From Saccharothrix sp. NRRL B-16348 (lineage in GTDB: Bacteria; Actinomycetota; Actinomycetes; Mycobacteriales; Pseudonocardiaceae), in contig NZ_LGED01000046.1 in assembly GCF_001280085.1 (NCBI RefSeq), positions 107,004 through 171,003 of the forward strand: a stretch of 64,000 nt of DNA, written 5' to 3'. Under the pieces are notes generated by a model that saw only the letters and a program-made list of their open reading frames with translations, did no database searches and was not told the origin of the DNA. The position numbers and the translations under genes were made by a program. Within the stretch, counting starts at the first letter, position 1. The number at the start of each line of letters is the position of its first letter. Shown in pieces: positions 1 to 64,000 of the stretch.

Positions 1-209
1 CCGGACACCTCGTCGTAGAGGTGCGGCGCGACCGCCAACCACCCCTCGGCGGCCAGGCTGCTCACCAACCCGCGGACGGTGTCGGTCACGCCGCGCGCCT
101 CGTGCAGCACGACCAGGCCGCCGCGGACGGCGTTCTCCGGCTCGGCGACGGTCAACCGCAGCTCGCGGCCGTCGGTGAGGGAGAGCGTCTCGGTGCGGGT
201 AGCAGTCAT
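1..209 (-). CDS. Dienelactone hydrolase family protein (partial, N-terminal part)
   Basis: Only the first 69 codons lie inside the window; the gene runs off the left edge. The visible part starts MTATRTETLSLTDGREL and continues with a GGLVVLHEARGVT segment, which resembles the first strands and oxyanion-hole region of dienelactone hydrolase-like alpha/beta hydrolases. The catalytic Cys or Ser, Asp and His would be outside the window, so activity cannot be judged. The start is the ATG at 207-209. The gene is transcribed away from the aminotransferase gene at 331, leaving about 120 bp of shared upstream DNA. Confidence 0.55.
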   Translation of the reverse strand, partial: MTATRTETLSLTDGRELRLTVAEPENAVRGGLVVLHEARGVTDTVRGLVSSLAAEGWLAVAPHLYDEVS

Positions 210-330
210 GTCCCAACCCTTCCACGTGGGGGTGAACGGCAGTCAACGTGAGCATCCGTACGGCAGGTATGCCCCATCCGGCTCTTTCACCGGATAACGT
301 CCAGCTCAGAACCCTGAAGGGAGTCCTTGG

Positions 331-1398
331 ATGACCGTGCGAACCCGCGCCGACCTCGTCGCGCTGCCCGGATACGTGCCCGGTAAGACGATCCCCGGCG
401 CGATCAAGCTGGCCAGCAACGAGGTGTCGGCCGGACCGCTGCCCAGCGTGGTGCGGGCGATCGCGGACGCGGCCACCGCCGTGAACCGCTACCCCGACAC
501 CGCCGCCACCGAGCTCGTGGCACGCCTGGCGGACAAGCTCGGCGTGCCCGCCGACCAGGTGGCCGTCGGCTGCGGCTCGGTGACGTTGTGCCAGCAGCTG
601 GTGCAGGCGACGTGCACCGAGGCCGACGAGGCGCTGTTCCCGTGGCGCTCGTTCGAGGCGTACCCGATCATCACCGCGGTCGTCGGCGCGCGGCAGAACC
701 GGGTGGCGCTGACGTCCGGTCACGGGCTCGACCTGGACGCGATGGCCGACGCGATCACGCCGGCCACCCGCCTGGTGTTCGTGTGCAACCCGAACAACCC
801 GACCGGGACGGCGTTGCGCGCGGCGGAGATCGAGCGGTTCGTCGAACGGGTGCCGTCGGACGTGCTCGTGGTCATCGACGAGGCGTACAAGGAGTTCGTG
901 GACGACCCGGACGTGCCCGACGGCGTGGAGCTGGCCAAGGCGCAGTGGGCCGCGGGCCGGGACAACGTGGCCGTGCTGCGCACGTTCTCCAAGGCGTACG
1001 GGCTGGCCGGGCTGCGCGTCGGGTACGCGGTCGCGTCGCCCGCGGTGGCCGAGACGCTGCGCAAGGTCTACGTGCCGTTCAGCGTGAACGCCCTGGCGCA
1101 GGTCGCCGCGCTGGCGTCGCTGGACGCCGAGGCCGAGCTGATGGCGCGGTGCCGGGCGATCGTGGCCGAGCGGGCCAGGGTGCGCGGCGAGCTGCTGGCC
1201 GCCGGGTTCGAGGTGCCGGAGTCGCAGGCGAACTTCGTGTGGCTGCCGCTCGGCGAGCGGACCGCGGCGTTCAACGAGCACTGCCTGGCGCACAAGGTGG
1301 TCGTGCGGGCGTTCGTCGGCGACGGCGCGCGCGTCACGATCGGCGAGCCCGAGGAGAACGACGCGTTCCTGGCCGCCGCGAAGTCGTTCGGCGGGTGA
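331..1398 (+). CDS. hisC: Histidinol-phosphate / aromatic amino acid aminotransferase (HisC2/Pat type)
   Basis: A 355-residue fold-type I PLP aminotransferase that would interconvert imidazole-acetol phosphate (or an aromatic 2-oxo acid) and its amino acid in the cytoplasm. Visible motifs are NPNNPTGT (about residues 153-160), DEAYKEF (183-189) with the PLP-binding Asp and Tyr, and the Schiff-base lysine in [16 protein letters not shown] (about Lys221). Length matches the family. The ATG at 331 follows an AAGGGAG Shine-Dalgarno at normal spacing. The gene stands alone rather than in a his operon, as with the second hisC copy of mycobacteria (Rv3772), which is often called phenylalanine aminotransferase. 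It converges with the permease gene with a 4 bp gap. Confidence 0.88.
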
Positions 1399-1402
1399 GC
1401 GT

Positions 1403-2152
1403 TCAGCGGGTCAGGATCTGAGCGATGGCCACGACTCCCACCACCACGATCACCGCGCGCAACGCGGCCGGTGGGAGTCGGCGGCCGACCTTCGCGCCGA
1501 GCTGGCCGCCGACGACCGAGCCGACCGCCAGCAGCAGCACGGCGAGCCACGCCACGTCGGCGATGAAGATGAACAGCACGCCCGCGACCAGGTTCACGAA
1601 CGCGGTCAGCACGTTCTTCAGGGCGTTCATCCGCTGGATGTGCTCGCTCATCAGCACACCCATCAGGCCCATCACCAGCACGCCCTGCGCCGCGCCGAAG
1701 TAGCCGCCGTAGATGCCCGCGAAGAACACGCCGATCCACAGGCCGACGCCGCCGTGCTCGTGCCGCTCCCGCTCGGCGAGCTTGCGGTTGAGCCACGGCT
1801 GGGCGACCACCAGCACCAGCGCGATGGCGATGAGCACCGGGACGATCGCCGAGAACGCGTCCTCCGGCAGCACGACCAGCAGGATCGCGCCGACCACGGC
1901 GCCCAGCACCGAGGCGGGCAGCAGCCGCTTCACCCGGGCCGCCTGCCCGCTCAGCTCGCGCCGGTAGCCCCACGCGCCGCTGAGGGAGCCGGGCACCAGC
2001 CCGAGGCTGTTGGACACGTTGGCCACCACCGGCGGGTAGCCGACGGCCATCAGCACCGGGAACGTCACCAGGGTGCCGGAACCCACCACCGTGTTGATCC
2101 CACCGGCGAACACACCGGCCAGGACGACGACGATCGCCTCCAGCGTCGTCAC
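1403..2152 (-). CDS. TSUP family permease (TauE/SafE type sulfite/anion exporter)
   Basis: A 249-residue integral membrane protein with about eight hydrophobic segments. The two half-repeats typical of the TauE/SafE family are visible: the N-terminal GVFAGGINTVVGSGTLVTFP motif and an equivalent GVFFAGIYGGYFGAAQGVL motif about 130 residues later. Members export sulfite, sulfoacetate or other small anions; the substrate cannot be deduced here. The reading frame extends upstream to 2233, but the GTG at 2150-2152 is preferred because AGGGGAG lies just upstream at proper spacing and the longer N-terminus is polar and non-conserved in appearance. Confidence 0.8.
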   Translation of the reverse strand: MTTLEAIVVVLAGVFAGGINTVVGSGTLVTFPVLMAVGYPPVVANVSNSLGLVPGSLSGAWGYRRELSGQAARVKRLLPASVLGAVVGAILLVVLPEDAFSAIVPVLIAIALVLVVAQPWLNRKLAERERHEHGGVGLWIGVFFAGIYGGYFGAAQGVLVMGLMGVLMSEHIQRMNALKNVLTAFVNLVAGVLFIFIADVAWLAVLLLAVGSVVGGQLGAKVGRRLPPAALRAVIVVVGVVAIAQILTR

Positions 2153-2202
2153 GGCCACTCTCCCCTGGTTCTCGCGGTTGGTCAGCGACGCTAACACCGC
2201 GT

Positions 2203-2246
2203 CCGGCGGGGCGCGGTGTGGTGATCGCGACACCGCGCCCCGCCGG
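2203..2246 (-). terminator. Hairpin terminator of the first LAxTG surface protein gene
   Basis: Perfect 17 bp inverted repeat (2203-2219 and 2230-2246, arm starting CCGGCGGGGCGC) with a 10 nt loop, just downstream of the stop codon at 2270. There is no long U tract on the minus strand, which is common in high-GC actinomycetes. Confidence 0.65.
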
Positions 2247-2269
2247 TCAGGGGTTTCACCCGTCGGTCA

Positions 2270-5200
2270 TCAGGTCGTGCGACGCCCGACCGCGCGCGCA
2301 CCGATGCCGAAGGCCAGCAGGAGCACGCCGACCAGCCCCAGTCCGAGCAGGCTCGCGCCGGTCCTGGCGAGGGCGTCCTGGGTCGAACCGCCGGCACCGC
2401 CGCCGACGGCCGGCGGCGTGGGGTTCGCCTCACCCGGCTGCACGGGGGTCGGGTCCGCGACGTACGGGCCCGGCTCCACGTGGATGTCCTGCGGGTACGG
2501 GTTCCCTCGGACGACGCGCAGGAACGGGTACTGGGTGTTCGTGCGGACCTTCCACGGGCCGACCACCACCGGCGTGTAGTGACCAACGGGCAGGTCGGTG
2601 AACGTGAACGTGCCGGACGCGTCGGCCGTCGCCGCGCCCGCGTACCGCTCGGTGCCGCGGTCGAACAGCACGACCTTCACGTTCGGCACCGGCTGGTAGG
2701 GCCAGTCACCGGTCAGCACCCGGCCGGTCGTGGTCCACACCGCGCCCGGCACCACGGCTTCGTCGGCGTCGCGCGGTGCGCCGACGACGATGGTGCCGTC
2801 GGCGGCACGCGGGCCGATGTCGCAGTTCACGGTGACCCGACCGTGGTCGGCCGCCCGCTCCGGCATCGCCGCCGTCACGTCAGCGGTCCACGTCTCGCCG
2901 TCCGCGATCGCCACACCGGCGCCGTCGTAGGCGAGCGGACCCCACCCCTCGGTGGAGTTGTGGATCTCGTAGCCCTCGCCGGAGCCGCTGCAGAACGCGA
3001 AGACCGTGAGGGCGCCTCCGGTCTTGTTGGTGATCTCGAACTTGATCTTCGGCGAGTCGGTCGGCAGGTAGGAGTCCTGGTCGAACGACAGCTCCGCCGT
3101 CAGGTCGTCCGAGATCGGCCGGACCAGCCCGGTCTCGTACGTCGCGTCGCCGTCCGCCGTGACCGTGAGGACCTGGTAGGAGTCCTCGGCCTCGATCCAG
3201 CCGTCCGCGTGCCGCGTGGAGACCGAGTAGCGGCCGATCCCGACGTCCTCGAGCCGGAACCGGCCGTCGGCGTCCGTGCGGCCGGTGTGCCACGCGTTGC
3301 CCGAGAGGCCGCCGCTGACGGTGACCTCCACGTCCGACAACGCCTTCTCGCCGGCGTCGCGCACGCCGTCGCCGTCGGTGTCCGCGAAGACCCCGACGGT
3401 GGCGTCACCGGTCGGGTGCGTCACCGAGGCGCTGAGGTCGATCGGCACGGAGGTGCTGCTCCAGGTGACGATCTTCCCCTTGAGCGTGACGGTGTTCTCG
3501 AGCCGCCAGGACATCGCGTGACCGACCAGCGTGACCTCGTACGACTCGCCGGGCCACAGGAACAGCCTCGGCGGCGGCCCGCCCGGTCGGTAGCTCTGGT
3601 CGAGCAGGCCCCACTGGCTCAGGTCGTAGTTGAGGCTGGTCCCGTAGTCGTTCTCGAACCGCACCTCGGTCCGGTGACCGGCACCCGCGTTGGTGACCTT
3701 GACCTTGGCGGTCACCGGCTCGTCGACGGTGTAGTGCGCCTTGTCGAAGGAGGCGGTGACCTCCAGCTTCTCGTGCGACGCCGGTTCGGCCACGGTCGGA
3801 CCGGCCGTGGCGACGAACGCCACGCGCGCGGTGCCGTCCGCGACGACGTCCGCGGTGAACCAGCCGTTGCCGGTGGCCTTGTCCCGGTAGTCGCCGAGCA
3901 AGAGCACCTTCGTCGGGCCCTCCGGGAGCCTGTCGAACGTGAACGAGCCGTCGTCGTGCGACACGGCCTCGGCGATCTTCAGGCCGGTGCGCCGGCTCAG
4001 CGCGACCAGCAGGGCGCCGTCGAGCGGCCGCGCGCCGTCGCCGGAGTCGAGCGCCAGCGTGCCCTCGACCGCGCCGAACGCGCCGACCTCGGCGGAGTCC
4101 GACGAGCCGATGTAACCGGAGGTGGCCCGGCCGCTGTCGCCGAAGTTGCAGGCGACGGAGATCGTGCCGGAGAGGACGGCCGCCTCCGGCACGGTCTCGG
4201 TGACGGTCACGACCTTGGTCTCACCGGCGGCCAGCGAGATGCCGGTCCCCTCCGGTCTCAGCGCGGCCCACGCGGCCGACCGGCCGTCCAGGCTGCCGTC
4301 GGACCAGGACTCGTCGCACACGGCGACGACGCCGGTCAACGGGTTCGTGCCGGAGTTGGTGAGGGTGACCCGGATGCCGACCTGGTCGGTGGCCCGGTAG
4401 GTGTCGCGGTCGAACTCCAGACGCGGGCGCAGCACCGTGGACACCGGTGGCGCCAACGGGAACTCCAGGTTCGCGGCGACGCCCGCCTGGACGGTGAACC
4501 AGGCGCGGCCCGCCGCGATGACGCCGCCCGGGTCGGGCCAGCTCTGGAGGTAGGCGCGGTACGTGCCGGTGGGGATGTCGTCGCCGAAGGTGAACCGGCC
4601 GGTGGCGTCCGTGCGGCCGTCCAGCCACGTGGCGGGCGCGCCGCCGGTGGCGTAGACCGGCAGGTCCGCCAACCCCTCGCCCTCGTCGAACCGGCCGTTG
4701 CCGTTGGCGTCGCGGTAGACCAGACCCGCGGCGGAACCGCGGCCCTGCGGCACGGTGGCGGTGGCCTCGGCGCGGTTGTCGGCGGGTGTCGGGTCGGTCG
4801 TCGGGCCGTTGTCCTGCAGGCCCGTGCGGGCCTCGACGGCGTAGGTCACCGATGAGGCGCGCGCGTCGTTCTGCCTGCCGACGAGCCGGTAGGTCTTGCT
4901 CGCGCCCGGTTCGAGCGTCGGGCCGGGTACGCGGCGCAGGTCCGCGGCGCCCGCCTTGAGGGTGAGCGAGCCGTACTCCCGCCAGCGGACGTCCACGGCG
5001 GGCGCGTTGCCGACGTTGCGGACGCTCACCGTGAAGCCGATGTCGGAGTCGGGCGCGTACTCGGCCTGGTCGAAGGCGATCGACACCCGGAGGTCCGGCC
5101 GGGTGGCGGGCGGCACGGCAAGGGGCCCGACCCGCGACTCGACCGGCGCCCTGGTGTCGGTGTCGGTGTCGGCTTCGGCGGGTTGCTCGGCCGGCGGCTC

Positions 5201-5461
5201 GGTCGTCTCGGTGGTCGGCTCGGCCGAGGTTTCCGTTGGCGTGACCACCGGGGTCTCGGTCGGTTCGGTGGGCGCGGTCGTCTCCGGCGGCGCGGTGGTC
5301 TCCGGCGGCGGTGCCGCCTCCGTCGTGGTGGTCGTGGGCTCGGTTTCCTGAGCCCACGCCAGCGGACCGCTCAGCGCGACGACGAGCACGAGCACGCCCG
5401 CGGTCGCCGCGCGAAGGATTCGTCTCGCGCCGTTCGGGCGCGCGACAGCACTACTGGACAA
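2270..5461 (-). CDS. Large LAxTG cell-wall-anchored protein with four CARDB-like/SdrD-B-like modules (paralogue 1)
   Basis: A 1063-residue exported surface protein. In order: a signal peptide ending near AWAQE (about residue 38); a Thr/Pro/Glu-rich stalk (about 38-115); then four alternations of a CARDB-like beta domain (each beginning like DLRVSIAFDQAEYAPDSDIG) and an SdrD-B/Cna-B-like domain (for example GLVYRDANGNGRFDEGEG and DTDGDGVRDAGEKALSDV). The C-terminus has the sorting signal DALARTG, a hydrophobic helix and a basic RAVGRRTT tail. LAxTG is the recognition motif of class E sortases, so the protein is probably linked to peptidoglycan. No sortase gene is in the window. The start appears to be TTG, preceded by GGGGGGA; the paralogue at 5967 uses ATG at the same place. 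Function may be adhesion or a structural role; no enzyme domain is visible. Confidence 0.85.
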   Translation of the reverse strand: MSSSAVARPNGARRILRAATAGVLVLVVALSGPLAWAQETEPTTTTTEAAPPPETTAPPETTAPTEPTETPVVTPTETSAEPTTETTEPPAEQPAEADTDTDTRAPVESRVGPLAVPPATRPDLRVSIAFDQAEYAPDSDIGFTVSVRNVGNAPAVDVRWREYGSLTLKAGAADLRRVPGPTLEPGASKTYRLVGRQNDARASSVTYAVEARTGLQDNGPTTDPTPADNRAEATATVPQGRGSAAGLVYRDANGNGRFDEGEGLADLPVYATGGAPATWLDGRTDATGRFTFGDDIPTGTYRAYLQSWPDPGGVIAAGRAWFTVQAGVAANLEFPLAPPVSTVLRPRLEFDRDTYRATDQVGIRVTLTNSGTNPLTGVVAVCDESWSDGSLDGRSAAWAALRPEGTGISLAAGETKVVTVTETVPEAAVLSGTISVACNFGDSGRATSGYIGSSDSAEVGAFGAVEGTLALDSGDGARPLDGALLVALSRRTGLKIAEAVSHDDGSFTFDRLPEGPTKVLLLGDYRDKATGNGWFTADVVADGTARVAFVATAGPTVAEPASHEKLEVTASFDKAHYTVDEPVTAKVKVTNAGAGHRTEVRFENDYGTSLNYDLSQWGLLDQSYRPGGPPPRLFLWPGESYEVTLVGHAMSWRLENTVTLKGKIVTWSSTSVPIDLSASVTHPTGDATVGVFADTDGDGVRDAGEKALSDVEVTVSGGLSGNAWHTGRTDADGRFRLEDVGIGRYSVSTRHADGWIEAEDSYQVLTVTADGDATYETGLVRPISDDLTAELSFDQDSYLPTDSPKIKFEITNKTGGALTVFAFCSGSGEGYEIHNSTEGWGPLAYDGAGVAIADGETWTADVTAAMPERAADHGRVTVNCDIGPRAADGTIVVGAPRDADEAVVPGAVWTTTGRVLTGDWPYQPVPNVKVVLFDRGTERYAGAATADASGTFTFTDLPVGHYTPVVVGPWKVRTNTQYPFLRVVRGNPYPQDIHVEPGPYVADPTPVQPGEANPTPPAVGGGAGGSTQDALARTGASLLGLGLVGVLLLAFGIGARAVGRRTT

Positions 5462-5534
5462 GGAGTCCCCCCAAAGCTAGGTCCTCACCCACCGCGGAAA
5501 ACCGGCGTCCCCCGAGCCGCCGCCGGGCAGGGCC
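5462..5534 (-). promoter_or_regulatory. Conserved 5' leader of surface protein 1 (shared with surface protein 2)
   Basis: This roughly 73 nt upstream of the start is nearly identical to 9084-9157 upstream of the paralogue: the first 29 nt match exactly, followed by a short CGG-loop-CCG stem with different loop bases and a shared CCGCGGTGGG and AGGACCTA. It includes the GGGGG-rich ribosome binding site. It may be a duplicated untranslated leader with regulatory structure; no known riboswitch class was recognised. Confidence 0.5.
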
Positions 5535-5582
5535 TGTGTATTCAGGTCAAGCTACTGCGTCGGACGAACAGCGCACGGCGTT

Positions 5583-5936
5583 TCACCCCGAAAGCACCGC
5601 GGCCGTGACGAACCGGGCCACCCCCTCGCCCGCCGCGATGTGCCAGTGCAGGTGCCGATTGTGCTGCTCGTCGCCGAGCGTGGTGAGCACCTGGCACCCG
5701 CCGTGCCGGGCGACGACCTGGGCCGCGGCCCGCTGGAGCACGGCGAGCACCTCGGCGCCCAAGGCGGGCGTGAGGTCGAGCAGGGAATCCACGTGCGCCT
5801 TGGGCACCACGATCACGTGCTCGCGGCCGAACCCCGGCCGGGGCGGGCGGAACGCCAGGACCGTCGCGGTCTCGACCACCACCTCGACCTCGACCCGACC
5901 GGGGATGACCTCGTCGCAGTACCAGTCCTGGCGCAC
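5583..5936 (-). CDS. HIT family (histidine triad) nucleotide hydrolase/transferase
   Basis: A 117-residue HIT-fold protein. The catalytic signature HLHWHIAAG near residues 93-101 provides the H-x-H-x-H core, with the upstream HVIVVPKAHVDSLLDL helix typical of the family. HIT proteins hydrolyse or transfer nucleotide phosphoramidates and related adenylated compounds in the cytoplasm; the substrate here is unknown. The start is GTG at 5934-5936. It sits between the two surface-protein paralogues on the same strand, ending about 30 bp upstream of... the paralogue 2 stop lies beyond its own start, so it is probably transcribed from read-through or its own promoter. No functional link to the surface proteins is evident. 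Confidence 0.8.
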   Translation of the reverse strand: MRQDWYCDEVIPGRVEVEVVVETATVLAFRPPRPGFGREHVIVVPKAHVDSLLDLTPALGAEVLAVLQRAAAQVVARHGGCQVLTTLGDEQHNRHLHWHIAAGEGVARFVTAAVLSG

Positions 5937-5966
5937 CCGTCCGAACGTAGCGGTCGGACCGGAGGG

Positions 5967-8900
5967 CTAGACCGGGCGCCGTCCCAACGCCCGCGCGCCG
6001 ATGCCGAACGCCAGCAGCACCAAGCCGATCAGGCCGAGTCCGAGCACGCTCGCGCCGGTGGTCGCCAGGGCGTCGTCCCCGATCGGACCGCCGCCGGCCG
6101 GTGTGTCACCCGGTGGGGTGGCGTCCGGGTCGACGACCACCGGTCCCGGCTCGACCGCGATCAGCTCGGGCTCCGTGGCGCCGCGGACCGCCGCGAACAG
6201 CGGGCCCTCGTGGAACCTGACCACCCGCCACGGGCCCAGGACCAGCGGCGTGTAGTGGCCGACGGCCAAGTCGGGGAACGTGAGCATGCCGTGGGCGTCC
6301 GCCGTGGCGCGGGCGACCGTCTCGTTCGTGTCCGGGTCGAGCAGGAGCACGGTCACGTTCGGCACGCCGACCGACTGCCTGCCGCAGCACTCGACGACCC
6401 GGCCGGTCGTGGTCCACACCGCGCCCGGCACCTTGGCCTTGGCCCGGGCGATCGGCGCCAGCTCGCGGAACCGGCCGTCGGCGTCACGCGTGCCGAACGC
6501 GCACGTCGCGGTGATCAGCCCGTGGTCGGGCGACCCGACGGGCATGGTCTCCTCCACGGTGGTCGACCACGACCTGCGCGCGGCGAGCGGCAGGCCCTCG
6601 CCCACCTCGTTCAGCGGACCCCACTCCTCGCCGTTCTCGATCTGGTACGGCGTGCCGAGGCCGCCGCACACCGCGTGCACGGTGACGTCCGCCAGGCTGT
6701 TGTTGGTGATCGTGACGTTCAGCCTGGGCCGTTCGTCCGGCTGGTACGCGGGTTTGTCCCAGGCGATCACGGCGGTCAGCGTTTTCGCGGGCCGGACCAG
6801 GCCGATCTCGAACGTCAGGTCGCCGTTCGCGGCGAGGGTGAACCGGTCGTAGAAGTCGATCGGCAGCGCCCAGCTGGAGGAGTGCGAGGCGCGGACCCGG
6901 TAGTTGCCCGCCGGGACGTCCTGGAGCCGGTAGCGGCCGGCGGCGTCCGTGATGCCCCGGTGGAACTCCGTGGGAAGGCCGCCCTCGACGGTCACGTCCA
7001 GGTGCGGCAGCACTTCGCCGGCGTCGAACACGCCGTTGGCGTTGGCGTCGCCGTAGACCAGGATCGTGGCGTCGCCGACGCCGTGGCTCACCGCGGCGGA
7101 CAGGTCGAGCGGCACGGACGCGCCGTGCGTGCCCACCGTGATCCGGCCCTTGAGCGAGACCAGGTCGCCGATCCACGGCCGGGGCTCGCCGACCAGGGTG
7201 ACCTCGTACGACTCGCCCGGCCACAGGTACAGGCCCTCGGTCGGGATCTGGAACGGGTACAGCGGGCCCCACTGGTCCCAGTTGTAGCTCATCGTGGACG
7301 GCACCCACTCCGGCACGAACCGGACCGGGCTGCGCGGCCCGACGCCCGCGTTGGTGACCTTGACCCGAGCCGTCACGGTCCCGGCGATGTCGTACTCCGT
7401 CTTGTCGAACGACGCGGTGACCTCCAGCTTGTCGACCTCGACCGGCTCGGTGACCTCCGGGCCGGACGCGACCTCGAACTCCACCCGCGTGGTCGTGTCG
7501 GCGACGACGTCGACGGTGAACCAGCCGTCGCCGGTGGCCGCGTCCCGGTACTCGCCGAGCACCAGGACCTTCGTGCGGCCCGCCGGCAGCTTGGCGAACG
7601 AGAACTCGCCGCCGTCGTGCGACCGGGTCTCGGCGACCGGCAGGCCGCTGCGCTGGTCGAGCGCGACGAGCCGCGCGTCGTCCAGGGGCGCGCCGTCGGC
7701 GTGCCGCACCGTGCCCTCGACCGCGCCGAACCAGCCGACCTCGGCGAAGTCCGACGAGCCGATGTAGCCCGCGGTGCTGCGACCGCTGTTGCCGAAGTGG
7801 CAGGCGACGCCGATCCGGCCGACGGCCGCCGCGTCCTCGGGCACGGTCTCGGTGATGGTCAGCACCTTCGTCTCGCCGGCGGCGAGCGTGACACCGGGGC
7901 CGTCCGGGCTCAGCGCGGCCCACGCGGGGCCGTTGCCGGGCAGCCGGCCTTCGTCCGGCTCCTCGTCGCACACCGCGACGACCCCGGTCAACGCGGTCGC
8001 GCCGGTGTTGGTGAGGGTCACGGCGATGCCGACCGGGTCGGTGGGCCGGTAGGACTCGCGGTCGAACTCCAGTTTGGGCCGGAGCACTTCCAGGACCGGC
8101 GAGGCCATCGGCAGCGCGAGTTCGGTGGTGACGCCCTGCTCGACGGTGAACTCGGCGTGGCCCGGCGCGATGACGAACGGGTTGCCGTGCTCGATCAGGT
8201 AGGCGCGGTAGCGGCCGGTGGGCACGTCGGGTCCGAAGGTGAACCGGCCGGTGGCGTCCGTGCGGCCGTTCAGCCAGGTCGCGGGCAGGCCGCCGTCGGC
8301 GTAGACCGGCGAGTCCGGCACGCCCTCGCCCTCGTCGAACGCGCCGTCGCCGTCGGCGTCGCGGTACAGCACGCCGCGGGCGGCGCCCCAGGTCAGCGGC
8401 ACGCGGGTGCTGTCCCTGCCGGTGTTGTCCTCCGGCGTCGGGTCCATGTCCGGGAGCGACTGCCTGCCCGTGTACGCGGTCAGGCTGTACTCGACGCGGT
8501 CGTAGAGCGGGATCGACTGCCGCCCGGCGAGCCGGTAGGTCTTCGTCTCGCCGGGCGCGATGGTCGGGCCGGGGAAGTGGCGCAGTTCCCCCGCGCCGGT
8601 CGTGAGCCGCAGATCGCCCCAGTGGGTGAACCGGACGTCGACCGCGGGCGCGGCGCCGGCGTTGCGGACCGTGACGGTGAAGCCGATGTCGGAGTCCGGC
8701 GGGTACTCGTCGCGGTCGAACGCCAGGGAGACCTTCAGGTCGGCCCGCGGCACGGGCGCCGCTTCGACGCGGGGCTCGGCCGGCGGCACCGGGTCGGGTT
8801 CGGCCGGCGGGGTGGTGGGCTCGGGCTGGGCCGGCGGCGACGTGGTCTCCACCGGCGGCTCGGCCGTGGTCGGCGTCGTGGTCTCGACGGGCGTTTCCGT

Positions 8901-9083
8901 CGGAGGCTCCGGCGCGGACGGTGTCGTCGTCGCGGCGGGTGTGGTGGTCGTGGTTTCCTGCGCTGACGCCGGCGCCGACGCGATCGGGCCGCCGAGCGTC
9001 ACGGCGAGCGCCACCGCGCCCGCCGTGACCGCCCGCGTGATGCGTCCCGCGCTGTTCGCGCGCGCGACGGTGCTCCTGGACAT
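5967..9083 (-). CDS. Large LAxTG cell-wall-anchored protein with four CARDB-like/SdrD-B-like modules (paralogue 2)
   Basis: A 1038-residue paralogue of the protein at 2270-5461 with the same architecture: signal peptide (APASAQE, cleavage near residue 41), a Thr/Pro/Glu-rich stalk, four alternating CARDB-like and SdrD-B/Cna-B-like modules (RADLKVSLAFDRDEYPPD, GVLYRDADGDGAFDEGEG, GDANANGVFDAGEVLPHL and others), and a C-terminal sorting signal DALATTG with hydrophobic helix and RALGRRPV tail. Anchoring by a class E sortase is inferred. The start is ATG at 9081-9083 with GGGGGA upstream. Many modules align one to one with paralogue 1, so the pair arose by whole-gene duplication. They are separated by a HIT gene, so this was not a simple adjacent tandem duplication, or the HIT gene came in later. 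Confidence 0.85.
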   Translation of the reverse strand: MSRSTVARANSAGRITRAVTAGAVALAVTLGGPIASAPASAQETTTTTPAATTTPSAPEPPTETPVETTTPTTAEPPVETTSPPAQPEPTTPPAEPDPVPPAEPRVEAAPVPRADLKVSLAFDRDEYPPDSDIGFTVTVRNAGAAPAVDVRFTHWGDLRLTTGAGELRHFPGPTIAPGETKTYRLAGRQSIPLYDRVEYSLTAYTGRQSLPDMDPTPEDNTGRDSTRVPLTWGAARGVLYRDADGDGAFDEGEGVPDSPVYADGGLPATWLNGRTDATGRFTFGPDVPTGRYRAYLIEHGNPFVIAPGHAEFTVEQGVTTELALPMASPVLEVLRPKLEFDRESYRPTDPVGIAVTLTNTGATALTGVVAVCDEEPDEGRLPGNGPAWAALSPDGPGVTLAAGETKVLTITETVPEDAAAVGRIGVACHFGNSGRSTAGYIGSSDFAEVGWFGAVEGTVRHADGAPLDDARLVALDQRSGLPVAETRSHDGGEFSFAKLPAGRTKVLVLGEYRDAATGDGWFTVDVVADTTTRVEFEVASGPEVTEPVEVDKLEVTASFDKTEYDIAGTVTARVKVTNAGVGPRSPVRFVPEWVPSTMSYNWDQWGPLYPFQIPTEGLYLWPGESYEVTLVGEPRPWIGDLVSLKGRITVGTHGASVPLDLSAAVSHGVGDATILVYGDANANGVFDAGEVLPHLDVTVEGGLPTEFHRGITDAAGRYRLQDVPAGNYRVRASHSSSWALPIDFYDRFTLAANGDLTFEIGLVRPAKTLTAVIAWDKPAYQPDERPRLNVTITNNSLADVTVHAVCGGLGTPYQIENGEEWGPLNEVGEGLPLAARRSWSTTVEETMPVGSPDHGLITATCAFGTRDADGRFRELAPIARAKAKVPGAVWTTTGRVVECCGRQSVGVPNVTVLLLDPDTNETVARATADAHGMLTFPDLAVGHYTPLVLGPWRVVRFHEGPLFAAVRGATEPELIAVEPGPVVVDPDATPPGDTPAGGGPIGDDALATTGASVLGLGLIGLVLLAFGIGARALGRRPV

Positions 9084-9157
9084 CGGGTGTCCCCCGTAAG
9101 TAGGTCCTTGCCCACCGCGGGTTGCCGACGTCCCCCGAGCCGCCGCCGGGCAGGGCC
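9084..9157 (-). promoter_or_regulatory. Conserved 5' leader of surface protein 2
   Basis: Second copy of the leader described at 5462-5534. It fills the whole gap between the surface protein start (9083) and the stop of the upstream beta-propeller gene (9159). Any promoter specific to surface protein 2 must therefore lie inside the 3' end of the propeller gene, or the two genes are co-transcribed. Confidence 0.5.
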
Positions 9158-9158
9158 C

Positions 9159-10148
9159 TTACACGATCGTGCCGGAAGCTACCGCTTCACCGGCGTGCCG
9201 TCCCCGGCTTTCGCGGAACTTCCGCAAGGTGTACCCGTCCGACAGGCCCGTGCCGCCGACGAGCACGCCCAGGTCGCCGTCGACCACGTAGCTGCCGTGC
9301 GGCGAACGGGCGATCGTGGTCGGCTCGTCGTCGCCCCACGGCGCGACGCGGTGGGCGGTGCGGGCGGCGCCCCAGTTGTCGCCCGACCGCAGCACGGTGA
9401 CGGCCGCTTCGCCCGGTGCGCCGAGGGAGTTGGTCACCACGGCGAGGGAGCCGTCCGGGCGCAGGTCCATGCCGTCGCCGCCGACGAGCGGCCGGTCGAG
9501 GGCGACCTCCGAGACCCGACCCGATCGGGTGATCTTGAACAACGCGCCCGTGTCGTAGCGGACGGCGAGCGCGAAACCCCCGGGGTGCCAGACGATCCCG
9601 TTCAGGCCGATGGTGTCGCTGCGGAACCGCGGGTCCCGGGCCAGCACGGTGGCGCGGCCGGCGCGGTCGACCCGGTACAGCGCGTCGGAGGCCGGGTCGG
9701 TGACGTAGGCGTTGCCCGCGTGGTCGACGGCGACGTCGTTGGCGCTGTGCCTGCCGGGGCCGATGGCCAGGTCGACCACGTGCACCGGCCGTCCGGTGGC
9801 GAGGTCGAACACGCCCAGCCCGGAGGACCGGTAGGTGGTCTCCGGCGTGGACCGGGCGCCGGCGCCCATGTCGCCGTACGCCACGTAGACGCGGTCGCGC
9901 ACCACGTGCACGCCGAACGCCGACACCATGCGGGGGTCGCTGATCAGGGTCGTCGTGGTGCCGTCGCGGACGACCTCGACGGTCCCGCGGCGGATCGAGC
10001 CGAGCAGGAACGCGTGCCGCAGCGGGTCCCAGGCGATGCCCTCGGGGTGCAGTGCGGCGGATCGGCCGGTGATCACGTCCGGCGCGGCCGTGGCGGCGGC
10101 CGGGGTGGCGGTGAGGATCACCAGCACGAGAACCATCAGGAAACGCAT
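9159..10148 (-). CDS. Secreted SMP-30/gluconolactonase-like beta-propeller protein
   Basis: A 329-residue protein with a signal peptide (MRFLMVLVLVILTATPAAAT) followed by six-bladed propeller-like repeats, for example HPEGIAWDPLRHAFLLGSIR, SANDVAVDHAGNAYVTDP and GLNGIVWHPGGFALAV. These DxxGNxY/V blade motifs are typical of SMP-30/gluconolactonase or NHL-like folds; family members are lactonases or calcium-binding proteins, but the activity here is not certain. The ATG at 10146-10148 is chosen because GGACGGAG lies just upstream and the signal peptide begins there; a longer frame upstream is not protein-like. It diverges from a MarR gene, and a near-palindrome at 10165-10180 overlaps the likely promoter, so MarR control is inferred. 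Confidence 0.75.
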   Translation of the reverse strand: MRFLMVLVLVILTATPAAATAAPDVITGRSAALHPEGIAWDPLRHAFLLGSIRRGTVEVVRDGTTTTLISDPRMVSAFGVHVVRDRVYVAYGDMGAGARSTPETTYRSSGLGVFDLATGRPVHVVDLAIGPGRHSANDVAVDHAGNAYVTDPASDALYRVDRAGRATVLARDPRFRSDTIGLNGIVWHPGGFALAVRYDTGALFKITRSGRVSEVALDRPLVGGDGMDLRPDGSLAVVTNSLGAPGEAAVTVLRSGDNWGAARTAHRVAPWGDDEPTTIARSPHGSYVVDGDLGVLVGGTGLSDGYTLRKFRESRGRHAGEAVASGTIV

Positions 10149-10164
10149 GACGCTCCGTCCACTT

Positions 10165-10180
10165 GTGTAAGTACGTACAC
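10165..10180. promoter_or_regulatory. Probable MarR operator between divergent propeller and MarR genes
   Basis: The 16 bp near-palindrome GTGTAAGTACGTACAC matches its reverse complement at 14 of 16 positions. It lies 17 bp upstream of the propeller start and upstream of the -10 box of the MarR gene, the normal position for an operator of a divergently encoded MarR regulator. Confidence 0.6.
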
Positions 10181-10218
10181 GAAAGTAGATCAGAGCACTG
10201 ATGCTCGTCAACGCGCTT

Positions 10219-10224
10219 TACGAT
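10219..10224 (+). promoter_or_regulatory. -10 box of leaderless MarR gene
   Basis: TACGAT lies exactly 6 nt before the ATG at 10231, so transcription would start at or next to the A of the start codon. This decides the start in favour of 10231 over the ATG at 10201, which lies upstream of the box. Confidence 0.5.
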
Positions 10225-10230
10225 CGGGAC

Positions 10231-10665
10231 ATGGGCATGCCGATCGAGGAGCGCCTTGGCGGCGACATCAAGCGGGTCGAGCACGAGCTGATGCTGGTGA
10301 AGCAGCAGGCCGTGCGGCCGGCCGGGCTGACCGTGGCCCAGTACGCGACGTTGCTGGTGCTCCACGACCACCCCGGCGTGTCAGCCGCCGAACTGGCCCG
10401 CCGCTGCCGCGTGACACCGCAGACGATGACCACGATCCTGCGCAACCTGGAGGCGGCCGAGCTGATCGCCCGCGTGCCGCACGAGGTGCACCGCAACGTG
10501 CTGGAGACGCGGCTGACCGAGGCGGGGCGCGCGGCGTTCGAGATGGCCGACGAGCGGGCCTCCGCCGTCGAGCGGAAGCTGGCCGACGAGTTCAGCGCGG
10601 CCGAGCGGGACACCCTCCGCGCCCTGCTGGCACGGTGCTCGAAGGCACTGAACGGTCAACCCTGA
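10231..10665 (+). CDS. MarR family winged-helix transcriptional regulator
   Basis: A 144-residue MarR-type repressor. The winged helix-turn-helix is visible as SAAELARRCRVTPQTMTTILRNLEAAELIAR (middle third), followed by the wing and the C-terminal dimerisation helix. The start at 10231 is favoured by the -10 box described above; translation from 10201 would add ten residues. It is divergent from the secreted beta-propeller gene, which it probably controls together with itself through the palindrome at 10165. The ligand is unknown. Confidence 0.85.
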   Translation: MGMPIEERLGGDIKRVEHELMLVKQQAVRPAGLTVAQYATLLVLHDHPGVSAAELARRCRVTPQTMTTILRNLEAAELIARVPHEVHRNVLETRLTEAGRAAFEMADERASAVERKLADEFSAAERDTLRALLARCSKALNGQP

Positions 10666-10702
10666 CGAGCCGCCCGCGACGCCGGAGGCGGCGCGATCCA
10701 AT

Positions 10703-11605
10703 TCAGCCGAGGTTGTCGGTGTCGAAGGTGTTGCAGCGCGCCGGGTCGCCGGTCTCGTAGCCGGTCGTGTACCACTTCTGCCGCTGCGCCGACGTGCCGT
10801 GGGTGAACTTGGTCGTGTCGACCTGGCCGCCGCCCAGCTCGCCCTGGATGAAGTCGTCGCCGATGCGGGCCGCCGCGTCGAGCGCCGCGTTCACGTCGTC
10901 CTGCGTGACGCCGCTGATCAGCGGTTGGCCCGACGCCGTCGGCACGGTCTCCGCGTGGTTGGCCCAGGCGCCCGCGTAGCAGTCGGCCTGCAACTCCAGC
11001 CGCACCGAGCCGGACGTCGGCCCGGACCCCGAGCCCACCCGGTCCGAGGTGCCCAGCAGGTTCTGGACGTGGTGGCCGTACTCGTGCGCCAGGATGTACG
11101 CCTCCACGAACGGGCCGCCCGTGGCGCCGAACTTCTGCTGCATCTCCTGGAAGAACCCCAGGTCGATGTACACCTGCGCGTCCGCCGGGCAGTAGAACGG
11201 CCCCACCGCGGACGACGCGCTGCCGCACCGGGTCGACACGCCGCCGGAGAAGAAGTTCGTCTGCGCGGCCTGGTACGTGCGTCCCGACCGGGCGAACTGG
11301 TCTGACCAGTAGGCCTGGATCGAGTTGATGAACGCCACCGCGCGGCAGTCGGACTCGCGGTTGGCGTCCGCGCCGGTCCGGCACTTCTCCTTGATGGCCT
11401 CGGAACCCACCTGCTGGTCCCGGCCCACGTCGCCGAACCCCGAGCCGGACGGCAGCTGCGCGCCGCCGCCGATCTGGGACAGCACGAAGTACAGGATCAG
11501 GCCGACGATCCCCAGCCCGCCGCCGCCGACGGCGACCCGCCCGCCGACACCGCGTTGGTCGGAGACCTGTGACGTGTCCAGCTCGGCGTTCTCGTTGAAC
11601 TGCAC
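10703..11605 (-). CDS. Membrane-anchored neutral zinc metallopeptidase (YpfJ family)
   Basis: A 300-residue protein: a short cytoplasmic N-terminus (MQFNENAELDTSQVSDQRG), one membrane helix (about 27-45, glycine-rich GGGGLGIVGLILYFVL) and an extracytoplasmic peptidase domain with the HEYGHH zinc motif at about residues 174-179. This is the neutral zinc metallopeptidase family of E. coli YpfJ, whose substrates are not established. The GTG at 11603-11605 has GGGAGGA seven bases upstream, which is decisive; the frame continues upstream to 11698 but is preceded there by a hairpin. Conserved cysteines around the active-site domain (KCRTGADANRESDC, RCGSASSAVGPFYC) may form disulfides. Confidence 0.85.
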   Translation of the reverse strand: MQFNENAELDTSQVSDQRGVGGRVAVGGGGLGIVGLILYFVLSQIGGGAQLPSGSGFGDVGRDQQVGSEAIKEKCRTGADANRESDCRAVAFINSIQAYWSDQFARSGRTYQAAQTNFFSGGVSTRCGSASSAVGPFYCPADAQVYIDLGFFQEMQQKFGATGGPFVEAYILAHEYGHHVQNLLGTSDRVGSGSGPTSGSVRLELQADCYAGAWANHAETVPTASGQPLISGVTQDDVNAALDAAARIGDDFIQGELGGGQVDTTKFTHGTSAQRQKWYTTGYETGDPARCNTFDTDNLG

Positions 11606-11648
11606 CGCGCGTCCTCCCAGCCAAGCACCGAACCCGGACAAGACGAGG

Positions 11649-11693
11649 CCCCGGGTGCGGGGCCCGACGTCGGGGCACCGCACCCGGGGTTTT
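11649..11693. terminator. Long GC-rich palindrome upstream of the zinc peptidase gene
   Basis: Inverted repeat CCCCGGGTGCGG (11649-11660) and CCGCACCCGGGG (11678-11689), with an inner palindrome CCCGACGTCGGG, followed on the plus strand by TTTT. It has the form of a terminator, but no plus-strand gene precedes it closely, so it may insulate the peptidase gene or act in its leader. Confidence 0.4.
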
Positions 11694-12105
11694 CCCATGT
11701 GGAAGTGACGAAACCTGCGTGACGGGGTCGGCGTGGACCACGGTCGGCGCCGACGGTGGAGACGGCACCCTGATGACTTACCGGGTCAACATCGTCAAGC
11801 GCGGCGATGGCGCCAGGGGCGCCGTGCGCTCGAAACCCCGTCGGAGCCGCTCACGTTCGCGATCGGGCCGGTCTCATGACCGCTCCGCCCGCGGGGTTGC
11901 GGCTCGAACGCGGCTCGTCACCGCGAGGACTTACCTGCACCGCACCACCTACCCCTTCCGGGCGTGCCGCCGGCGGGTCAGCTCGGGTTCCGCCGGTGGC
12001 AGGTCCTGCTTCGAGGATGCGCCTGTTCGGCCCGATGCACAACCCGAAGAGAGGCCCCTGAACTGGTGAAATGAGATTCATCCGGCTCAGTAGGACAGTG
12101 GTTGC
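11694..12105. other. Intergenic region without a recognised gene
   Basis: About 410 bp between the palindrome upstream of the zinc peptidase and the end of the 5'-nucleotidase gene. Short open frames exist on both strands but are Arg/Ser/Pro-rich, as expected of chance frames in GC-rich DNA, and lack ribosome binding sites. No known RNA family was recognised. It probably holds the peptidase promoter. Confidence 0.4.
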
Positions 12106-12142
12106 GCGCTGTGAGCGGGCACAAGGGGCCCGCTCACAGCGC
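12106..12142. terminator. Hairpin downstream of the 5'-nucleotidase gene
   Basis: Perfect 15 bp inverted repeat (GCGCTGTGAGCGGGC and its complement, 12106-12120 and 12128-12142) with a 7 nt loop, seven bases beyond the stop codon at 12149. It is a probable terminator without a U tract. Confidence 0.65.
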
Positions 12143-12148
12143 GTGTCG

Positions 12149-13882
12149 TCACGGCGTGGTGGTGATGCGCCCGAGCGCCGGCGGGACGGTGTTCGGGTTG
12201 GCGGTCAGGTAGGCCGTGAAGCCGTCCAGGTCGATGCCGCCACCGGTGATCTCCGTGCCCGCGGTGAACGCGCTGAAGCCGTCACCGCCGCCCTGCAGGA
12301 AGCTGTTGATCGTGACCCGGTAGCTCGCGGCCGGGTCCAGCGGCGTTCCGTTGAGGACGATGTTCGACACCTTCGAGCCGATCGGCGCGGACGCCGACCA
12401 CGAGTAGGTCAGGCCGGCCGACGGCTGCAGGATGATCTGCCGCTGCGCGCCGTTCACGATCTGCCACTGCTGCTCCAGCGCCGCCTTGAGCTGCGCGCCG
12501 GTCAACGTGACCGTCTGCAGGATGTTGCCGAACGGCTGCACGGTGAACGCCTCGCCGTAGGTCACCACGCCGTCGCCCTCACCGGCCGGCGAGGAGGCGT
12601 GGGAGAGGTCGGCGCGCACGCCGCCGGGGTTCATCAGCGCGAGCACCGCGCCGTTGTCCGCGGTGGCGGCCAGCTGCGAGTCGGCGATCAGGTTGCCCAG
12701 CGGCGACTCGCCCGCCGGGTTCTGCGCGCGCGGGATGTCCCGGGCGATGGTGCCGACCGGCCGGTTCGCGATCGGGCCGGACTTCGACTTGGCCAGGTCG
12801 ATGATCGCCTGCACCTCGGGGTCCGGGGTGACGTTCCGGGTCACCACGTGGTTGCGGGCGACGGTGGCCGAGCGGACGACCTCGCGGGTCCGCTTGTCGA
12901 TCTTGAGGTCGACCACGGACAGCTCGCGGCCGAACGCCAGGCCCTCGATGAACGGGCGCGGGTTGCCCGCCGGGTCGGTGACCGTGCAGTTGTAGTGCTG
13001 GTGGCTGTGGCCGGAGAACACCGCGTCGATCTTCGGGCTGACCTGCTCGGCGATCTTGCGGCCGGGGCCGCCGGCGACCGTGCGGCACTCGTCCGGACCG
13101 CCGCCCGAGGTGTTGTCGCCCTGGTGGATCAGCAGCACGATCGACTTCACGCCGAGCCAGTTCAGCAGGTCGGCGTACCGGTTGGCGGCGGCGACCTCGT
13201 CGCCGAACTCCAGCTCCTTGATGCCGTTCGGGTCGACCAGGATCGGCACGTCCTTCAGCGGCATGCCGATGAACCCGATCGGGACGCCGTCGCGGAACTC
13301 CACCCAGAACGGGGGCAGCGCGGGCCGGTCGTTCTTCGCCAGCGTCACGTTCGCGCCGAGGATCGGGAAGTCCGCGCCCTCGTAGGTCTCGCGGAACTGG
13401 CAGCCGTCGGCCGGGTGGCAGCCGCCGCGCTGCATCCGCAGCAGCTCCTGGTAGCCCTCGTCGAACTCGTGGTTGCCCGCCGCGGTCGTGTCCATGCCGA
13501 CCTGGTTGAGCACCTCGATCGTCGGCTCGTCGTGGAACAGCGCCGACACGATCGGGGACGCGCCGATCAGGTCGCCCTGGCCGACGATCACCGAGTGGCG
13601 CGCCTCGGCCTGGAGGTTGCGGATGTGGGTCGCGTTGAAGGCGGCGCCACCCGCTTCGACCTGCGTGCCGTCCGACAGCGTGACCCGGCCCGAGGAGCCC
13701 GAGGGCGGCTCGATGTTGCCGTGCAGGTCGTTGATGCCGATCAGGCGGACGTCGACGGTGCGCGCGGGCCGGTCGTCCTTGTCGGCCACGGCGGGGTTCT
13801 GCACCAGCGTGACCGCCAGCGCTGCCGCCGCGGTGACCGCGAGCGCGGCGGAGCGCTGCGCGGTGCGTCTGAACGAGGTCAT
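12149..13882 (-). CDS. Secreted 5'-nucleotidase / 2',3'-cyclic phosphodiesterase (UshA-like)
   Basis: A 577-residue exported metallophosphoesterase. After a signal peptide (cleaved near AVADKDD) come the calcineurin-like metal motifs GINDLHGNIEP, AGNHEFDEGY, GQGDLIGASP and GHSHQHY, then the C-terminal 5'-nucleotidase substrate domain (NPGGVRADL, GEAFTVQPFGN, NSFLQGGGDGF). It would dephosphorylate nucleotides or cyclic nucleotides outside the membrane for phosphate and nucleoside salvage. The ATG at 13880-13882 is chosen for GGGAGGA nine bases upstream. It is divergent from a MarR gene with the palindrome 13982-13993 between them, so the MarR protein may also influence this gene. Confidence 0.88.
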   Translation of the reverse strand: MTSFRRTAQRSAALAVTAAAALAVTLVQNPAVADKDDRPARTVDVRLIGINDLHGNIEPPSGSSGRVTLSDGTQVEAGGAAFNATHIRNLQAEARHSVIVGQGDLIGASPIVSALFHDEPTIEVLNQVGMDTTAAGNHEFDEGYQELLRMQRGGCHPADGCQFRETYEGADFPILGANVTLAKNDRPALPPFWVEFRDGVPIGFIGMPLKDVPILVDPNGIKELEFGDEVAAANRYADLLNWLGVKSIVLLIHQGDNTSGGGPDECRTVAGGPGRKIAEQVSPKIDAVFSGHSHQHYNCTVTDPAGNPRPFIEGLAFGRELSVVDLKIDKRTREVVRSATVARNHVVTRNVTPDPEVQAIIDLAKSKSGPIANRPVGTIARDIPRAQNPAGESPLGNLIADSQLAATADNGAVLALMNPGGVRADLSHASSPAGEGDGVVTYGEAFTVQPFGNILQTVTLTGAQLKAALEQQWQIVNGAQRQIILQPSAGLTYSWSASAPIGSKVSNIVLNGTPLDPAASYRVTINSFLQGGGDGFSAFTAGTEITGGGIDLDGFTAYLTANPNTVPPALGRITTTP

Positions 13883-13981
13883 GGGGTGGGTTCCTCCCTG
13901 CGGCGCCCCGGTAGGAGGGCGCGGTACGGCGCAGGAGTTTGCCTGGCGGAGCTGACCGGCACCAGACATGGCGGTGGATCG

Positions 13982-13993
13982 TCCGTTAACGGA
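13982..13993. promoter_or_regulatory. Probable MarR operator (perfect 12 bp palindrome)
   Basis: TCCGTTAACGGA is its own reverse complement. It sits at the -35 position relative to the TAACCT box at 14005-14010 of the MarR gene and about 100 bp upstream of the divergent 5'-nucleotidase start, so autoregulation is the likely role. Confidence 0.5.
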
Positions 13994-14004
13994 TATGTGC
14001 GGCC

Positions 14005-14010
14005 TAACCT
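14005..14010 (+). promoter_or_regulatory. -10 box of leaderless MarR gene
   Basis: TAACCT is followed by exactly 6 nt and the GTG start at 14017; there is no Shine-Dalgarno sequence. This supports a leaderless transcript and the chosen start. Confidence 0.5.
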
Positions 14011-14016
14011 TGTGGG

Positions 14017-14487
14017 GTGACTGAGCAGGAGCCGCGTTGGCTCGACGATGGGGAGATGCGCGCCTGGCGCAACTACGTGGTCGGGGCGTCGATGCTCGCC
14101 GACCGCCTGCACCGCGAGTTGCAGGACGGCCACGGCGTGTCGTTGGCCGACTACGAGGTGCTCGTGCGCCTGTCGGAGCAGCCGGCGCGGCGGATGCGGA
14201 TGTCGCAGCTCGCGGACGAGGTGGCGTCGTCCAAGAGCCGCGTGTCGCACCAGGTGGCGCGGATGGAGCGGGAAGGGCTGCTGCGCAGGCGGGAGTGCCC
14301 CGAGGACGGCCGCGGCGTGTTCGCCGAGCTGACCGACGTGGGCATGGCGCTGCTGGAGACGTCCGCGCCGACCCACGTCGAGGGCGTGCGCGACCACATG
14401 ATCGACCTGCTGTCGCGCGAGGAGCAGGAGGTGGTGGCCAAGGTGTTCGAGCGGCTCATCGCCCACCTGCGCGACCTGAACGGGTAG
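14017..14487 (+). CDS. MarR family transcriptional regulator
   Basis: A 156-residue MarR protein with the winged helix RMSQLADEVASSKSRVSHQVARMEREGLLRR and wing residues RRECPEDGRGVFAELT, then a C-terminal dimerisation helix (LSREEQEVVAKVFERLIAHL). It starts MTEQEPRWLDDGEMRAWRNY, the N-terminus common in actinobacterial MarR proteins that control stress or drug responses. It is divergent from the 5'-nucleotidase gene and followed by a hairpin at 14504-14541. It probably represses its own promoter through 13982-13993. The effector is unknown. Confidence 0.87.
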   Translation: MTEQEPRWLDDGEMRAWRNYVVGASMLADRLHRELQDGHGVSLADYEVLVRLSEQPARRMRMSQLADEVASSKSRVSHQVARMEREGLLRRRECPEDGRGVFAELTDVGMALLETSAPTHVEGVRDHMIDLLSREEQEVVAKVFERLIAHLRDLNG

Positions 14488-14503
14488 CCGCCCCTCGACG
14501 CGA

Positions 14504-14541
14504 CAGCGCCCCCGCACCCGGTGAAGGGCGTGGGGGCGCTG
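14504..14541 (+). terminator. Hairpin terminator after the MarR gene
   Basis: Inverted repeat CAGCGCCCCC (14504-14513) and GGGGGCGCTG (14532-14541), extended inward by GCACCC/GGGCGT pairing. It lies 17 bp after the MarR stop and just before the 3' end of the oppositely oriented tRNA gene, so it may serve both. Confidence 0.55.
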
Positions 14542-14550
14542 CGTGGACCG

Positions 14551-14637
14551 CGGTAGCGGTGGGATTTGAACCCACGGAGGGGATCAACCCTCGCACGTTT
14601 TCAAGACGTGTCCCTTAGGCCGCTCGGGCACGCTACC
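14551..14637 (-). tRNA. tRNA-Ser (anticodon UGA)
   Basis: An 87 nt class II tRNA on the minus strand. The acceptor arms GGTAGCG and CGCTACC pair fully. The anticodon stem CACGT/ACGTG encloses the loop CTTGAAA with anticodon TGA, reading UCA codons. A long variable arm (CGAGGGTTGATCCCCTC) and the T arm GTGGGTTCAAATCCCAC are present. The 3' CCA is not encoded. A D loop with the expected AGCGG motif precedes. Confidence 0.95.
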
Positions 14638-14710
14638 TCGCTGGAGGAGCCTAGCCGACGGGCGTCGCCGACGGGCAGTCGAGCACCGGGCCCCGCTCCC
14701 GGAAGACGAA

Positions 14711-14743
14711 CGTGCGAGGCCCCGGCAGCCGGGACCTCGCACG
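14711..14743 (-). terminator. Hairpin terminator of the triple-repeat secreted protein gene
   Basis: Inverted repeat CGTGCGAGG/CCTCGCACG with inner CCCGGC/GCCGGG pairing, about 40 bp after the stop at 14785; on the minus strand it is followed by TTCGTCTTCC. Confidence 0.6.
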
Positions 14744-14784
14744 TCCTAATGCGGTGCCGGGTGGTCACCCGGCGGGTGCTGCGA

Positions 14785-16116
14785 TCAGGAGAAGATGCCG
14801 AACACGTCGACGACCAGGTGCGTGGTGCCGACGTTGTTGTAGAACGAGTGCGCCGGGCTGCCGTCGGTCCAGGTGCCGAGGCGGACCGTGGCCATGTTCG
14901 GCGAGGTCTGGCCGGGGGCCAGGTTCAGCGCCGAGGTGCCGGGCCGGGTCTGGCCCGTCGGGAACGGCGTGATGAAGGTGTGGTTGGTCGGCTCGGTGCC
15001 GGTCAGGTTGAGCAGCAGGCTGTCGCCCGCGGCCAGGTCCTCGGCCGGGTAGATCAGCGCCAGCGTCCCGCCCGACCGGATCGGGTCCTGGTCGTCACGG
15101 GTGTCGAACGCGCGGCCGGGGGTGAGCGGGTAGAAGTCCGCGCCACCGGTCTCGGTCGGCAGGTAGTAGCCGGCGATGTCCACGATCAGGTTCACCGAAC
15201 CCGAGTGGTTGAACAGGTTGACCTTGCGGTCGGAGCCCAGCGCGACCGTCACGCCGTTGGGCGTGGCGACGTTCGGGACGAGGTTGAGGCTCGACGCGGT
15301 CGGCCGGGTCGAGCCGGACGGCCACGCGGTCACGTAGGTGTTCGCGGTCGCGTCGACACCGGTGATGTTCAGCGACACGGCCGTCGCGCCCGAGGGCACG
15401 CCGTAGGAGCTGAAGTCGACCGCGCGGGACTCGCCGCCGCCGAACGCGCCGCCGGTGTTGCGGGAGTCGTACACGCGGGTCGGGCCGGTGGCGAAGTACC
15501 GGCCCGGGGTGACCCCGGCGTTCGGGTTGTCGTAGACGTAGTAACCCGCGATGTCGGCGATCAGGTGGGTGCTGCCCGCGTTGTTGTACAGGTTGATCGT
15601 GTCGTCGAGCGAGATCCAGGTGGTGACCGAGTTGGCGCGGGTCTCACCGGGCACCAGGTTCAGGGTCGACACGCCCGGCTTGGCGACGTCGGCGCCGCCC
15701 TCCCACACCGTCACGTACGTGTTCGCGGTCGGCGACGTGCCGGTCACGTTCAGCACGACCGCCAGGGTGTACGCCGGAGAGTCGGTGACGGGCACCTCGA
15801 TCCGGCCGCCCGCGCCGACGGGCGTGGTGATGCCGCCGCGGCCGAGCCCGCTGCGGGTGTCCAGGATGCGTCTGGGCGCGGACGGGATGAACCGCGTGCC
15901 CAGGTAGTCCTCGGCTTCGACGTCCTGACCGTTGACCTCGGCCGCCTTCGTGCCGTACGGCCGGGTGGGGCGGTTGGCCCGGTCCAGCGACAGCTCGGTG
16001 CGGGCGACCTGGTCACCGTTGTTGGCGGTCACGGGCTCGGCGTTGGCCGGAACCGCGACCGCGACCACGGCGGCGGTCGCCGCGGTGGCGACCAGCAGCG
16101 CTGCGGAACGACGCAT
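14785..16116 (-). CDS. Secreted protein with three approximately 130-residue beta repeats of unknown function
   Basis: A 443-residue exported protein with a clear signal peptide (MRRSAALLVATAATAAVVAV to PANAEP). Three tandem repeats follow, each with a start like PSAPRRILDTRSG, TGPTRVYDSRNTG or TPGRAFDTRDDQD, a middle like LNVTGTSPTANTYVTVW, LNITGVDATANTYVTAW or LNLTGTEPTNHTFITPF, and an end like STHLIADIAGYY, SVNLIVDIAGYY or TTHLVVDVFGIF. This repeat is common in actinobacterial secreted proteins, often attached to peptidases or amidases, but here it stands alone with no catalytic domain. It may be a wall- or carbohydrate-binding module; the function is unknown. GAAAGAGGA precedes the ATG at 16116. 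Confidence 0.8.
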   Translation of the reverse strand: MRRSAALLVATAATAAVVAVAVPANAEPVTANNGDQVARTELSLDRANRPTRPYGTKAAEVNGQDVEAEDYLGTRFIPSAPRRILDTRSGLGRGGITTPVGAGGRIEVPVTDSPAYTLAVVLNVTGTSPTANTYVTVWEGGADVAKPGVSTLNLVPGETRANSVTTWISLDDTINLYNNAGSTHLIADIAGYYVYDNPNAGVTPGRYFATGPTRVYDSRNTGGAFGGGESRAVDFSSYGVPSGATAVSLNITGVDATANTYVTAWPSGSTRPTASSLNLVPNVATPNGVTVALGSDRKVNLFNHSGSVNLIVDIAGYYLPTETGGADFYPLTPGRAFDTRDDQDPIRSGGTLALIYPAEDLAAGDSLLLNLTGTEPTNHTFITPFPTGQTRPGTSALNLAPGQTSPNMATVRLGTWTDGSPAHSFYNNVGTTHLVVDVFGIFS

Positions 16117-16300
16117 TGATCCTCTTTCCTGACTGCAAAGTGAATTAAAGGCGTCGGTCTACCAGCCAGTCCGTGACAGAGACACGCGGACGTTGGCGCG
16201 CACAGCGCGACCCCCCTGTGGGACGAGCCCCCGACTCGACCGAACGGGCCGGACACTACCTCAGGGGTACGACAGCGGAAAGCGAAATGCGGTCGGCTTC

Positions 16301-16900
16301 TCAGTTCTCGGGTTTCACCGCGACGTGCACGAATTCGTTGTACGTGAAGACTTTCCCGGCCGACCGGGGGAACGGGAACGACATGCGGTCGCGCTCGACC
16401 AGCCCGAGCTGCGACGTCACGTCCGCGAGGCCGTCGAGGTCGGTGAACGCCACGTGGGTGGGATCCGAGGCGTAGCCGCGCTCCTGCGGGCAGATGAGCA
16501 CCAGCAGGCCGCCCGGCGCGAGGAAGTCGACGTACCCGCGCAGGATCTCCACGGCTTGCGGGCGCGGCATGTGCTCGACCAGGTGCGCGGCGAGGATGCC
16601 GCCGAAGCGGCCCGGCTTGGCGTACTCGGTGTCGAAGAACTCGTCCGTGGTGAACGCCGTCAGGCCCATGTCCCGGCAGGTCTGCACGGAGTGCGGGTTG
16701 TGGTCGACGCCGACGCCGTTGGGCTCCAGGTGCTTGAGGTTGCGCCCGATGCCGCAGCCGACGTCGAGCACCTCCCGGTCGCCGAAGATGCGGCGCACGT
16801 TCCAGCGGTACGGGGCCTGGACGTTCAGGACACGCTTCCAGGGCAGGTTCTGCAGGCGCGCGAGCCGGTCGGTGTAGTCCTGACCGTCAGTCTTGTCCAC
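16301..16900 (-). CDS. Class I SAM-dependent methyltransferase
   Basis: A 199-residue methyltransferase. Motif I is visible as VLDVGCGIGRNLKHL (about residues 44-58), followed by the acidic end of strand two (GVGVDHN), a motif II-like GGILAAHLVEHMP, and post-motif FLAPGGLLVLICPQE. This is the UbiE/Methyltransf_11-23 layout used for small-molecule or lipid substrates; the acceptor is not recognisable. The start is GTG at 16898-16900. It is a single gene between two genes for exported proteins. Confidence 0.75.
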   Translation of the reverse strand: MDKTDGQDYTDRLARLQNLPWKRVLNVQAPYRWNVRRIFGDREVLDVGCGIGRNLKHLEPNGVGVDHNPHSVQTCRDMGLTAFTTDEFFDTEYAKPGRFGGILAAHLVEHMPRPQAVEILRGYVDFLAPGGLLVLICPQERGYASDPTHVAFTDLDGLADVTSQLGLVERDRMSFPFPRSAGKVFTYNEFVHVAVKPEN

Positions 16901-16961
16901 CGTCGTACGGTAGCCGACGTTGAGACCCCTGCCACCACCAGCGCGGGATCCGGTGCCGTCG

Positions 16962-16992
16962 ACCCCTGTCCCGCCGGGCGGGACAGGGGTCG
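16962..16992 (-). terminator. Hairpin terminator of the short CARDB/SdrD-B protein gene
   Basis: A perfect 15 bp inverted repeat GACCCCTGTCCCGCC/GGCGGGACAGGGGTC around a single base, 18 bp beyond the stop at 17011. Confidence 0.65.
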
Positions 16993-17010
16993 CACCACCA
17001 GGTCAGGCGG

Positions 17011-18582
17011 TCACCCGCTGACGCGGCGGGCGTTCGTCAGGTCCGGTCCGGGCAGGACGTGGAGCCAGGACTCCGCCTGGCAGTTGTGGCAGGTGCCCGC
17101 GAAGAGGACGCCCTCACCGCGGTGCTGCCACGGGCCGTAGACGCGCACCCGGTACGGACCGGAGGGCAGGTTCTCGAAGCGCACGCGACCCTGCGCGTCG
17201 GTCCGGCCCTCGCCCGCGACCTGGCCCGTGACCGCGTCCCGCAGGACGATCACCGCGCCGGCGGCCATCTCGCCCGGATCGCCCCTCCCGTCACCGTTGC
17301 GGTCGTGGTGGAACGCCAGGCGCAACGTCACGGCCGGACCGGGCACCTTGGCCAGCGCGTAGGCCTGCGCACGGCCCTCGGAGTCCGGCTCGGGACCGAA
17401 GTCGCAGACGTGCTTCACCGCGCCGTACTCGGCCGTCGCGGCGGAGACGCCGCCGGTCATGGTGACCACGCGCGACTGGCCCGCGGGCACCGTCACGCCG
17501 GACGCGGCCCAGGCCAGGTCCCCGAAGTCGACGTCACGCAGCTCCGGACCCCCGCCGCCGACGCGGTCGCAGAGGGCCTTGACGCCGGTCAGGTCCGCGG
17601 TGCCGATGTTGGTCAACGTCACCTCGACCTCGGCGCGGTCGCCGACCTGGTAGAGGTCCCGGGTGAACCGCATGGCCGCGGTCAGGTGGTCGGTCACCGG
17701 CCGCGTGGCGCGCACCACCAGGTTCGCGGCCGAGCCGCTCCCGTCCACCGCGACGTGCGAGTTCGCCTGCGCCACGACCCAGCCGTCCGGCGCGTCGTCG
17801 ACGCGCAGCCCGTAGACCTGCACCGACAGGTCCGCGAACCGGAACCGGCCGTCGGCGCCGGTGATCGCTTCCAGCCCCGGCGAAGGCGAACCGCTCGTCG
17901 TGGCGGTCACCCGGACGCCCTGGAGGGCCTCGCCGGCGTCCGGCGCGCCGTTGCCGTTGCGGTCGCCGTAGACGAGGCCGGCCAGCGTGTCCGTGGCGGA
18001 GTTCGGGTCGCGCACCGGGATCGGCAGGGTGAAGTCGGCGACCGAGGCGTTGCCCTGCCGGATGGAGAACTTCGCCACCGGGGGCGCGCCGCTCCACCCC
18101 TGGACCTCGCCGCGGACGGTGAGGACGCGCTGCTGCCCGGCGGGCAGGGTGATGCCGGGGCCCGGCCAGGTGGCCAGGTCGCCCCACTCGGACAACTGGA
18201 CGAAGAAGGTGGACCCGCTGGTCGAGCGCCCTTCCGCCATCACGCCCGCGGCGTCGGCGTCACCGGTGTTGGAGATCGTCACCTCGACCGGGACCTGCTC
18301 GCCGACCAGGAACGGGCCCGCGCCGACGGTGGCCGAGATCGCGAGCTTCGCGGCGGCGGCCGTCGGGGACGAGGCCGCGGGAGCGGCGACCGGTGCCACG
18401 ACCGGCCGGGTCTGGACCGGTGGCGCTTCGGCGGTGGTCGCCCGGACGGGCTCGGCCGCGGTGGCCGGCGACGTCCCGGCGGGCTCCTGGGCCCGGGCCG
18501 CGGCGGACAGGGTCGCGGTGACCGCGAGCGCCGCGACGAAGGCAAGGGATCTTCGCGCGACGACGCGCTTCGAGGTGGTCAA
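17011..18582 (-). CDS. Secreted CARDB-like/SdrD-B-like protein without a sorting signal (third paralogue)
   Basis: A 523-residue exported protein related to the surface proteins at 2270 and 5967 but with only two modules: LAISATVGAGPFLVGEQVPV then GLVYGDRNGNGAPDAGEALQ, and LTAAMRFTRDLYQVGDRAEV then FHHDRNGDGRGDPGEMAAGA. A signal peptide (cleavage near ARAQEP) and an Ala/Pro/Thr-rich linker precede. It ends GPDLTNARRVSG with no LPxTG-like motif, membrane helix or basic tail, so it should be released or held non-covalently. A CHNCQ motif near the C-terminus is unusual for this family. It lacks the conserved leader of the other two. Confidence 0.8.
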   Translation of the reverse strand: MTTSKRVVARRSLAFVAALAVTATLSAAARAQEPAGTSPATAAEPVRATTAEAPPVQTRPVVAPVAAPAASSPTAAAAKLAISATVGAGPFLVGEQVPVEVTISNTGDADAAGVMAEGRSTSGSTFFVQLSEWGDLATWPGPGITLPAGQQRVLTVRGEVQGWSGAPPVAKFSIRQGNASVADFTLPIPVRDPNSATDTLAGLVYGDRNGNGAPDAGEALQGVRVTATTSGSPSPGLEAITGADGRFRFADLSVQVYGLRVDDAPDGWVVAQANSHVAVDGSGSAANLVVRATRPVTDHLTAAMRFTRDLYQVGDRAEVEVTLTNIGTADLTGVKALCDRVGGGGPELRDVDFGDLAWAASGVTVPAGQSRVVTMTGGVSAATAEYGAVKHVCDFGPEPDSEGRAQAYALAKVPGPAVTLRLAFHHDRNGDGRGDPGEMAAGAVIVLRDAVTGQVAGEGRTDAQGRVRFENLPSGPYRVRVYGPWQHRGEGVLFAGTCHNCQAESWLHVLPGPDLTNARRVSG

Positions 18583-18774
18583 GACCAGGCCCCCTGAGTG
18601 GTGGATTCGGGTGGCGGCAACCTAACCGACCTCGATCATCACCGCACCTATCCGTCCTTTGCGGACAGTCGCGGTGGAACGACAGGTGGTTGGGTTTGGC
18701 TCGGTGGGCAGTCGCGGCTCGGTGGTTGAGTTCCGTCCGGTGGTCACGCTCGGGTCGGGTCGGTGGTCAAGCCC

Positions 18775-18906
18775 GGCCCGATTTGACATGGGCCCTTACG
18801 GGCACACCAGGCAGGCCAAAGCCGGGCAGGCCTGGCGGGAAGAGCGTCCGCCAAGCCTGCCCGGCTTCGACCAGCCTAAAGCACCCGAACCCATGTCAAT
18901 CGGGCC
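18775..18906. repeat. 132 bp imperfect palindrome (nested inverted repeats)
   Basis: The outer arms GGCCCGATTTGACATGGG (18775-18792) and CCCATGTCAATCGGGCC (18890-18906) differ by one base insertion; the inner 20 bp arms (18819-18838 and 18848-18867) differ at one position. The inner stem could end the M28 peptidase transcript (stop at 18976), but the matched outer arms make this longer than a simple terminator and resemble a miniature inverted-repeat element. Confidence 0.6.
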
Positions 18907-18975
18907 TCTGCGGTGGGTTGCGGGTCCGGCCTCCCGAGTGGGAAGGCCGGCTCCTGTTGCTCGCCTGTCGGCAAC

Positions 18976-20502
18976 CTACGCCACGTCGGCGTGCGAGTGG
19001 TGCTCTTCCACGTGCAGCGAACGGGTCGAGGCCGCACGCGCTGCGGCGCGCTGCGACCGCGCCGGCACGCCGTTCACGCTCTCCGTGCTGATCGCGTACG
19101 ACGCCGTCACCCACGCCAACGCGTCGGCGTTGCGGTCCAGGGCGACGCGGTCCACGTTGCCCAGGGTGTCACCGGAGCCGTGGTAGTTCGGGTCGTAGGC
19201 GATGCCCGCCGTGCCGCCCCACTTCGCCGCCTGCGCCTCGGTCTTGACGCCCTCGGCGCCGGTGAAGAGACCGCCGGCCGGGATGCCCTGCAGGATGAAC
19301 TCGCCGTAGTCCGAACGGCCGGTGAAGTCGGTGCCCTCGGTCTGCACGCCCTTCTCCACCGTCAGGTACTCCACGAACGCCTGCTCGATCTGCCCCGAGC
19401 CGTACGGGCCCGCGCCCGCGCCGACACCGTCGGAGTTGTCGCCGTCGTAGACGAAGTAGGCCGCGTTCGGCGAGCCGATCATGTCGAAGTTCAGGTACAG
19501 CGCGATGTCGAGCTGCTGCTCGAACGTCAGCGACTGCACGTACTTCGTCGACCCGACCAGGCCGAGCTCCTCCGCGCCCCACCAGCCGAACCGGACCGCG
19601 TTGTTGACCTTCGGCGAGCCGCCGAGCTTCAGCGCGGTCTCCAGCAGGCCGGCCGAACCGGTGCCGTTGTCGTTGATGCCCGCGCCGTTCTCGACGCTGT
19701 CGAGGTGGGCGCCCGCCATCACGACGTTGTCCGTGCGGCCGGTCTTTGTCTGCGCGATCACGTTGCGCGAGACGCGCTCCTCCTCGTGGTAGCGCAGGTC
19801 GACGGTCACGGCCTGGCCGCCGAGCAGGGCCAGCGCGTTGCCGTCGGCCTGGGTGACGCCACCGGTGGGCACGACGCCCGGCGCGCCGAGCGTGACGCCC
19901 GCCAGCGTGCCCTCGCGGTTGTTGGAAATGATCACCGCGATGGCGCCCGCGGCGGCGGCGTTGCGGTGCTTGACGTCGAACGTGCACGCGCCGCGGCGGA
20001 TCAGCGCGATGCCGCCGGTGAAGTCCTGCCCGGCGAAGTCGGCCGCCTCGCAGCCCGGCGTCTCGTCCTCGGGCACGACGCGCAGCGGGCCGGTGACGCC
20101 GCCGACCGGCGTCTGGGGCGAGAACTCCAGCGGGATGTTCTCGTACGTCGTGGTGCCGACCTTCGCGGTCGCGGCGTCCGTGATCTGCACGGGGTAGGTG
20201 AACTCCGGCGTGGTCACGTCGAAGCCCGCGCCGCGCAGCTTGCCCGCCACGTACTCCACGCTGGCGTCGTAGCCGGACGTGCCCGCGGCGCGGTTGCCGC
20301 CGTTGCGGTCGGCGATGCGCTGGAAGGCGATCAGGTGCCGGTTGACGCCGTCGGCGGTGACGTTCTTGGTGAGGTTCCTGGCCAGCTTCGGCCCGTCGAG
20401 GGTCGACGCCGAAGCGACGTTGACGGCCGGCACGGAGACCAGTGCGAGGGACGCGGACGCTGCGAGGATGGCCGCGCGTCGAATCCCGGTTCTAGCTGAC
20501 AT
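18976..20502 (-). CDS. Secreted M28 family aminopeptidase with PA domain
   Basis: A 508-residue exported zinc aminopeptidase of the Streptomyces griseus aminopeptidase type. After a signal peptide come an N-terminal segment (NGGNRAAGTSGYDASVEYVA), an inserted PA domain (QDFTGGIALIRRGACTFDVK) and the M28 catalytic core: AGAHLDSVENGAGINDNGTG with zinc ligands His and Asp, FGWWGAEELGLVGS with the catalytic and ligand Glu, and YLNFDMIGSPN with the next Asp. It would release N-terminal residues from extracellular peptides. The ATG at 20500-20502 is chosen because AAGGGGAA lies seven bases upstream. The His-rich C-terminal tail (HVEEHHSHADVA) is unusual and could bind metal. Confidence 0.9.
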   Translation of the reverse strand: MSARTGIRRAAILAASASLALVSVPAVNVASASTLDGPKLARNLTKNVTADGVNRHLIAFQRIADRNGGNRAAGTSGYDASVEYVAGKLRGAGFDVTTPEFTYPVQITDAATAKVGTTTYENIPLEFSPQTPVGGVTGPLRVVPEDETPGCEAADFAGQDFTGGIALIRRGACTFDVKHRNAAAAGAIAVIISNNREGTLAGVTLGAPGVVPTGGVTQADGNALALLGGQAVTVDLRYHEEERVSRNVIAQTKTGRTDNVVMAGAHLDSVENGAGINDNGTGSAGLLETALKLGGSPKVNNAVRFGWWGAEELGLVGSTKYVQSLTFEQQLDIALYLNFDMIGSPNAAYFVYDGDNSDGVGAGAGPYGSGQIEQAFVEYLTVEKGVQTEGTDFTGRSDYGEFILQGIPAGGLFTGAEGVKTEAQAAKWGGTAGIAYDPNYHGSGDTLGNVDRVALDRNADALAWVTASYAISTESVNGVPARSQRAAARAASTRSLHVEEHHSHADVA

Positions 20503-20579
20503 GAGCGAGTTCCCCTTCACTCGGATGCCGAACCCTCACAAGTCGTGGAGGTGAACGCAATCCGTCACTCGGTGGGTTG

Positions 20580-21212
20580 TCACCCAGTGAGGAGAGGCAA
20601 GCACGGTGTGACACCGCGCACCGCCAAGGTCCAGTCCGGTCGCCGGAACGTGCCCGGCGTGACCAGCAGCCGGATCTGCTCGGCCGGCTCGCCTCGCCGG
20701 ACCTGCGTGAACGTGCCGTCCGGCCGGTAGCCGAGCTTGCGGCTCACACCGTGCGAAGCGAGGTTGTCGGTGAACGCGCTCGACCGCGCCGCCACCGCGC
20801 CGAGGTGGTCGAACGCGAAGGCCAGCACAGCGGCCCGCATCTCCGTGCCGATGCCGCGCCCCTGGTGCCGCAACCCGATCCACGACCCGCTGGTGACCTC
20901 GCGCAGGACCGGGAAGTCGTCGGCGCCGAGCGACTGCACCCCCACCACGCGGCCGTCCAGGCGCACGACGAAGTTCACCGTCCACCGCTGCGGCGACAGC
21001 GTCGACCTCACCCGCCAGTAGTGCTGGAGGGTGTTGAGGCCGAGCTGCTCGCGCGGCGCGTCGGTCCACTCCACGCCGAACGGCATCCGGTCGGGCGGGT
21101 GGATGCCGTCGAGCGTCAACTCCACCAGTTCGACCAGGCTCTCGTCGTCGTCAGGGCGCAGTTCGAGCCGCGGCGTGCTCAACACCAGGTCGCGGAACGG
21201 CCAGTGGTCCAT
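20580..21212 (-). CDS. GNAT family N-acetyltransferase (RimJ/RimL-like)
   Basis: A 210-residue GNAT protein. It begins TPRLELRPDDDESLVELVE, as in RimJ/RimL-type enzymes, and has the acetyl-CoA pyrophosphate loop LRHQGRGIGTEMRAAVLAFA and the late motif SAFTDNLASHGVSRKLGYRP. The acceptor amine (protein N-terminus or small molecule) is not known. It diverges from the quinone oxidoreductase gene with a 55 bp gap that holds the TACCGT box of that gene. Confidence 0.85.
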   Translation of the reverse strand: MDHWPFRDLVLSTPRLELRPDDDESLVELVELTLDGIHPPDRMPFGVEWTDAPREQLGLNTLQHYWRVRSTLSPQRWTVNFVVRLDGRVVGVQSLGADDFPVLREVTSGSWIGLRHQGRGIGTEMRAAVLAFAFDHLGAVAARSSAFTDNLASHGVSRKLGYRPDGTFTQVRRGEPAEQIRLLVTPGTFRRPDWTLAVRGVTPCLPLLTG

Positions 21213-21255
21213 GCCGGTCGATGGTGGCGACCGCGCGTCCGGTGTGCGACCGGAT

Positions 21256-21261
21256 TACCGT
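21256..21261 (+). promoter_or_regulatory. -10 box of leaderless quinone oxidoreductase gene
   Basis: TACCGT, then exactly 6 nt, then the ATG at 21268; no Shine-Dalgarno sequence. It supports the chosen start. Confidence 0.5.
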
Positions 21262-21267
21262 CGGACC

Positions 21268-22236
21268 ATGCGCGCGATCACCATTCGTGAACCCGGCGGA
21301 CCGGACGTGCTGGCCTGGACGGAGGTTCGGGACCCCGAACCGGGCCCCGGCGAGGTGCTCCTGACCGTGGCCGCGACCGCCGTGAACCGCGCCGACCTGC
21401 TGCAACGCCAAGGCCACTACCCACCGCCGAAGGGCACCTCCGAGTCACCCGGTCTGGAGTGCTCGGGCACGGTCGCGGCGCTCGGCGACGGCGTCACCGG
21501 CTGGCAGGTCGGCGACGAGGTGTGCGCCCTGCTCGCCGGCGGCGGCTACGCGGAACAGGTCGTCGTCCCAGCCGCCCAACTCCTGCCCGTGCCGGACGGC
21601 GTCGACCTGGTCACCGCGGCATCCCTGCCCGAGGTCGCGTGCACGGTGTGGTCCAACGTCGTGATGGTCGCCGGCCTCCGGAGCGGCGAGACGTTCCTCG
21701 TGCACGGCGGCGCGGGCGGCATCGGCACGCACGCGATCCAGGTCGCCAAGGCCCTCGGCGCCCGCGTCGCCGTCACCGCGGGCTCCGCGGAACGGCTCCA
21801 GCGCTGCGCCGACCTGGGCGCGGACATCCTGGTCAACTACCGCGAACAGGACTTCGTCACCGAGGTCGGCCACGCGGACGTCGTGCTGGACAACATGGGC
21901 GCCGCCTACCTGGACCGCAACGTCGACGTGCTCGCACCCGACGGCCGCCTGGTGATCATCGGCCTGCAAGGCGGCGTGAAGGCCGAGCTGAACATCGCCA
22001 AACTGCTGTCCAAACGCGCCAGCATCACCGCCACCGGCCTGCGCTTCCGACCTGTCGAAGGACCGAACAGCAAGGGCCGCGTCGTCGCCGAAGTGCGCGA
22101 ACACCTATGGCCACTGATCGCATCCGGCCACGTCAAACCAATCGTCCACGACGTACTGCCAATCGAACAAGCCGCCGACGCCCACCACCAACTGGAGAAC
22201 GGCGACGTCTTCGGCAAACTGATCCTCAAGCTCTGA
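21268..22236 (+). CDS. NAD(P)H quinone oxidoreductase (zinc-independent MDR family, PIG3-like)
   Basis: A 322-residue medium-chain dehydrogenase/reductase. The N-terminal catalytic domain has NRADLLQRQGHYPPP and GLECSGTVAALG; the Rossmann domain has VHGGAGGIGTHAIQVAKALG (AxxGxxG-type NADPH loop) and the C-terminal quinone-pocket part LRFRPVEGPNSKGRVVAEV. The zinc ligands of alcohol dehydrogenases are absent, as expected for PIG3-type quinone reductases. It would reduce quinones or enones with NADPH. It corresponds by position to Rv3777 of mycobacteria. The gene is followed by a large inverted-repeat element that probably ends its transcript. Confidence 0.88.
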   Translation: MRAITIREPGGPDVLAWTEVRDPEPGPGEVLLTVAATAVNRADLLQRQGHYPPPKGTSESPGLECSGTVAALGDGVTGWQVGDEVCALLAGGGYAEQVVVPAAQLLPVPDGVDLVTAASLPEVACTVWSNVVMVAGLRSGETFLVHGGAGGIGTHAIQVAKALGARVAVTAGSAERLQRCADLGADILVNYREQDFVTEVGHADVVLDNMGAAYLDRNVDVLAPDGRLVIIGLQGGVKAELNIAKLLSKRASITATGLRFRPVEGPNSKGRVVAEVREHLWPLIASGHVKPIVHDVLPIEQAADAHHQLENGDVFGKLILKL

Positions 22237-22276
22237 CAACCCCGTTCACCACCACGCCCTTCCCCACCAAAAGGGA

Positions 22277-22506
22277 GGGCTTCGTGTCATCCCGCCGACC
22301 TGGCTTTGCCCTACCGCGCGTGTCAAGGGGGCTGTGGGTCCAATACCCGCGGCTTCCACTGATGACCGCCCCCTTGACGCGGGTGGTAGCCCGGAGGGAG
22401 GTCGGTGGGATGACACGAAACCCGCACCACAACGGACCCGGCGCTTAACCACCAAACCCGGCGTCATCCTGCTGATCTGCCCGTCCGGCGAGGACTCTTT
22501 TATTCT
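22277..22506. repeat. Inverted-repeat element, copy A (147 bp palindromic core plus right outer arm)
   Basis: The core 22277-22423 is an imperfect palindrome whose ends both read GGGYTTCGTGTCATCCCRCC toward the centre; the arms also share a CCCTACC...GTCAAGGGGGC block. On the right it is followed by an outer arm (GTCATCCTGCTGATCTGCCC, then CCGTCCGGCGAGGAC) and a T-rich tract (TCTTTTATTCTTT). The same core and arm occur at 29128-29672. It lies between convergent genes and can act as a terminator for both, but its size and repetition suggest a dispersed element. Confidence 0.8.
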
Positions 22507-22551
22507 TTGGCTTGACGCTCTTACCTCAAGCTCTTACGCCAAGCCCTTACT

Positions 22552-23217
22552 TCACTCCAACGCCATCGCCGTCGCCAAAAACGTCCGCGGCGTAGTCCGA
22601 AACCGCAGGGCGAACTCCTCCGCCCACCTCACCAGCACGGTCTGCTCCCCAGGCCGTTCAGCGTCGTCCACCAACACCGCCGCCCCCGGCGCCAACACCC
22701 CGCGCAACACCGGCAACGCCGGATACCGCGCATCACCCAACAACGGCCCGTCCACCAACAACAAATCCACCAACCCGTACCGCTCCACAAACGCCGACAC
22801 CTCGTCGTGCACCAACTGCGGGTGGTACCACTGCCCGTTCCCCAAAGCCGCCGGATGAGGCGTCAACGGCGCGTGCACCACCCGCGCCACATGCCCCAAC
22901 CCCTCCCGCCGCAACTGGCTCGCCACGAACGCCGCCGTGCGCTCGTCGTGCTCCACCGACAGCAGGTGCCCGAACCCGCGCCGCGCCAGCAACCGCGCCA
23001 GCACGACCGACGACGCGCCGCACCCGCACTCCACCAGCACCGTCCGCGACCCGAGCAGCACCTCGTCCACCACCGCCGCGAGCGCCGCGGGGCGCAGTTC
23101 GTGCGCCGTGTTGGGCAGGTACTCCGACATCAGGGGCGCCAGCCGGTGCAGTGCGGCGAGGTCGGCGAGCTCCCGTGACAGCAGGTCGTCCACCCAGCCC
23201 CCCGGTCTCCGCGCCAC
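22552..23217 (-). CDS. Putative class I SAM methyltransferase
   Basis: A 221-residue protein with a Rossmann-type methyltransferase layout: TVLVECGCGASSVVLARLLA (motif I, about residues 59-78), LLSVEHDERTAAFVASQL (motif post I), YGLVDLLLVDGPLLGD (motif II region) and VLAPGAAVLVDDAERP. The pattern is like O-methyltransferase family enzymes, though the substrate is unknown and the glycine loop ECGCGAS is slightly atypical. It starts with GTG five bases after the stop of the aminotransferase homologue upstream, so the two form an operon. Its 3' end faces the inverted-repeat element A. Confidence 0.65.
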   Translation of the reverse strand: MARRPGGWVDDLLSRELADLAALHRLAPLMSEYLPNTAHELRPAALAAVVDEVLLGSRTVLVECGCGASSVVLARLLARRGFGHLLSVEHDERTAAFVASQLRREGLGHVARVVHAPLTPHPAALGNGQWYHPQLVHDEVSAFVERYGLVDLLLVDGPLLGDARYPALPVLRGVLAPGAAVLVDDAERPGEQTVLVRWAEEFALRFRTTPRTFLATAMALE

Positions 23218-23222
23218 CGACC

Positions 23223-24422
23223 TCAGCCGAGCTCGGCGACCGCCCGCACGAGCTCGTCCACTTCCACCGCGTTGGTGTAGTGCGCCAGGCCGACGCGGAT
23301 CGCCCCGCCGACCTCACCGACGCCCAGCACCGAGAACACGCCGTGCTGCCCCGAGTCGGCGAACGCGCACACGCCCCGCTCGGACAGGTGCTCGACGCCG
23401 TCGGTCGCCTTCACGCCGGCCACCGTGAACGCCAGTGCCGGCACCCGGCGCATGGCGTCGCCGATCACCATGACGTGACGGAGCGATCGCAGTTCGTTGA
23501 TGAGATTAGCGAGAAGTCCGGCCTGGTACGCCTTCACCGACCCCAACGAGGTGAGCACGCGCTCGCGCCGGGGACCCACCGCGGCGTCGTCCAGACCGGC
23601 CAGGTACTCGACCGACGCGACCAGACCGGCCAGCAGCGGGTAGGCGTGCGGGCCCAGTTCCAAGCGTTCGGGACCCCGCGCGCCGGGCTCGACGGCGACC
23701 GACGGCAGCAGGTCGAGCATCGACGGGTCGCGGAACACCAGCGCGCCGACCGGCGGCCCGCCCCAGTTGTTCGCCGACACCGCCACCACGTCGGCGTCCA
23801 TCGCCGTGATGTCGAGCGGCACGAACGGCGCGGCGGAGGAGGCGTCCACCACGACCAGCGCGTCCGTGCGACGGGCGGCCTCGGCAATCTTGCGCAGGTC
23901 CGGGCGGGTGCCGACGGAGCCGGACGCGGCCGTCACGGCGACCAGCTTGCACTTGGGCGTGACCAGGTCGTCGTACTGCCAGGCGGGCAGCTCGCACGTC
24001 TCGATGTCGACCTCGGCCCACCGCACGACGCTGCCGGTGCGCTGCGCGGCCCGCTGCCACGGCGCGATGTTGCCGGGGTGGTCCAGCCGCGACACCACGA
24101 CCTCGTCGCCCAGGAACCAGCCCTCGGACAGCGCGTCGGCGAGCCGTTGCAGCAGCACGGCGGAGCTGGGGCCGAGCACGACGCCCGCCGGGTCGGCGCC
24201 GACGAGGTCGGCCACCGCGCGCCTGGCCGCGTCGACGATGGCCTCGGCGCGTTGTGAAGCGGGGAATATGCCACCCGGCCCGGAGACGGGTGCGCGCAGC
24301 GCGGTGGAGACGGCCGTGGCCACCTGTTCGGGTACTTGCATCCCCGCAGGAGCGTCCAGATGAACCCAGCCGTCGCCGAGCGCGGGGAACAGCCCACGGA
24401 CCCGGGCGACGTCGAACGCCAT
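23223..24422 (-). CDS. Cysteine desulfurase-like class V aminotransferase homologue lacking the PLP lysine
   Basis: A 399-residue protein of the class V aminotransferase family (cysteine desulfurase-like, position of mycobacterial Rv3778c). Fold motifs are present: HLDAPAGMQVP, GPSSAVLLQRLADAL, SRLDHPGNIAPW, and VVVDASSAAPF with the Asp that contacts the pyridine nitrogen (about residue 193). Where active enzymes carry the Schiff-base lysine in a SxHK motif, the sequence reads SANNWGGPPVG, with Asn at about residue 219. The DNA reads unambiguously as AAC AAC. It may bind PLP non-covalently, use another residue, or have a non-enzymatic role. The ATG at 24420-24422 is chosen because homology-like sequence begins there. 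It starts the operon with the methyltransferase at 22552. Confidence 0.75.
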   Translation of the reverse strand: MAFDVARVRGLFPALGDGWVHLDAPAGMQVPEQVATAVSTALRAPVSGPGGIFPASQRAEAIVDAARRAVADLVGADPAGVVLGPSSAVLLQRLADALSEGWFLGDEVVVSRLDHPGNIAPWQRAAQRTGSVVRWAEVDIETCELPAWQYDDLVTPKCKLVAVTAASGSVGTRPDLRKIAEAARRTDALVVVDASSAAPFVPLDITAMDADVVAVSANNWGGPPVGALVFRDPSMLDLLPSVAVEPGARGPERLELGPHAYPLLAGLVASVEYLAGLDDAAVGPRRERVLTSLGSVKAYQAGLLANLINELRSLRHVMVIGDAMRRVPALAFTVAGVKATDGVEHLSERGVCAFADSGQHGVFSVLGVGEVGGAIRVGLAHYTNAVEVDELVRAVAELG

Positions 24423-24535
24423 GCCGCACACCGTACGGAGGACGCCGGCACGAGCGACAGCAGGGGCCGCGGGTTTGCCACCCGATCTGTGACCCGGTTC
24501 GGCGTCCGCCACCCGATCGGGCCAGGATGGGAGGC

Positions 24536-25087
24536 ATGAGCGAGGCACCCCGAGAAGATCAGCTGGAGAACGAGCGGCACGTGGTCGTGGTCGGCCCGGA
24601 CGGCACGCCGGTGGGGACCGCACGGGTGCCGTCCGGCGACGACGCGGGCGGCCAGGACGTGGCCGACCTGGTCGAGCAGCCGGCGAAGGTCATGCGCATC
24701 GGCACGATGATCAAGCAGCTGCTGGAGGAGGTGCGCGCGGCTCCTCTGGACGAGGCCAGCCGCAACCGCCTCAAGGAGATCCACAAGCGGTCCATCGACG
24801 AGCTCGAGGACGGTTTGGCGCCGGAGCTGCGCGACGAGCTGGAGCGGCTTTCCCTGCCGTTCACCGAGGAGGGCACCCCGTCCGACGCGGAGCTGCGGAT
24901 CGCCCAGGCACAGCTCGTAGGCTGGCTGGAGGGTCTTTTTCACGGCATCCAGACGGCCTTGTTCGCCCAACAGATGGCAGCGCGCGTCCAGTTGGAGCAG
25001 ATGCGCGGCCGTGCCCTGCCCGCCGGGTCGGGTCACGCCGACCACGAGGGCGGTCCGCAGATCCGGGGCACTGGTCAGTACTTGTAA
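24536..25087 (+). CDS. bpa: Bacterial proteasome activator Bpa (PafE)
   Basis: A 183-residue protein matching Bpa/PafE (Rv3780), the ATP-independent ring activator that opens the 20S proteasome gate for unfolded or damaged proteins. The acidic N-terminus (EDQLENERHVVVVGPDG) precedes a helical core (AKVMRIGTMIKQLLEEVRAA and LERLSLPFTEEGTPSDAELR), an AQAQLVGWLEGLFHGIQTAL helix, and the C-terminal GQYL motif that inserts into the proteasome alpha ring. The ATG at 24536 follows GGGAGG. It is divergent from the aminotransferase homologue and leads into the galactan export genes. Proteasome subunits are not in the window. Confidence 0.93.
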   Translation: MSEAPREDQLENERHVVVVGPDGTPVGTARVPSGDDAGGQDVADLVEQPAKVMRIGTMIKQLLEEVRAAPLDEASRNRLKEIHKRSIDELEDGLAPELRDELERLSLPFTEEGTPSDAELRIAQAQLVGWLEGLFHGIQTALFAQQMAARVQLEQMRGRALPAGSGHADHEGGPQIRGTGQYL

Positions 25088-25180
25088 CGTTCCTGTGCGG
25101 CGTTGAGGTCGCGGGGCTGGACAACGGGCACCGCGCTGCCCGACCGTGTTCACCGCCACACCCGCGAGAGGAGCCGACAG

Positions 25181-26032
25181 GTGCTCGACAAAGTCCGGCA
25201 CAGCCAGATCGTCGACGAGGTGCGCAAGCGCGTGCGCGGCAAGATCTTGCGGGTCATCGACGAGGCTGTGCGGCCCTACCACCGCGAGCAGGCCGAGCGG
25301 ATCGCCAAGCTCCAGCACGAGGTGGAGGAGCTGCGGAGACAGGCGGACCGGGCGGTCGACGCGACCGTCCAGTACGAGATCCGGGCGCGCCGCGACCTGG
25401 TGTTCGCCGGCGAGCAGGAGGCGGCCAAGGAGAGCGCCCGGTTCGTGCGCAGGCACCTGCCGACCGCGCCGCACTTCGGCCACCCGCACGCCACGCTGGA
25501 GCACGCCCTCGGCCTGGTCTCGACCGAGGGCATGGCGCTGGAGTTCGGCGTCTACACCGGCTCCACCCTCAAGCTGATCGCCACCGCGTACGAGGGCCGG
25601 GACGTGTACGGCTTCGACTCGTTCGAGGGCCTGCCCGAGGACTGGCGCAACGGCTTCCCGGCCGGCCTGTTCGGCATGGACGGCCTGCCCGACGTGGACG
25701 GCGCGGAGCTGGTCGTCGGCTGGTTCGACGACACCCTGCCCGGCTTCCTCGACGAGCACCCCGGCCCGGTGTCGTTCCTGCACGTCGACTGCGACCTGTA
25801 CTCGTCCACCAAGACCGTGCTGGAGCTGGTCGGCCCCCGGCTGGTGCCCGGCACGGTGATCGTCTTCGACGAGTACTTCAACTACCCGGGGTGGCAGGAC
25901 CACGAGCACAAGGCCTGGTCGGAGTACGTCGACCTCACCGGCATCGAGTTCGACTACTGCGGGTACACGTACGATCACGAACAGGTGATCATGAAGGTAA
26001 CCGGGGTGCCGGAGGCCTCGCAGCAGGGGTGA
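25181..26032 (+). CDS. TylF/MycF-type SAM-dependent O-methyltransferase with N-terminal coiled coil
   Basis: A 283-residue protein. The first 75 residues are charged and helical (HREQAERIAKLQHEVEELRR), likely a coiled coil. The rest is a macrocin O-methyltransferase-like domain: GMALEFGVYTGSTLKLIA (SAM motif I), GFDSFEGLPEDWRNG, VSFLHVDCDLYSSTKTVLEL and VIVFDEYFNYPGWQDHEHKA, with the metal-binding Asp and Glu typical of TylF/MycF sugar methyltransferases. Located directly before wzm/wzt/glfT1, it may methylate a sugar of the exported glycan, for example capping or modifying galactan; this is inferred from context. The GTG at 25181 has GAGAGGAG at correct spacing. Confidence 0.8.
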   Translation: MLDKVRHSQIVDEVRKRVRGKILRVIDEAVRPYHREQAERIAKLQHEVEELRRQADRAVDATVQYEIRARRDLVFAGEQEAAKESARFVRRHLPTAPHFGHPHATLEHALGLVSTEGMALEFGVYTGSTLKLIATAYEGRDVYGFDSFEGLPEDWRNGFPAGLFGMDGLPDVDGAELVVGWFDDTLPGFLDEHPGPVSFLHVDCDLYSSTKTVLELVGPRLVPGTVIVFDEYFNYPGWQDHEHKAWSEYVDLTGIEFDYCGYTYDHEQVIMKVTGVPEASQQG

Positions 26033-26091
26033 CCGCACCGTGACAGCCCGGCGACAGGGCCGCCACCCCGTCGCCGGTAGTCTCCTTACTC

Positions 26092-27021
26092 GTGCAACCC
26101 ACGAGTACGGTCGAGCGACCACCCGCTCCCCTGGCACCCAACTCGCGCACCTTCGCGCGCGCGTTCGGCGACGTGCGCGACGCCTGGCGGCAGCGGGAGC
26201 TGTGGGGCCACCTGGGGTGGCAGGACATCAAGCAGCGATACCGCCGGTCGGTCATCGGGCCGCTGTGGATCACCATCTCCATGGGCACGACGGCGCTCGC
26301 GCTCGGCCTGCTCTACTCCCAGCTGTTCAACCAGGAGTTGGGCACGTTCCTGCCGTACGTCACGGCCGGGTTCATCATCTGGCACTTCGTGCTGGGTGTG
26401 GTGACCGAGGGCACCGAGGTCTTCATCGCCAACGAGGGCCTGATCAAGCACCTGCCCGCGCCCATAACGGTGCACGTGCTGCGCATGGTGTGGCGGCAGA
26501 CGCTGTTCCTCTTCCACAACCTGGTCGTCTACCTGGTCGTCGTCGCGATCTTCTTCCCGACGCTGTCCAACGAGTACCGGATGTACGAGGGCGACCCGAT
26601 CCTGCAGCCCGGCCTGTCGTGGGGGGTGCTGATGACGATCCCCGCGCTCGCCCTCGTCGTGGTCAACGCGGTGTGGGTGGCGCTGCTGTTCGGCATCATC
26701 AGCACCCGCTTCCGCGACATCCCCCCGGTGATCAGCAGCTTCATCAACCTGATCTTCTTCATGACGCCGATCGTGTGGCACGTCGGCGTGCTCAACAAGG
26801 TCACCGGCAGCGAAAACAGCGGTGACAACGGCGACTGGCGCATGCTGATCGCCGAGCTGAACCCCATCTACCACTACGTGGAGATCGTCCGCGCCCCCAT
26901 GCTCGGTCACGTGCAGGACTGGCACCACTGGGTGGTCGTCGGCGCGTTCACCGTCGTGGGCTGGGGACTGGCGCTGATCGCGATGCGGAACTACCGTGCC
27001 CGCGTCTCCTACTGGGTCTGA
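26092..27021 (+). CDS. wzm: Galactan/O-antigen ABC exporter permease (Wzm)
   Basis: A 309-residue ABC-2 type permease with six membrane spans. The N-terminal cytoplasmic segment contains HLGWQDIKQRYRRSVIGPLW, the amphipathic gate-helix motif of Wzm proteins. It pairs with the ATPase 19 bp downstream and is the counterpart of Rv3783 in mycobacteria, which with Rv3781 exports lipid-linked galactan across the membrane. The start is taken as the GTG at 26092; a TAGTCT box lies about 8 nt upstream. It is in the same direction as the methyltransferase (59 bp gap). Confidence 0.88.
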   Translation: MQPTSTVERPPAPLAPNSRTFARAFGDVRDAWRQRELWGHLGWQDIKQRYRRSVIGPLWITISMGTTALALGLLYSQLFNQELGTFLPYVTAGFIIWHFVLGVVTEGTEVFIANEGLIKHLPAPITVHVLRMVWRQTLFLFHNLVVYLVVVAIFFPTLSNEYRMYEGDPILQPGLSWGVLMTIPALALVVVNAVWVALLFGIISTRFRDIPPVISSFINLIFFMTPIVWHVGVLNKVTGSENSGDNGDWRMLIAELNPIYHYVEIVRAPMLGHVQDWHHWVVVGAFTVVGWGLALIAMRNYRARVSYWV

Positions 27022-27040
27022 GTGAGGCCGCAAACACATC

Positions 27041-27856
27041 ATGGTCAGCATCGACGTCTGGAACGCCTCGGTCGACTTCCCGATCTTCGACGCCAAGTCG
27101 AGGTCGCTGAAGAAGCTCGCGCTGGGCAAGGTCGGCGGCAAGATCGGCTCCGAGGGCCGTGTCCCGATCATCGAAGCCCTGCACGACATCAACATCTCGC
27201 TGCGCCACGGTGACCGGGTCGGCCTCGTCGGCCACAACGGCGCCGGCAAGTCCACGCTGCTGAGACTGCTCGCGGGCATCTACGAGCCCACGCGGGGCAG
27301 CTCGCGCGTCGTCGGCAAGGTCGCGCCCGTGTTCGACCTCGGGGTCGGCATGGACCCGGAGATCTCCGGGTACGAGAACATCATGATCCGCGGCCTGTTC
27401 CTCGGGATGAGCCGCAAGGAGATGGAGAAGCGGGTCGACGACATCACCGAGTTCACCGAACTCGGCGACTACCTCCAGATGCCGCTGCGCACCTACTCGA
27501 CGGGTATGCGGGTGCGGCTGGCGCTGGGCATCGTGACGTCGATCGACCCGGAGATCCTGATCCTGGACGAGGGCATCGGCGCGGTCGACGCGGCGTTCAT
27601 GGCCAAGGCCCGGGACCGGATGAACGACCTGGTCAAGCGGTCGGGCATCCTGGTGTTCGCGAACCACTCCGACGACTTCCTCGCCGAGTTCTGCACCACC
27701 GCGATCTGGATGGACGAGGGCAAGGTCAAGATGCAGGGTGGGCTGCGCGAGGTGCTCACCACCTACAAGGGGCGCGACCCCTTCGAGAACATGACCTCGG
27801 AGACGTTGGAGCGGCTCGGTCAACCGAGGGTGCTGAGCGGGAATGGTGGCGAGTAG
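27041..27856 (+). CDS. wzt: Galactan/O-antigen ABC exporter ATPase (Wzt)
   Basis: A 271-residue ABC ATPase of the polysaccharide export class. Visible are Walker A GHNGAGKST, the signature YSTGMRVRLALG (the degenerate signature normal for Wzt), Walker B ILILDEGIGAVD, and the switch His in FANHSDDF. The C-terminal carbohydrate-binding domain of some Wzt proteins is absent, so export is probably coupled to lipid-linked glycan without terminal recognition, as in Rv3781. The TAG stop is immediately followed by the GTG of glfT1, indicating a single operon. Confidence 0.9.
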   Translation: MVSIDVWNASVDFPIFDAKSRSLKKLALGKVGGKIGSEGRVPIIEALHDINISLRHGDRVGLVGHNGAGKSTLLRLLAGIYEPTRGSSRVVGKVAPVFDLGVGMDPEISGYENIMIRGLFLGMSRKEMEKRVDDITEFTELGDYLQMPLRTYSTGMRVRLALGIVTSIDPEILILDEGIGAVDAAFMAKARDRMNDLVKRSGILVFANHSDDFLAEFCTTAIWMDEGKVKMQGGLREVLTTYKGRDPFENMTSETLERLGQPRVLSGNGGE

Positions 27857-28762
27857 GTGAGCGTCGTGGGCGCACTGCCGCAGGGCTCCGTCGTCGGGGT
27901 CGTGGTGACCCGGCACCGGCGCGAGCTGCTGGCCGACTCGTTGAAGGTGCTGGCGTCGCAGACCCGGCCGCTCGACCACCTCGTGGTCGTCGACAACGGG
28001 CCGGACCAGCCGGTGGACGACCTGGTCGCCCAGTGCCCGATCCCGACCACCTACCTGGCGTCGCACCGCAACCTCGGCGGCGCGGGCGGGTTCGCGCTCG
28101 GCATGCTGCACGCGCTGTCGTTGGGCGCGGACTGGCTGTGGCTGGCCGACGACGACGGGCGGCCCGCGGACGAGACGGTGCTCGCCGTGCTGCTGGAGGA
28201 GGCGCAACGGCGCAAGCTGGCCGCGATCTCGCCGGTGGTGGCGAACATCGAGCGCCCGGAGAAGCTCGCGTTCCCGCTGCGACGCGGGTTGACGTGGAAG
28301 CGGAACGCGGCCGAGCTGGGCACCGACTTCCTGCCGGGCATCGCGTCGCTGTTCAACGGCGCCCTGTTCAAGGCGTCCACCGTGGACGTCATCGGCGTGC
28401 CGGACTACCGGCTGTTCTTCCGCGGCGACGAGGTGGAGATCCACCGCCGGCTGGTCCGCACCGGCCTGCCGTTCGGCACGTCCCTGAAGGTCACCTACCT
28501 GCACCCGGACGGTTCGGACGAGTTCAAGCCGATGCTCGGCGGCCGGTTCCACGCGCAGGACCCGGAGAACGCGATCAAGCGCTACTACACCTACCGCAAC
28601 CGCGGTTACTTGCTGTCCCAGCCGGGGATGCGCAAGCTGGGGCTGCTGGAGGCATTCCGGTTCGGCCTGTACTTCATCGGCGTGCGTCGTGACCCGAAGG
28701 CGTTCCTCGAGTGGTTGAAGCTCGTGCGTCTGGGCCAACGGGAACGCTTTTTCCGGAAGTGA
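27857..28762 (+). CDS. glfT1: Galactofuranosyltransferase GlfT1
   Basis: A 301-residue GT2 family enzyme corresponding to Rv3782 (GlfT1), which adds the first two galactofuranose residues to the decaprenyl-PP-GlcNAc-Rha linker. The GT-A fold motifs are VVTRHRRELLADSLKVLASQ, SHRNLGGAGGFALGM, the metal-binding DDD in WLADDDGRP, and GDEVEIHRRL, where the base is expected. The length fits. The start is GTG directly after the wzt stop; UDP-Galf would come from Glf at 33510. It is the last gene of the export operon before the small gene at 28891. Confidence 0.88.
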   Translation: MSVVGALPQGSVVGVVVTRHRRELLADSLKVLASQTRPLDHLVVVDNGPDQPVDDLVAQCPIPTTYLASHRNLGGAGGFALGMLHALSLGADWLWLADDDGRPADETVLAVLLEEAQRRKLAAISPVVANIERPEKLAFPLRRGLTWKRNAAELGTDFLPGIASLFNGALFKASTVDVIGVPDYRLFFRGDEVEIHRRLVRTGLPFGTSLKVTYLHPDGSDEFKPMLGGRFHAQDPENAIKRYYTYRNRGYLLSQPGMRKLGLLEAFRFGLYFIGVRRDPKAFLEWLKLVRLGQRERFFRK

Positions 28763-28781
28763 GCCGGGGGCTGGCCGGCCT

Positions 28782-28826
28782 GGGTTGAGCTTGGGCTCAG
28801 GTTGGGTTCGGCTTGGGTTCAGCTTG
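28782..28826. repeat. G/T-rich degenerate short repeats
   Basis: About 45 bp with recurring GAGCTTGGG, GGCTTGGG and CAGCTTG units just after glfT1. Its strand bias differs from the flanks. No function was recognised. Confidence 0.3.
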
Positions 28827-28890
28827 ACGCGGAATCGCTGACGGCGAACCCGTCTTGCCTGGTCAGGCTCGTGCTGGTGGGCTGTGCGGC

Positions 28891-29103
28891 ATGACTTCTG
28901 AAGCGCGTAAGACGGCACTGGTCCTGCACCTGGCCGCGAACTCGAACCCGATTACGATCAAAGTCTCCCCGGAGACCGCCGTCGATCTCGGATCCCGTTT
29001 GATCCAGGTTGTGCGGAATGGTCACACCCAGGCCATCCAGACCATTGACGGTAACGAGTTCGTGGTGAACTTCAGCCACGTCGTGGCTGCCCATTTCGAG
29101 TAG
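28891..29103 (+). CDS. Small conserved-looking protein of unknown function (70 aa)
   Basis: A 70-residue protein beginning MTSEARKTALVLHLAANSNP and ending SHVVAAHFE. The composition (Val/Ile-rich, SPETAVDLGSRLIQVV helix, IDGNEFVVNFSHV strand) looks like a real folded protein rather than a chance frame, and local GC is lower than in neighbours. The ATG at 28891 is preceded by GGTGGG at a long spacing. It lies between glfT1 and inverted-repeat element B on the same strand as the export operon. No family was recognised with confidence. Confidence 0.6.
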   Translation: MTSEARKTALVLHLAANSNPITIKVSPETAVDLGSRLIQVVRNGHTQAIQTIDGNEFVVNFSHVVAAHFE

Positions 29104-29127
29104 GCGGATGTACTGTCGCTTGCCGAA

Positions 29128-29672
29128 GGAAAAGATTAAAAGCTTAAAAGCATGTCCTCGCCGGACGGGCAGATCAGCAGGATGACCCCCACTGCCTGGT
29201 TCTGTGCCGGGTCCGTCGTTGGTGCGGGTTTCGTGTCATCCCACCGACCTCCCTCCGGGCTACCACACGTATCAAGGGGGCAGCCAACAGTCGAAGCCGC
29301 GGGTATTGGACACACAGCCCCCTTGACACGCGCGGTAGGGCAAAGCCAGGTCGGCGGGATGACACGAAGCCCTCCCTCTGGGGAGGAAGGGCAGTCGGCG
29401 GCCGCACCGCGCGGGTCGGGCCCGGCACCGCGCCCGACCGGCGACCCCCGACCCACTCCACTGGCAGGTCTTTCCTCAAAAGCAGGGCTTCGTGTCATCC
29501 CGCCGACCTGGCGCAGCCCTACCGCGCGTGTCAAGGGGGGCGCCTGTCCACTCGGTGGGATGACACGAAACCCGGACCAACAACGGACCCGGACACATGA
29601 CCAGGGCAGTGGGGGTCATCCTGCTGATCTGCCCGTCCGGCGAGGACATGCTTTTAAGCTTTAATCTTTTCC
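29128..29672. repeat. 545 bp composite inverted-repeat element, copy B
   Basis: Terminal inverted arms of about 120 bp (about 29128-29250 and 29553-29672) begin GGAAAAGATTAAA at both ends, include the AT-rich GCTTAAAAGCATG and a GC-rich block (GACGGGCAGATCAGCAGGAT), and run into the ends of internal palindromes. Inside are a 147 bp palindromic core (29226-29372, the same as copy A but reversed) and a shorter 89 bp version (29485-29573). It sits between convergent genes, 24 bp from one stop and 17 bp from the other. There is no transposase. The T-rich ends after GC-rich stems fit bidirectional termination. Confidence 0.85.
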
Positions 29673-29688
29673 GCTTTGCCACCGCTTG

Positions 29689-31545
29689 TCAGCGGTTCTC
29701 GAAAGCCTTCCGCCACTGCTCGGCCGAAGTAAGTTCAGGCAGGGCGTCGCGGTACTGCCGACGCAGCCTCGGCCATTCCTTGCCCAACCGCCGGTAGTTG
29801 CGGACCGCCCGAGCCATCAGCGAACGGAACTGGTCGGGGTCACGCTTGTAGAAGGCGACGCCGGTGCCGTCCGCCGTGGACACCGTGGCGCTGTCCAGGT
29901 TGCCGAGCAGGAACCAACGGGCGTTCAGGGCAGGCACGTTGAGCTGCGGCCGGTCGCCGGCGGAGGCCTGTGGTGGGCGCAGGTTGTGCAGGACGGACTT
30001 GGCCGCGCGCACCGCGATCGTCGCCTTGCCCTTCGACGGGCGCAGCAGCGCTTCCGCGCGCACCATGTCGAACGTCGGCGGCGGGAATTCGCGGGCCGAG
30101 TCCAGGCGTCGGGCGTCGCTGTACTCCTCGCGCATCGCGCGCACCATCGGCAACGCCGTGCGCAGCGAGTCGAACAAGCCGGCGGGCCCGTCCAGGAAGT
30201 CCTCGATCGCCTTCTGCTGCAACGCCACCGTGGAGTACTCCATCGACAGCAGGTGCCGCAGCGACAGCTTCAACCCGTGCTTCACGATCCCCGACCGCAC
30301 GTCGTACGGGCTGTGCAGCGCGGCCAAGACCAGGCGGTTCCGGGTGTGGAAGTAGGCCTGCCAGTCGGTCGAGTCGTTCTTGTCCGTCCACGGCATGTGC
30401 CACACCGCCGAACCCGGCAACGACACCGTGGGGTAGCCGTGCTCCAACGCCCGCAACGAGTACTCGGCGTCGTCCCACTTGATGAACAGCGGCAGCGGGT
30501 AGCCGGTCCGCTCCACCACCTCGCGCGGGAACAGGCACATCCACCAGCCGTTGTAGGTGGCGTCGACCCGGGGGTGCAGCTCGGGCGTCTCGCGCAGCGA
30601 CGACACGGCGAAGTCGTGGTCGGTGACCGCGCCCGGCGCGGCCCGCCAGAAGCACGTGCCGAGGTCGACGATCTCGGCGGTGCTGTGGATCCTGGTCCTG
30701 GCCTGCAGGTTCAGCATGTGGCTGCCGACGATGACCGGCGACGCCGCCGCCCGCGCGAACGCGTTGGACCGCAGCACGGCCTCCGGCTCCAGCCGGATGT
30801 CGTCGTCCATGAGCATGATCTGGTCGGCGTCGGTGTGCTCGACCGCCTCGAACATGCCCCTGGTGAAGCCGCCGGCACCACCCAGGTTGTCCTGCTCGAT
30901 GACCTCCAGCCGGCCGCCGAGCCCGGCCTCGGCCTCCGCGAAACCGGCCACCGAGCGCACCTTCACCGCGCCCTGGTCGGCCACGAACACGTTGCTCACG
31001 ACATCCAGCACAGCGGGGTCGCTGCCCAGCGCCCGCAACGCCTCCGCCGCGTCGTGCGGGCGCATGGTGGTGATGCTGACCGCGACCTTCTTCACCGGCA
31101 ACGGCGACCGCACGGCCCACTCGGCGTCCTGGATCTCCAGCGGCGCCTCGTGCGTGAACGCGTCGAACCAGATCAGCCCGCCGTCCTCGAACGGCCGCAG
31201 CGACACCGGGAACTCCAGCGACGTCCACTCCGCCGCGTCCCGGACGAACGAGCCCTCCAGGTGCACGACGTCGCCGCTCGGCTTGGACCGGTACACGTCG
31301 ACCCGGCCCGAGCCGCGCACGCGCATCCGCAGCACGACCTCGTCGACGACCGTCCACCGCTTCCAGTAGCTGGCCGGGAACGCGTTGAAGTACGTCGCGA
31401 ACGACACCTTGGCGTGCTCGGGCACGGTCAGCCCGCGCCGGGAGTCGACCTGGCAGTGCACGTTCTCCGGCTCGTCCAGGTACATCGGCCGGACGTCGAG
31501 CGGGTCGTCGTCCCTCGGCAGGATGATCCGGTGCACTGCGTCCAC
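29689..31545 (-). CDS. GlfT2-like galactofuranosyltransferase, diverged paralogue
   Basis: A 618-residue GT2 enzyme with the full GlfT2 layout: an N-terminal beta-sandwich (VSFATYFNAFPASYWKRW), a GT-A domain with DDD at about residues 247-249 (MLMDDDIRLEP), the acceptor-site WDD at about 357-359 (FIKWDDAEYSL), a catalytic-region His (AVWHMPW), and a C-terminal helical domain. It differs from the neighbouring copy at the start of the GT-A domain (VSITTMRPHDA in place of VICTFNRVEDC). It probably transfers galactofuranose with altered linkage, acceptor or length preference. Third gene of the glf-glfT2 operon, 85 bp after the previous gene. The stop is 17 bp from repeat element B. Confidence 0.8.
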   Translation of the reverse strand: MDAVHRIILPRDDDPLDVRPMYLDEPENVHCQVDSRRGLTVPEHAKVSFATYFNAFPASYWKRWTVVDEVVLRMRVRGSGRVDVYRSKPSGDVVHLEGSFVRDAAEWTSLEFPVSLRPFEDGGLIWFDAFTHEAPLEIQDAEWAVRSPLPVKKVAVSITTMRPHDAAEALRALGSDPAVLDVVSNVFVADQGAVKVRSVAGFAEAEAGLGGRLEVIEQDNLGGAGGFTRGMFEAVEHTDADQIMLMDDDIRLEPEAVLRSNAFARAAASPVIVGSHMLNLQARTRIHSTAEIVDLGTCFWRAAPGAVTDHDFAVSSLRETPELHPRVDATYNGWWMCLFPREVVERTGYPLPLFIKWDDAEYSLRALEHGYPTVSLPGSAVWHMPWTDKNDSTDWQAYFHTRNRLVLAALHSPYDVRSGIVKHGLKLSLRHLLSMEYSTVALQQKAIEDFLDGPAGLFDSLRTALPMVRAMREEYSDARRLDSAREFPPPTFDMVRAEALLRPSKGKATIAVRAAKSVLHNLRPPQASAGDRPQLNVPALNARWFLLGNLDSATVSTADGTGVAFYKRDPDQFRSLMARAVRNYRRLGKEWPRLRRQYRDALPELTSAEQWRKAFENR

Positions 31546-31630
31546 TGAAGGTCCCCAGGTGAGAAGCGCGTGAGAGAGAAGTGGGTGAACGGAAGCGGGG
31601 CGACCACTCAGGGCCGCCCCGCTCCACCGC

Positions 31631-33502
31631 TCACAGGTCGTACAACCGCCGCCAGTTCTCGCGGCTGGTCAGCTCGTCCATCGCGTCGCGATAGGCGCGC
31701 TGCATCTCGGGAGCCCGCTGGTACAGCTCCTTGAGCAGCTTGGTGCCCTGCTTGCCGAGCCGGATGGCCAGCTCGCGGTCGCGCCGCCGGACCCGCACGC
31801 CCTCCTGGGACGCGTCGGTGACCACGGCGGTGTTGAACAGCGACACGTGCCACCAGGCGGAGTCGCCCGCGGCCACCGCGCCGACGTCGTGCACGCTGCG
31901 GCCGAGCAGCTGGTTGACCACGCGCTTGGCCAGCACCGGCGCGAACAGCCGCGGTGCGGGCGGCGCCGAGATCAGCGGCAGGTCGCCGGACGAGATGCCG
32001 GGCACCTCCGACGCCGGGTGCTTGACCGTCTCGGGGTACTCGGCGCGCAGCTTGCGGATGTCCGCCGCCGCCTGGACGCCGCCGTCACGCAGCATCTCGG
32101 GGCCCTTGAGGAAGTCCTCGATGGCCTTGAGCTGGGTCGCCGCCAGGCCGTACTGCATGCCGACCAGGTAGGTGGCGAGCTGGGCGGCCATGGACCGGCA
32201 GATCCGCTTCGGGTCGAACTGGCTGTGCAGCGCCGACGTGATGAGGGCGTTGCGCAGGTTGAAGTACCGGTGCCAGTCGTCCCAGTCCTTCCAGTGGAAG
32301 TCGGCGTGCCACACGCCCGCGCCGGGCAGCGTGACCGTGGCGAACCCGTGGGCCCGCGCGCGGTAGCCGTACTCGATGTCGTCCCACTGGAAGAACAGCG
32401 GCAGCGGGTAGCCGACCGCCTTGACGATCTCCGACGGGATCAGGCACGACCACCAGCCGTTGTAGCCCGCGTCGACCCGGCGGTCCTGCACGTTGCGCTT
32501 GCCGGTCTCCTCGTCGTACCCGGTGAGGTCGGCGTCGTGCAGCGCGCCCTCCACGACCTGGCCGGGGGCCAGCGTGTCGAGGTTGGCGTACTCCGCGCCC
32601 ACGTGCAGGTGGTTCGGGTGCAGCAGGTACAGCATCTGGCCGCCGACGATGACCGGCTGCGCGGTGCGGTTGGCGAACGCGGTCGTGCGGACCACGATCT
32701 CCGGCTCGCACAGCACGTCGTCGTCCATGAAGAGCACGTTGGCGTGCTCGGCGTGGTCGACCTCCATGACCTGGTACAGGCCGCGGGTGAAGCCGCCGGC
32801 GCCGCCGAGGTTGGGCTGGCGGATGTAGCGCAGCTTGTCGCCCAGCGCCGCGGCGACCTCGGCGAACCGGGCCCGCGACTCGACCGGGTCGCTGCCCTGG
32901 TCCACCACGTACACCGCGTCGACCAGGCCGAGCGGCTCGGGGTCGGACGCGAGGGCCGCCATCGTGTTGAGGCAGTCCTCGACCCGGTTGAACGTGCAGA
33001 TGACGATCGCGGTCGGCCGGACCCGCTTGGGCGGCGCGACGGTCCACCGGGCGTGCTCGACGACCAGCTCGTGCTCGCCGGTGACGACGTCGAACCAGAG
33101 CGCGCCGCCGTCGGTGAACTTGTCGATCTTGGCCGTCAGGGTGACGACCTGGCCCGTCGCGCCCGTGACCTGCTCGGCGACGATGATCCGGGACTCGCCC
33201 TCCGCGTCGGAGGCCACGACCGAGACGGTGCCGGAACCGGTCAGCGTGAGGCTCAGCTCCACCTCGGCGCTGACGCACCACCGCTGCCAGTAGGTGGCCG
33301 GGAACCGGCCGAAGTAGGTGTTCATCGACACCGTGGCGTGCGGGTGCACGACCATGCGGTGCCGCTCGCGGTCGGCGATGCCCTGGGAGATCTCGGCGTA
33401 GAGGTCCTCCGAGACGATCTGCGACGGCCCGGCGAAGAGGCCGCGCTGCGCCAGCAGTTTCTCCGGTGCCTCGTGCTCGACGAGGGTGGAGTTGCCCGAC
33501 AT
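31631..33502 (-). CDS. glfT2: Galactofuranosyltransferase GlfT2
   Basis: A 623-residue polymerising galactofuranosyltransferase, the counterpart of Rv3808c (637 aa), which builds the alternating beta-1,5/1,6 galactan chain on the membrane inner face. Visible are the N-terminal beta domain (VSMNTYFGRFPATYWQRW), the GT-A start VICTFNRVEDCLNTM, PNLGGAGGFTRGLYQ, the metal-binding DDD at about residues 260-262 (LFMDDDVLCEP), WDD at about 373-375 (FFQWDDIEYGY), VWHADFHW, and the C-terminal helical domain. The ATG at 33502 lies 7 bp after the glf stop, so substrate supply and polymerisation are co-transcribed. Confidence 0.9.
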   Translation of the reverse strand: MSGNSTLVEHEAPEKLLAQRGLFAGPSQIVSEDLYAEISQGIADRERHRMVVHPHATVSMNTYFGRFPATYWQRWCVSAEVELSLTLTGSGTVSVVASDAEGESRIIVAEQVTGATGQVVTLTAKIDKFTDGGALWFDVVTGEHELVVEHARWTVAPPKRVRPTAIVICTFNRVEDCLNTMAALASDPEPLGLVDAVYVVDQGSDPVESRARFAEVAAALGDKLRYIRQPNLGGAGGFTRGLYQVMEVDHAEHANVLFMDDDVLCEPEIVVRTTAFANRTAQPVIVGGQMLYLLHPNHLHVGAEYANLDTLAPGQVVEGALHDADLTGYDEETGKRNVQDRRVDAGYNGWWSCLIPSEIVKAVGYPLPLFFQWDDIEYGYRARAHGFATVTLPGAGVWHADFHWKDWDDWHRYFNLRNALITSALHSQFDPKRICRSMAAQLATYLVGMQYGLAATQLKAIEDFLKGPEMLRDGGVQAAADIRKLRAEYPETVKHPASEVPGISSGDLPLISAPPAPRLFAPVLAKRVVNQLLGRSVHDVGAVAAGDSAWWHVSLFNTAVVTDASQEGVRVRRRDRELAIRLGKQGTKLLKELYQRAPEMQRAYRDAMDELTSRENWRRLYDL

Positions 33503-33509
33503 AACCGAA

Positions 33510-34913
<1,404 letters not shown>

Positions 34914-34937
34914 CTACGACGGTGGGGTAGCAGGGAC

Positions 34938-36998
34938 ATGAGCTGGTTGGACGTTGTGCCGGTCGCGCTCGTCACCGCGGCGTGGCTGGTCGGTCCGGGT
35001 GCGGCGCTCTCGTACGCGATCGGCCTGCGCGGGCTGTCGGCCTGGGGCATGGCGCCGACGCTGAGCATGCTCATCGTGCCGATCACCGCGGTGCTGGCGG
35101 ACAAGCTCGGCGTGCGGTGGTCGCCGGTCGTCGTGCTGGTCGCCACGGCCGTGGTCGTCGCGCTCGCCGTGGCCGTGTCGCTGCTGCTGCGCCGGATCGC
35201 GCCACCACGTCGGACGGACCCGCGCCGGGTGCTGGCCGGCGCGGCCCTCGGCCTGCTGCCCGCGTTCGCGATCGGCTGGTACGTGATGGTCGAGGGCATG
35301 GGAGAGCCCGACCAGCTGTCCCAGACCTACGACGCGATCTTCCACTACAGCGCGCTCTCCCACATCCTCGACTCCGGCAACGCCTCGTCCATGGCGATGG
35401 GCACGCTGGGCAACGTCGCCACCCCGACCACGTTCTACCCGGCGGGCTGGCACGGGCTGACGTCGCTGGTCGTGCTGAGCACGGGCGTGCCGATCGCGGT
35501 CGCCGCGAACGTCGTCGCGGGCGTCATCGCGATGCTCGTGTGGCCGTTGAGCTGCATGGTGCTGGTGCGCCAGCTCATCGGCCGGTCGACCGCCGCCATG
35601 GCGGTGACCGGCGCGGTCAGCGTCGCGTTCACCGCGTTCCCGTGGGGCCTGCTCGGCTTCGGCGTGCTGTGGCCGAACCTGCTCGGCATCGCCATGGCGC
35701 CCGCCGGCGTCGCCATGGTGCTCGCCGCCACGTCGTTGGCCAGGGAGGACGTCATCGGCAGGCGCCGCGCCATGGCGCTGGCCCCGCTGGTGGTCGTGGC
35801 CTGCGCGTTCGCCCACCCGAACACCGTGTTCAGCCTGATCGTGGTGTGCCTGTTCCCGATCGCCACCAGCATCCTGCGGTGGGCGCTGCGGCTGCGTCGT
35901 GCCGGCCGAACCGGCCGCGCGGTGACCGGAGTGTCGGCCGCCGCGCTGCTCTTCCTGGGCGCGTGGGGGTACGTGGCGCGCGCGCCGATGTTCGCCGAGG
36001 TGCGCAGCCACGTCTGGCCGCCGTTCGAGACGCCTGCCCGCGCGGTCGGCGAGGCGCTGCTCAGCGCGCCGAACGGCAAGCCCGCGCTGTGGGCGCTGTC
36101 CCTGGTGGCGGTCATCGGCGCCGTGGTGGCGTGGCGGCTGCGGACCAGCCGGTGGCTGGTGGCGGCGTTCGCCGGCACCGCGTTCCTCTACGTGGTGACG
36201 GCCTCGATCAACCGGCCGAGCACCCAGTTCATCACCGGCTACTGGTACAACGACTCGTTCCGGCTCGCCGCGATGCTGCCGCTCACCGCCGTGCCGCTCG
36301 CCGTGCTCGGCATCACGCGGCTGGCCGACCAGCTGGGCGCGCTGCTCGCCAAGGCGCCCGCGCCGGCGGCGACCGTGCCGCCCGGGATGGTGGTGGCGGG
36401 CGCCGACCAGCCCGAGGGCGCCGAACCCGCGGGCCGCCGGTCCCTGCTGCGCACGCCGACCGTGCTGAGCCTGGTGGTGCTGCTCGCGATGGCGCCGCTG
36501 ACCAAGTTCTTCTACGTCGGCACCAACACGGCCATCGTGGCCGGGACGTACGCGATCGAGCCCGTGCCGCAGAACAGCACGCTGGTCGACCGGACCGAGC
36601 AGGCGTTCCTGGACGACCTCGAGGCCAAGCTGCCCGAGGACGCCCTGGTGGCCAACAACCCGTGGGACGGCAGCACGGTGATGCTCGCCGAGGTGGGCCG
36701 CCGGGCGCTGTTCCCGCACGCCAACATCCCGTGGAGCGACGACCAGAAGTACCTGGCGGCGAACCTGGACGAGGCGGGCCGCGACCCGGAGGTGTGCCGG
36801 GCGGCCGATCGGCTGGGCGTGCACCACCTGCTGATGGCCAACCGGACGTTCTGGCCGCACGACGCGCGCAACCTGGACTACCCGGGGCTGCGGGTCTCGG
36901 CCTCGGACCCGGCGTTCGAGCTGCTGGCCCAGGCGGGCACCGTCAAGCTGTACCGGTTGGCCGCGTGCGACGCCGGGCAGACGGTGACGTCCCGCTGA
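34938..36998 (+). CDS. Large polytopic membrane protein (DUF6541-like; possible GT-C glycosyltransferase)
   Basis: A 686-residue protein with about 12-14 hydrophobic segments starting MSWLDVVPVALVTAAWLVGP. An extracytoplasmic loop early on contains MGEPDQLSQTYDAIFHYSAL with acidic and aromatic residues as in GT-C enzymes, and TGYWYNDSFRLAAMLPL is a family hallmark. The C-terminal roughly 170 residues are soluble (ANNPWDGSTVMLAEVGRRAL). It resembles DUF6541 proteins by memory. Its length and its position beside galactan genes are like Rv3779 (666 aa), the proposed galactosamine transferase of arabinogalactan. A GT-C role using a polyprenyl-phosphate sugar is inferred. The ATG at 34938 follows AGCAGGG. 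It is divergent from glf. Confidence 0.65.
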   Translation: MSWLDVVPVALVTAAWLVGPGAALSYAIGLRGLSAWGMAPTLSMLIVPITAVLADKLGVRWSPVVVLVATAVVVALAVAVSLLLRRIAPPRRTDPRRVLAGAALGLLPAFAIGWYVMVEGMGEPDQLSQTYDAIFHYSALSHILDSGNASSMAMGTLGNVATPTTFYPAGWHGLTSLVVLSTGVPIAVAANVVAGVIAMLVWPLSCMVLVRQLIGRSTAAMAVTGAVSVAFTAFPWGLLGFGVLWPNLLGIAMAPAGVAMVLAATSLAREDVIGRRRAMALAPLVVVACAFAHPNTVFSLIVVCLFPIATSILRWALRLRRAGRTGRAVTGVSAAALLFLGAWGYVARAPMFAEVRSHVWPPFETPARAVGEALLSAPNGKPALWALSLVAVIGAVVAWRLRTSRWLVAAFAGTAFLYVVTASINRPSTQFITGYWYNDSFRLAAMLPLTAVPLAVLGITRLADQLGALLAKAPAPAATVPPGMVVAGADQPEGAEPAGRRSLLRTPTVLSLVVLLAMAPLTKFFYVGTNTAIVAGTYAIEPVPQNSTLVDRTEQAFLDDLEAKLPEDALVANNPWDGSTVMLAEVGRRALFPHANIPWSDDQKYLAANLDEAGRDPEVCRAADRLGVHHLLMANRTFWPHDARNLDYPGLRVSASDPAFELLAQAGTVKLYRLAACDAGQTVTSR

Positions 36999-37021
36999 AC
37001 GCCGCACCGCTGAACGCCGCA
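36992..37021. repeat. Two tandem copies of a 15 bp unit across the stop codon
   Basis: CCGCTGAACGCCGCA occurs twice in a row (36992-37006, 37007-37021). The first copy includes the TGA stop of the large membrane protein. Confidence 0.7.
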
Positions 37022-37083
37022 CCGCGGACCGCAGCCGGACCCGGTCGGGCGACGGCGCGACCCGGCCCCCTACCGTGTGCCGG

Positions 37084-38385
37084 GTGTCGACCTCGATGAC
37101 CCTTCGGCGGTTCTTCAGCCCGTCCGTGCAGATGGCCGTGGGCCTGGGCGTGTTCGGGCTGGCCGGGTACCTGTTCGTGGCGCTGACGGGTCACACGCTG
37201 ACCACCGACCAGGCCAACCTGGCGGTGACCTTGTACTTCGTGGTCAACGTGATCGGGCCGGGCATCTTCGCCGCACTTGAGCAGGTGACCAGCCGCGCCG
37301 TCGCCTCCGGGCAGCCCATCCGGTCGGTGGTCCGCCGGGTGTGCGCGTCGGGCGGGAGCCTGGCCGCGGTGGTCGTCGCCGTGCTCCTGCTGCTCTCGCC
37401 GTTCGCGGTCGACCGCACGCTCGGCGGCGACTGGGCGCTGTTCGCGGAGGTGCTGGCGACACCGGCGCTGATCGCCGCGCTGAGCGTCGTGCGCGGTCTG
37501 CTCGCCGGTCTGCAGCGGTTCAGCGGCTACGCGATGACGCTGACCGTCGAGGGCGGCGTGCGGCTCGGGCTGTGCGGGCTGCTGGTCGTGCTGCAGGCGT
37601 CCGAGGCGTGGCTGTTCGGGCTCGCCTACCTGGGCGGATCGGTGCTCGCCACGCTGGTGGGGCTCCTCTGGCTGCCGAAGGCGCGGTCCGCGTCGACGTC
37701 GCCGGCGGCCGTCGTGCCACCGATGGGCAAGGCGCTCGCCGCGCTGGCGGCGGCCACGCTGCTCTCCCAGCTGCTGCCCAACCTGGCGCCGCTCGCGGTC
37801 AACTCCCGGCTGCCGCTGGACAGCGTGGTGGCGCTGGCGTTCGGCCAGGCCGTGGTGGTCGCCCGCATCCCGCTGCTGCTGCTCTACCCGATCCAGACGA
37901 TGCTGCTGCCGAGCCTGACCGCGGCGGCCGCGAAGGGCGACCACGGGTTCGTCACGCGGCGGATCAAGCTCGCGCTCGCCGTGCTCTGCGGGCTCGGCAT
38001 GGTGTACGCCGTGGTGTTCACGCTGGTGGGGCCGTGGGTGCTGCGCACGTTCATGGGCACGAAGGTCGATCCGGCCACCGTGGTCACGATGCTGCTCGCG
38101 GTCAGCACGGTCATCCTCATCGGGGCGTTCGTGGCGCAGCCCGCGCTGGTCGCGTTGGGTCGCGACAAGACCATCACGCTCGGTTGGGCGGTCGGCTCGG
38201 CGGCCACGCTGGCGATGGTCACCCTGCCGGGTGACCCGCCGTTCATCGCGGCGTTGGCGCAGACCGTCGGCCCGTTGCTGACCCTGCTGGTGATGCTGCT
38301 GGGGCTGAGGGCCGCGCTCCGCCGGGCGTCCACGGGCGTCACCGCCGAGCCGGCGGACGACCGGCGGACCACCGAGGCGTCGTGA
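37084..38385 (+). CDS. MOP superfamily flippase (Wzx/MATE-like)
   Basis: A 433-residue membrane protein with about 12-14 helices and the conserved N-terminal arrangement of polysaccharide flippases (LRRFFSPSVQMAVGLGVFGL, NVIGPGIFAALEQVTSRAVA). The inner half-repeat LLLLYPIQTMLLPSLTAAAA is typical of MOP exporters. It would flip a lipid-linked sugar or oligosaccharide. The start is GTG at 37084; the ATG at 37096 is also possible. It lies 85 bp after the large membrane protein gene, probably in the same operon, and converges with the GT2/DUF2304/GT2 operon across a hairpin. Confidence 0.78.
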   Translation: MSTSMTLRRFFSPSVQMAVGLGVFGLAGYLFVALTGHTLTTDQANLAVTLYFVVNVIGPGIFAALEQVTSRAVASGQPIRSVVRRVCASGGSLAAVVVAVLLLLSPFAVDRTLGGDWALFAEVLATPALIAALSVVRGLLAGLQRFSGYAMTLTVEGGVRLGLCGLLVVLQASEAWLFGLAYLGGSVLATLVGLLWLPKARSASTSPAAVVPPMGKALAALAAATLLSQLLPNLAPLAVNSRLPLDSVVALAFGQAVVVARIPLLLLYPIQTMLLPSLTAAAAKGDHGFVTRRIKLALAVLCGLGMVYAVVFTLVGPWVLRTFMGTKVDPATVVTMLLAVSTVILIGAFVAQPALVALGRDKTITLGWAVGSAATLAMVTLPGDPPFIAALAQTVGPLLTLLVMLLGLRAALRRASTGVTAEPADDRRTTEAS

Positions 38386-38420
38386 GCTGCTGAGACCCTG
38401 GGTCTCGCTCGAAGGGTGAC

Positions 38421-38451
38421 ACCGGGCGGCCGGGCACGGGGCCCGGCCGGT
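38421..38451. terminator. Bidirectional hairpin between convergent flippase and GT2 genes
   Basis: Pairing ACCGG..GGCCGGGC with GCCCGGCC..GGT around a short loop, 35 bp after the flippase stop and immediately after the GT2 stop (38455) on the other strand. A smaller GAGACCC/GGGTCTC stem lies just upstream. Confidence 0.5.
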
Positions 38452-38454
38452 GGT

Positions 38455-39342
38455 TCACACCCGGCGGATCGCCCGTCCGGCCAGCGACTTGGCCAGCTTC
38501 AGGTCGAGCGACACGGCGGCGTCGAGCGCCGACTTGGTGATGTGGCCGCGGCAGAGCAGGTGCAGCCGCGCGGCGCGCGCTGCCTTGTGCCAGCCGGCCG
38601 CGCTGAGCTGCTTGGCCGCTGCGGCGTAGTACCGCTGCTCCTCCTCGAACCGCCGCTCGCTGTGGGCGCCGATCGACGAGTGGCTCGCCGCGTGCCTGCG
38701 GTAGCGGAACACCGGCGTCGGGTCCAAGGCCAGCGTGCCGCCGCCGATGAGCATGTCGATGGACCACGCCAGGTCGGCGATCGAGCCGAACTCGCCGAGC
38801 CGCGTGATCCTGGGCACGGCGTCGTTGCGGAACGCCATGGCCGGCACGTACAGCCAGTTGCCGTTCATCAGGCTCTGCGCGGCGGCCGGGCCGTCCAGCT
38901 CGCGCTCCTTCCACGCCGACCGGGCGGCCACCCGCTTGATCTTGTCGGCCAGGCTGTCGGTCGGCCGGCTCTCGCCGTCGACCACGATCACGCCGGGGTG
39001 CACCATGACGGCGTCCGGGTACCGCTTGAACGCGTCGAGCACGACCTCGACGTACCGGGGCTCCAACGCGTCGTCGGCGCCCATGACGACGAGGTACTCC
39101 TCCTTGCCCAGCGTCATGCACTTGCACACGTTGCCGGTGGCGCCGAGGTTGCGCTCGTTGCGCACGTACTCGATGCGCGGGTCGCCCAGCCCGCGCACGT
39201 ACTCCTCCGCCGTCGTGTCCGGGTACCGGTCGTCGACGATGGTCAGCCGCCACTGGTCACTGGTCTGCTTGCGGACGCTGTCCACCAGCTCGATCAGGAA
39301 CCGCGGGTCCAGGTAGTAGGGGACGACGAAGTGGATGCTCAT
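38455..39342 (-). CDS. GT2 family glycosyltransferase
   Basis: A 295-residue GT-A enzyme: N-terminal VVPYYLDPRFLIELVDSV, the nucleotide-binding LTIVDDRYPDTT, NLGATGNVCKCM, and the metal site VVMGADDALEP (DxD-like ADD). The C-terminal helical part has RYRRHAASHSS. No membrane helices are evident, so it would act at the cytoplasmic face on a lipid-linked acceptor. Its ATG overlaps the TGA of the DUF2304 gene (ATGA at 39339-39342), so the two are translationally coupled; GGAG lies five bases before the start. The sugar and acceptor are unknown. Confidence 0.8.
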   Translation of the reverse strand: MSIHFVVPYYLDPRFLIELVDSVRKQTSDQWRLTIVDDRYPDTTAEEYVRGLGDPRIEYVRNERNLGATGNVCKCMTLGKEEYLVVMGADDALEPRYVEVVLDAFKRYPDAVMVHPGVIVVDGESRPTDSLADKIKRVAARSAWKERELDGPAAAQSLMNGNWLYVPAMAFRNDAVPRITRLGEFGSIADLAWSIDMLIGGGTLALDPTPVFRYRRHAASHSSIGAHSERRFEEEQRYYAAAAKQLSAAGWHKAARAARLHLLCRGHITKSALDAAVSLDLKLAKSLAGRAIRRV

Positions 39343-39707
39343 GAACGCTCCGCACCTGCAGGACCTTGACCAGCGGAAACCGGGGGCTCGGCCTGGCGCA
39401 GGGCGATCGCCCGCGCCAGCCGCGCGTACCGCAGCTCCAGCTCCTTGAACCTCAGGTAGGCGTTCAGGGTGGTGAACGTGAACACCACGACCAGCGCGTA
39501 CAGCAAGAGGTCGGTGCCGCGGCCGACGCCGAGCCACCCGGCCACCACGGTCACGTCACCCGGGCGCAGCACCGCGTAGATGCCGAACACCACGAACAAC
39601 ATGAACGCGAGCTTCACGCTCGCCGCCGATTTGGTGGTTCCGCGTTTGCGCAGGAACAGCAGCAGGACGGCGAACGAGAACACGACCAGGATGTACTGGA
39701 TCAGCAT
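39339..39707 (-). CDS. DUF2304 small membrane protein (GacJ-like partner)
   Basis: A 122-residue protein with three hydrophobic helices (MLIQYILVVFSFAVLLLFL, KLAFMLFVVFGIYAVL, GTDLLLYALVVVFTFTTLNA) and a C-terminal amphipathic helix RFKELELRYARLARAIALRQ. This matches DUF2304, whose member GacJ in streptococci binds and stimulates the polyprenyl-phosphate-sugar synthase GacI. Here it sits between two GT2 genes, starting 2 bp after the upstream GT2 stop and overlapping the downstream GT2 start, consistent with a physical partner role for the GT2 at 39710. Confidence 0.82.
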   Translation of the reverse strand: MLIQYILVVFSFAVLLLFLRKRGTTKSAASVKLAFMLFVVFGIYAVLRPGDVTVVAGWLGVGRGTDLLLYALVVVFTFTTLNAYLRFKELELRYARLARAIALRQAEPPVSAGQGPAGAERS

Positions 39708-39709
39708 GA

Positions 39710-40396
39710 TCAGTGCGCCTTGCTCTTGAGCATCGTGTCGAACAGGATGTTCACGCCGTTGATGAGCGACTGGCCCTTGGCCATCGAGTACTCGGTGTAG
39801 AGAATCGTCACCGGCTCCTCGGCCACCCGCCACTTGTGGTGGTCGATCATCTCCACGATCTCCGACGCGTGGCCCATGCCGTTCAACGTGATGTTGATCT
39901 GCTCGGCGACCGCGCGGTTGAACACCCGCAGCCCGTTGTGGGCGTCGGTAAGCCCGAGCTTGCGCGTCCGGCGGCTCAGCATCACGACCGTCTTGAGCAC
40001 CACCCGCTTGATCCACGGGATGTGCGCCGTGTCACCGTGGAACCGGGTGCCGACGATGATGTCGAGCGGCTCGGACCGCAGGCGCTCCAGCATCGACAGC
40101 ACGTCCTCGACGCGGTGCTGGCCGTCGGCGTCGAACGTCACGAAGTACTCGGCGCCGGGCTGCTTGCGCGCGTACTCGATGCCGGTCTGGATCGCCGCGC
40201 CCTGACCCAGGTTCACCGGGTGTTGCACCAGGTGGGCGCCGCCGGCCTTGATTCCGGCCGCGGAGTCGTCGCGGCTGCCGTCGTCCACGCACACGATATT
40301 GGGGAACGTCTGCCGCGCGTGCCGCACGACGTCCTCGATGACCTGTCCCTCGTTGTAGACCGGGACGACGAGCCACACTTCCGACCAGTCGGTCAC
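39710..40396 (-). CDS. GT2 polyprenyl-phosphate sugar synthase (DPM1/GacI/PpgS-like)
   Basis: A 228-residue GT2 enzyme of the dolichyl-phosphate mannosyltransferase group: VWLVVPVYNEGQVIEDVV, IVCVDDGSRDDSAAG, HPVNLGQGAAIQTGIEYA, the metal-binding TFDADGQHRVEDV (DAD) and VGTRFHGDTAHIPWIKR. Such enzymes make polyprenyl-phosphate-linked mannose, glucose, GlcNAc or GalNAc. Having no membrane helices of its own, it likely depends on the DUF2304 protein that follows. The GTG at 40394-40396 has GGAG seven bases upstream; sequence upstream in frame is not protein-like. Which sugar it transfers is not decided by the sequence. Confidence 0.83.
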   Translation of the reverse strand: MTDWSEVWLVVPVYNEGQVIEDVVRHARQTFPNIVCVDDGSRDDSAAGIKAGGAHLVQHPVNLGQGAAIQTGIEYARKQPGAEYFVTFDADGQHRVEDVLSMLERLRSEPLDIIVGTRFHGDTAHIPWIKRVVLKTVVMLSRRTRKLGLTDAHNGLRVFNRAVAEQINITLNGMGHASEIVEMIDHHKWRVAEEPVTILYTEYSMAKGQSLINGVNILFDTMLKSKAH

Positions 40397-40563
40397 AAGA
40401 GGTCTCCAGATACCACTGCAAGATGGACGAAGGTGGCTCGAAGAGTACTGCAACCCCGGACATCTACACTGCCTCGGGTACGCCCAGCCGCCGCACGACA
40501 AGTGTTCGCAGTCGACGCCGCGCGCGGCCGTGCTGGCGCTTCCCAAACTCGGAGAGGATTTCG

Positions 40564-41586
40564 ATGGTTGGTGTGGCCGTCATCGGTGCCGGTTACTGGG
40601 GGCCGAACCTGGTGCGCAACGTCCAGGCGACCCCGGAACTACGGCTGACCGCGTTGTGCGACCTCGACGTCGAGCGCGCGCGCAACGTCCTGGGCCGGTA
40701 CAGCACCGTGAGGGCGACGTCATCCCTCGACGAGGTGCTGGCCGACCCCGAGGTCGAGGCGGTGGCGGTGGCCACCCCGGCGGCCACCCACCTGCGGGTC
40801 GCGCTCGCCGCGCTCGAGGCGGGCAAGCACGTGCTCGTCGAGAAGCCGCTGGCCTCGTCGTACGCGGACGGGTTGAAGCTGGTCACGGCCGCCGAGGAGC
40901 GCGGCCTGACGCTGATGCTCGACCACACGTTCTGCTACACGCCGGTGGTGCGCAGGCTGCGCGAGCTGGTGCGCGGCGGTGAGCTGGGCGACATCCAGTA
41001 CATCGACTCGGTGCGCATCAACCTGGGCCTGGTCCAGCCGGACATCGACGTGCTGTGGGACCTCGCGCCCCACGACCTGTCGATCCTGGACTCGATCCTG
41101 CCCGAGGGCGTGCACCCGGTGGCGGTCGCGGCGCACGGGTCGGACCCGGCGGGCGTCGGCCGCGCCTGCGTGGCGTACATGTCGGTGCAGCTGTCCAACG
41201 GCTCCATCGCGCACGCGCACGTGAACTGGCTGTCCCCCACCAAGATCCGCACGATGATCGTCGGCGGCTCCGACAAGACGGCCGTGTGGAACGACCTCGA
41301 CCCGACGCAGCCGCTCGCCGTCTACGACCGCGGCATCGAGCGGGACGACGAGAGCGTGCGCGTCTCCTACCGCATCGGCGACATGGTCGCGCCCGCCCTG
41401 CCGGGCGGCGAGGCGCTGCGCGGAGTAATGGCGGAGTTCGCCGCCGCGATCATCGAGAAGCGGGCGCCGCTGACCGACGGGCGCTCGGGCCTCCGGGTCC
41501 TGGCCCAGTTGGAGGCGGCGTCGGCCAGCCTTGCCGCCGGTGGCACGTTCGTGCCGCTGACGGACGTGAACGGAGGAGCTCTCTGA
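40564..41586 (+). CDS. Gfo/Idh/MocA family sugar-nucleotide oxidoreductase (WlbA/WbpB-like)
   Basis: A 340-residue NAD-dependent oxidoreductase. The Rossmann start VGVAVIGAGYWGPNLVRNV and the catalytic EKPLASSYADG (Glu-Lys-Pro) are clear, with DHTFCYTPVVRRLREL and the C-terminal sheet HVNWLSPTKIRTMIVGG. In Wlb/Wbp pathways this family oxidises C3 of UDP-GlcNAcA to a keto sugar for transamination. First gene of a six-gene operon; GGAGAGGA precedes the ATG at 40564. Its TGA overlaps the next ATG (TGATG). No UDP-sugar 6-dehydrogenase is present, so a uronic acid substrate would need an outside enzyme. Confidence 0.8.
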   Translation: MVGVAVIGAGYWGPNLVRNVQATPELRLTALCDLDVERARNVLGRYSTVRATSSLDEVLADPEVEAVAVATPAATHLRVALAALEAGKHVLVEKPLASSYADGLKLVTAAEERGLTLMLDHTFCYTPVVRRLRELVRGGELGDIQYIDSVRINLGLVQPDIDVLWDLAPHDLSILDSILPEGVHPVAVAAHGSDPAGVGRACVAYMSVQLSNGSIAHAHVNWLSPTKIRTMIVGGSDKTAVWNDLDPTQPLAVYDRGIERDDESVRVSYRIGDMVAPALPGGEALRGVMAEFAAAIIEKRAPLTDGRSGLRVLAQLEAASASLAAGGTFVPLTDVNGGAL

Positions 41587-42548
41587 TGGACCTGACCGAC
41601 CAGCGCGCCGTGGTGACCGGCGGCGCCGGCACGATCGGCTCGCACGTCGTCGACCAGCTGCTGGCCGCGGGCGCGCGCGAGGTCGTCGTGATCGACGACC
41701 TGAGCCGCGGCCGGGTGGAGAACCTGGCCGACGCCCTGGCGCAGGCACCGGACAAGGTCAAGCTCGTCGAGGGCGACATCCGCGACATCCCCCTCGTCAA
41801 GCAGACGATCGCGGGCGCGGACGTCGTGTTCCACCTCGCCGCGCTGCGCATCACCCGCTGCGCCGCCGAGCCGCGCGTGGCGCTGGAAGTGCTGGTCGAC
41901 GGCACCTTCAACATCATCGAGGCCTCGGTCGAGGCGGACGTGAAGAAGGTCATCGCCTCGTCCACGGCGTCGGTCTACGGGCTCGCCGAGGAGTTCCCGA
42001 CCACGGAGCGTCACCACCCGTACAACAACGACACGTTCTACGGCGCCGCCAAGGCGTTCAACGAGGGCATGCTGCGCAGCTTCAAGGCGATGAGCGACCT
42101 CGACTACGTGGCGCTGCGCTACTTCAACGTGTACGGCCCGCGCATGGACGCGCACGGCAAGTACACGGAGGTGCTGATCCGCTGGATGGAGCGGATCGAG
42201 GCCGGTGAGCCGCCGCTGGTCCTCGGCGACGGCAAGGCGACGATGGACTTCGTGGACGTGCGCGACATCGCCCGCGCCAACATCCTGGCCGCGCAGGCGG
42301 ACGTCACCGACACCGTCTACAACATCGCGACCTCGACCGAGACGTCGCTGCTGGAGCTGGCCGAGGCCCTCCAGCGGGTGATGGGGTCCACCCAGCCGCT
42401 GGAGTTCGGCCCGGCGCGTTCGGTGAACTCGGTCACGCGCCGCCTCGCCGACATCAGCGCCGCCGAGCGCGACCTCGGCTGGAAGCCGACCATCTCGCTG
42501 GACGAGGGTCTGGCGGACCTGGTCACGTGGTGGAGGGCGCAGCGATGA
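41586..42548 (+). CDS. NAD-dependent epimerase/dehydratase
   Basis: A 320-residue extended SDR enzyme. It has the GGAGTIGSHVVDQLL nucleotide loop, DDLSRGRVENL, the catalytic triad as SSTASVYG plus YGAAK (Tyr-x3-Lys), and RYFNVYGPRMD. It could be a UDP-GlcNAc 4-epimerase or 4,6-dehydratase-type enzyme of amino-sugar synthesis; sequence alone does not decide. Its ATG overlaps the previous stop by one base and its own TGA overlaps the next ATG (ATGA). Confidence 0.8.
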   Translation: MDLTDQRAVVTGGAGTIGSHVVDQLLAAGAREVVVIDDLSRGRVENLADALAQAPDKVKLVEGDIRDIPLVKQTIAGADVVFHLAALRITRCAAEPRVALEVLVDGTFNIIEASVEADVKKVIASSTASVYGLAEEFPTTERHHPYNNDTFYGAAKAFNEGMLRSFKAMSDLDYVALRYFNVYGPRMDAHGKYTEVLIRWMERIEAGEPPLVLGDGKATMDFVDVRDIARANILAAQADVTDTVYNIATSTETSLLELAEALQRVMGSTQPLEFGPARSVNSVTRRLADISAAERDLGWKPTISLDEGLADLVTWWRAQR

Positions 42549-43678
42549 TCCCGGTGATCCGGCCGTTCCTCGGCGAGGAGGAGGCCCTGGCCGCGGCCGA
42601 GGTCGTCCGCTCCGGCTGGGTGGCGCAGGGACCGCGGGTCGCCGCGTTCGAGCAGGCGTTCGCCGAGTCGGCGGGCGCCGCGCAGGGCATCGCGGTGTCG
42701 AACTGCACCACCGGCCTGCACTTGTCGCTGCACCTGCTCGGCGTCGGCCCCGGCGACGAGGTCGTGGTGCCGTCGTTCTCGTTCATCGCGACCGCGAACG
42801 CGGTGAAGTACGTGGGCGCGACCCCCGTGTTCGCCGACGTCGACGCGGAGACCGGCAACGTCACGGCGGAGACCGTGGACGCCGCGGTCACGCCGCGCAC
42901 GGTGGCCGTGATCGCGGTGCACCAGGGTGGCGTGCCGTTCGACGTGGACTCGGTGCAGGCGCTGTGCGACAAGCGCGGCATCGCGCTGGTGCACGACTCG
43001 GCGTGCGCGGCGGGCTCCACCTACCGCGGCAAGCCGGTCAGCTCCGGCGCCGGGCTCGCCGCCTGGTCGTTCCACCCGCGCAAGCTGCTCACCACCGGTG
43101 AGGGCGGCATGGTCACCACCGAGAACGCCGAGTGGGCGACCCGGCTGCGCAAGCTGCGCGAGCACGGCATGAGCATGTCCGCCGCGGACCGCCACGCGGC
43201 CGGCGGCGTGAAGCTGGAGCAGTACGAAGAGGTCGGCTTCAACTTCCGGATGACCGACATGCAGGCCGCGGTGGGCCTGATCCAGCTGCGCAAGCTGCCC
43301 GACGTGATCGCCAAGCGGCGCGAGCTGGCCGGGCGCTACCACAAGCTGCTCGGCGAGCTGGACGGCCTGCGCTGCGTCGGCGACCCGGAGTACGGCACGA
43401 CCAACTACCAGTCGTTCTGGGTGGTGCTGCCGGACGCGTTCGAGGGCACCTCGGTGGACGTGCTGGCGGGCCTCGCCGAGCGCGGCGTGTCCGCCAGGCG
43501 GGGCATCATGGCCTCCCACCTGGAGCCGGCCTACGCCGACCAGCGGGACGTCGAGCTGCCCGTCACCGAGCACCTGACCAGGCGTTCGGTGATCCTGCCG
43601 CTGTTCCACCAGATGACCGAGGCCGAGCAGGACACCGTCGTCGGCGCGCTCGACGCGGTGCTCCGAGGGTCGAAGTGA
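42545..43678 (+). CDS. DegT/DnrJ/EryC1 family sugar aminotransferase (first)
   Basis: A 377-residue PLP aminotransferase of nucleotide sugars. Visible are the SGWVAQGPRVAAFEQAF start, SNCTTGLHLSLHLLG, the PLP Asp region VHDSACAAGS, and the Schiff-base lysine in SFHPRKLLTTGEGGM (about Lys180), with NFRMTDMQAAVGLIQLRKL near the dimer interface. It would aminate a 3- or 4-keto sugar nucleotide using glutamate. Coupled to its neighbours by ATGA and GTGA overlaps. It and the second DegT enzyme at 44379 are clearly different subfamilies, so two amino groups may be introduced. Confidence 0.85.
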   Translation: MIPVIRPFLGEEEALAAAEVVRSGWVAQGPRVAAFEQAFAESAGAAQGIAVSNCTTGLHLSLHLLGVGPGDEVVVPSFSFIATANAVKYVGATPVFADVDAETGNVTAETVDAAVTPRTVAVIAVHQGGVPFDVDSVQALCDKRGIALVHDSACAAGSTYRGKPVSSGAGLAAWSFHPRKLLTTGEGGMVTTENAEWATRLRKLREHGMSMSAADRHAAGGVKLEQYEEVGFNFRMTDMQAAVGLIQLRKLPDVIAKRRELAGRYHKLLGELDGLRCVGDPEYGTTNYQSFWVVLPDAFEGTSVDVLAGLAERGVSARRGIMASHLEPAYADQRDVELPVTEHLTRRSVILPLFHQMTEAEQDTVVGALDAVLRGSK

Positions 43679-44382
43679 CCGCTGCCCCGCTGCTGCTCGT
43701 CGGCGCGGGCGGGCTGGCCCGGGAGGCGTTGGCCGCGATCGCCGCGGTCAACGCCGTCGCACCGCGCTGGTCCGTGCTCGGCCTGCTGGACGACAACGAG
43801 GCGCGGCACGGCGAGGTGATCGACGGCGTGCCCGTGCTCGGGCCGTCGGCGGCCGTCGCCGACCACCCCGACGCGCAGGTCCTGATCTGCACGGCCAGCA
43901 CCCGCAACCAGGCCAGTCGCCGGCAGATCGCCGCGCGGCTCGGCCTGCCCGCGGAGCGCTACGCCACCGTGGTGCACCCGTGGGCGAGCGTCGCGCCGGG
44001 CGTCGAGATCGGCGCCGGCTCGGTGCTGCTCGCGTTCGTCGCGGTGACCGCGCCGCAGGTGATCGGGTCGCACGTGGTGGTCATGCCGCACGTCACCATC
44101 ACGCACGACGACGCGATCGCCGACCACGTCACGTTCGCCGCCCGGGTCGCCCTGGCCGGTGGCGTGACCGTCGGTGAGGCGGCCTACCTGGGCAGCGGCG
44201 CGCTGGTCCGGGAAGGGCTCTCCATCGGCGCCGGCGCCCTCGTCGGCATGGGGGCGGTGGTGCTCTCCGACGTGCCGCCCTTCGAGGTGTGGGCGGGCAC
44301 ACCCGCCCGGCGCCTGCGCGCGCTCGACCAGACCACGCCCGGTCAGACCAGCGCTGCTGGTGAAGCGATCTCACGAGGATGA
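43675..44382 (+). CDS. NeuD/PglD-type sugar O/N-acyltransferase
   Basis: A 235-residue protein with the two-part NeuD/PglD structure: an N-terminal Rossmann-like domain (LLLVGAGGLAREALAAI, LGLLDDNEARHGEVIDGVPV) and a C-terminal left-handed beta-helix of hexapeptide repeats (VAPGVEIGAGSVLLAFVAVT, HVVVMPHVTITHDDAIADH, with the catalytic His). PglD acetylates the 4-amino group of UDP-bacillosamine precursors, fitting the aminotransferases on both sides. It starts GTG in a GTGA overlap with the previous stop. Confidence 0.83.
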   Translation: MTAAPLLLVGAGGLAREALAAIAAVNAVAPRWSVLGLLDDNEARHGEVIDGVPVLGPSAAVADHPDAQVLICTASTRNQASRRQIAARLGLPAERYATVVHPWASVAPGVEIGAGSVLLAFVAVTAPQVIGSHVVVMPHVTITHDDAIADHVTFAARVALAGGVTVGEAAYLGSGALVREGLSIGAGALVGMGAVVLSDVPPFEVWAGTPARRLRALDQTTPGQTSAAGEAISRG

Positions 44383-45503
44383 GCAGAATGACGATCCCGG
44401 CCCCGATTCCCCCCGTCGACCTGAAGTTCCAGCACGCCGAGGTGGCCGACGAGGTCGCCGAGGGCTGGGCCGCGGTGCTGGCCAAGACGGCGTTCGTCGG
44501 CGGCCCCGCCGTCGGCGAGTTCGAGCGCGCGTACGCCGAGTACAGCCAGGTCGCGCACTGCGTCGGCGTGGCGAACGGCACGGACGCGCTGGAACTGGCG
44601 CTGCGCGCGGTCGGCGTGGGCGTCGGCGACGAGTGCGTCGTGCCGGCCAACTCGTTCATCGCGACCGCCGAGGCGGTGGCCCGCACGGGCGCGACGCCGG
44701 TGTTCGTGGACTGCGACCCGGACACCTACCTGATCGACACCAAGGCGGCGCTGGCGGCGTTCACCGACCGCACCAAGGCGGTGCTGCCGGTCCACCTCTA
44801 CGGCCAGTTGGCGCCGGTCGAGGAGCTGAAGGCGGCGTGCGACGAGCAGGGCGTGTTCCTCGTCGAGGACGCCGCCCAGTCGCAGGGCGCGCGCCGCCAC
44901 GGCGCGGTGTCCGGCTCGCTCGGCCACCTGGCGGGCACCAGCTTCTACCCCGGCAAGAACCTCGGCGCCTACGGCGACGCGGGCGCGGTGACCACGCAGG
45001 ACGAGGAGCTGGCGAACCGGGTGCGGCTGCTGAGCCAGCACGGCTCGCCGCAGAAGTACGTGCACAGCACGCTGGGCTTCAACAGCAGGCTGGACACGAT
45101 CCAGGCCGTGGTGCTGCAGGCCAAGCTGCGCCGGCTGGAGGCGTGGAACGCGCTGCGGGTCGCCGCCGCCGAGTACTACGGCGAGCTGCTGTCGGGCGTC
45201 GCGGGCGTGGTGCCGCCGAAGACGCTGGACGGCAACGACCACGTGTGGCACCTGTACGTGGTGCGGGTCGCCGAGCGCGACCGGGTGCTCAAGCACCTCC
45301 AGGACAACGGGGTGGGCGCGGCGATCCACTACCCGACGCCGATCCACCTGACCGCGCCGTTCGCCTCGGACGCGCACGGCGAGGGCTCGTTCCCCAACGC
45401 GGAGCGGGTCGCGGGCGAGATCCTGAGCCTGCCGATGTTCCCCGGCATCACCCGTGACCAGCAGGAGCGGGTGGTCGAGGTCCTGGCCGAGGCCGTCCGT
45501 TGA
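44379..45503 (+). CDS. DegT/DnrJ/EryC1 family sugar aminotransferase (second, WlbC/WbpE-like)
   Basis: A 374-residue PLP aminotransferase. It starts PVDLKFQHAEVADEVAEG, has VGVANGTDALELALRA, VEDAAQSQGA with the PLP Asp, and the Schiff-base lysine in SFYPGKNLGAYGDAGA (about Lys193). FYPGKNLGAYGDAGA and ANGTDAL are hallmarks of the group containing WbpE/WlbC, which makes UDP-GlcNAc(3NH2)A. Its likely partners are the oxidoreductase at 40564 and the acetyltransferase at 45500. ATGA overlap upstream and TTGA overlap downstream. Confidence 0.87.
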   Translation: MSRMTIPAPIPPVDLKFQHAEVADEVAEGWAAVLAKTAFVGGPAVGEFERAYAEYSQVAHCVGVANGTDALELALRAVGVGVGDECVVPANSFIATAEAVARTGATPVFVDCDPDTYLIDTKAALAAFTDRTKAVLPVHLYGQLAPVEELKAACDEQGVFLVEDAAQSQGARRHGAVSGSLGHLAGTSFYPGKNLGAYGDAGAVTTQDEELANRVRLLSQHGSPQKYVHSTLGFNSRLDTIQAVVLQAKLRRLEAWNALRVAAAEYYGELLSGVAGVVPPKTLDGNDHVWHLYVVRVAERDRVLKHLQDNGVGAAIHYPTPIHLTAPFASDAHGEGSFPNAERVAGEILSLPMFPGITRDQQERVVEVLAEAVR

Positions 45504-46063
45504 GCGGCGTGTTCGTCCACCCGATGGGCCTGTGCGAGAGCGACACGGTCGGCGCGGGCACCCGCGTGTGGGCGTTCGCGCACGTGCTCAAGGGCGCGAA
45601 GGTCGGCAAGGACTGCAACATCTGCGACGGCGCGTTCGTCGAGAACGAAGCGGTGCTCGGCGACAACGTCACGGTCAAGAACAACGTGCTCGTCTACAAC
45701 GGCGTGACGTGTGAGGACAACGTCTTCCTCGGCCCGAACGCGGTGTTCACCAACGACATGCGCCCGCGCGCCCACCAGAAGCTCGGCGGCGACCAGTTGC
45801 TGCCGACCCTGGTGCGCGAGGGCGCCACCCTGGGCGCGGGCGTGGTCGTGGTGTGCGGCACGACGATCGGGCGCAACGCGTTCGTCGGCGCGGGCGCGGT
45901 GGTCGCCCGGGACGTGCCGGCGCACGCGTTCGTGGTGGGCAACCCGGCCGAGCAGAAGGGCTGGGTGTGCCGCTGCGCGACCCGGCTCGACGACGACCTG
46001 CGCTGCCCCTCCTGCGGGACGGAGCACGAGCGGGCCGACGACGGGCTCGTGGCGAAGAAGTAG
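45500..46063 (+). CDS. Left-handed beta-helix N-acetyltransferase (WlbB/WbpD-like) with C-terminal zinc-ribbon-like tail
   Basis: A 187-residue hexapeptide-repeat acetyltransferase close in length to WbpD/WlbB. The repeats are seen from VGAGTRVWAFAHVLKGAKVG to TIGRNAFVGAGAVVARDVPA; NDMRPRAHQ gives the active-site region. The C-terminus WVCRCATRLDDDLRCPSCGTEH has four cysteines (CxC and CxxC), likely binding zinc. It would acetylate the amino group placed by the second aminotransferase. The start is apparently TTG in a TTGA overlap with the previous stop. Last gene of the operon; terminator at 46073. Confidence 0.82.
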   Translation: MSGVFVHPMGLCESDTVGAGTRVWAFAHVLKGAKVGKDCNICDGAFVENEAVLGDNVTVKNNVLVYNGVTCEDNVFLGPNAVFTNDMRPRAHQKLGGDQLLPTLVREGATLGAGVVVVCGTTIGRNAFVGAGAVVARDVPAHAFVVGNPAEQKGWVCRCATRLDDDLRCPSCGTEHERADDGLVAKK

Positions 46064-46072
46064 TCGGTAACG

Positions 46073-46121
46073 GCGGCCGGCCGGTGACGAGAGGGTTCTC
46101 GTCACCGGCCGGCCGCTTTTT
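46073..46121. terminator. Strong intrinsic terminator of the amino-sugar operon
   Basis: A perfect 20 bp inverted repeat (46073-46092 and 46097-46116) with a GGGT loop, followed by TTTTT. It lies between convergent genes, 9 bp after one stop region and just before the epimerase stop, so it can serve both. Confidence 0.9.
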
Positions 46122-46124
46122 CCG

Positions 46125-48865
<2,741 letters not shown>

Positions 48866-48876
48866 CCTTCCCGGCT

Positions 48877-50064
48877 GTGCGACGAGTCGTGGTGATCGGT
48901 GGCGGGATCGTGGGGCTGGCGACCGCGCGGGAGTTGACCCGGCGCGGTCACGACGTGGTGGTGCTGGAGAAGGAGCCGCACTGGGCGGCGCACCAGACCG
49001 GGCACAACAGCAACGTGGTGCACGCGGGCCTCTACTACAAGCCGGGGTCGCTGAAGGCGCGGATGTCGGTGGCGGGCAACGCCTCGATCGTCGCCTACGC
49101 GCGGGAGCACGGCGTGCCGGTGGACGTGTGCGGCAAGCTCGTCGTCGCCACCTCGCCGGACGAGCTGCCGCGCCTGGAGGCGCTGGCGGAGCGGGCCGAG
49201 GCGAACGGGGTGCCCGCCCGGCGGGTCGGCGTGGACGAGGCGCGGGAGTACGAGCCCGAGGTGGCGGCGGTGGCCGCGTTGCGGGTGGAGAGCACGGGGA
49301 TCATCGACTTCCCGGCCGTGTGCGCGGCGCTCGTGCGCGAGCTGAACGGCCACGACCTGCGGCTGCACACGCCCGCGTTGGCGATCCGGCGGGCGTTGAG
49401 CGGCGGTGGGGTCGAGGTGGCCACGCCCAGGGGTGTCGTGCGGGCGGACGCGCTGGTGAACTGCGCGGGCCTGCACAGCGACCGGGTGGCGCGGCTGGCG
49501 GGCGTGACGCCGTCGGCGGCGATCGTGCCGTTCCGGGGTGAGTACTACGAGCTGCGGCACGACCGCAGGCACCTGGTGCGCGGCCTGATCTACCCCGTGC
49601 CGGACCCGGCCCTGCCGTTCCTGGGCGTGCACCTGACCCGGATGCTGGACGGCAGCGTGCACGCGGGCCCGAACGCGGTGCTGGCGCTGCGCCGCGAGGG
49701 CTACCGCTGGCGCGACATCTCCCCCTCCGACCTGCTCGACGTCGCCCGGTTCCCCGGCACGTGGCGGCTGGCGCGCACCTTCGCCCGCACCGGTGTCGAA
49801 GAGGTCCTGCGGTCGTTGTCGCGCAAGCGCTTCGCCCGCAGCCTGGCCCGCTTGGTGCCCGCGATCACCGAGGACGACCTGGTGCGCTCGTCGGCGGGTG
49901 TTCGGGCGCAGGCGATGCGCGCGGACGGTTCCCTGGTGGACGACTTCCTGATCGACACCGCGCCGCGGCAGGTGCACGTCCTGAACGCGCCCTCGCCCGC
50001 CGCGACGTCGGCGTTGGAGATCGGCAAGCACGTCGCCGGCCAGGTGGAACTCAGCTGGACCTGA
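48877..50064 (+). CDS. lhgO: L-2-hydroxyglutarate oxidase
   Basis: A 395-residue FAD enzyme of the DAO family. It begins RRVVVIGGGIVGLATARELT (GxGxxG), then VLEKEPHWAAHQTGHNSNVV HAGLYY in which GHNSNVVHAG marks LhgO-type enzymes, and continues to PFRGEYYELR and the C-terminal FAD contact NAPSPAATSALEIG. It oxidises L-2-hydroxyglutarate, a side product of dehydrogenases, to 2-oxoglutarate at the membrane. The start is the GTG at 48877, with TAGCCT 8 nt upstream. The gene is followed by an uncharacterised gene starting 3 bp after its stop. Confidence 0.87.
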   Translation: MRRVVVIGGGIVGLATARELTRRGHDVVVLEKEPHWAAHQTGHNSNVVHAGLYYKPGSLKARMSVAGNASIVAYAREHGVPVDVCGKLVVATSPDELPRLEALAERAEANGVPARRVGVDEAREYEPEVAAVAALRVESTGIIDFPAVCAALVRELNGHDLRLHTPALAIRRALSGGGVEVATPRGVVRADALVNCAGLHSDRVARLAGVTPSAAIVPFRGEYYELRHDRRHLVRGLIYPVPDPALPFLGVHLTRMLDGSVHAGPNAVLALRREGYRWRDISPSDLLDVARFPGTWRLARTFARTGVEEVLRSLSRKRFARSLARLVPAITEDDLVRSSAGVRAQAMRADGSLVDDFLIDTAPRQVHVLNAPSPAATSALEIGKHVAGQVELSWT

Positions 50065-50066
50065 GC

Positions 50067-50600
50067 GTGGACCCGAGTGAGCGCCCCGGTGACGGCGACA
50101 GCGCGCCGCCGCGCGGCGAGGTCGTCACGCTCCGCTTCGACGGCCGCGAGGTCGCCGTGTGGTGGGGACCTGACGGCGACGTCGACCGGCTCGCCGCCCG
50201 AGGCCGCCGGATCCTCACCTGGCCCACGGCCGACGCCTGCGAGGAGCACGCCCGGCGGGCGGGGTGGACCGGCTTGGCAGGCGTGGACGACGGGACCATC
50301 AGCCGCTCCACCCTGGACGTCGAACCGGCCCAGGCGTGGCTGCGGGGGCGAGCCGCACTCGACCACGGCTCGGCGCTGAACCTGTGGAACTTCCACTGGG
50401 ACGTGCAGGCGACCGCTACCGGCGGATGGCCCGCTCAGAAACGGGTGGAACTCCGCTGCCACGGCAAGCTCACCGCCGCCAACGTGCCGTGGCTGGCCGG
50501 TGAGACCGTCTACCGGCCCCGTTGGACGGCCATCGAGCTGCGTTGCCTGCGCAGGGTGCTCAACGAGTCGGTGCACGCCCTGCGGACGATGCTGTCCTGA
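50067..50600 (+). CDS. Protein of unknown function (177 aa)
   Basis: A 177-residue protein without recognised family. It contains LRFDGREVAVWWGPDGDVDR, TWPTADACEEHARRAGW and the tail RPRWTAIELRCLRRVLNESVHALRTMLS. Three Trp in the middle (LNLWNFHWDVQA) suggest a compact core. The start is taken as the GTG at 50067, just after the lhgO stop, implying co-transcription. Its 3' end overlaps the DUF397 gene on the other strand by about 40 bp (50560-50600). Confidence 0.55.
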   Translation: MDPSERPGDGDSAPPRGEVVTLRFDGREVAVWWGPDGDVDRLAARGRRILTWPTADACEEHARRAGWTGLAGVDDGTISRSTLDVEPAQAWLRGRAALDHGSALNLWNFHWDVQATATGGWPAQKRVELRCHGKLTAANVPWLAGETVYRPRWTAIELRCLRRVLNESVHALRTMLS

Positions 50601-50772
50601 GGAACGACGCGAACGCACCCCGGCTGAACTCCAACACATCGCCGCCGGGGTTCTTGGTGTCCAAGACCCCGACGCCGGTCACCTCCACCGACACCCCGAC
50701 ACACGCGTTGGCGGTGTTGCTGGCGCTCGAAGTGACGAACACCCGTCCGTCACGAACCACTCGCTTCTTCAT
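50560..50772 (-). CDS. DUF397 family protein
   Basis: A 70-residue DUF397 protein: VFVTSSASNTANACVGVSVE is the family's S-x-NACVEV-type core, with VGVLDTKNPGGDVLEFSRGA and the C-terminal FASFL. DUF397 proteins are paired with XRE/DUF5753 regulators throughout actinobacteria and modulate them in development or antibiotic control. Here its ATG overlaps the regulator's stop (ATGA, 50769-50772), giving translational coupling. The 3' end overlaps the convergent gene at 50067. Confidence 0.88.
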   Translation of the reverse strand: MKKRVVRDGRVFVTSSASNTANACVGVSVEVTGVGVLDTKNPGGDVLEFSRGAFASFLRTASSAGRAPTR

Positions 50773-51614
50773 GATCCCCTCATCGCTCGGATGAACTCCA
50801 CCGTGTCACCGGCCGAGAGCGCACGGGCGGCGGCGTCGTCCCACACCGCACGCAGTTTCGCGACGCCATCCTCATCTTCCACCGAATCGCCCCCGATGAG
50901 GTTCTCCAAGTAGACCGACCCGAGGTCGTCGGCGAACTCCAGGATGATCATGTTCGCGGAGAGCGCGCCGTACGCGCCGACACGGTTCGGGATCACCTGG
51001 ATCGTCACGTTCGGCAGTTCGGCCGCGTGGAGCAGGTGGTCCCACTGGGCTCGCATCACCTCTGGGCCTCCGATCTCCCGGCGCAGCGCGGCTTCGTCGA
51101 TCAGCGCGTGCAGGACGAGAGGCCGCGGTTCCCGGCGCAACAACCCCTGGCGGTCACGCCGTTCCGGCGCGGCCCGCTCCTCCCACTTCTCGCCGGCCAA
51201 CAGGTGTTGGTTCCCGACCGCCAGGGCTGCCGCGTAGTCGGGTGTCTGGAGCATTCCGGGGATCAGCACCACGTCCACGGACCGCTCGACCACGGCCTCG
51301 GACTCGTCGCGGCGGAAGCGCAGGTAGCTCTTGGGGAGCGAGGCCGCGTGCTCGATGGGCACCGCCTCGTCGTCGGCGATCTCCCAGAGCGCCATGGCCC
51401 GTTCGCGTTCCTCGTCGCTGACCTTCATCACCGAGAGGATCGCGAAGAACAGGGCCCACCTCGGCCTGGCCTCGCCCGCGATCATCCGGCTCCACGTCGA
51501 GCGGGACGTCCGGACCTCCTTGATGATCGCGTCGGCCTTGAGGCCCGACTTCTCGCGGTACTGCTCCATGAGCGCGCCGAGCTTGCGCTTGCCGCGCGTG
51601 GTCCCTACTGCCAT
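50769..51614 (-). CDS. XRE family regulator with DUF5753 (Scr1-type sensor) domain
   Basis: A 281-residue protein. The N-terminal helix-turn-helix (residues about 10-65; GLKADAIIKEVRTSRSTWSRMIAGEARPRW) is followed by the DUF5753 domain with VDVVLIPGMLQTPDYAAAL, RQGLLRREPRPLVLHALIDE, LRREIGGPEVMRAQWDHLL and VTIQVIPNRVGAYGALS. Such regulators act with DUF397 partners encoded next to them, and the ligand is unknown. The target may include the pair itself or the divergent TPR-like gene at 51711. The start is the ATG at 51614. Confidence 0.87.
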   Translation of the reverse strand: MAVGTTRGKRKLGALMEQYREKSGLKADAIIKEVRTSRSTWSRMIAGEARPRWALFFAILSVMKVSDEERERAMALWEIADDEAVPIEHAASLPKSYLRFRRDESEAVVERSVDVVLIPGMLQTPDYAAALAVGNQHLLAGEKWEERAAPERRDRQGLLRREPRPLVLHALIDEAALRREIGGPEVMRAQWDHLLHAAELPNVTIQVIPNRVGAYGALSANMIILEFADDLGSVYLENLIGGDSVEDEDGVAKLRAVWDDAAARALSAGDTVEFIRAMRGS

Positions 51615-51698
51615 TGGCTCACCTTAGCGACTCTCCGTAGTCACCCGTCACCACGACACCACTCGTTCGGGAACAGGGGTTTTGGGTGTTGCAAACCC

Positions 51699-51704
51699 TA
51701 CAGT
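51699..51704 (+). promoter_or_regulatory. -10 box of leaderless TPR-like gene
   Basis: TACAGT followed by 6 nt and the ATG at 51711; no Shine-Dalgarno. Just upstream, GGGTTT and AAACCC form a short inverted repeat (about 51677-51698), a possible regulator site. Confidence 0.5.
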
Positions 51705-51710
51705 GTCACC

Positions 51711-52475
51711 ATGGAAAAAGTGCTGAAGGGCGCGCGGAGCTGCATGACGCGGGGCCGGGCGGACAACGCGGCGACGCTGCTGCTCCACCTGTGGTCGGAG
51801 ACGCCGGACGCGGCCGGTCTGCGTGAGACGAGCCTGGAGCTGGCCGACCGGTTCCCGCTGGACGAATCGGCCGCCGAGGTGCTGCGGCGCGCCGCCGTGA
51901 CCAGTGCCGAGCGGGGCAGGCTGCCGGTGGCGGAGGAGTTGGCGCGGCGGGCGTTGGGCGTCTGGCGGGCGCGGTGCCAGGCCGACCCGACGCCCGAGTC
52001 GCTCGCCGGGCACGTGAGCGCGCTCGACCTGCTGGCGAGCGTGCACCGGGCGCGTGGCGAGGTCGCCGCCGTCGCCGCGTGCCTGGCCGAGGTGGTGGAG
52101 TGGCAGTACGACCACGGCGACCGGGCGGGCGTGGCGTGGGCGCTGCGGGAGCTGGGCGTGCTGGCCATCGAGGCGGGCGACCTCGCCCTGGCGGGCACGC
52201 GGCTGACCCGTGCCGTGGCGCTGTACCGCGAACGGGCCGACGAACCGTCGATGCGGATGGCGTGCGGCGAGTGCTGGGTGCTGCTCGCGTGCGTCCGCTG
52301 GGCCGAGGAGCGCCCGACGGAGGCGCGGGCGCTGCTGGAGGCGGCGTTGGGCGAGTTCGGGGACGACGACGCGGCCCTGGACGTGCTGCGCCTGCTGGAA
52401 GCACTCGACTCCGGCAGCGAACTGCCGGAGTCGGTGCCCGTGGGTGGTGAGTTCGGGCAGCTCAGCTGGGCTTGA
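51711..52475 (+). CDS. TPR-like helical repeat protein
   Basis: A 254-residue all-helical, Ala/Leu/Glu-rich protein starting MEKVLKGARSCMTRGRADNA. Repeats such as LPVAEELARRALGVWRARCQ, VAWALRELGVLAIEAGDLAL and RPTEARALLEAALGEFGDDD follow the TPR pattern (W/L-G-Y/L-A/G-F-A-P-like periodicity). No enzymatic domain is seen. It diverges from the XRE/DUF397 pair, and the spacing between them (96 bp) suggests shared regulation. Its 3' end converges with serS, 14 bp apart. Confidence 0.6.
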   Translation: MEKVLKGARSCMTRGRADNAATLLLHLWSETPDAAGLRETSLELADRFPLDESAAEVLRRAAVTSAERGRLPVAEELARRALGVWRARCQADPTPESLAGHVSALDLLASVHRARGEVAAVAACLAEVVEWQYDHGDRAGVAWALRELGVLAIEAGDLALAGTRLTRAVALYRERADEPSMRMACGECWVLLACVRWAEERPTEARALLEAALGEFGDDDAALDVLRLLEALDSGSELPESVPVGGEFGQLSWA

Positions 52476-52489
52476 TCAGCCGCACTCAA

Positions 52490-53740
52490 TCAACTGGGCT
52501 TGAGCACGTCCAGGCCGAGGAACGGGCGCAGCGCCTGCGGGACGACGACCGAGCCGTCGGCCTGCTGGTGGTTCTCCAGGATCGCCACGATCCAGCGGGT
52601 GGTGGCCAGCGTGCCGTTGAGCGTGGCGGCGATCTGCGGCTTGCCGTTCTCGTCGCGGTAGCGCACGTTGAGCCGCCGCGCCTGGAACGTGGTGCAGTTC
52701 GACGTCGAGGTCAGCTCCCGGTACGCCTGCTGGGTCGGGATCCACGCCTCGCAGTCGAACTTGCGCGCGGCCGACGTGCCGAGGTCGCCGGCGGCCGTGT
52801 CGATGACCCGGTACGGGACCTCGATCTTGGCCAGCATCTCCTCTTCCCACGCCAGCAGCTTGGCGTGCTCGGCCTCGGCGTCCTCCGGCTTGACGTAGGA
52901 GAACATCTCGACCTTGTTGAACTGGTGCACGCGGATGATGCCGCGGGTGTCCTTGCCGTACGAGCCCGCCTCGCGCCGGTAGCACGACGACCAGCCCGCG
53001 TACCGCTTCGGGCCGTCCAGGATCTCGTCGGCGTGGTAGCCCGCGAGCGGCACCTCCGACGTGCCGACGAGGTACAGGTCGTCGGCTTCGAGGCGGTAGA
53101 TCTCGCTCGCGTGCGCGCCGAGGAACCCGGTGCCGGCCATGATCTCCGGGCGCACCAGGGTCGGCGTGATCATCAGCTTGAACCCGGCCGCGGTGGCCTG
53201 GGCGACGGCCATGTTCAGCAGCGCCAGCTCCAGCTGCGCGCCCACGCCGGTGAGGAAGTAGAAGCGCGAGCCGGACACCTTCGCGCCGCGTTCCATGTCG
53301 ATCGCGCCGAGCCGCACGCCCAGGTCGAGGTGGTCGAGCGGCTCGAAGTCGAACTCGCGCTTCTCGCCGACGTGCTTGAGCACGACGTAGTCGTCCTCGC
53401 CGCCGGCGGGCGCGTCGGGGTGGATCACGTTCGGCACGGCGCGGTGCAGCTCGGTCAGCTCGGCCTCGGTGGCGGACTGCTCCGCCTCGGCCGCCTTGAC
53501 CTCGGCGGCCAGCTCCTTGCCCTTGGCCAGCAGCGCGTCGCGCTCCTCGCCCTTGGCGCGGCCGACCTGCTTGCCGAACGACTTCTGCTCGCCGCGCAGC
53601 GCGTCGGCGCGGGCGATGGCGGCCCGGCGGCGCTCGTCGGCGGACAGCAGCGCGTCGACCACGGTCTCGTCCTCGCCACGCGCGCGTTGCGACGCGCGGA
53701 CTGCTTCCGGGTTCTCGCGCAGTGCCTTGAGGTCAATCAC
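52490..53740 (-). CDS. serS: Seryl-tRNA synthetase
   Basis: A 416-residue class II synthetase that charges tRNA-Ser, including the tRNA-Ser(UGA) at 14551. The N-terminal antiparallel coiled coil (about residues 25-110) is followed by class II motif 1, motif 2 in [19 protein letters not shown], and motif 3 in [20 protein letters not shown], and [13 protein letters not shown] lies between. Length is normal. The start is the GTG at 53738-53740: the TACCCT box lies 6 nt before it, giving a leaderless mRNA; a longer N-terminus to 53788 would lack a promoter. Counterpart of Rv3834c. Confidence 0.97.
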
Positions 53741-53746
53741 AGGGGA

Positions 53747-53752
53747 AGGGTA
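53747..53752 (-). promoter_or_regulatory. -10 box of leaderless serS
   Basis: TACCCT on the minus strand, 6 nt before the GTG of serS; no T-box leader is possible because the transcript starts at the codon. Confidence 0.5.
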
Positions 53753-53822
53753 GTACCCGGGTGGAAACCCTTTCGAACGCCTTCGCACCCGAAGTGTCGG
53801 ACCCCTCGGGCAGGATGCCCGT

Positions 53823-54497
53823 GTGGTTGAACGAGCGGACGACGACGCCGGCCTGCCGACCGAGGCGTGGGAGATGGTCGAGGACTACGCGCGCACGCTG
53901 GTGCACGCGGGCATGACCTCGTTGGATGACACGGTGCGGGACGTGGTCGACTTCGTCTCCGACGAGCACCCGATCACGCCGGCGGGCGCGCGGCCGGTGG
54001 TGGAGCGGGTGTGGCGGGAGCGGGCCGCCGAGCAGGAGGGCTGGCCGGCGAGCACGGACGTGGACCGCCTGTTCGAGGTGTTCGCGGCGCTCGACCGCGA
54101 CGGGATCGTGGCCCGCGCCGACTTCACGTGCTGCCAGACGTGCGGGCACGCGGAGATCGGCGACGAAGCGGGCGACGACGCGCGGGGCTACGTGTTCTTC
54201 CACCGGCAGGACACCGAGAGCGCCGTCGTGGGCGACGGGGTGTGGCTCGCCTACGGCTCGTTCGGCGAGCTCGCCGACGTCGAGCCGGCCGACCACGAGA
54301 CTTCCGACCACGAGCCCGACGATGTCGAACCCGACGACCTCGAACCCGCCGGCCGTGCGGCGGCGGACGAGGCCGTGGCGCGCGAGGTGGTCGCGGCGCT
54401 CACCGCGGTCGGGCTGCCCGTCGAGTGGAACGGCTCGGCGCACACCCGGATCAAGGTCGGGCCGATGGCCTGGCAGAAGCGGCTGCCGGTGGCCTGA
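53823..54497 (+). CDS. DUF6891 domain protein
   Basis: A 224-residue acidic cytosolic protein. The core [20 protein letters not shown] and [17 protein letters not shown] match the DUF6891 family, a family without assigned function. Two or three cysteines (CCQTCG) may bind metal. Between it and the C-terminal [20 protein letters not shown] segment lies a low-complexity acidic stretch with near-repeats ([20 protein letters not shown]). The start is taken at the GTG at 53823; a GTG at 53821 in another frame overlaps. The gene converges with DUF350. Confidence 0.65.
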
Positions 54498-54503
54498 GCA
54501 CGG

Positions 54504-54542
54504 CGAAGGGGGCGCGCCCGACCGGCGGACGCGCCCCCTTCG
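54504..54542. terminator. Bidirectional hairpin between convergent genes
   Basis: A 13 bp inverted repeat CGAAGGGGGCGCG/CGCGCCCCCTTCG (54504-54516, 54530-54542) right after the DUF6891 stop and before the DUF350 stop at 54556. Confidence 0.7.
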
Positions 54543-54555
54543 TGAGTGCTGGGTG

Positions 54556-55008
54556 CTACGAGATGGCGACGGCGACCACAAGGCCGAGGGCGACGTGCGC
54601 GGACGCGACCACGACGCTGGCCGGGGCGAAGCGGTCGGACTCGATCAGCGAGCCGATGTCGAGCCGGGTCACCCACTCCAGCAGCCGGACCGCGAGCACC
54701 TGGACGATGATGCCGACGAAGCCGAAGATCAGGGCCGACAGCAGGCCCTCGTCCAGCTTGCCCGCCGCGCTGTAGATCGCGACGACCACGATCAGCGCCA
54801 TGCTCACGAGGCCCGCGGAGGTCACGATGACCGCGTTCGGGGCGCCGCCGCGCACCAGCGCGCTCAGCTTGCCGGGCGTGGTCCAGTCGATGGCGTAGAA
54901 GCCGACGACCATCAGCACCAGGCCGACGATCGCGTAGAGCGCGATCGCACCGACGCCGGTGCCGATGCTGGACCCGAAGCCGGGGTCCAACGCGAGTTGG
55001 GAGATCAC
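54556..55008 (-). CDS. DUF350 family membrane protein (YjfL-like)
   Basis: A 150-residue protein with four membrane helices (for example YAIVGLVLMVVGFYAIDW, VIVTSAGLVSMALIVVVAIY and SALIFGFVGIIVQVLAVRLL), matching DUF350. In E. coli, YjfL (DUF350) is encoded next to the glutathionylspermidine-synthase-like YjfC and YjfM (DUF1190); the same three-gene set appears here. The function of the set is not established; it is considered stress- or membrane-linked. The ATG at 55008 lies about 90 bp after the upstream synthase gene. Confidence 0.85.
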   Translation of the reverse strand: MISQLALDPGFGSSIGTGVGAIALYAIVGLVLMVVGFYAIDWTTPGKLSALVRGGAPNAVIVTSAGLVSMALIVVVAIYSAAGKLDEGLLSALIFGFVGIIVQVLAVRLLEWVTRLDIGSLIESDRFAPASVVVASAHVALGLVVAVAIS

Positions 55009-55096
55009 TGACCCTCCATGGTGTGCAGGTTGATCGGTTGTGCCGCCGGTGAAGGAGCCGGTGACGAGTGTGGTGCGCTCGGGGTTGGGGAGCGTT

Positions 55097-56260
55097 TCAT
55101 TCGACGATCCTGTGCGGCACGAACGCCGCGCCGTCGTCCGTGACCAGGCCGACGGTCTCGCGGATGCCGAGGCCCGCCGACGCGTCGCCGACGACCCACG
55201 CGCCGAGCGCCGGCCGGTAGCCGTCGAACTCGGGCAGCGGGTCGAACAGCTGGTAGACGAAGCCCTCCTTGCCGTAGACCCCGCCGGTCTGGGTCTCGTA
55301 GCCGGGGGCGACGATCTGGATGTTCTGCCCCTCGCGGCCCAGCAGCGGCTTGCGCACGTACTCGGTGAGCAGGCCTGGTTCGCCCAGGAACGCGGGCAGC
55401 AGGTTCGGGTGGCCGGGGTACATCTCCCACAGCACGGCCAGCAGCGCCTTGTTGGACAGCAGCATCTTCCACAGCGGCTCGACCCACAGGGTGCCGGGCA
55501 GGCTCTCCACCGCGTAGCGGCCGAACTGCTCGTCGACCACCCACTCCCACGGGTAGAGCTTCACGACCGTGCCCATCGGCGCGTCCTCGAGGTCGACGAA
55601 CCGCTTCAGCAGCGAGTCCCAGCCGATCTCCTCGATCGCCAGCCCGACGGTGTCCATGCCCGCCTCGGCCGCGGTCTCCTGCAGGTAGGCCACGGTGACG
55701 TGGTCCTCACCCGACGGGTCGGCGCCCGACCAGGTGAAGTGCAGCTCGTTGGACGGCAGCCGACCGCCGATCTCGGCCCAGCGCTCGACCAGCTTCTCGT
55801 GGATCGAGTTCCACTGGTCGTCCTCGGGGTGGACGTCGGTCTTCCAGTTCCACTGGACGACCGACGCCTCCAGCAGCGACGTGGGCGTGTCGGCGTTGTA
55901 CTCCAGCAGCTTCGCCGGCCCGCTGCCGTCGTAGCGCAGGTCGAACCGCCCGTACACGTGGGGGTCGCGGCGCTTCCACGACTCGGCGATCGCGGGCCAC
56001 AGCCACTCGTTGATGCCGAAGTCGCGGAAGCGCTCGGTGAGCACCACGTTGTCGACGGCCTCCAGGCACATGTTGTGCAGCAGCTCGACGTCGGCTTCGA
56101 GCGACAGCACGTCGCTCATGTCGAACACGTAGTGCGCCGACTCGTCCCAGTACGGGCGCGGGCTGCCGTCCGCGGCCCTCGCCGGCGCGCCGAACACCAG
56201 TCCCTGCTCGGAGACCGTGCGCTGCCAGTTCGGCCGGGGCGTGGAGGACTCCCGACGCAC
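55097..56260 (-). CDS. Glutathionylspermidine synthase-like ATP-grasp protein (YjfC/YgiC-like)
   Basis: A 387-residue protein of the preATP-grasp GSP synthase family without the N-terminal amidase. Visible are RFDLRYDGSGPAKLLEYNADTP T (the N-terminal Arg and ATP contacts), WEWVVDEQFGRYAVES, MLLSNKALLAVLWEMYPGHP, EYVRKPLLGREGQNIQIV (Lys for ATP) and the late YGKEGFVYQLFDPLPEFDG. It would ligate an amine or amino acid to a peptide or other carboxylate using ATP. Its substrate is not trypanothione-type glutathione here, because actinomycetes use mycothiol. Starts GTG directly after the upstream gene's stop, so it is in an operon. Confidence 0.87.
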   Translation of the reverse strand: MRRESSTPRPNWQRTVSEQGLVFGAPARAADGSPRPYWDESAHYVFDMSDVLSLEADVELLHNMCLEAVDNVVLTERFRDFGINEWLWPAIAESWKRRDPHVYGRFDLRYDGSGPAKLLEYNADTPTSLLEASVVQWNWKTDVHPEDDQWNSIHEKLVERWAEIGGRLPSNELHFTWSGADPSGEDHVTVAYLQETAAEAGMDTVGLAIEEIGWDSLLKRFVDLEDAPMGTVVKLYPWEWVVDEQFGRYAVESLPGTLWVEPLWKMLLSNKALLAVLWEMYPGHPNLLPAFLGEPGLLTEYVRKPLLGREGQNIQIVAPGYETQTGGVYGKEGFVYQLFDPLPEFDGYRPALGAWVVGDASAGLGIRETVGLVTDDGAAFVPHRIVE

Positions 56261-56938
56261 TCAGCTGCCCCCGCTCTTGCTGCCGCCGGACACGCCGAAC
56301 CCGCCGCGCTGCACGACCGTGCCCGACTTGGTGGAGATGTTCGCGCCCTTGGGCATGGTGTAGCTGCCGCCGCTGATCTTCTGGCCGACCGGCGTGCTCG
56401 GCGCGCCGTAGTTGTAGCGGTAGGAGCTGCCGCCGATGTAGATGAACCCGCTGCTCACGTAACCGCCGTGGCTGCGCGCGTAGCTCTCGTCGCAGTACTG
56501 GTCCTCGACCACGACGTCGTCCTTGACGCACTGGGCGACCACGTCGTCGGGGCTGGACGCGGCGTACCAGATGGCCACCACGCCGGCCACGCCGACGGCC
56601 ACGCCACCACCGACGAGGAGCCGCTTGCGGAGCTTCTTGCGGCGCGCCTCCTCGGCTTCGATCGCGAGCTGCTGCTCCCGCTGCTGCTCGATCGCCGAGG
56701 CGCGGGCGCGCTGCTCGGCCAGTGTCGGCGGCCGGGGCTTGGTCTGGCCCGCCTCCTGGCTGCGGATCTGGCCGCGGCCACCCTGCGGCGGCCCCTGCGG
56801 CGTCTGGGGCACGTAGGGCGGCGGCGACGCGCCACCGCTCTGCGGCCCCGGCGCCGCCGGTCCGCTCGGTTGGTTCGGTCCGCTCGGCCCACCCTGGCCG
56901 GGCGTCGCGGCGCTACCGGTGTTGTCGTTCTCAGTCAT
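56261..56938 (-). CDS. Single-pass membrane protein, DUF1190/YjfM-like
   Basis: A 225-residue protein: Pro/Gly-rich N-terminus (about 1-70), a basic charged segment (QQREQQLAIEAEEARRKKLRKR), one membrane helix (LLVGGGVAVGVAGVVAIWYA), and an outer domain with DDVVAQCVKDDVVVEDQYC and a Gly/Tyr-rich region (SSGFIYIGGSSYRYNYGAP) ending in Gly/Ser. The paired Cys with Gly/Tyr-rich sequence resembles DUF1190 (YjfM), in line with the adjacent YjfC- and YjfL-like genes. GGGAG precedes the ATG at 56936-56938. First gene of the operon. Confidence 0.65.
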   Translation of the reverse strand: MTENDNTGSAATPGQGGPSGPNQPSGPAAPGPQSGGASPPPYVPQTPQGPPQGGRGQIRSQEAGQTKPRPPTLAEQRARASAIEQQREQQLAIEAEEARRKKLRKRLLVGGGVAVGVAGVVAIWYAASSPDDVVAQCVKDDVVVEDQYCDESYARSHGGYVSSGFIYIGGSSYRYNYGAPSTPVGQKISGGSYTMPKGANISTKSGTVVQRGGFGVSGGSKSGGS

Positions 56939-57058
56939 CAGCCACTCCCGGCGGGGACGGTACAGAGATCGGCCGCCGAATGGGTGACGAGTGTCCCAAA
57001 AGCAACACTCTCCACCCGCCCGAACGGTTGCTCGGCCTACACAGGCATCATGGAGTAG

Positions 57059-58120
57059 ATGTCCGCCACCACGCGCTGGTTTCGTCGAGGTGACCACTTG
57101 GTCATGCTCGGCGCGTCGGCTGGCGCGTTCGTGCTGCTGGCCCTGAGCACGCTGACCGGGTGGCCCGTGGGCGCCGGCGGGGCGGGCAGCCCGGCCACGA
57201 CCACGGTGAACCCCGTCATGGCAGCTCAGGCGGGCGACTGCCTCAACTGGACCAAGCAGGACCTGACGGACGTCGAGAAGGTCGACTGCGCGGCCCAGCA
57301 CCTGTTCGAGGTTACCGGTGTGGCGGACATCTCCGCCGCTCACGGGCCGCAGGCGCCGTTCCCGGACGACGCGCAGTGGCAGCAGATCAGCCAGGAGCAG
57401 TGCGCCAAGACGTCGCTGGACTACCTCGGCGGCAAGTTCGACCCGTTCGGCAAGTACACGGTCGGCCCCCTCAACCCGGGCGAGCGGCTGTGGCGCGAGG
57501 GTCAGCGGACGCTACGCTGCGGCCTCCAGGTGGCCGGTCCGGCGGGCGGGCTGCTCCCGTCCTACGGCACGGCGCGCACCCAGGACCAGTCCGACGTCTA
57601 CGACCCGGGCGTGTGCCTCGGCATCACCGCCACCGGGTCCGTGGCCGACCCGGTGGACTGCCTGAAGCCGCACACGTTCGAGATCACCGGCGTGGTGACC
57701 TTGCCGCCCGGCGAGTTCCCGCCGTCCGACCAGCAGGACGACGTCCTGTTCGCCGAGTGCGGCAAGCTCACCGCCGAGTACACCGGCGGCGCCGACCTCA
57801 AGGCCCGCGGCCTGATCGTCACCTGGGACACGCGGCTGCCGGAGAGCTGGGCCGCCGGCTCCCGGCAGGCGAACTGCAAGGTCGGCGCGCAACCCGTGGA
57901 CAACGTCCTGATCGCGTGGGAGGGCAGCGTCCGCAACCCGAACGCGCCGCCGCTGACCACGTCCAACCCGCCGCAGACGACCGCCGTGCAGCAGGACGAG
58001 CCGACGGGCGCGCCGCTGCACTCCAGTTCAAGCTCCGCCGCGCCGCCTTCGTCGGGCTCGAAGACGCCGAAGTCGGACGAGACGACCACGACAGCGACGA
58101 CCACGACGACGTCGAGGTGA
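57059..58120 (+). CDS. Septum formation family membrane protein
   Basis: A 353-residue protein with one N-terminal membrane helix (LVMLGASAGAFVLLALSTLT), an extracytoplasmic region with two copies of a cysteine-bearing domain (AGDCLNWTKQDLTDVEKVDC with the downstream TLRCGLQVAG; and PGVCLGITATGSVADPVDCL with the downstream ANCKVG), and a Thr/Ser/Pro-rich C-terminal tail. This matches the septum-formation domain found in Rv3835 of mycobacteria, a counterpart by position. It probably works in envelope or septum assembly. It is followed 4 bp later by the zincin gene. Confidence 0.78.
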   Translation: MSATTRWFRRGDHLVMLGASAGAFVLLALSTLTGWPVGAGGAGSPATTTVNPVMAAQAGDCLNWTKQDLTDVEKVDCAAQHLFEVTGVADISAAHGPQAPFPDDAQWQQISQEQCAKTSLDYLGGKFDPFGKYTVGPLNPGERLWREGQRTLRCGLQVAGPAGGLLPSYGTARTQDQSDVYDPGVCLGITATGSVADPVDCLKPHTFEITGVVTLPPGEFPPSDQQDDVLFAECGKLTAEYTGGADLKARGLIVTWDTRLPESWAAGSRQANCKVGAQPVDNVLIAWEGSVRNPNAPPLTTSNPPQTTAVQQDEPTGAPLHSSSSSAAPPSSGSKTPKSDETTTTATTTTTSR

Positions 58121-58124
58121 CGAC

Positions 58125-58475
58125 ATGCCGGTGGAGATGACCCGTCAACGGTTCGAGGACCTGGTCAGCGAGGCCCTCGACCTCATCCCGCCGGACTTCG
58201 CGGCGGCGATGAACAACGTCGTGGTGCTGGTGGAGGACCGCAACCCGGACGTGCCGAGCCTGCTCGGCCTCTACCACGGCATCGCGCTGACCAGCCGGAC
58301 CACCGACTACGGCGGCGTCCTGCCGGACCGGATCTACATCTACCGCGAGGCGATCCTCGACATCTGCCGCGACGAGGACGACGTGGTGGAACAGGTCGTC
58401 GTCACGGTGGTCCACGAGATCGCCCACCACTTCGGCATCGACGACGCCAAGCTGCACGAGCTGGGCTGGGGCTAG
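58125..58475 (+). CDS. Zincin-like metallopeptidase family protein (Rv3836-like)
   Basis: A 116-residue cytosolic protein with the zinc-binding motif VVHEIAHHFGIDD near the C-terminus (HExxH plus a downstream Asp). The N-terminal FEDLVSEALDLIPPDFAAAM is the usual start of this small metallopeptidase-like family. No substrate is established. It starts four bases after the septum gene stop, so both are one operon, as in Rv3835-Rv3836. The ATG at 58125 is used. Confidence 0.85.
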   Translation: MPVEMTRQRFEDLVSEALDLIPPDFAAAMNNVVVLVEDRNPDVPSLLGLYHGIALTSRTTDYGGVLPDRIYIYREAILDICRDEDDVVEQVVVTVVHEIAHHFGIDDAKLHELGWG

Positions 58476-58496
58476 GGCCGCCCGGCTCCCGGCCGA

Positions 58497-58946
58497 TCAG
58501 TCGGGCAGGTCGGCGATGCGGTTGGCGATGATCTCCAGCGCCTTCAGCTCGTCGGCGGACAGGTGGTCGAGGAACCGGTTCCGCACCGACCGCACGTGCC
58601 CCGGCGCGGCCTGTTCCAGCACGGCGAAGCCGTCGTCGGTGAGGTGGTAGATGCTGCCGCGGCCGTCGTTGACGTCCCCGGTGCGTTCGAGCAGGCCGCG
58701 GGCTTCCATCCGGGCCGCGTGGTGCGAGAGCCGGCTGCGCGACCACTGCATCTTGGCGGCGAGGTCCCGCAGCCCCCAGCGCCGGTCCGGTTTCTCGGAC
58801 AGCGTGCTCAGCACCTCGTAGTCGGTCGAGGAGAGGCCGAGCGCGGCGAGGTCGCGGGCGGTGCGCGCGGGCAGGACGGTGAGCAGGCGCCGGAACGCGC
58901 GCCACGCCCGGTCTTCGTCCGGCGTCAACCACGGCACCTCGGGCAT
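58497..58946 (-). CDS. MarR family transcriptional regulator
   Basis: A 149-residue MarR protein (WGLRDLAAKMQWSRSRLSHHAARMEARGLLER as winged helix, wing with RTGDVNDGRGSIYHLT). It is divergent from the reductase-acetyltransferase fusion at 59002, with two identical 12 bp palindromes between (58965-58976 and 58997-59008). The start is the ATG at 58944-58946, with CAGGAT 6 nt upstream; the frame continues further upstream but the first Met after the promoter is preferred. It is very probably the repressor of both divergent genes; the inducer is unknown. Confidence 0.88.
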   Translation of the reverse strand: MPEVPWLTPDEDRAWRAFRRLLTVLPARTARDLAALGLSSTDYEVLSTLSEKPDRRWGLRDLAAKMQWSRSRLSHHAARMEARGLLERTGDVNDGRGSIYHLTDDGFAVLEQAAPGHVRSVRNRFLDHLSADELKALEIIANRIADLPD

Positions 58947-58964
58947 TCGCCCATCCTGCCACCT

Positions 58965-58976
58965 TTGACATGTCAA
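58965..58976. promoter_or_regulatory. MarR operator O1 (perfect palindrome), overlaps -35
   Basis: TTGACATGTCAA is a perfect palindrome. Its left half TTGACA is the -35 hexamer of the fusion gene promoter, so repressor binding would block RNA polymerase. Confidence 0.75.
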
Positions 58977-58988
58977 TGAAATCCCGGC

Positions 58989-58994
58989 TAGCCT
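58989..58994 (+). promoter_or_regulatory. -10 box of the reductase-acetyltransferase fusion gene
   Basis: TAGCCT with an 18 bp spacer from TTGACA (58965-58970) and 7 nt to the ATG at 59002, so the mRNA is leaderless or nearly so. Confidence 0.65.
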
Positions 58995-58996
58995 CG

Positions 58997-59008
58997 TTGA
59001 CATGTCAA
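58997..59008. promoter_or_regulatory. MarR operator O2 (perfect palindrome), overlaps the start codon
   Basis: A second copy of TTGACATGTCAA, 32 bp centre to centre from O1 (three helical turns), containing the ATG of the fusion gene. Confidence 0.75.
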
Positions 59009-60090
59009 AGAACTCTGCGGTCCGCGTCCTGGTGATCATCGCCAGCACCCGTCCGGGTCGGCTGGGCCGCACCGTCGGCGAGTGGTTCACCCGGATCAAC
59101 CACCACGTCGCCGTCGACTGCGCCGCCGAGATCGCCATCGCCGACCTCGGGCAGATCGGGCTGCCCCTCCTGGACGAGCCCGAACACCCCTCCTCCGGCA
59201 ACTACCACCACGAGCACACGCGGGCGTGGAGCCGCCTCGTCGCCGACGCCGACGCGTTCGTGATCGTCACCCCCGAGTACAACCACGGGATGCCGGCCGC
59301 CCTGAAGAACGCCATGGACTACCTGCACGAGGAGTGGGCGTACAAGCCGGTGTCGTTCGTCGGGTACGGCAACACCTCGGCGGGCACCCGCGGCGTCCAC
59401 ATGGCCAAGCAAGTCGCCACCACCCTGCGCATGATGCCCACCGGGGCCACCGTCGCCCTGCGCATCGGCGACCACGTCAGCGACGGGCTACTGCTCGACG
59501 ACCCCTCCCGGGACGCAGCCGCGCACAACACCCTCCGCGAGCTCGTCCGCCTGGCCCGAGTCCTTCGCCCGCTGTACCGACCGGACGGCGAAGCGGACGC
59601 CGAGGCCGGCCCGCAGCCGCCTTTGCCGGGTGTGACCCTGCGGCCCGGGGATGCCGCCGACGCGGCGGAACTCGTCGTCCTGCAGCGCTGCTGCTGGGTC
59701 CCCGAGGCCATCGCCAACGAGGACTGGGACCTCCCGGCGCTGCACGAGACGGGCGACGACGTCCGGGCCTGGGCGGAGAGCTGGAAGGTGTGGTGCGCGC
59801 ACCTCGACGGCCGACTCGTGGGCGCCGTCCGCGCACGCCTCGACGGCGACGCGTGGGACATCGGGCGCCTGATGGTCGCGCCCGACCTCGCTGGCCGGGG
59901 GCTCGGCACCTGGCTGCTCCGCTTCGCCGAGGAGCAGGCGCCGGCCGAGGTGCGCTCGTTCCGGCTCCACACCGGCGCGCGCAGCCACCGCAACCTCGCC
60001 CTCTACGAGCGCTCGGGCTACCGGCGCGGCGCCGCCCACGACGGCGTCGTCACGTTGACCAAGCCGGTCCTGGCCACCGCGGCGCGCTGA
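59002..60090 (+). CDS. NAD(P)H-dependent FMN reductase fused to a GNAT acetyltransferase
   Basis: A 362-residue two-domain protein. Residues 1 to about 190 are a flavodoxin-like FMN reductase (VLVIIASTRPGRLGRTVGEW, VIVTPEYNHGMPAALKNAMD, VSFVGYGNTSAGTRGVHM). After a short acidic linker (DGEADAEAGPQPPLPG), residues about 213-355 are a GNAT domain (LRPGDAADAAELVVLQRCCW, the acetyl-CoA loop APDLAGRGLGTWLLRFAEEQ, NLALYERSGYRRG). Both domains look intact, so the fusion is a single open frame, not a frameshift artefact. Reduction and acetylation of the same xenobiotic (for example a nitroaromatic or quinone) is a possible role. Expression is probably controlled by the divergent MarR through O1 and O2. 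Confidence 0.85.
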   Translation: MSKNSAVRVLVIIASTRPGRLGRTVGEWFTRINHHVAVDCAAEIAIADLGQIGLPLLDEPEHPSSGNYHHEHTRAWSRLVADADAFVIVTPEYNHGMPAALKNAMDYLHEEWAYKPVSFVGYGNTSAGTRGVHMAKQVATTLRMMPTGATVALRIGDHVSDGLLLDDPSRDAAAHNTLRELVRLARVLRPLYRPDGEADAEAGPQPPLPGVTLRPGDAADAAELVVLQRCCWVPEAIANEDWDLPALHETGDDVRAWAESWKVWCAHLDGRLVGAVRARLDGDAWDIGRLMVAPDLAGRGLGTWLLRFAEEQAPAEVRSFRLHTGARSHRNLALYERSGYRRGAAHDGVVTLTKPVLATAAR

Positions 60091-60122
60091 TCAGTCCCCC
60101 TGATCAGTCACCTTGATCAGTC
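60088..60122. repeat. Three direct repeats of TGATCAGTC with 13 bp period
   Basis: Copies start at 60088, 60101 and 60114. The first contains the stop of the fusion gene; the second contains, on the opposite strand, the stop of the phosphatase gene. TGATCA is palindromic, so the array can read on both strands. Confidence 0.7.
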
Positions 60123-60730
60123 CCGACCACGTCCACGCCGGTCCACGACGTGCAGTGCCAACCGTTGTCGGCGCGTTCCAGCACGACCCGGCCGGTGTTG
60201 GGCAGCAGGCCCGCCTCGGCCAGCGCGGGACCCACGTTCCGGGCCAGCGCGAGCGCGCCCATCCGCAGCGACCCGCCGTGGCTGACCAGCACCACCGTGT
60301 CGCCGTCGCGGTGCTTGGCGGCGATCCCGTCCACCGCGGCCAGGTAGCGGTCGAGCACCTGGCGACCGCTCTCGCCGCCGGGCAGCGGCACGTCGAGGTC
60401 GCCCTCGGCCCACTGCTTCACCGTGGCGATGAAGACCTCGAACGCCTCGCGGTCGTGCCGCCCTTCGAGGTCGCCGCAGAAGATCTCCTGCACGCCGTCC
60501 ACGACCTCGACCTCCAGGCCGTGCGCCGCCGCCACGGGCGCCGCGGTCTCCTGCGCGCGCACCGCCCGGCTGGCGTACACGGCCGCCACGGGCTCGCCGG
60601 CCAACTGCTCGGCCAGCGCCGCGGCCTGCGCCCGGCCTGCGTCGGTCAGCGGCGGGCCGGGTGGCAGCGAGTCCAGCGCCATCTTCACGTTCGACGCCGT
60701 CTCGCCGTGTCTGACCAGGATCAACCTCAC
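60104..60730 (-). CDS. Histidine phosphatase (phosphoglycerate mutase-like)
   Basis: A 208-residue protein with the RHG motif ILVRHGETASN at the N-terminus and the second catalytic His in VVLVSHGGSLRMGAL, plus SRAVRAQETAAPVAAA. Such enzymes use a phospho-His intermediate on varied phosphates; it is the counterpart of Rv3837c. The GTG at 60728-60730 overlaps the pheA stop (GTGA), so it is translationally coupled to prephenate dehydratase. Confidence 0.87.
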   Translation of the reverse strand: MRLILVRHGETASNVKMALDSLPPGPPLTDAGRAQAAALAEQLAGEPVAAVYASRAVRAQETAAPVAAAHGLEVEVVDGVQEIFCGDLEGRHDREAFEVFIATVKQWAEGDLDVPLPGGESGRQVLDRYLAAVDGIAAKHRDGDTVVLVSHGGSLRMGALALARNVGPALAEAGLLPNTGRVVLERADNGWHCTSWTGVDVVGTDQGD

Positions 60731-61620
60731 GCGCCGCGCCCCCTCCGGATCGCGTCGACCCACTCGGCCGCCGCCACGAACTCCTCGTTGCCCGCCACCG
60801 CGCCGCCCGGCTCGGCCTTCGCGTACGACCCGAGGAACCGGGTCTCCGGGCAGTGCCGGTGCAGCGCGGCCAGCGCGTCGCCCACCCTGGGCTCGGCCAC
60901 GTGGCCGTCGAGGTCGATGTAGAACCGGTACTCGCCGAGCCTGCCCTTCGTCGGGCGCGACTCGATGCGGGTCAGGTTGATGCCGCGCAGCGCCAGCTCG
61001 GTCAGCAGCTCCGACAGCACGCCGATCCGGTCCGGCGCCGTGCAGACGACGGACGTGCGGTCGTGGCCGGTCGGCTCGGGCAGCTCGCCGGGCGGGCGGA
61101 CCAGCAGGAACCGGGTCTTCGCGTCCCGCACGTCGGCCACGTCGGTGGCCAGCACCTCCAGCGGGTAGTGCCGCACGGCCACCGGGGCGCTCACCGCGGC
61201 GTCGAACTCGTGGTTGAGCACCGCGCGCGCCGCGGCGGCGGTGGACGTCGTGGCGACCGCGTTCGCCTCCGGCAGGTGCTCGGCGAGCCAGTGCCGCACC
61301 TGGGCCAGCGCGTGCGGGTGGCTGGCGACCGTGCGCACCGGCTCGCCGCCGGGCCGCACCAGCACGCTGAACCGCACCGGCAGCACCGCCTCGGCGACCG
61401 CGACCAGCGGCTCGCCCTCGGTCAGCGCGTCCATCGTCGCCGGCACCGCGCCCTCGACCGAGTTCTCCACCGGCACGCACGCCGACCGGGTTTCCCCGCG
61501 GCGGGTCGCGGCCAGGGCGGCGTGCACCGTGTCGAACGGCACCAGCTCCTGCTGCGGAGAGGCGAAGCCGCGTGCGGCCTGCTCGGTGAACGTTCCCTGC
61601 GGTCCGAAGTAGGCGAGCAC
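60727..61620 (-). CDS. pheA: Prephenate dehydratase with ACT domain
   Basis: A 297-residue enzyme that converts prephenate to phenylpyruvate in phenylalanine synthesis. The catalytic PDT domain (residues about 1-180) shows AYFGPQGTFTEQAA, CVPVENSVEGAV, SHPHALAQVRHWL and RDAKTRFLLVRPP; the C-terminal ACT regulatory domain shows TAPDRIGVLSELLTELALRG and the phenylalanine-binding IESRPTKGRLGEYRFY. There is no chorismate mutase fusion, as in other actinobacteria. The GTG at 61618-61620 has TATCGT 7 nt upstream. Operon with the histidine phosphatase; counterpart of Rv3838c. Confidence 0.95.
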   Translation of the reverse strand: MLAYFGPQGTFTEQAARGFASPQQELVPFDTVHAALAATRRGETRSACVPVENSVEGAVPATMDALTEGEPLVAVAEAVLPVRFSVLVRPGGEPVRTVASHPHALAQVRHWLAEHLPEANAVATTSTAAAARAVLNHEFDAAVSAPVAVRHYPLEVLATDVADVRDAKTRFLLVRPPGELPEPTGHDRTSVVCTAPDRIGVLSELLTELALRGINLTRIESRPTKGRLGEYRFYIDLDGHVAEPRVGDALAALHRHCPETRFLGSYAKAEPGGAVAGNEEFVAAAEWVDAIRRGRGA

Positions 61621-61734
61621 GGCCGCAACGATACGAGGACCACGTCCAGTGACCGCCGTTGAGGCGAGGATCACCCGCCAGGTGGGTGCCCGCCCCCGTT
61701 CCGCACCAACGGGTTCTCCTGGAATGCTGGTCAC

Positions 61735-62337
61735 GTGTCCGCCGCCGATACGGAGGGTGAGATCAACGCTCCGGTAGCAGTTCCCCGTCTGGTGTTGTGC
61801 GCCGTCGACGAACCGCTGGCCCGTGCCTGGCTCGCGGTGGCCGACGGCCGGAGCGGCGTCGAGGTGCACCGGGGCTCGGTGCTCGACATCGTCGCCGAGG
61901 CCGTGGTGAGCCCCGCCAACTCCTCCGGCTGGATGCGCGGGGGCATCGACGCGGTGTACGCGCGTGCGTTCCCGCTGGTGGAGGGCAACGTCCGCAGTGC
62001 CGTGCTCGGCCTGCACGGCGGCGAGCTGCCCGTGGGCGAGGCGTTGGTCGTGCCGACCGGCGAGTCCGAGCCCGAGTGGCTGATCAGCGCGCCGACCATG
62101 CGGCAGCCCGGCGAGCTGCTGCCCGAGGACACCGTGCACCCGTACCTGGCCGCGCGTGCCGTGCTGCGGCTGTGGCTGGGCGGCCGGTTGGACGACGGCC
62201 GCCCGTTGCGCCGGGTCGTGCGCACGATCGCCATGCCCGGCCTCGGCACGGGTGTCGGCGGCGTCGCGCCCGCCACCTGCGCCCGGCAGGTCGCGGCGGC
62301 GTGGGACGAGGTGTTCAGCCCGCTGCCCAGCAGATGA
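61735..62337 (+). CDS. Macrodomain-like protein
   Basis: A 200-residue protein with macrodomain features: the early VSPANSSGWMRGGIDAVYAR (NAAN-like and GGGVAGAI-like loops in modified form), VGEALVVPTGE, WLISAPTM and the late MPGLGTGVGGVAPATCARQV loop. Such domains bind or cleave ADP-ribose derivatives. The usual second Gly-rich loop is GWMRGGIDAVY instead of GGGVAGAI, so hydrolysis is uncertain. The start is GTG at 61735. It diverges from pheA; the roughly 115 bp gap holds both promoters. Confidence 0.7.
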   Translation: MSAADTEGEINAPVAVPRLVLCAVDEPLARAWLAVADGRSGVEVHRGSVLDIVAEAVVSPANSSGWMRGGIDAVYARAFPLVEGNVRSAVLGLHGGELPVGEALVVPTGESEPEWLISAPTMRQPGELLPEDTVHPYLAARAVLRLWLGGRLDDGRPLRRVVRTIAMPGLGTGVGGVAPATCARQVAAAWDEVFSPLPSR

Positions 62338-62389
62338 CGCGGCAGGCTGTGCACAACCTGTGGACAGCCCGGCTGGGGCCTGTGGACAA

Positions 62390-62914
62390 CTAGCGCGGCG
62401 CGACCCAACGTTCCAGGTCGAGCTCGTCGGTGATGGGGATGCCGTAATCGCCGACGCTGGGGATCTCCGGCTTGAGGCGACGGGCTTCGCGCACCGCGTC
62501 GGGCCGCAGCGCGGTGAGCCGGAAGCCGCGGCGTTGGTAGAAGCGCAGGGCGTCGAGGTTGTCGTTGGTCGTGGTGAGCCGCACCCGGGAGCAGCCGAGC
62601 TGCCGGGCCCGCTGCACGGCGGCGTCGACCAGCGAGCTGCCGACACCCCTGCCTCTTCGCAGCGCGTCGACGGTGACGATCTCCAAGTGGCCGTCGGCGG
62701 CGGCGTAGGTGAGCAACCCGACGACGGTGTCCTGCTGTTCGACCAGGAACCCGGGCAGGCTCGCCGGGAAGAACACCTGGCCGTGGGCGACCGCGGTGTG
62801 CGCGCCCCACAGCTCCAGCACCAGCCTGCCGACGACGATCCGGTCGGCTTCCTCGATCGCGCGTACGAGCATCCCTGCACTGTCTTGGCGGGCGGGCGCG
62901 GTGGGTACCGGCAT
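62390..62914 (-). CDS. GNAT family N-acetyltransferase
   Basis: A 174-residue GNAT protein. The core is VVGLLTYAAADGHLEIVTVD, followed by the acetyl-CoA loop RRGRGVGSSLVDAAVQRARQ and the C-terminal TTTNDNLDALRFYQRRGFRL, which is typical of single-domain small-molecule N-acetyltransferases. The acceptor is unknown. The start may be the ATG at 62912-62914 or a later ATG (MLVRAIEEADR). It converges with the macrodomain gene and diverges from the response regulator gene. Confidence 0.85.
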   Translation of the reverse strand: MPVPTAPARQDSAGMLVRAIEEADRIVVGRLVLELWGAHTAVAHGQVFFPASLPGFLVEQQDTVVGLLTYAAADGHLEIVTVDALRRGRGVGSSLVDAAVQRARQLGCSRVRLTTTNDNLDALRFYQRRGFRLTALRPDAVREARRLKPEIPSVGDYGIPITDELDLERWVAPR

Positions 62915-62920
62915 TCGACC

Positions 62921-62926
62921 TATGGT
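62921..62926 (+). promoter_or_regulatory. -10 box of leaderless response regulator gene
   Basis: TATGGT is followed by exactly 6 nt and the GTG at 62933. Confidence 0.45.
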
Positions 62927-62932
62927 TGGTTC

Positions 62933-63562
62933 GTGCCGGTGCGAGTGTTGCTCGTAGACGACCACGAGGTGGTGCGCAGGGGGCTGCGCGAGTTGCTGGA
63001 GGACGAGGACGACATCTCGGTGGTCGCCGAGGCGGGCGGGGTGGACGAGGCCCTGGTCCGGGCTTCGGCGACCCGGCCCGACGTCGCCGTCGTGGACGTC
63101 CGGCTGCCCGACGGCGGCGGGGTCGAGCTGTGCCGTCGGCTGCGCGCGCTCGTGGACGGGCCGCGGTGCCTGGTGCTGACCGCGTTCGACGACGAGGAGG
63201 CGCTGGTCGGCGCGATCATGGCGGGCGCGTCCGGCTACCTGCTCAAGCAGGTGCGCGGGCAGGACCTGGTGACGGCGGTGCGCGAGGTCGCGGCCGGCCG
63301 CTCGCTGCTGGACCCGCAGACGACCTCCCGCGTCCTGGACCGGATGCGCCGCCCGGTGGAGGTGGACGTGCTGGACGCGTTGACCGACCAGGAACGGCGG
63401 GTGCTCGACCTGATCGGGGAGGGCCTGACCAACCGCCAGATCGCCGAACGGCTGTTCCTGGCGGAGAAGACGGTGAAGAACTACGTCACCGCGGTGCTGT
63501 CGAAGCTGGGCATGGAACGCCGCACCCAAGCCGCCGCCTGGGTAGCCCGCCGCTCACGCTAG
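62933..63562 (+). CDS. NarL/LuxR family response regulator (DevR-like)
   Basis: A 209-residue two-component response regulator. The receiver domain has the acidic pair in VLLVDDHEVVRRG, the phosphoacceptor Asp in VAVVDVRLPDGGGVELCRR, the conserved Thr/Ala region LVLTAFDDEEALVGAIMAGA and the Lys in YLLKQVRG. The C-terminal LuxR helix-turn-helix is LTDQERRVLDLIGEGLTNRQIAERLF and KTVKNYVTAVLSKLG. No histidine kinase is next to it in the window, so its partner is unlinked or beyond the right edge. A second GTG at 62939 is a possible start. Confidence 0.93.
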   Translation: MPVRVLLVDDHEVVRRGLRELLEDEDDISVVAEAGGVDEALVRASATRPDVAVVDVRLPDGGGVELCRRLRALVDGPRCLVLTAFDDEEALVGAIMAGASGYLLKQVRGQDLVTAVREVAAGRSLLDPQTTSRVLDRMRRPVEVDVLDALTDQERRVLDLIGEGLTNRQIAERLFLAEKTVKNYVTAVLSKLGMERRTQAAAWVARRSR

Positions 63563-64000
63563 CGGCCGTGACCGGACCTCATTGCCCGGTGATCGCACCT
63601 AGTCCTCAACGCCACTGGCGACGCGCCCGATCTCCCCTGCCCAAATGATCAACACCGATCCTAAACTAACTCACACCTGGAGGACATCAAGTCAATCGCC
63701 ACCCTCCATTAGGTTCCGGTAACGGCGGCCTCAATTGGGGGCAGGTTGAACCGATCATACGTCGAGAAATTTGAACAGGGCCGATACGGACCTTACAGTG
63801 AGAGAACCGCCATTTGGTCCAGGAAATGGGGGGAACTTTTCTGCACGGGTTCGGCGACGGTGCATCCGCAGTCCTTGACCCCACGCCTGTCGAACCGACC
63901 GACCTAGTGCGTTGACCACATACGTTCGCCGGGTTGGGGACACGCCGGACAAGATCCCCGACGGCGGCTCGTGGTGATCTCATGCTCGGTGGTGACGTAG
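63563..64000. other. Lower-GC intergenic region at the right edge
   Basis: No gene can be supported in this roughly 440 bp. Part of it (about 63650-63840) has clearly lower GC than the surroundings. It contains a good sigma-70-type promoter on the plus strand at 63771-63799 and the short stem CCATTT/AAATGG at 63811-63830 just beyond the predicted start site. Short frames on both strands lack convincing ribosome binding sites. Confidence 0.4.
63771..63799 (+). promoter_or_regulatory. Candidate sigma-70-type promoter without assigned gene
   Basis: TTGAAC (63771-63776), a 17 bp spacer and TACAGT (63794-63799). This is the best -35/-10 pair in the window after that of the fusion gene. The transcript would start near 63806 and run toward the right edge. 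Confidence 0.45.

What the first reader, a model, noticed from the sequence alone, without database searches (positions are those of the whole stretch)
29128..29672. Composite element B: 120 bp terminal inverted repeats enclosing two palindromes
Both ends start GGAAAAGATTAAA and match for about 120 bp. Inside lie a reversed copy of the element A core and a shortened 89 bp version. AT-rich ends next to GC-rich stems are striking in DNA of this GC content. Six related half-sites exist in the window in total. Nested insertion of palindromic units, or bidirectional termination that protects convergent operons (galactan genes on both sides), are possible explanations.
Basis: seen in the sequence. 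Interest (0 to 1): 0.75.

Follow-up and report, generated by a model that had tools for sequence, protein, structure and literature searches.

The report
Dispersed hairpin repeats, homogenised within genomes
This stretch is one copy of a large family of folded DNA/RNA repeats scattered between genes of Saccharothrix and related soil bacteria; many copies keep their places between close species, but within one genome the copies come to resemble each other.

Summary
29128-29672 has near-perfect inverted ends (94% over 120 bp; folds at -438.7 kcal/mol) around two hairpin cores. It is an outward-facing dimer of a ~260-nt structured unit (5' hairpin, cross-shaped core, spacer, near-invariant tail hairpin, T-rich end); element A (22256-22510) is a monomer. 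The genome has 82 half-sites and 42 tails. A covariance model finds the unit in 23 of 25 genus genomes and 118 of 200 family genomes; in a 394-genome class sample only one hit lies outside the family. No Rfam match. Compensatory changes support 30 of 54 pairs; G.U far exceeds A.C on the tail strand; the tail repeats the core's 5' arm and changes with it. Junctions are often shared between close species, but sequences are not: 66 of 66 copies with an ortholog are nearer to a copy elsewhere in their own genome. Monomer and dimer alternate at four junctions. RAYT transposase is absent from every genus genome with more than 24 hits. Best reading: a REPIN/ERIC-like dispersed repeat kept uniform by gene conversion or in-place turnover, mostly at gene 3' ends. 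A canonical bidirectional terminator is not supported.

The parts
29128..29672 (.). Element B: outward-facing dimer of the repeat unit (tails at both ends, 5' ends inward)
29128..29153 (-). T-rich end of left unit (read on the minus strand)
29154..29185 (-). near-invariant tail of left unit: copy of the core 5' arm (GTCATCC) plus GTCC-GGCGA-GGAC hairpin
29229..29369 (-). core hairpin of left unit, 141 bp, with two opposing mini-hairpins; half-sites 29229-29248 and 29350-29369
29369..29392 (-). small 5' hairpin of left unit
29393..29459 (.). GC-rich linker between the two 5' ends, itself able to fold
29460..29487 (+). 5' end of right unit
29488..29570 (+). core of right unit, shortened to 83 bp (tip and 3' inner arm missing); half-sites 29488-29507 and 29551-29570
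29616..29647 (+). near-invariant tail of right unit
29648..29672 (+). T-rich end of right unit
22256..22280 (+). Element A: small 5' hairpin
22280..22420 (+). Element A: core hairpin, 141 bp (monomer)
22464..22495 (+). Element A: near-invariant tail
22496..22510 (+). Element A: T-rich end
29689..31545 (-). GlfT2 (galactofuranosyltransferase 2), convergent with the element's left-hand genes
28891..29103 (+). 70-codon ORF ending 24 bp before element B; no Pfam match; a similar ORF is visible by eye beside glfT2 in relatives

Best explanation
Element B is one member, in dimer form, of a family of dispersed, non-coding, strand-specific structured repeats in Pseudonocardiaceae. Each unit folds on its tail strand into a long cross-shaped hairpin; its tail carries a second copy of the hairpin's 5' arm, so the 3' arm can pair with either one (two mutually exclusive helices), followed by a short GGCGA hairpin and a T-rich end. 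SHOWN: the family, its fold by covariation, its distribution, shared junctions between close species, and sequence likeness inside each genome that overrides shared junctions. INFERRED: copies are kept alike by gene conversion, or by in-place turnover, acting on the whole unit or dimer, much as discussed for REP/REPIN sequences but without a RAYT. They persist mainly at gene 3' ends, where insertion spares promoters and where the RNA fold can form a boundary in read-through transcripts (as reported for ERIC). Copies inside integrative conjugative elements (AICEs) are a plausible route between genomes.
For: Family: 82 half-sites and 42 tails in G000; model R1 at E<=1e-5 in 23 of 25 genus genomes and 118 of 200 family genomes / 34 of 46 genera (capped and strictly filtered, so a lower bound); 3 of 394 class-sample genomes at E<=1e-4, two of them in the family. 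Fold: 30 sequences, 95.7% of cells paired, 30 of 54 pairs and 108 cells with changes on both sides; shuffled means 12.6 and 24.1, slid versions at most 11 and 19. 101 copies from 78 loci of five genomes: 15 pairs / 96 cells, shuffled 5.0 / 28.7. Strand: G.U 352 against A.C 10 leaving out the outermost pair, 354 against 65 with it. Switch: tail and 3' arm can pair in 98.6% of cells; over 29 distinct arm/tail combinations 6.86 of 8 pairs, shuffled 6.16, largest of 5000 shuffles 6.69. Homogenisation: 66 of 66 copies with an ortholog are closer to an own-genome paralog; G000-G004 ortholog distance 0.157 (22 pairs), non-ortholog 0.156 (732 pairs); genome-label changes on the copy tree 9, shuffled mean 59.5. 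Inheritance of place: loci whose flanks match a G000 element-bearing junction: G004 15 of 19, G020 7 of 10, G002 5 of 8, G017 4 of 18; monomer orientation the same in 21 of 21 pairs free of contig-end copies (about 11 junctions, pairs not independent). Own subfamilies: ten G016 copies 99.2% identical, nine G005 copies 96.3%, with mostly unlike 5' flanks (0.56 and 0.44). Position: monomers at 15 convergent, 13 tandem, 1 divergent junctions; background 24/101/42. PF01797 absent from all genus genomes with more than 24 R1 hits.
Against: No transcript data. Gene conversion itself was not observed; independent insertion at the same junctions is only made unlikely by the numbers, and G017 shares few junctions (4 of 18). 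A weak ortholog signal remains: on average 0.327 of other-genome copies are closer than the ortholog, 0.427 expected with no signal (single-ortholog cases 0.411 against 0.5); tail similarity 0.376 against 0.281. Nearest-paralog counts favour paralogs by number. Four of the five genomes in that test are drafts, so assembly could blend copies; the single-contig G002 shows the same in its 8 of 8 rows. G.U over A.C fits ssDNA as well as RNA. Orientation to genes is loose: the 5'-side gene's 3' end faces the unit in 24 of 29, the tail-side gene's in 19 of 29. G023 has 24 R1 hits and one PF01797 gene. Shuffles do not remove relatedness; A2 and A3 are fitted to the model.
Confidence: 0.6

Rival explanations
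1. Host bidirectional terminators: the elements end and insulate convergent transcripts, and positions are kept by selection.
For: Enriched at convergent junctions (15 of 29 monomers; 24 of 167 background pairs); at glfT2 several other genomes have a short GC hairpin, by eye, where G000 and G002 have the element; very strong fold.
Against: No intrinsic-terminator match at the tails of A or B; the tail stem is 4 bp; 21 of 24 genomes read have no element at the A junction; no R1 hit in two genus members; 10 of 21 dimers lie between tandem and 3 between divergent genes.
Confidence: 0.2
2. A replication-related ssDNA module of AICEs (single-strand-origin-like) that has been copied into the chromosome.
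For: 10 of 24 windows upstream of the high-scoring RepSA type hold a strong unit on the rep strand (a weak eleventh hit in L277), 0 of 22 windows chosen from the lower-scoring RepSA hits; L144 has RepSA (E 2.8e-139) and an integrase; G.T/G.U bias also fits ssDNA.
Against: Six AICE windows (L285-L290) keep the neighbouring conserved module without the unit, so the unit is optional there; one locus (L154) has, by eye, a Rep-like gene on the opposite strand; no replichore strand bias in G016 or G005; sso function cannot be tested here.
Confidence: 0.12
3. A classical MITE: B is a 545-bp transposon with 120-bp terminal inverted repeats moved by an unseen transposase.
For: Inverted termini; dimers of ~540-610 bp in G002, G004, G014, G017 and G020; junctions vary between genomes; both arms of two G004 dimers (L188, L191) have a zero-distance paralog.
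Against: Monomers are at least as common (29 against 21 junction entries); the two arms of one dimer differ by 0.229 on average in seven G004 dimers, more than random G004 pairs (0.162); no target duplication seen by eye; no match of the window element in the plasmid collection.
Confidence: 0.12
4. Artefact of short-read assembly of repeats (copies blended within each draft genome).
For: Many G000 contigs end inside copies; an S. luteola copy holds an N-run (L049); 13 of 20 monomer/dimer differences involve a copy near a contig end.
Against: Single-contig G002 shows the same nearest-paralog result in 8 of 8 rows; single-contig G016 and G005 hold near-identical copies at many places.
Confidence: 0.05

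Closest known systems
REPINs / BIMEs with RAYT (PMC8049555 and PMC3733652, passages seen)
   Same: Many intergenic palindromic units; inverted dimers able to form one hairpin, head-head dimers having tails outside as in B; long vertical persistence of the population.
   Different: Unit ~260 nt instead of 20-40 bp; no GTAG/CGTC end tag recognised; no PF01797 gene in G000 or in any genus genome with more than 24 hits; covarying cross-shaped fold and tail/arm competition.
ERIC / IRU (PMC2229807, passages seen)
   Same: Intergenic, transcribed with neighbouring genes according to that review, orientation-dependent effect on upstream mRNA, RNA fold.
   Different: 127 bp and enterobacterial; sequences not compared here; no dimer form or within-genome homogenisation in the passages seen.
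Caulobacter CIR elements (PMC2229807, passages seen)
   Same: Two long inverted-repeat arms joined by a linker, phylogenetically conserved RNA structure.
   Different: Carry a GANTC motif, another phylum; sequences not compared here.
Single-strand origins / sti of Streptomyces rolling-circle plasmids (recalled; search listing only)
   Same: Orientation-dependent non-coding hairpins on rolling-circle elements (recalled).
   Different: No sequence match established; dispersed chromosomal copies not expected.

Membership tests
REPIN/BIME (RAYT-linked REP) | RAYT / Y1_Tnp gene in the genome | tested here: not met
   PF01797: 0 in G000 and in the other 11 genus genomes with more than 24 R1 hits; 5 of 25 genus genomes positive (G012, G014, G018, G019, G023, with 3-24 R1 hits)
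REPIN/BIME (RAYT-linked REP) | 20-40 bp palindrome with GTAG or CGTC end tag | tested here: not met
   unit ~260 nt ending in a T-rich tract; definition from PMC3733652 abstract start and passages
REPIN/BIME (RAYT-linked REP) | inverted dimers forming one hairpin | tested here: met
MITE | terminal inverted repeats | tested here: met
   dimer form only; monomers lack the left copy
MITE | target-site duplication | tested here: inconclusive
   filled and empty junctions differ too much next to the element; judged by eye
MITE | autonomous element sharing the ends | tested here: inconclusive
   no plasmid match with the window element; most AICE copies adjoin a separate conserved module
Intrinsic transcription terminator | GC stem of >=5 pairs directly followed by a T-tract at the element's ends | tested here: not met
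   within A and B only an internal match, 29201-29228
Known Rfam RNA family | covariance-model match at gathering score | tested here: not met
   best non-tRNA hits E 0.19-0.4, far below the gathering score
AICE single-strand origin | supports second-strand synthesis | not testable with these tools
   only location and orientation examined

The most novel reading that the evidence does not exclude
A transposase-independent repeat population in bacteria: a two-state RNA or ssDNA element whose copies hold chromosomal addresses across related species while their sequence, and their monomer/dimer form, is continually overwritten genome-wide (concerted evolution), with AICEs seeding new genomes with a new master sequence.
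Probability: 0.25. Interest if true: 0.82.

Novelty: new variant of a known kind. Interest (0 to 1): 0.65.

Why it matters
Whether bacterial palindromic repeats persist by transposition, by gene conversion or by host benefit is an old question. This family shows shared addresses with homogenised sequence and no RAYT in the genomes with most copies, so the gene-conversion idea becomes directly testable. It also offers a structured RNA/ssDNA family, absent from Rfam, across a family of antibiotic-producing bacteria, with a conserved arm/tail competition that suggests a two-state structure, and it accounts for many contig breaks in this draft genome.

Tried and rejected
Rfam search of 21500-30500 and of ten loci: no family. 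RAYT link: rejected. Promoter/terminator scan: no support. Plasmid and phage collections: the window element was searched in plasmids only, no match; an AICE copy with its neighbouring module (L146) matched six Streptomyces plasmids over ~55 bp of that module and no phage. Two of those plasmid contexts were read and not pursued. 'Long form' as ancestor: I first took the AICE copies for a ~480-nt long form and the dispersed copies for truncations; one search showed that the second domain also occurs without the unit, so I dropped that. CRISPR-like neighbours (L020, L021, L024, by eye): not constant, dropped. Replication-strand bias: none. End-of-unit ortholog signal: weak. Mini-hairpin loops as DNA-type C(GNA)G triloops: loops vary too much. 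One search oriented some loci wrongly; replaced. One search stopped with an error after its first line; repeated. On re-check 6 of the 13 'non-edge' monomer/dimer pairs involved copies cut by contig ends; the clean count is 7 pairs at 4 junctions, and the clean orientation count is 21 of 21 (24 of 25; the odd pair is a G000 copy at a contig end). I lowered the main confidence from 0.62 to 0.60 for this.

One search used 102 copies with both tail and arm found. One search left out contig-edge elements, elements >700 bp from a called gene, and all but one monomer and one dimer per ortholog group; its background comes from the G000 loci and the window. One search used 78 of the loci fetched. One search dropped 12 of 63 rows with gaps, and its G005/G016 rows are partly out of register. 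The 24 RepSA windows are all hits above 430 bits; the ten units in them were known from earlier element searches; windows L278 and L282 begin inside the neighbouring module, so the unit's place was not held there. Three of the 22 control windows are shorter than 9 kb. One search used 10 and 9 of the best-scoring loci of G016 and G005; the G016 3' flanks are alike (0.93) because a second unit follows. Gene calls come from my own codon-usage caller, not an annotation.

Full report
OBSERVATION. The described structure is present. Both ends of 29128-29672 are inverted copies (94% over 120 bp), the six half-sites are there with 0.03 expected by chance, and the strand folds 28 standard deviations better than shuffles. 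The shortened core is 83 bp between half-site borders, not 89. Element A (22256-22510) is one unit; B is two units pointing outwards.

FAMILY. In the same genome (G000, 278 contigs) there are 82 half-sites at up to 3 mismatches against 3 for the reversed control pattern, and 42 tails, 38 exact. Exact half-site matches in named genomes fell in 31 stretches of S. luteola, S. carnea and Saccharothrix sp. S26 (records close to the window's own genome may be left out there). Saccharothrix belongs to Pseudonocardiaceae. Contig lengths equate G004, G017 and G020 with those three. Lining copies up gives one oriented unit: small 5' hairpin, half-site, a stem interrupted by two opposing mini-hairpins, half-site, ~45-nt spacer, a 32-nt near-invariant tail, T-rich end. 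Model R1 finds it in 23 of 25 genus genomes (none at E<=1e-5 in G007 and G024), in 118 of 200 family genomes and in 3 of 394 genomes of a class sample, one of them outside the family. G016 and G005 carry their own subfamilies with the same layout; the hits listed there reduce to 71 and 66 places more than 250 bp apart. No Rfam family matches.

FOLD AND STRAND. On 30 diverse sequences 30 of 54 pairs show changes on both sides (shuffled mean 12.6; slid versions 5-11); on 101 copies from five genomes 15 pairs (shuffled 5.0). Leaving out the outermost pair, 352 cells are G.U and 10 are A.C on the tail strand; with it, 354 and 65. Two positions are G.U in 88 and 89 of 100 distinct rows. This marks the tail strand as the folding strand, as RNA or ssDNA. 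The tail repeats the core's 5' arm: tail and 3' arm can pair in 98.6% of cells, and the tail follows the arm when the arm changes (GTCATCC, CTCATCC, GCCATCC, ACCATCT), though not in every row. Relatedness can inflate such shuffles. I read this as two mutually exclusive helices; a shared protein-binding motif would also fit.

PLACE. Of 21 glfT2 junctions read, G000 and G002 have the B dimer and G016 has its own subfamily copy; several others have a short GC hairpin there by eye. At the A junction 3 of 24 genomes read have an element (G000, G004, G020). One per ortholog group, monomers lie at 15 convergent, 13 tandem (9 sense, 4 antisense) and 1 divergent junction; dimers at 8, 10 and 3; background pairs 24, 101 and 42. 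Promoter avoidance explains most of this; a sense preference is suggestive only.

CONCERTED EVOLUTION. By their flanks, 15 of 19 G004 loci, 7 of 10 G020, 5 of 8 G002 and 4 of 18 G017 loci share a junction with a G000 copy; monomer orientation agrees in 21 of 21 pairs free of contig-end copies. Yet all 66 copies with an ortholog are closer to a paralog in their own genome. G000-G004 orthologs differ as much as random cross-genome pairs (0.157 against 0.156), although matched flanks are 81-97% identical. The copy tree needs 9 genome-label changes against 59.5 shuffled. Form also changes: A is a monomer here and a dimer in G004; 7 clean pairs at 4 junctions are mixed. A weak ortholog signal remains. 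Ten G016 copies are 99.2% identical with mostly unlike 5' flanks. This pattern fits gene conversion or in-place turnover; no tool here can watch it happen.

VEHICLE. PF01797 (RAYT) is absent from all 12 genus genomes with more than 24 R1 hits; G023, with 24, has one. Ten of 24 windows upstream of the high-scoring RepSA type hold a strong unit on the rep strand (L277 a weak one), against 0 of 22 windows of the other type. In 8 of the 10 it lies beside a conserved module that also exists without the unit in L285-L290. L144 is supported as an AICE by RepSA and integrase. The gene list of L146 suggests the order unit - GntR-like - TraB-like - RepSA-like - Xis-like - Int-like; these labels are by eye.

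LITERATURE. REPIN and REP-dimer papers (PMC8049555, PMC3733652) and a small-repeat review (PMC2229807) were seen as passages, AICE papers PMC3218068 and PMC8584621 likewise. Searches for Saccharothrix palindromes, Pseudonocardiaceae structured RNA and Amycolatopsis dispersed repeats listed no title that names this family; that is limited to the held open-access library and to the rows shown.

VERDICT. A real, widespread, structured repeat family; a new variant of the REPIN/ERIC kind of dispersed repeat. The terminator reading is possible but untested and not canonical.

Noticed in passing
G000 contig ends, e.g. L083/L088, L081/L102, L099/L103, L104/L109: Many contigs of this draft end inside a copy; relatives show which contig ends face the same junction.
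   Followed up: partly
L285-L290, L146, L148 and others: CGCCTTGATGAAG...GAAACTCTGAACAC: A conserved hairpin-rich module upstream of RepSA in AICEs, found with and without the repeat unit; ~55 bp of it also match six Streptomyces plasmids.
   Followed up: partly
L020, L021, L024 (G005, G040, G015): Copies of the unit lie next to CRISPR-like repeat arrays (seen by eye).
   Followed up: no
L330-L347 (G016): Several copies face, tail to tail, a second subfamily (ends like CTGCCGCGCGGCGAGCGC): a dimer arrangement opposite to element B (by eye).
   Followed up: no
G462 contig C5:955-1172 (L239): The only class-sample hit outside the family, near a contig end; not identified further.
   Followed up: partly
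L023 and L290: Long direct repeats built on CGTTGGAAC-like words beside an AICE copy (L023) and beside the AICE module (L290), by eye.
   Followed up: no
window 28891-29103: 70-codon ORF next to element B, no Pfam family; a similar ORF is visible by eye beside glfT2 in several relatives.
   Followed up: partly
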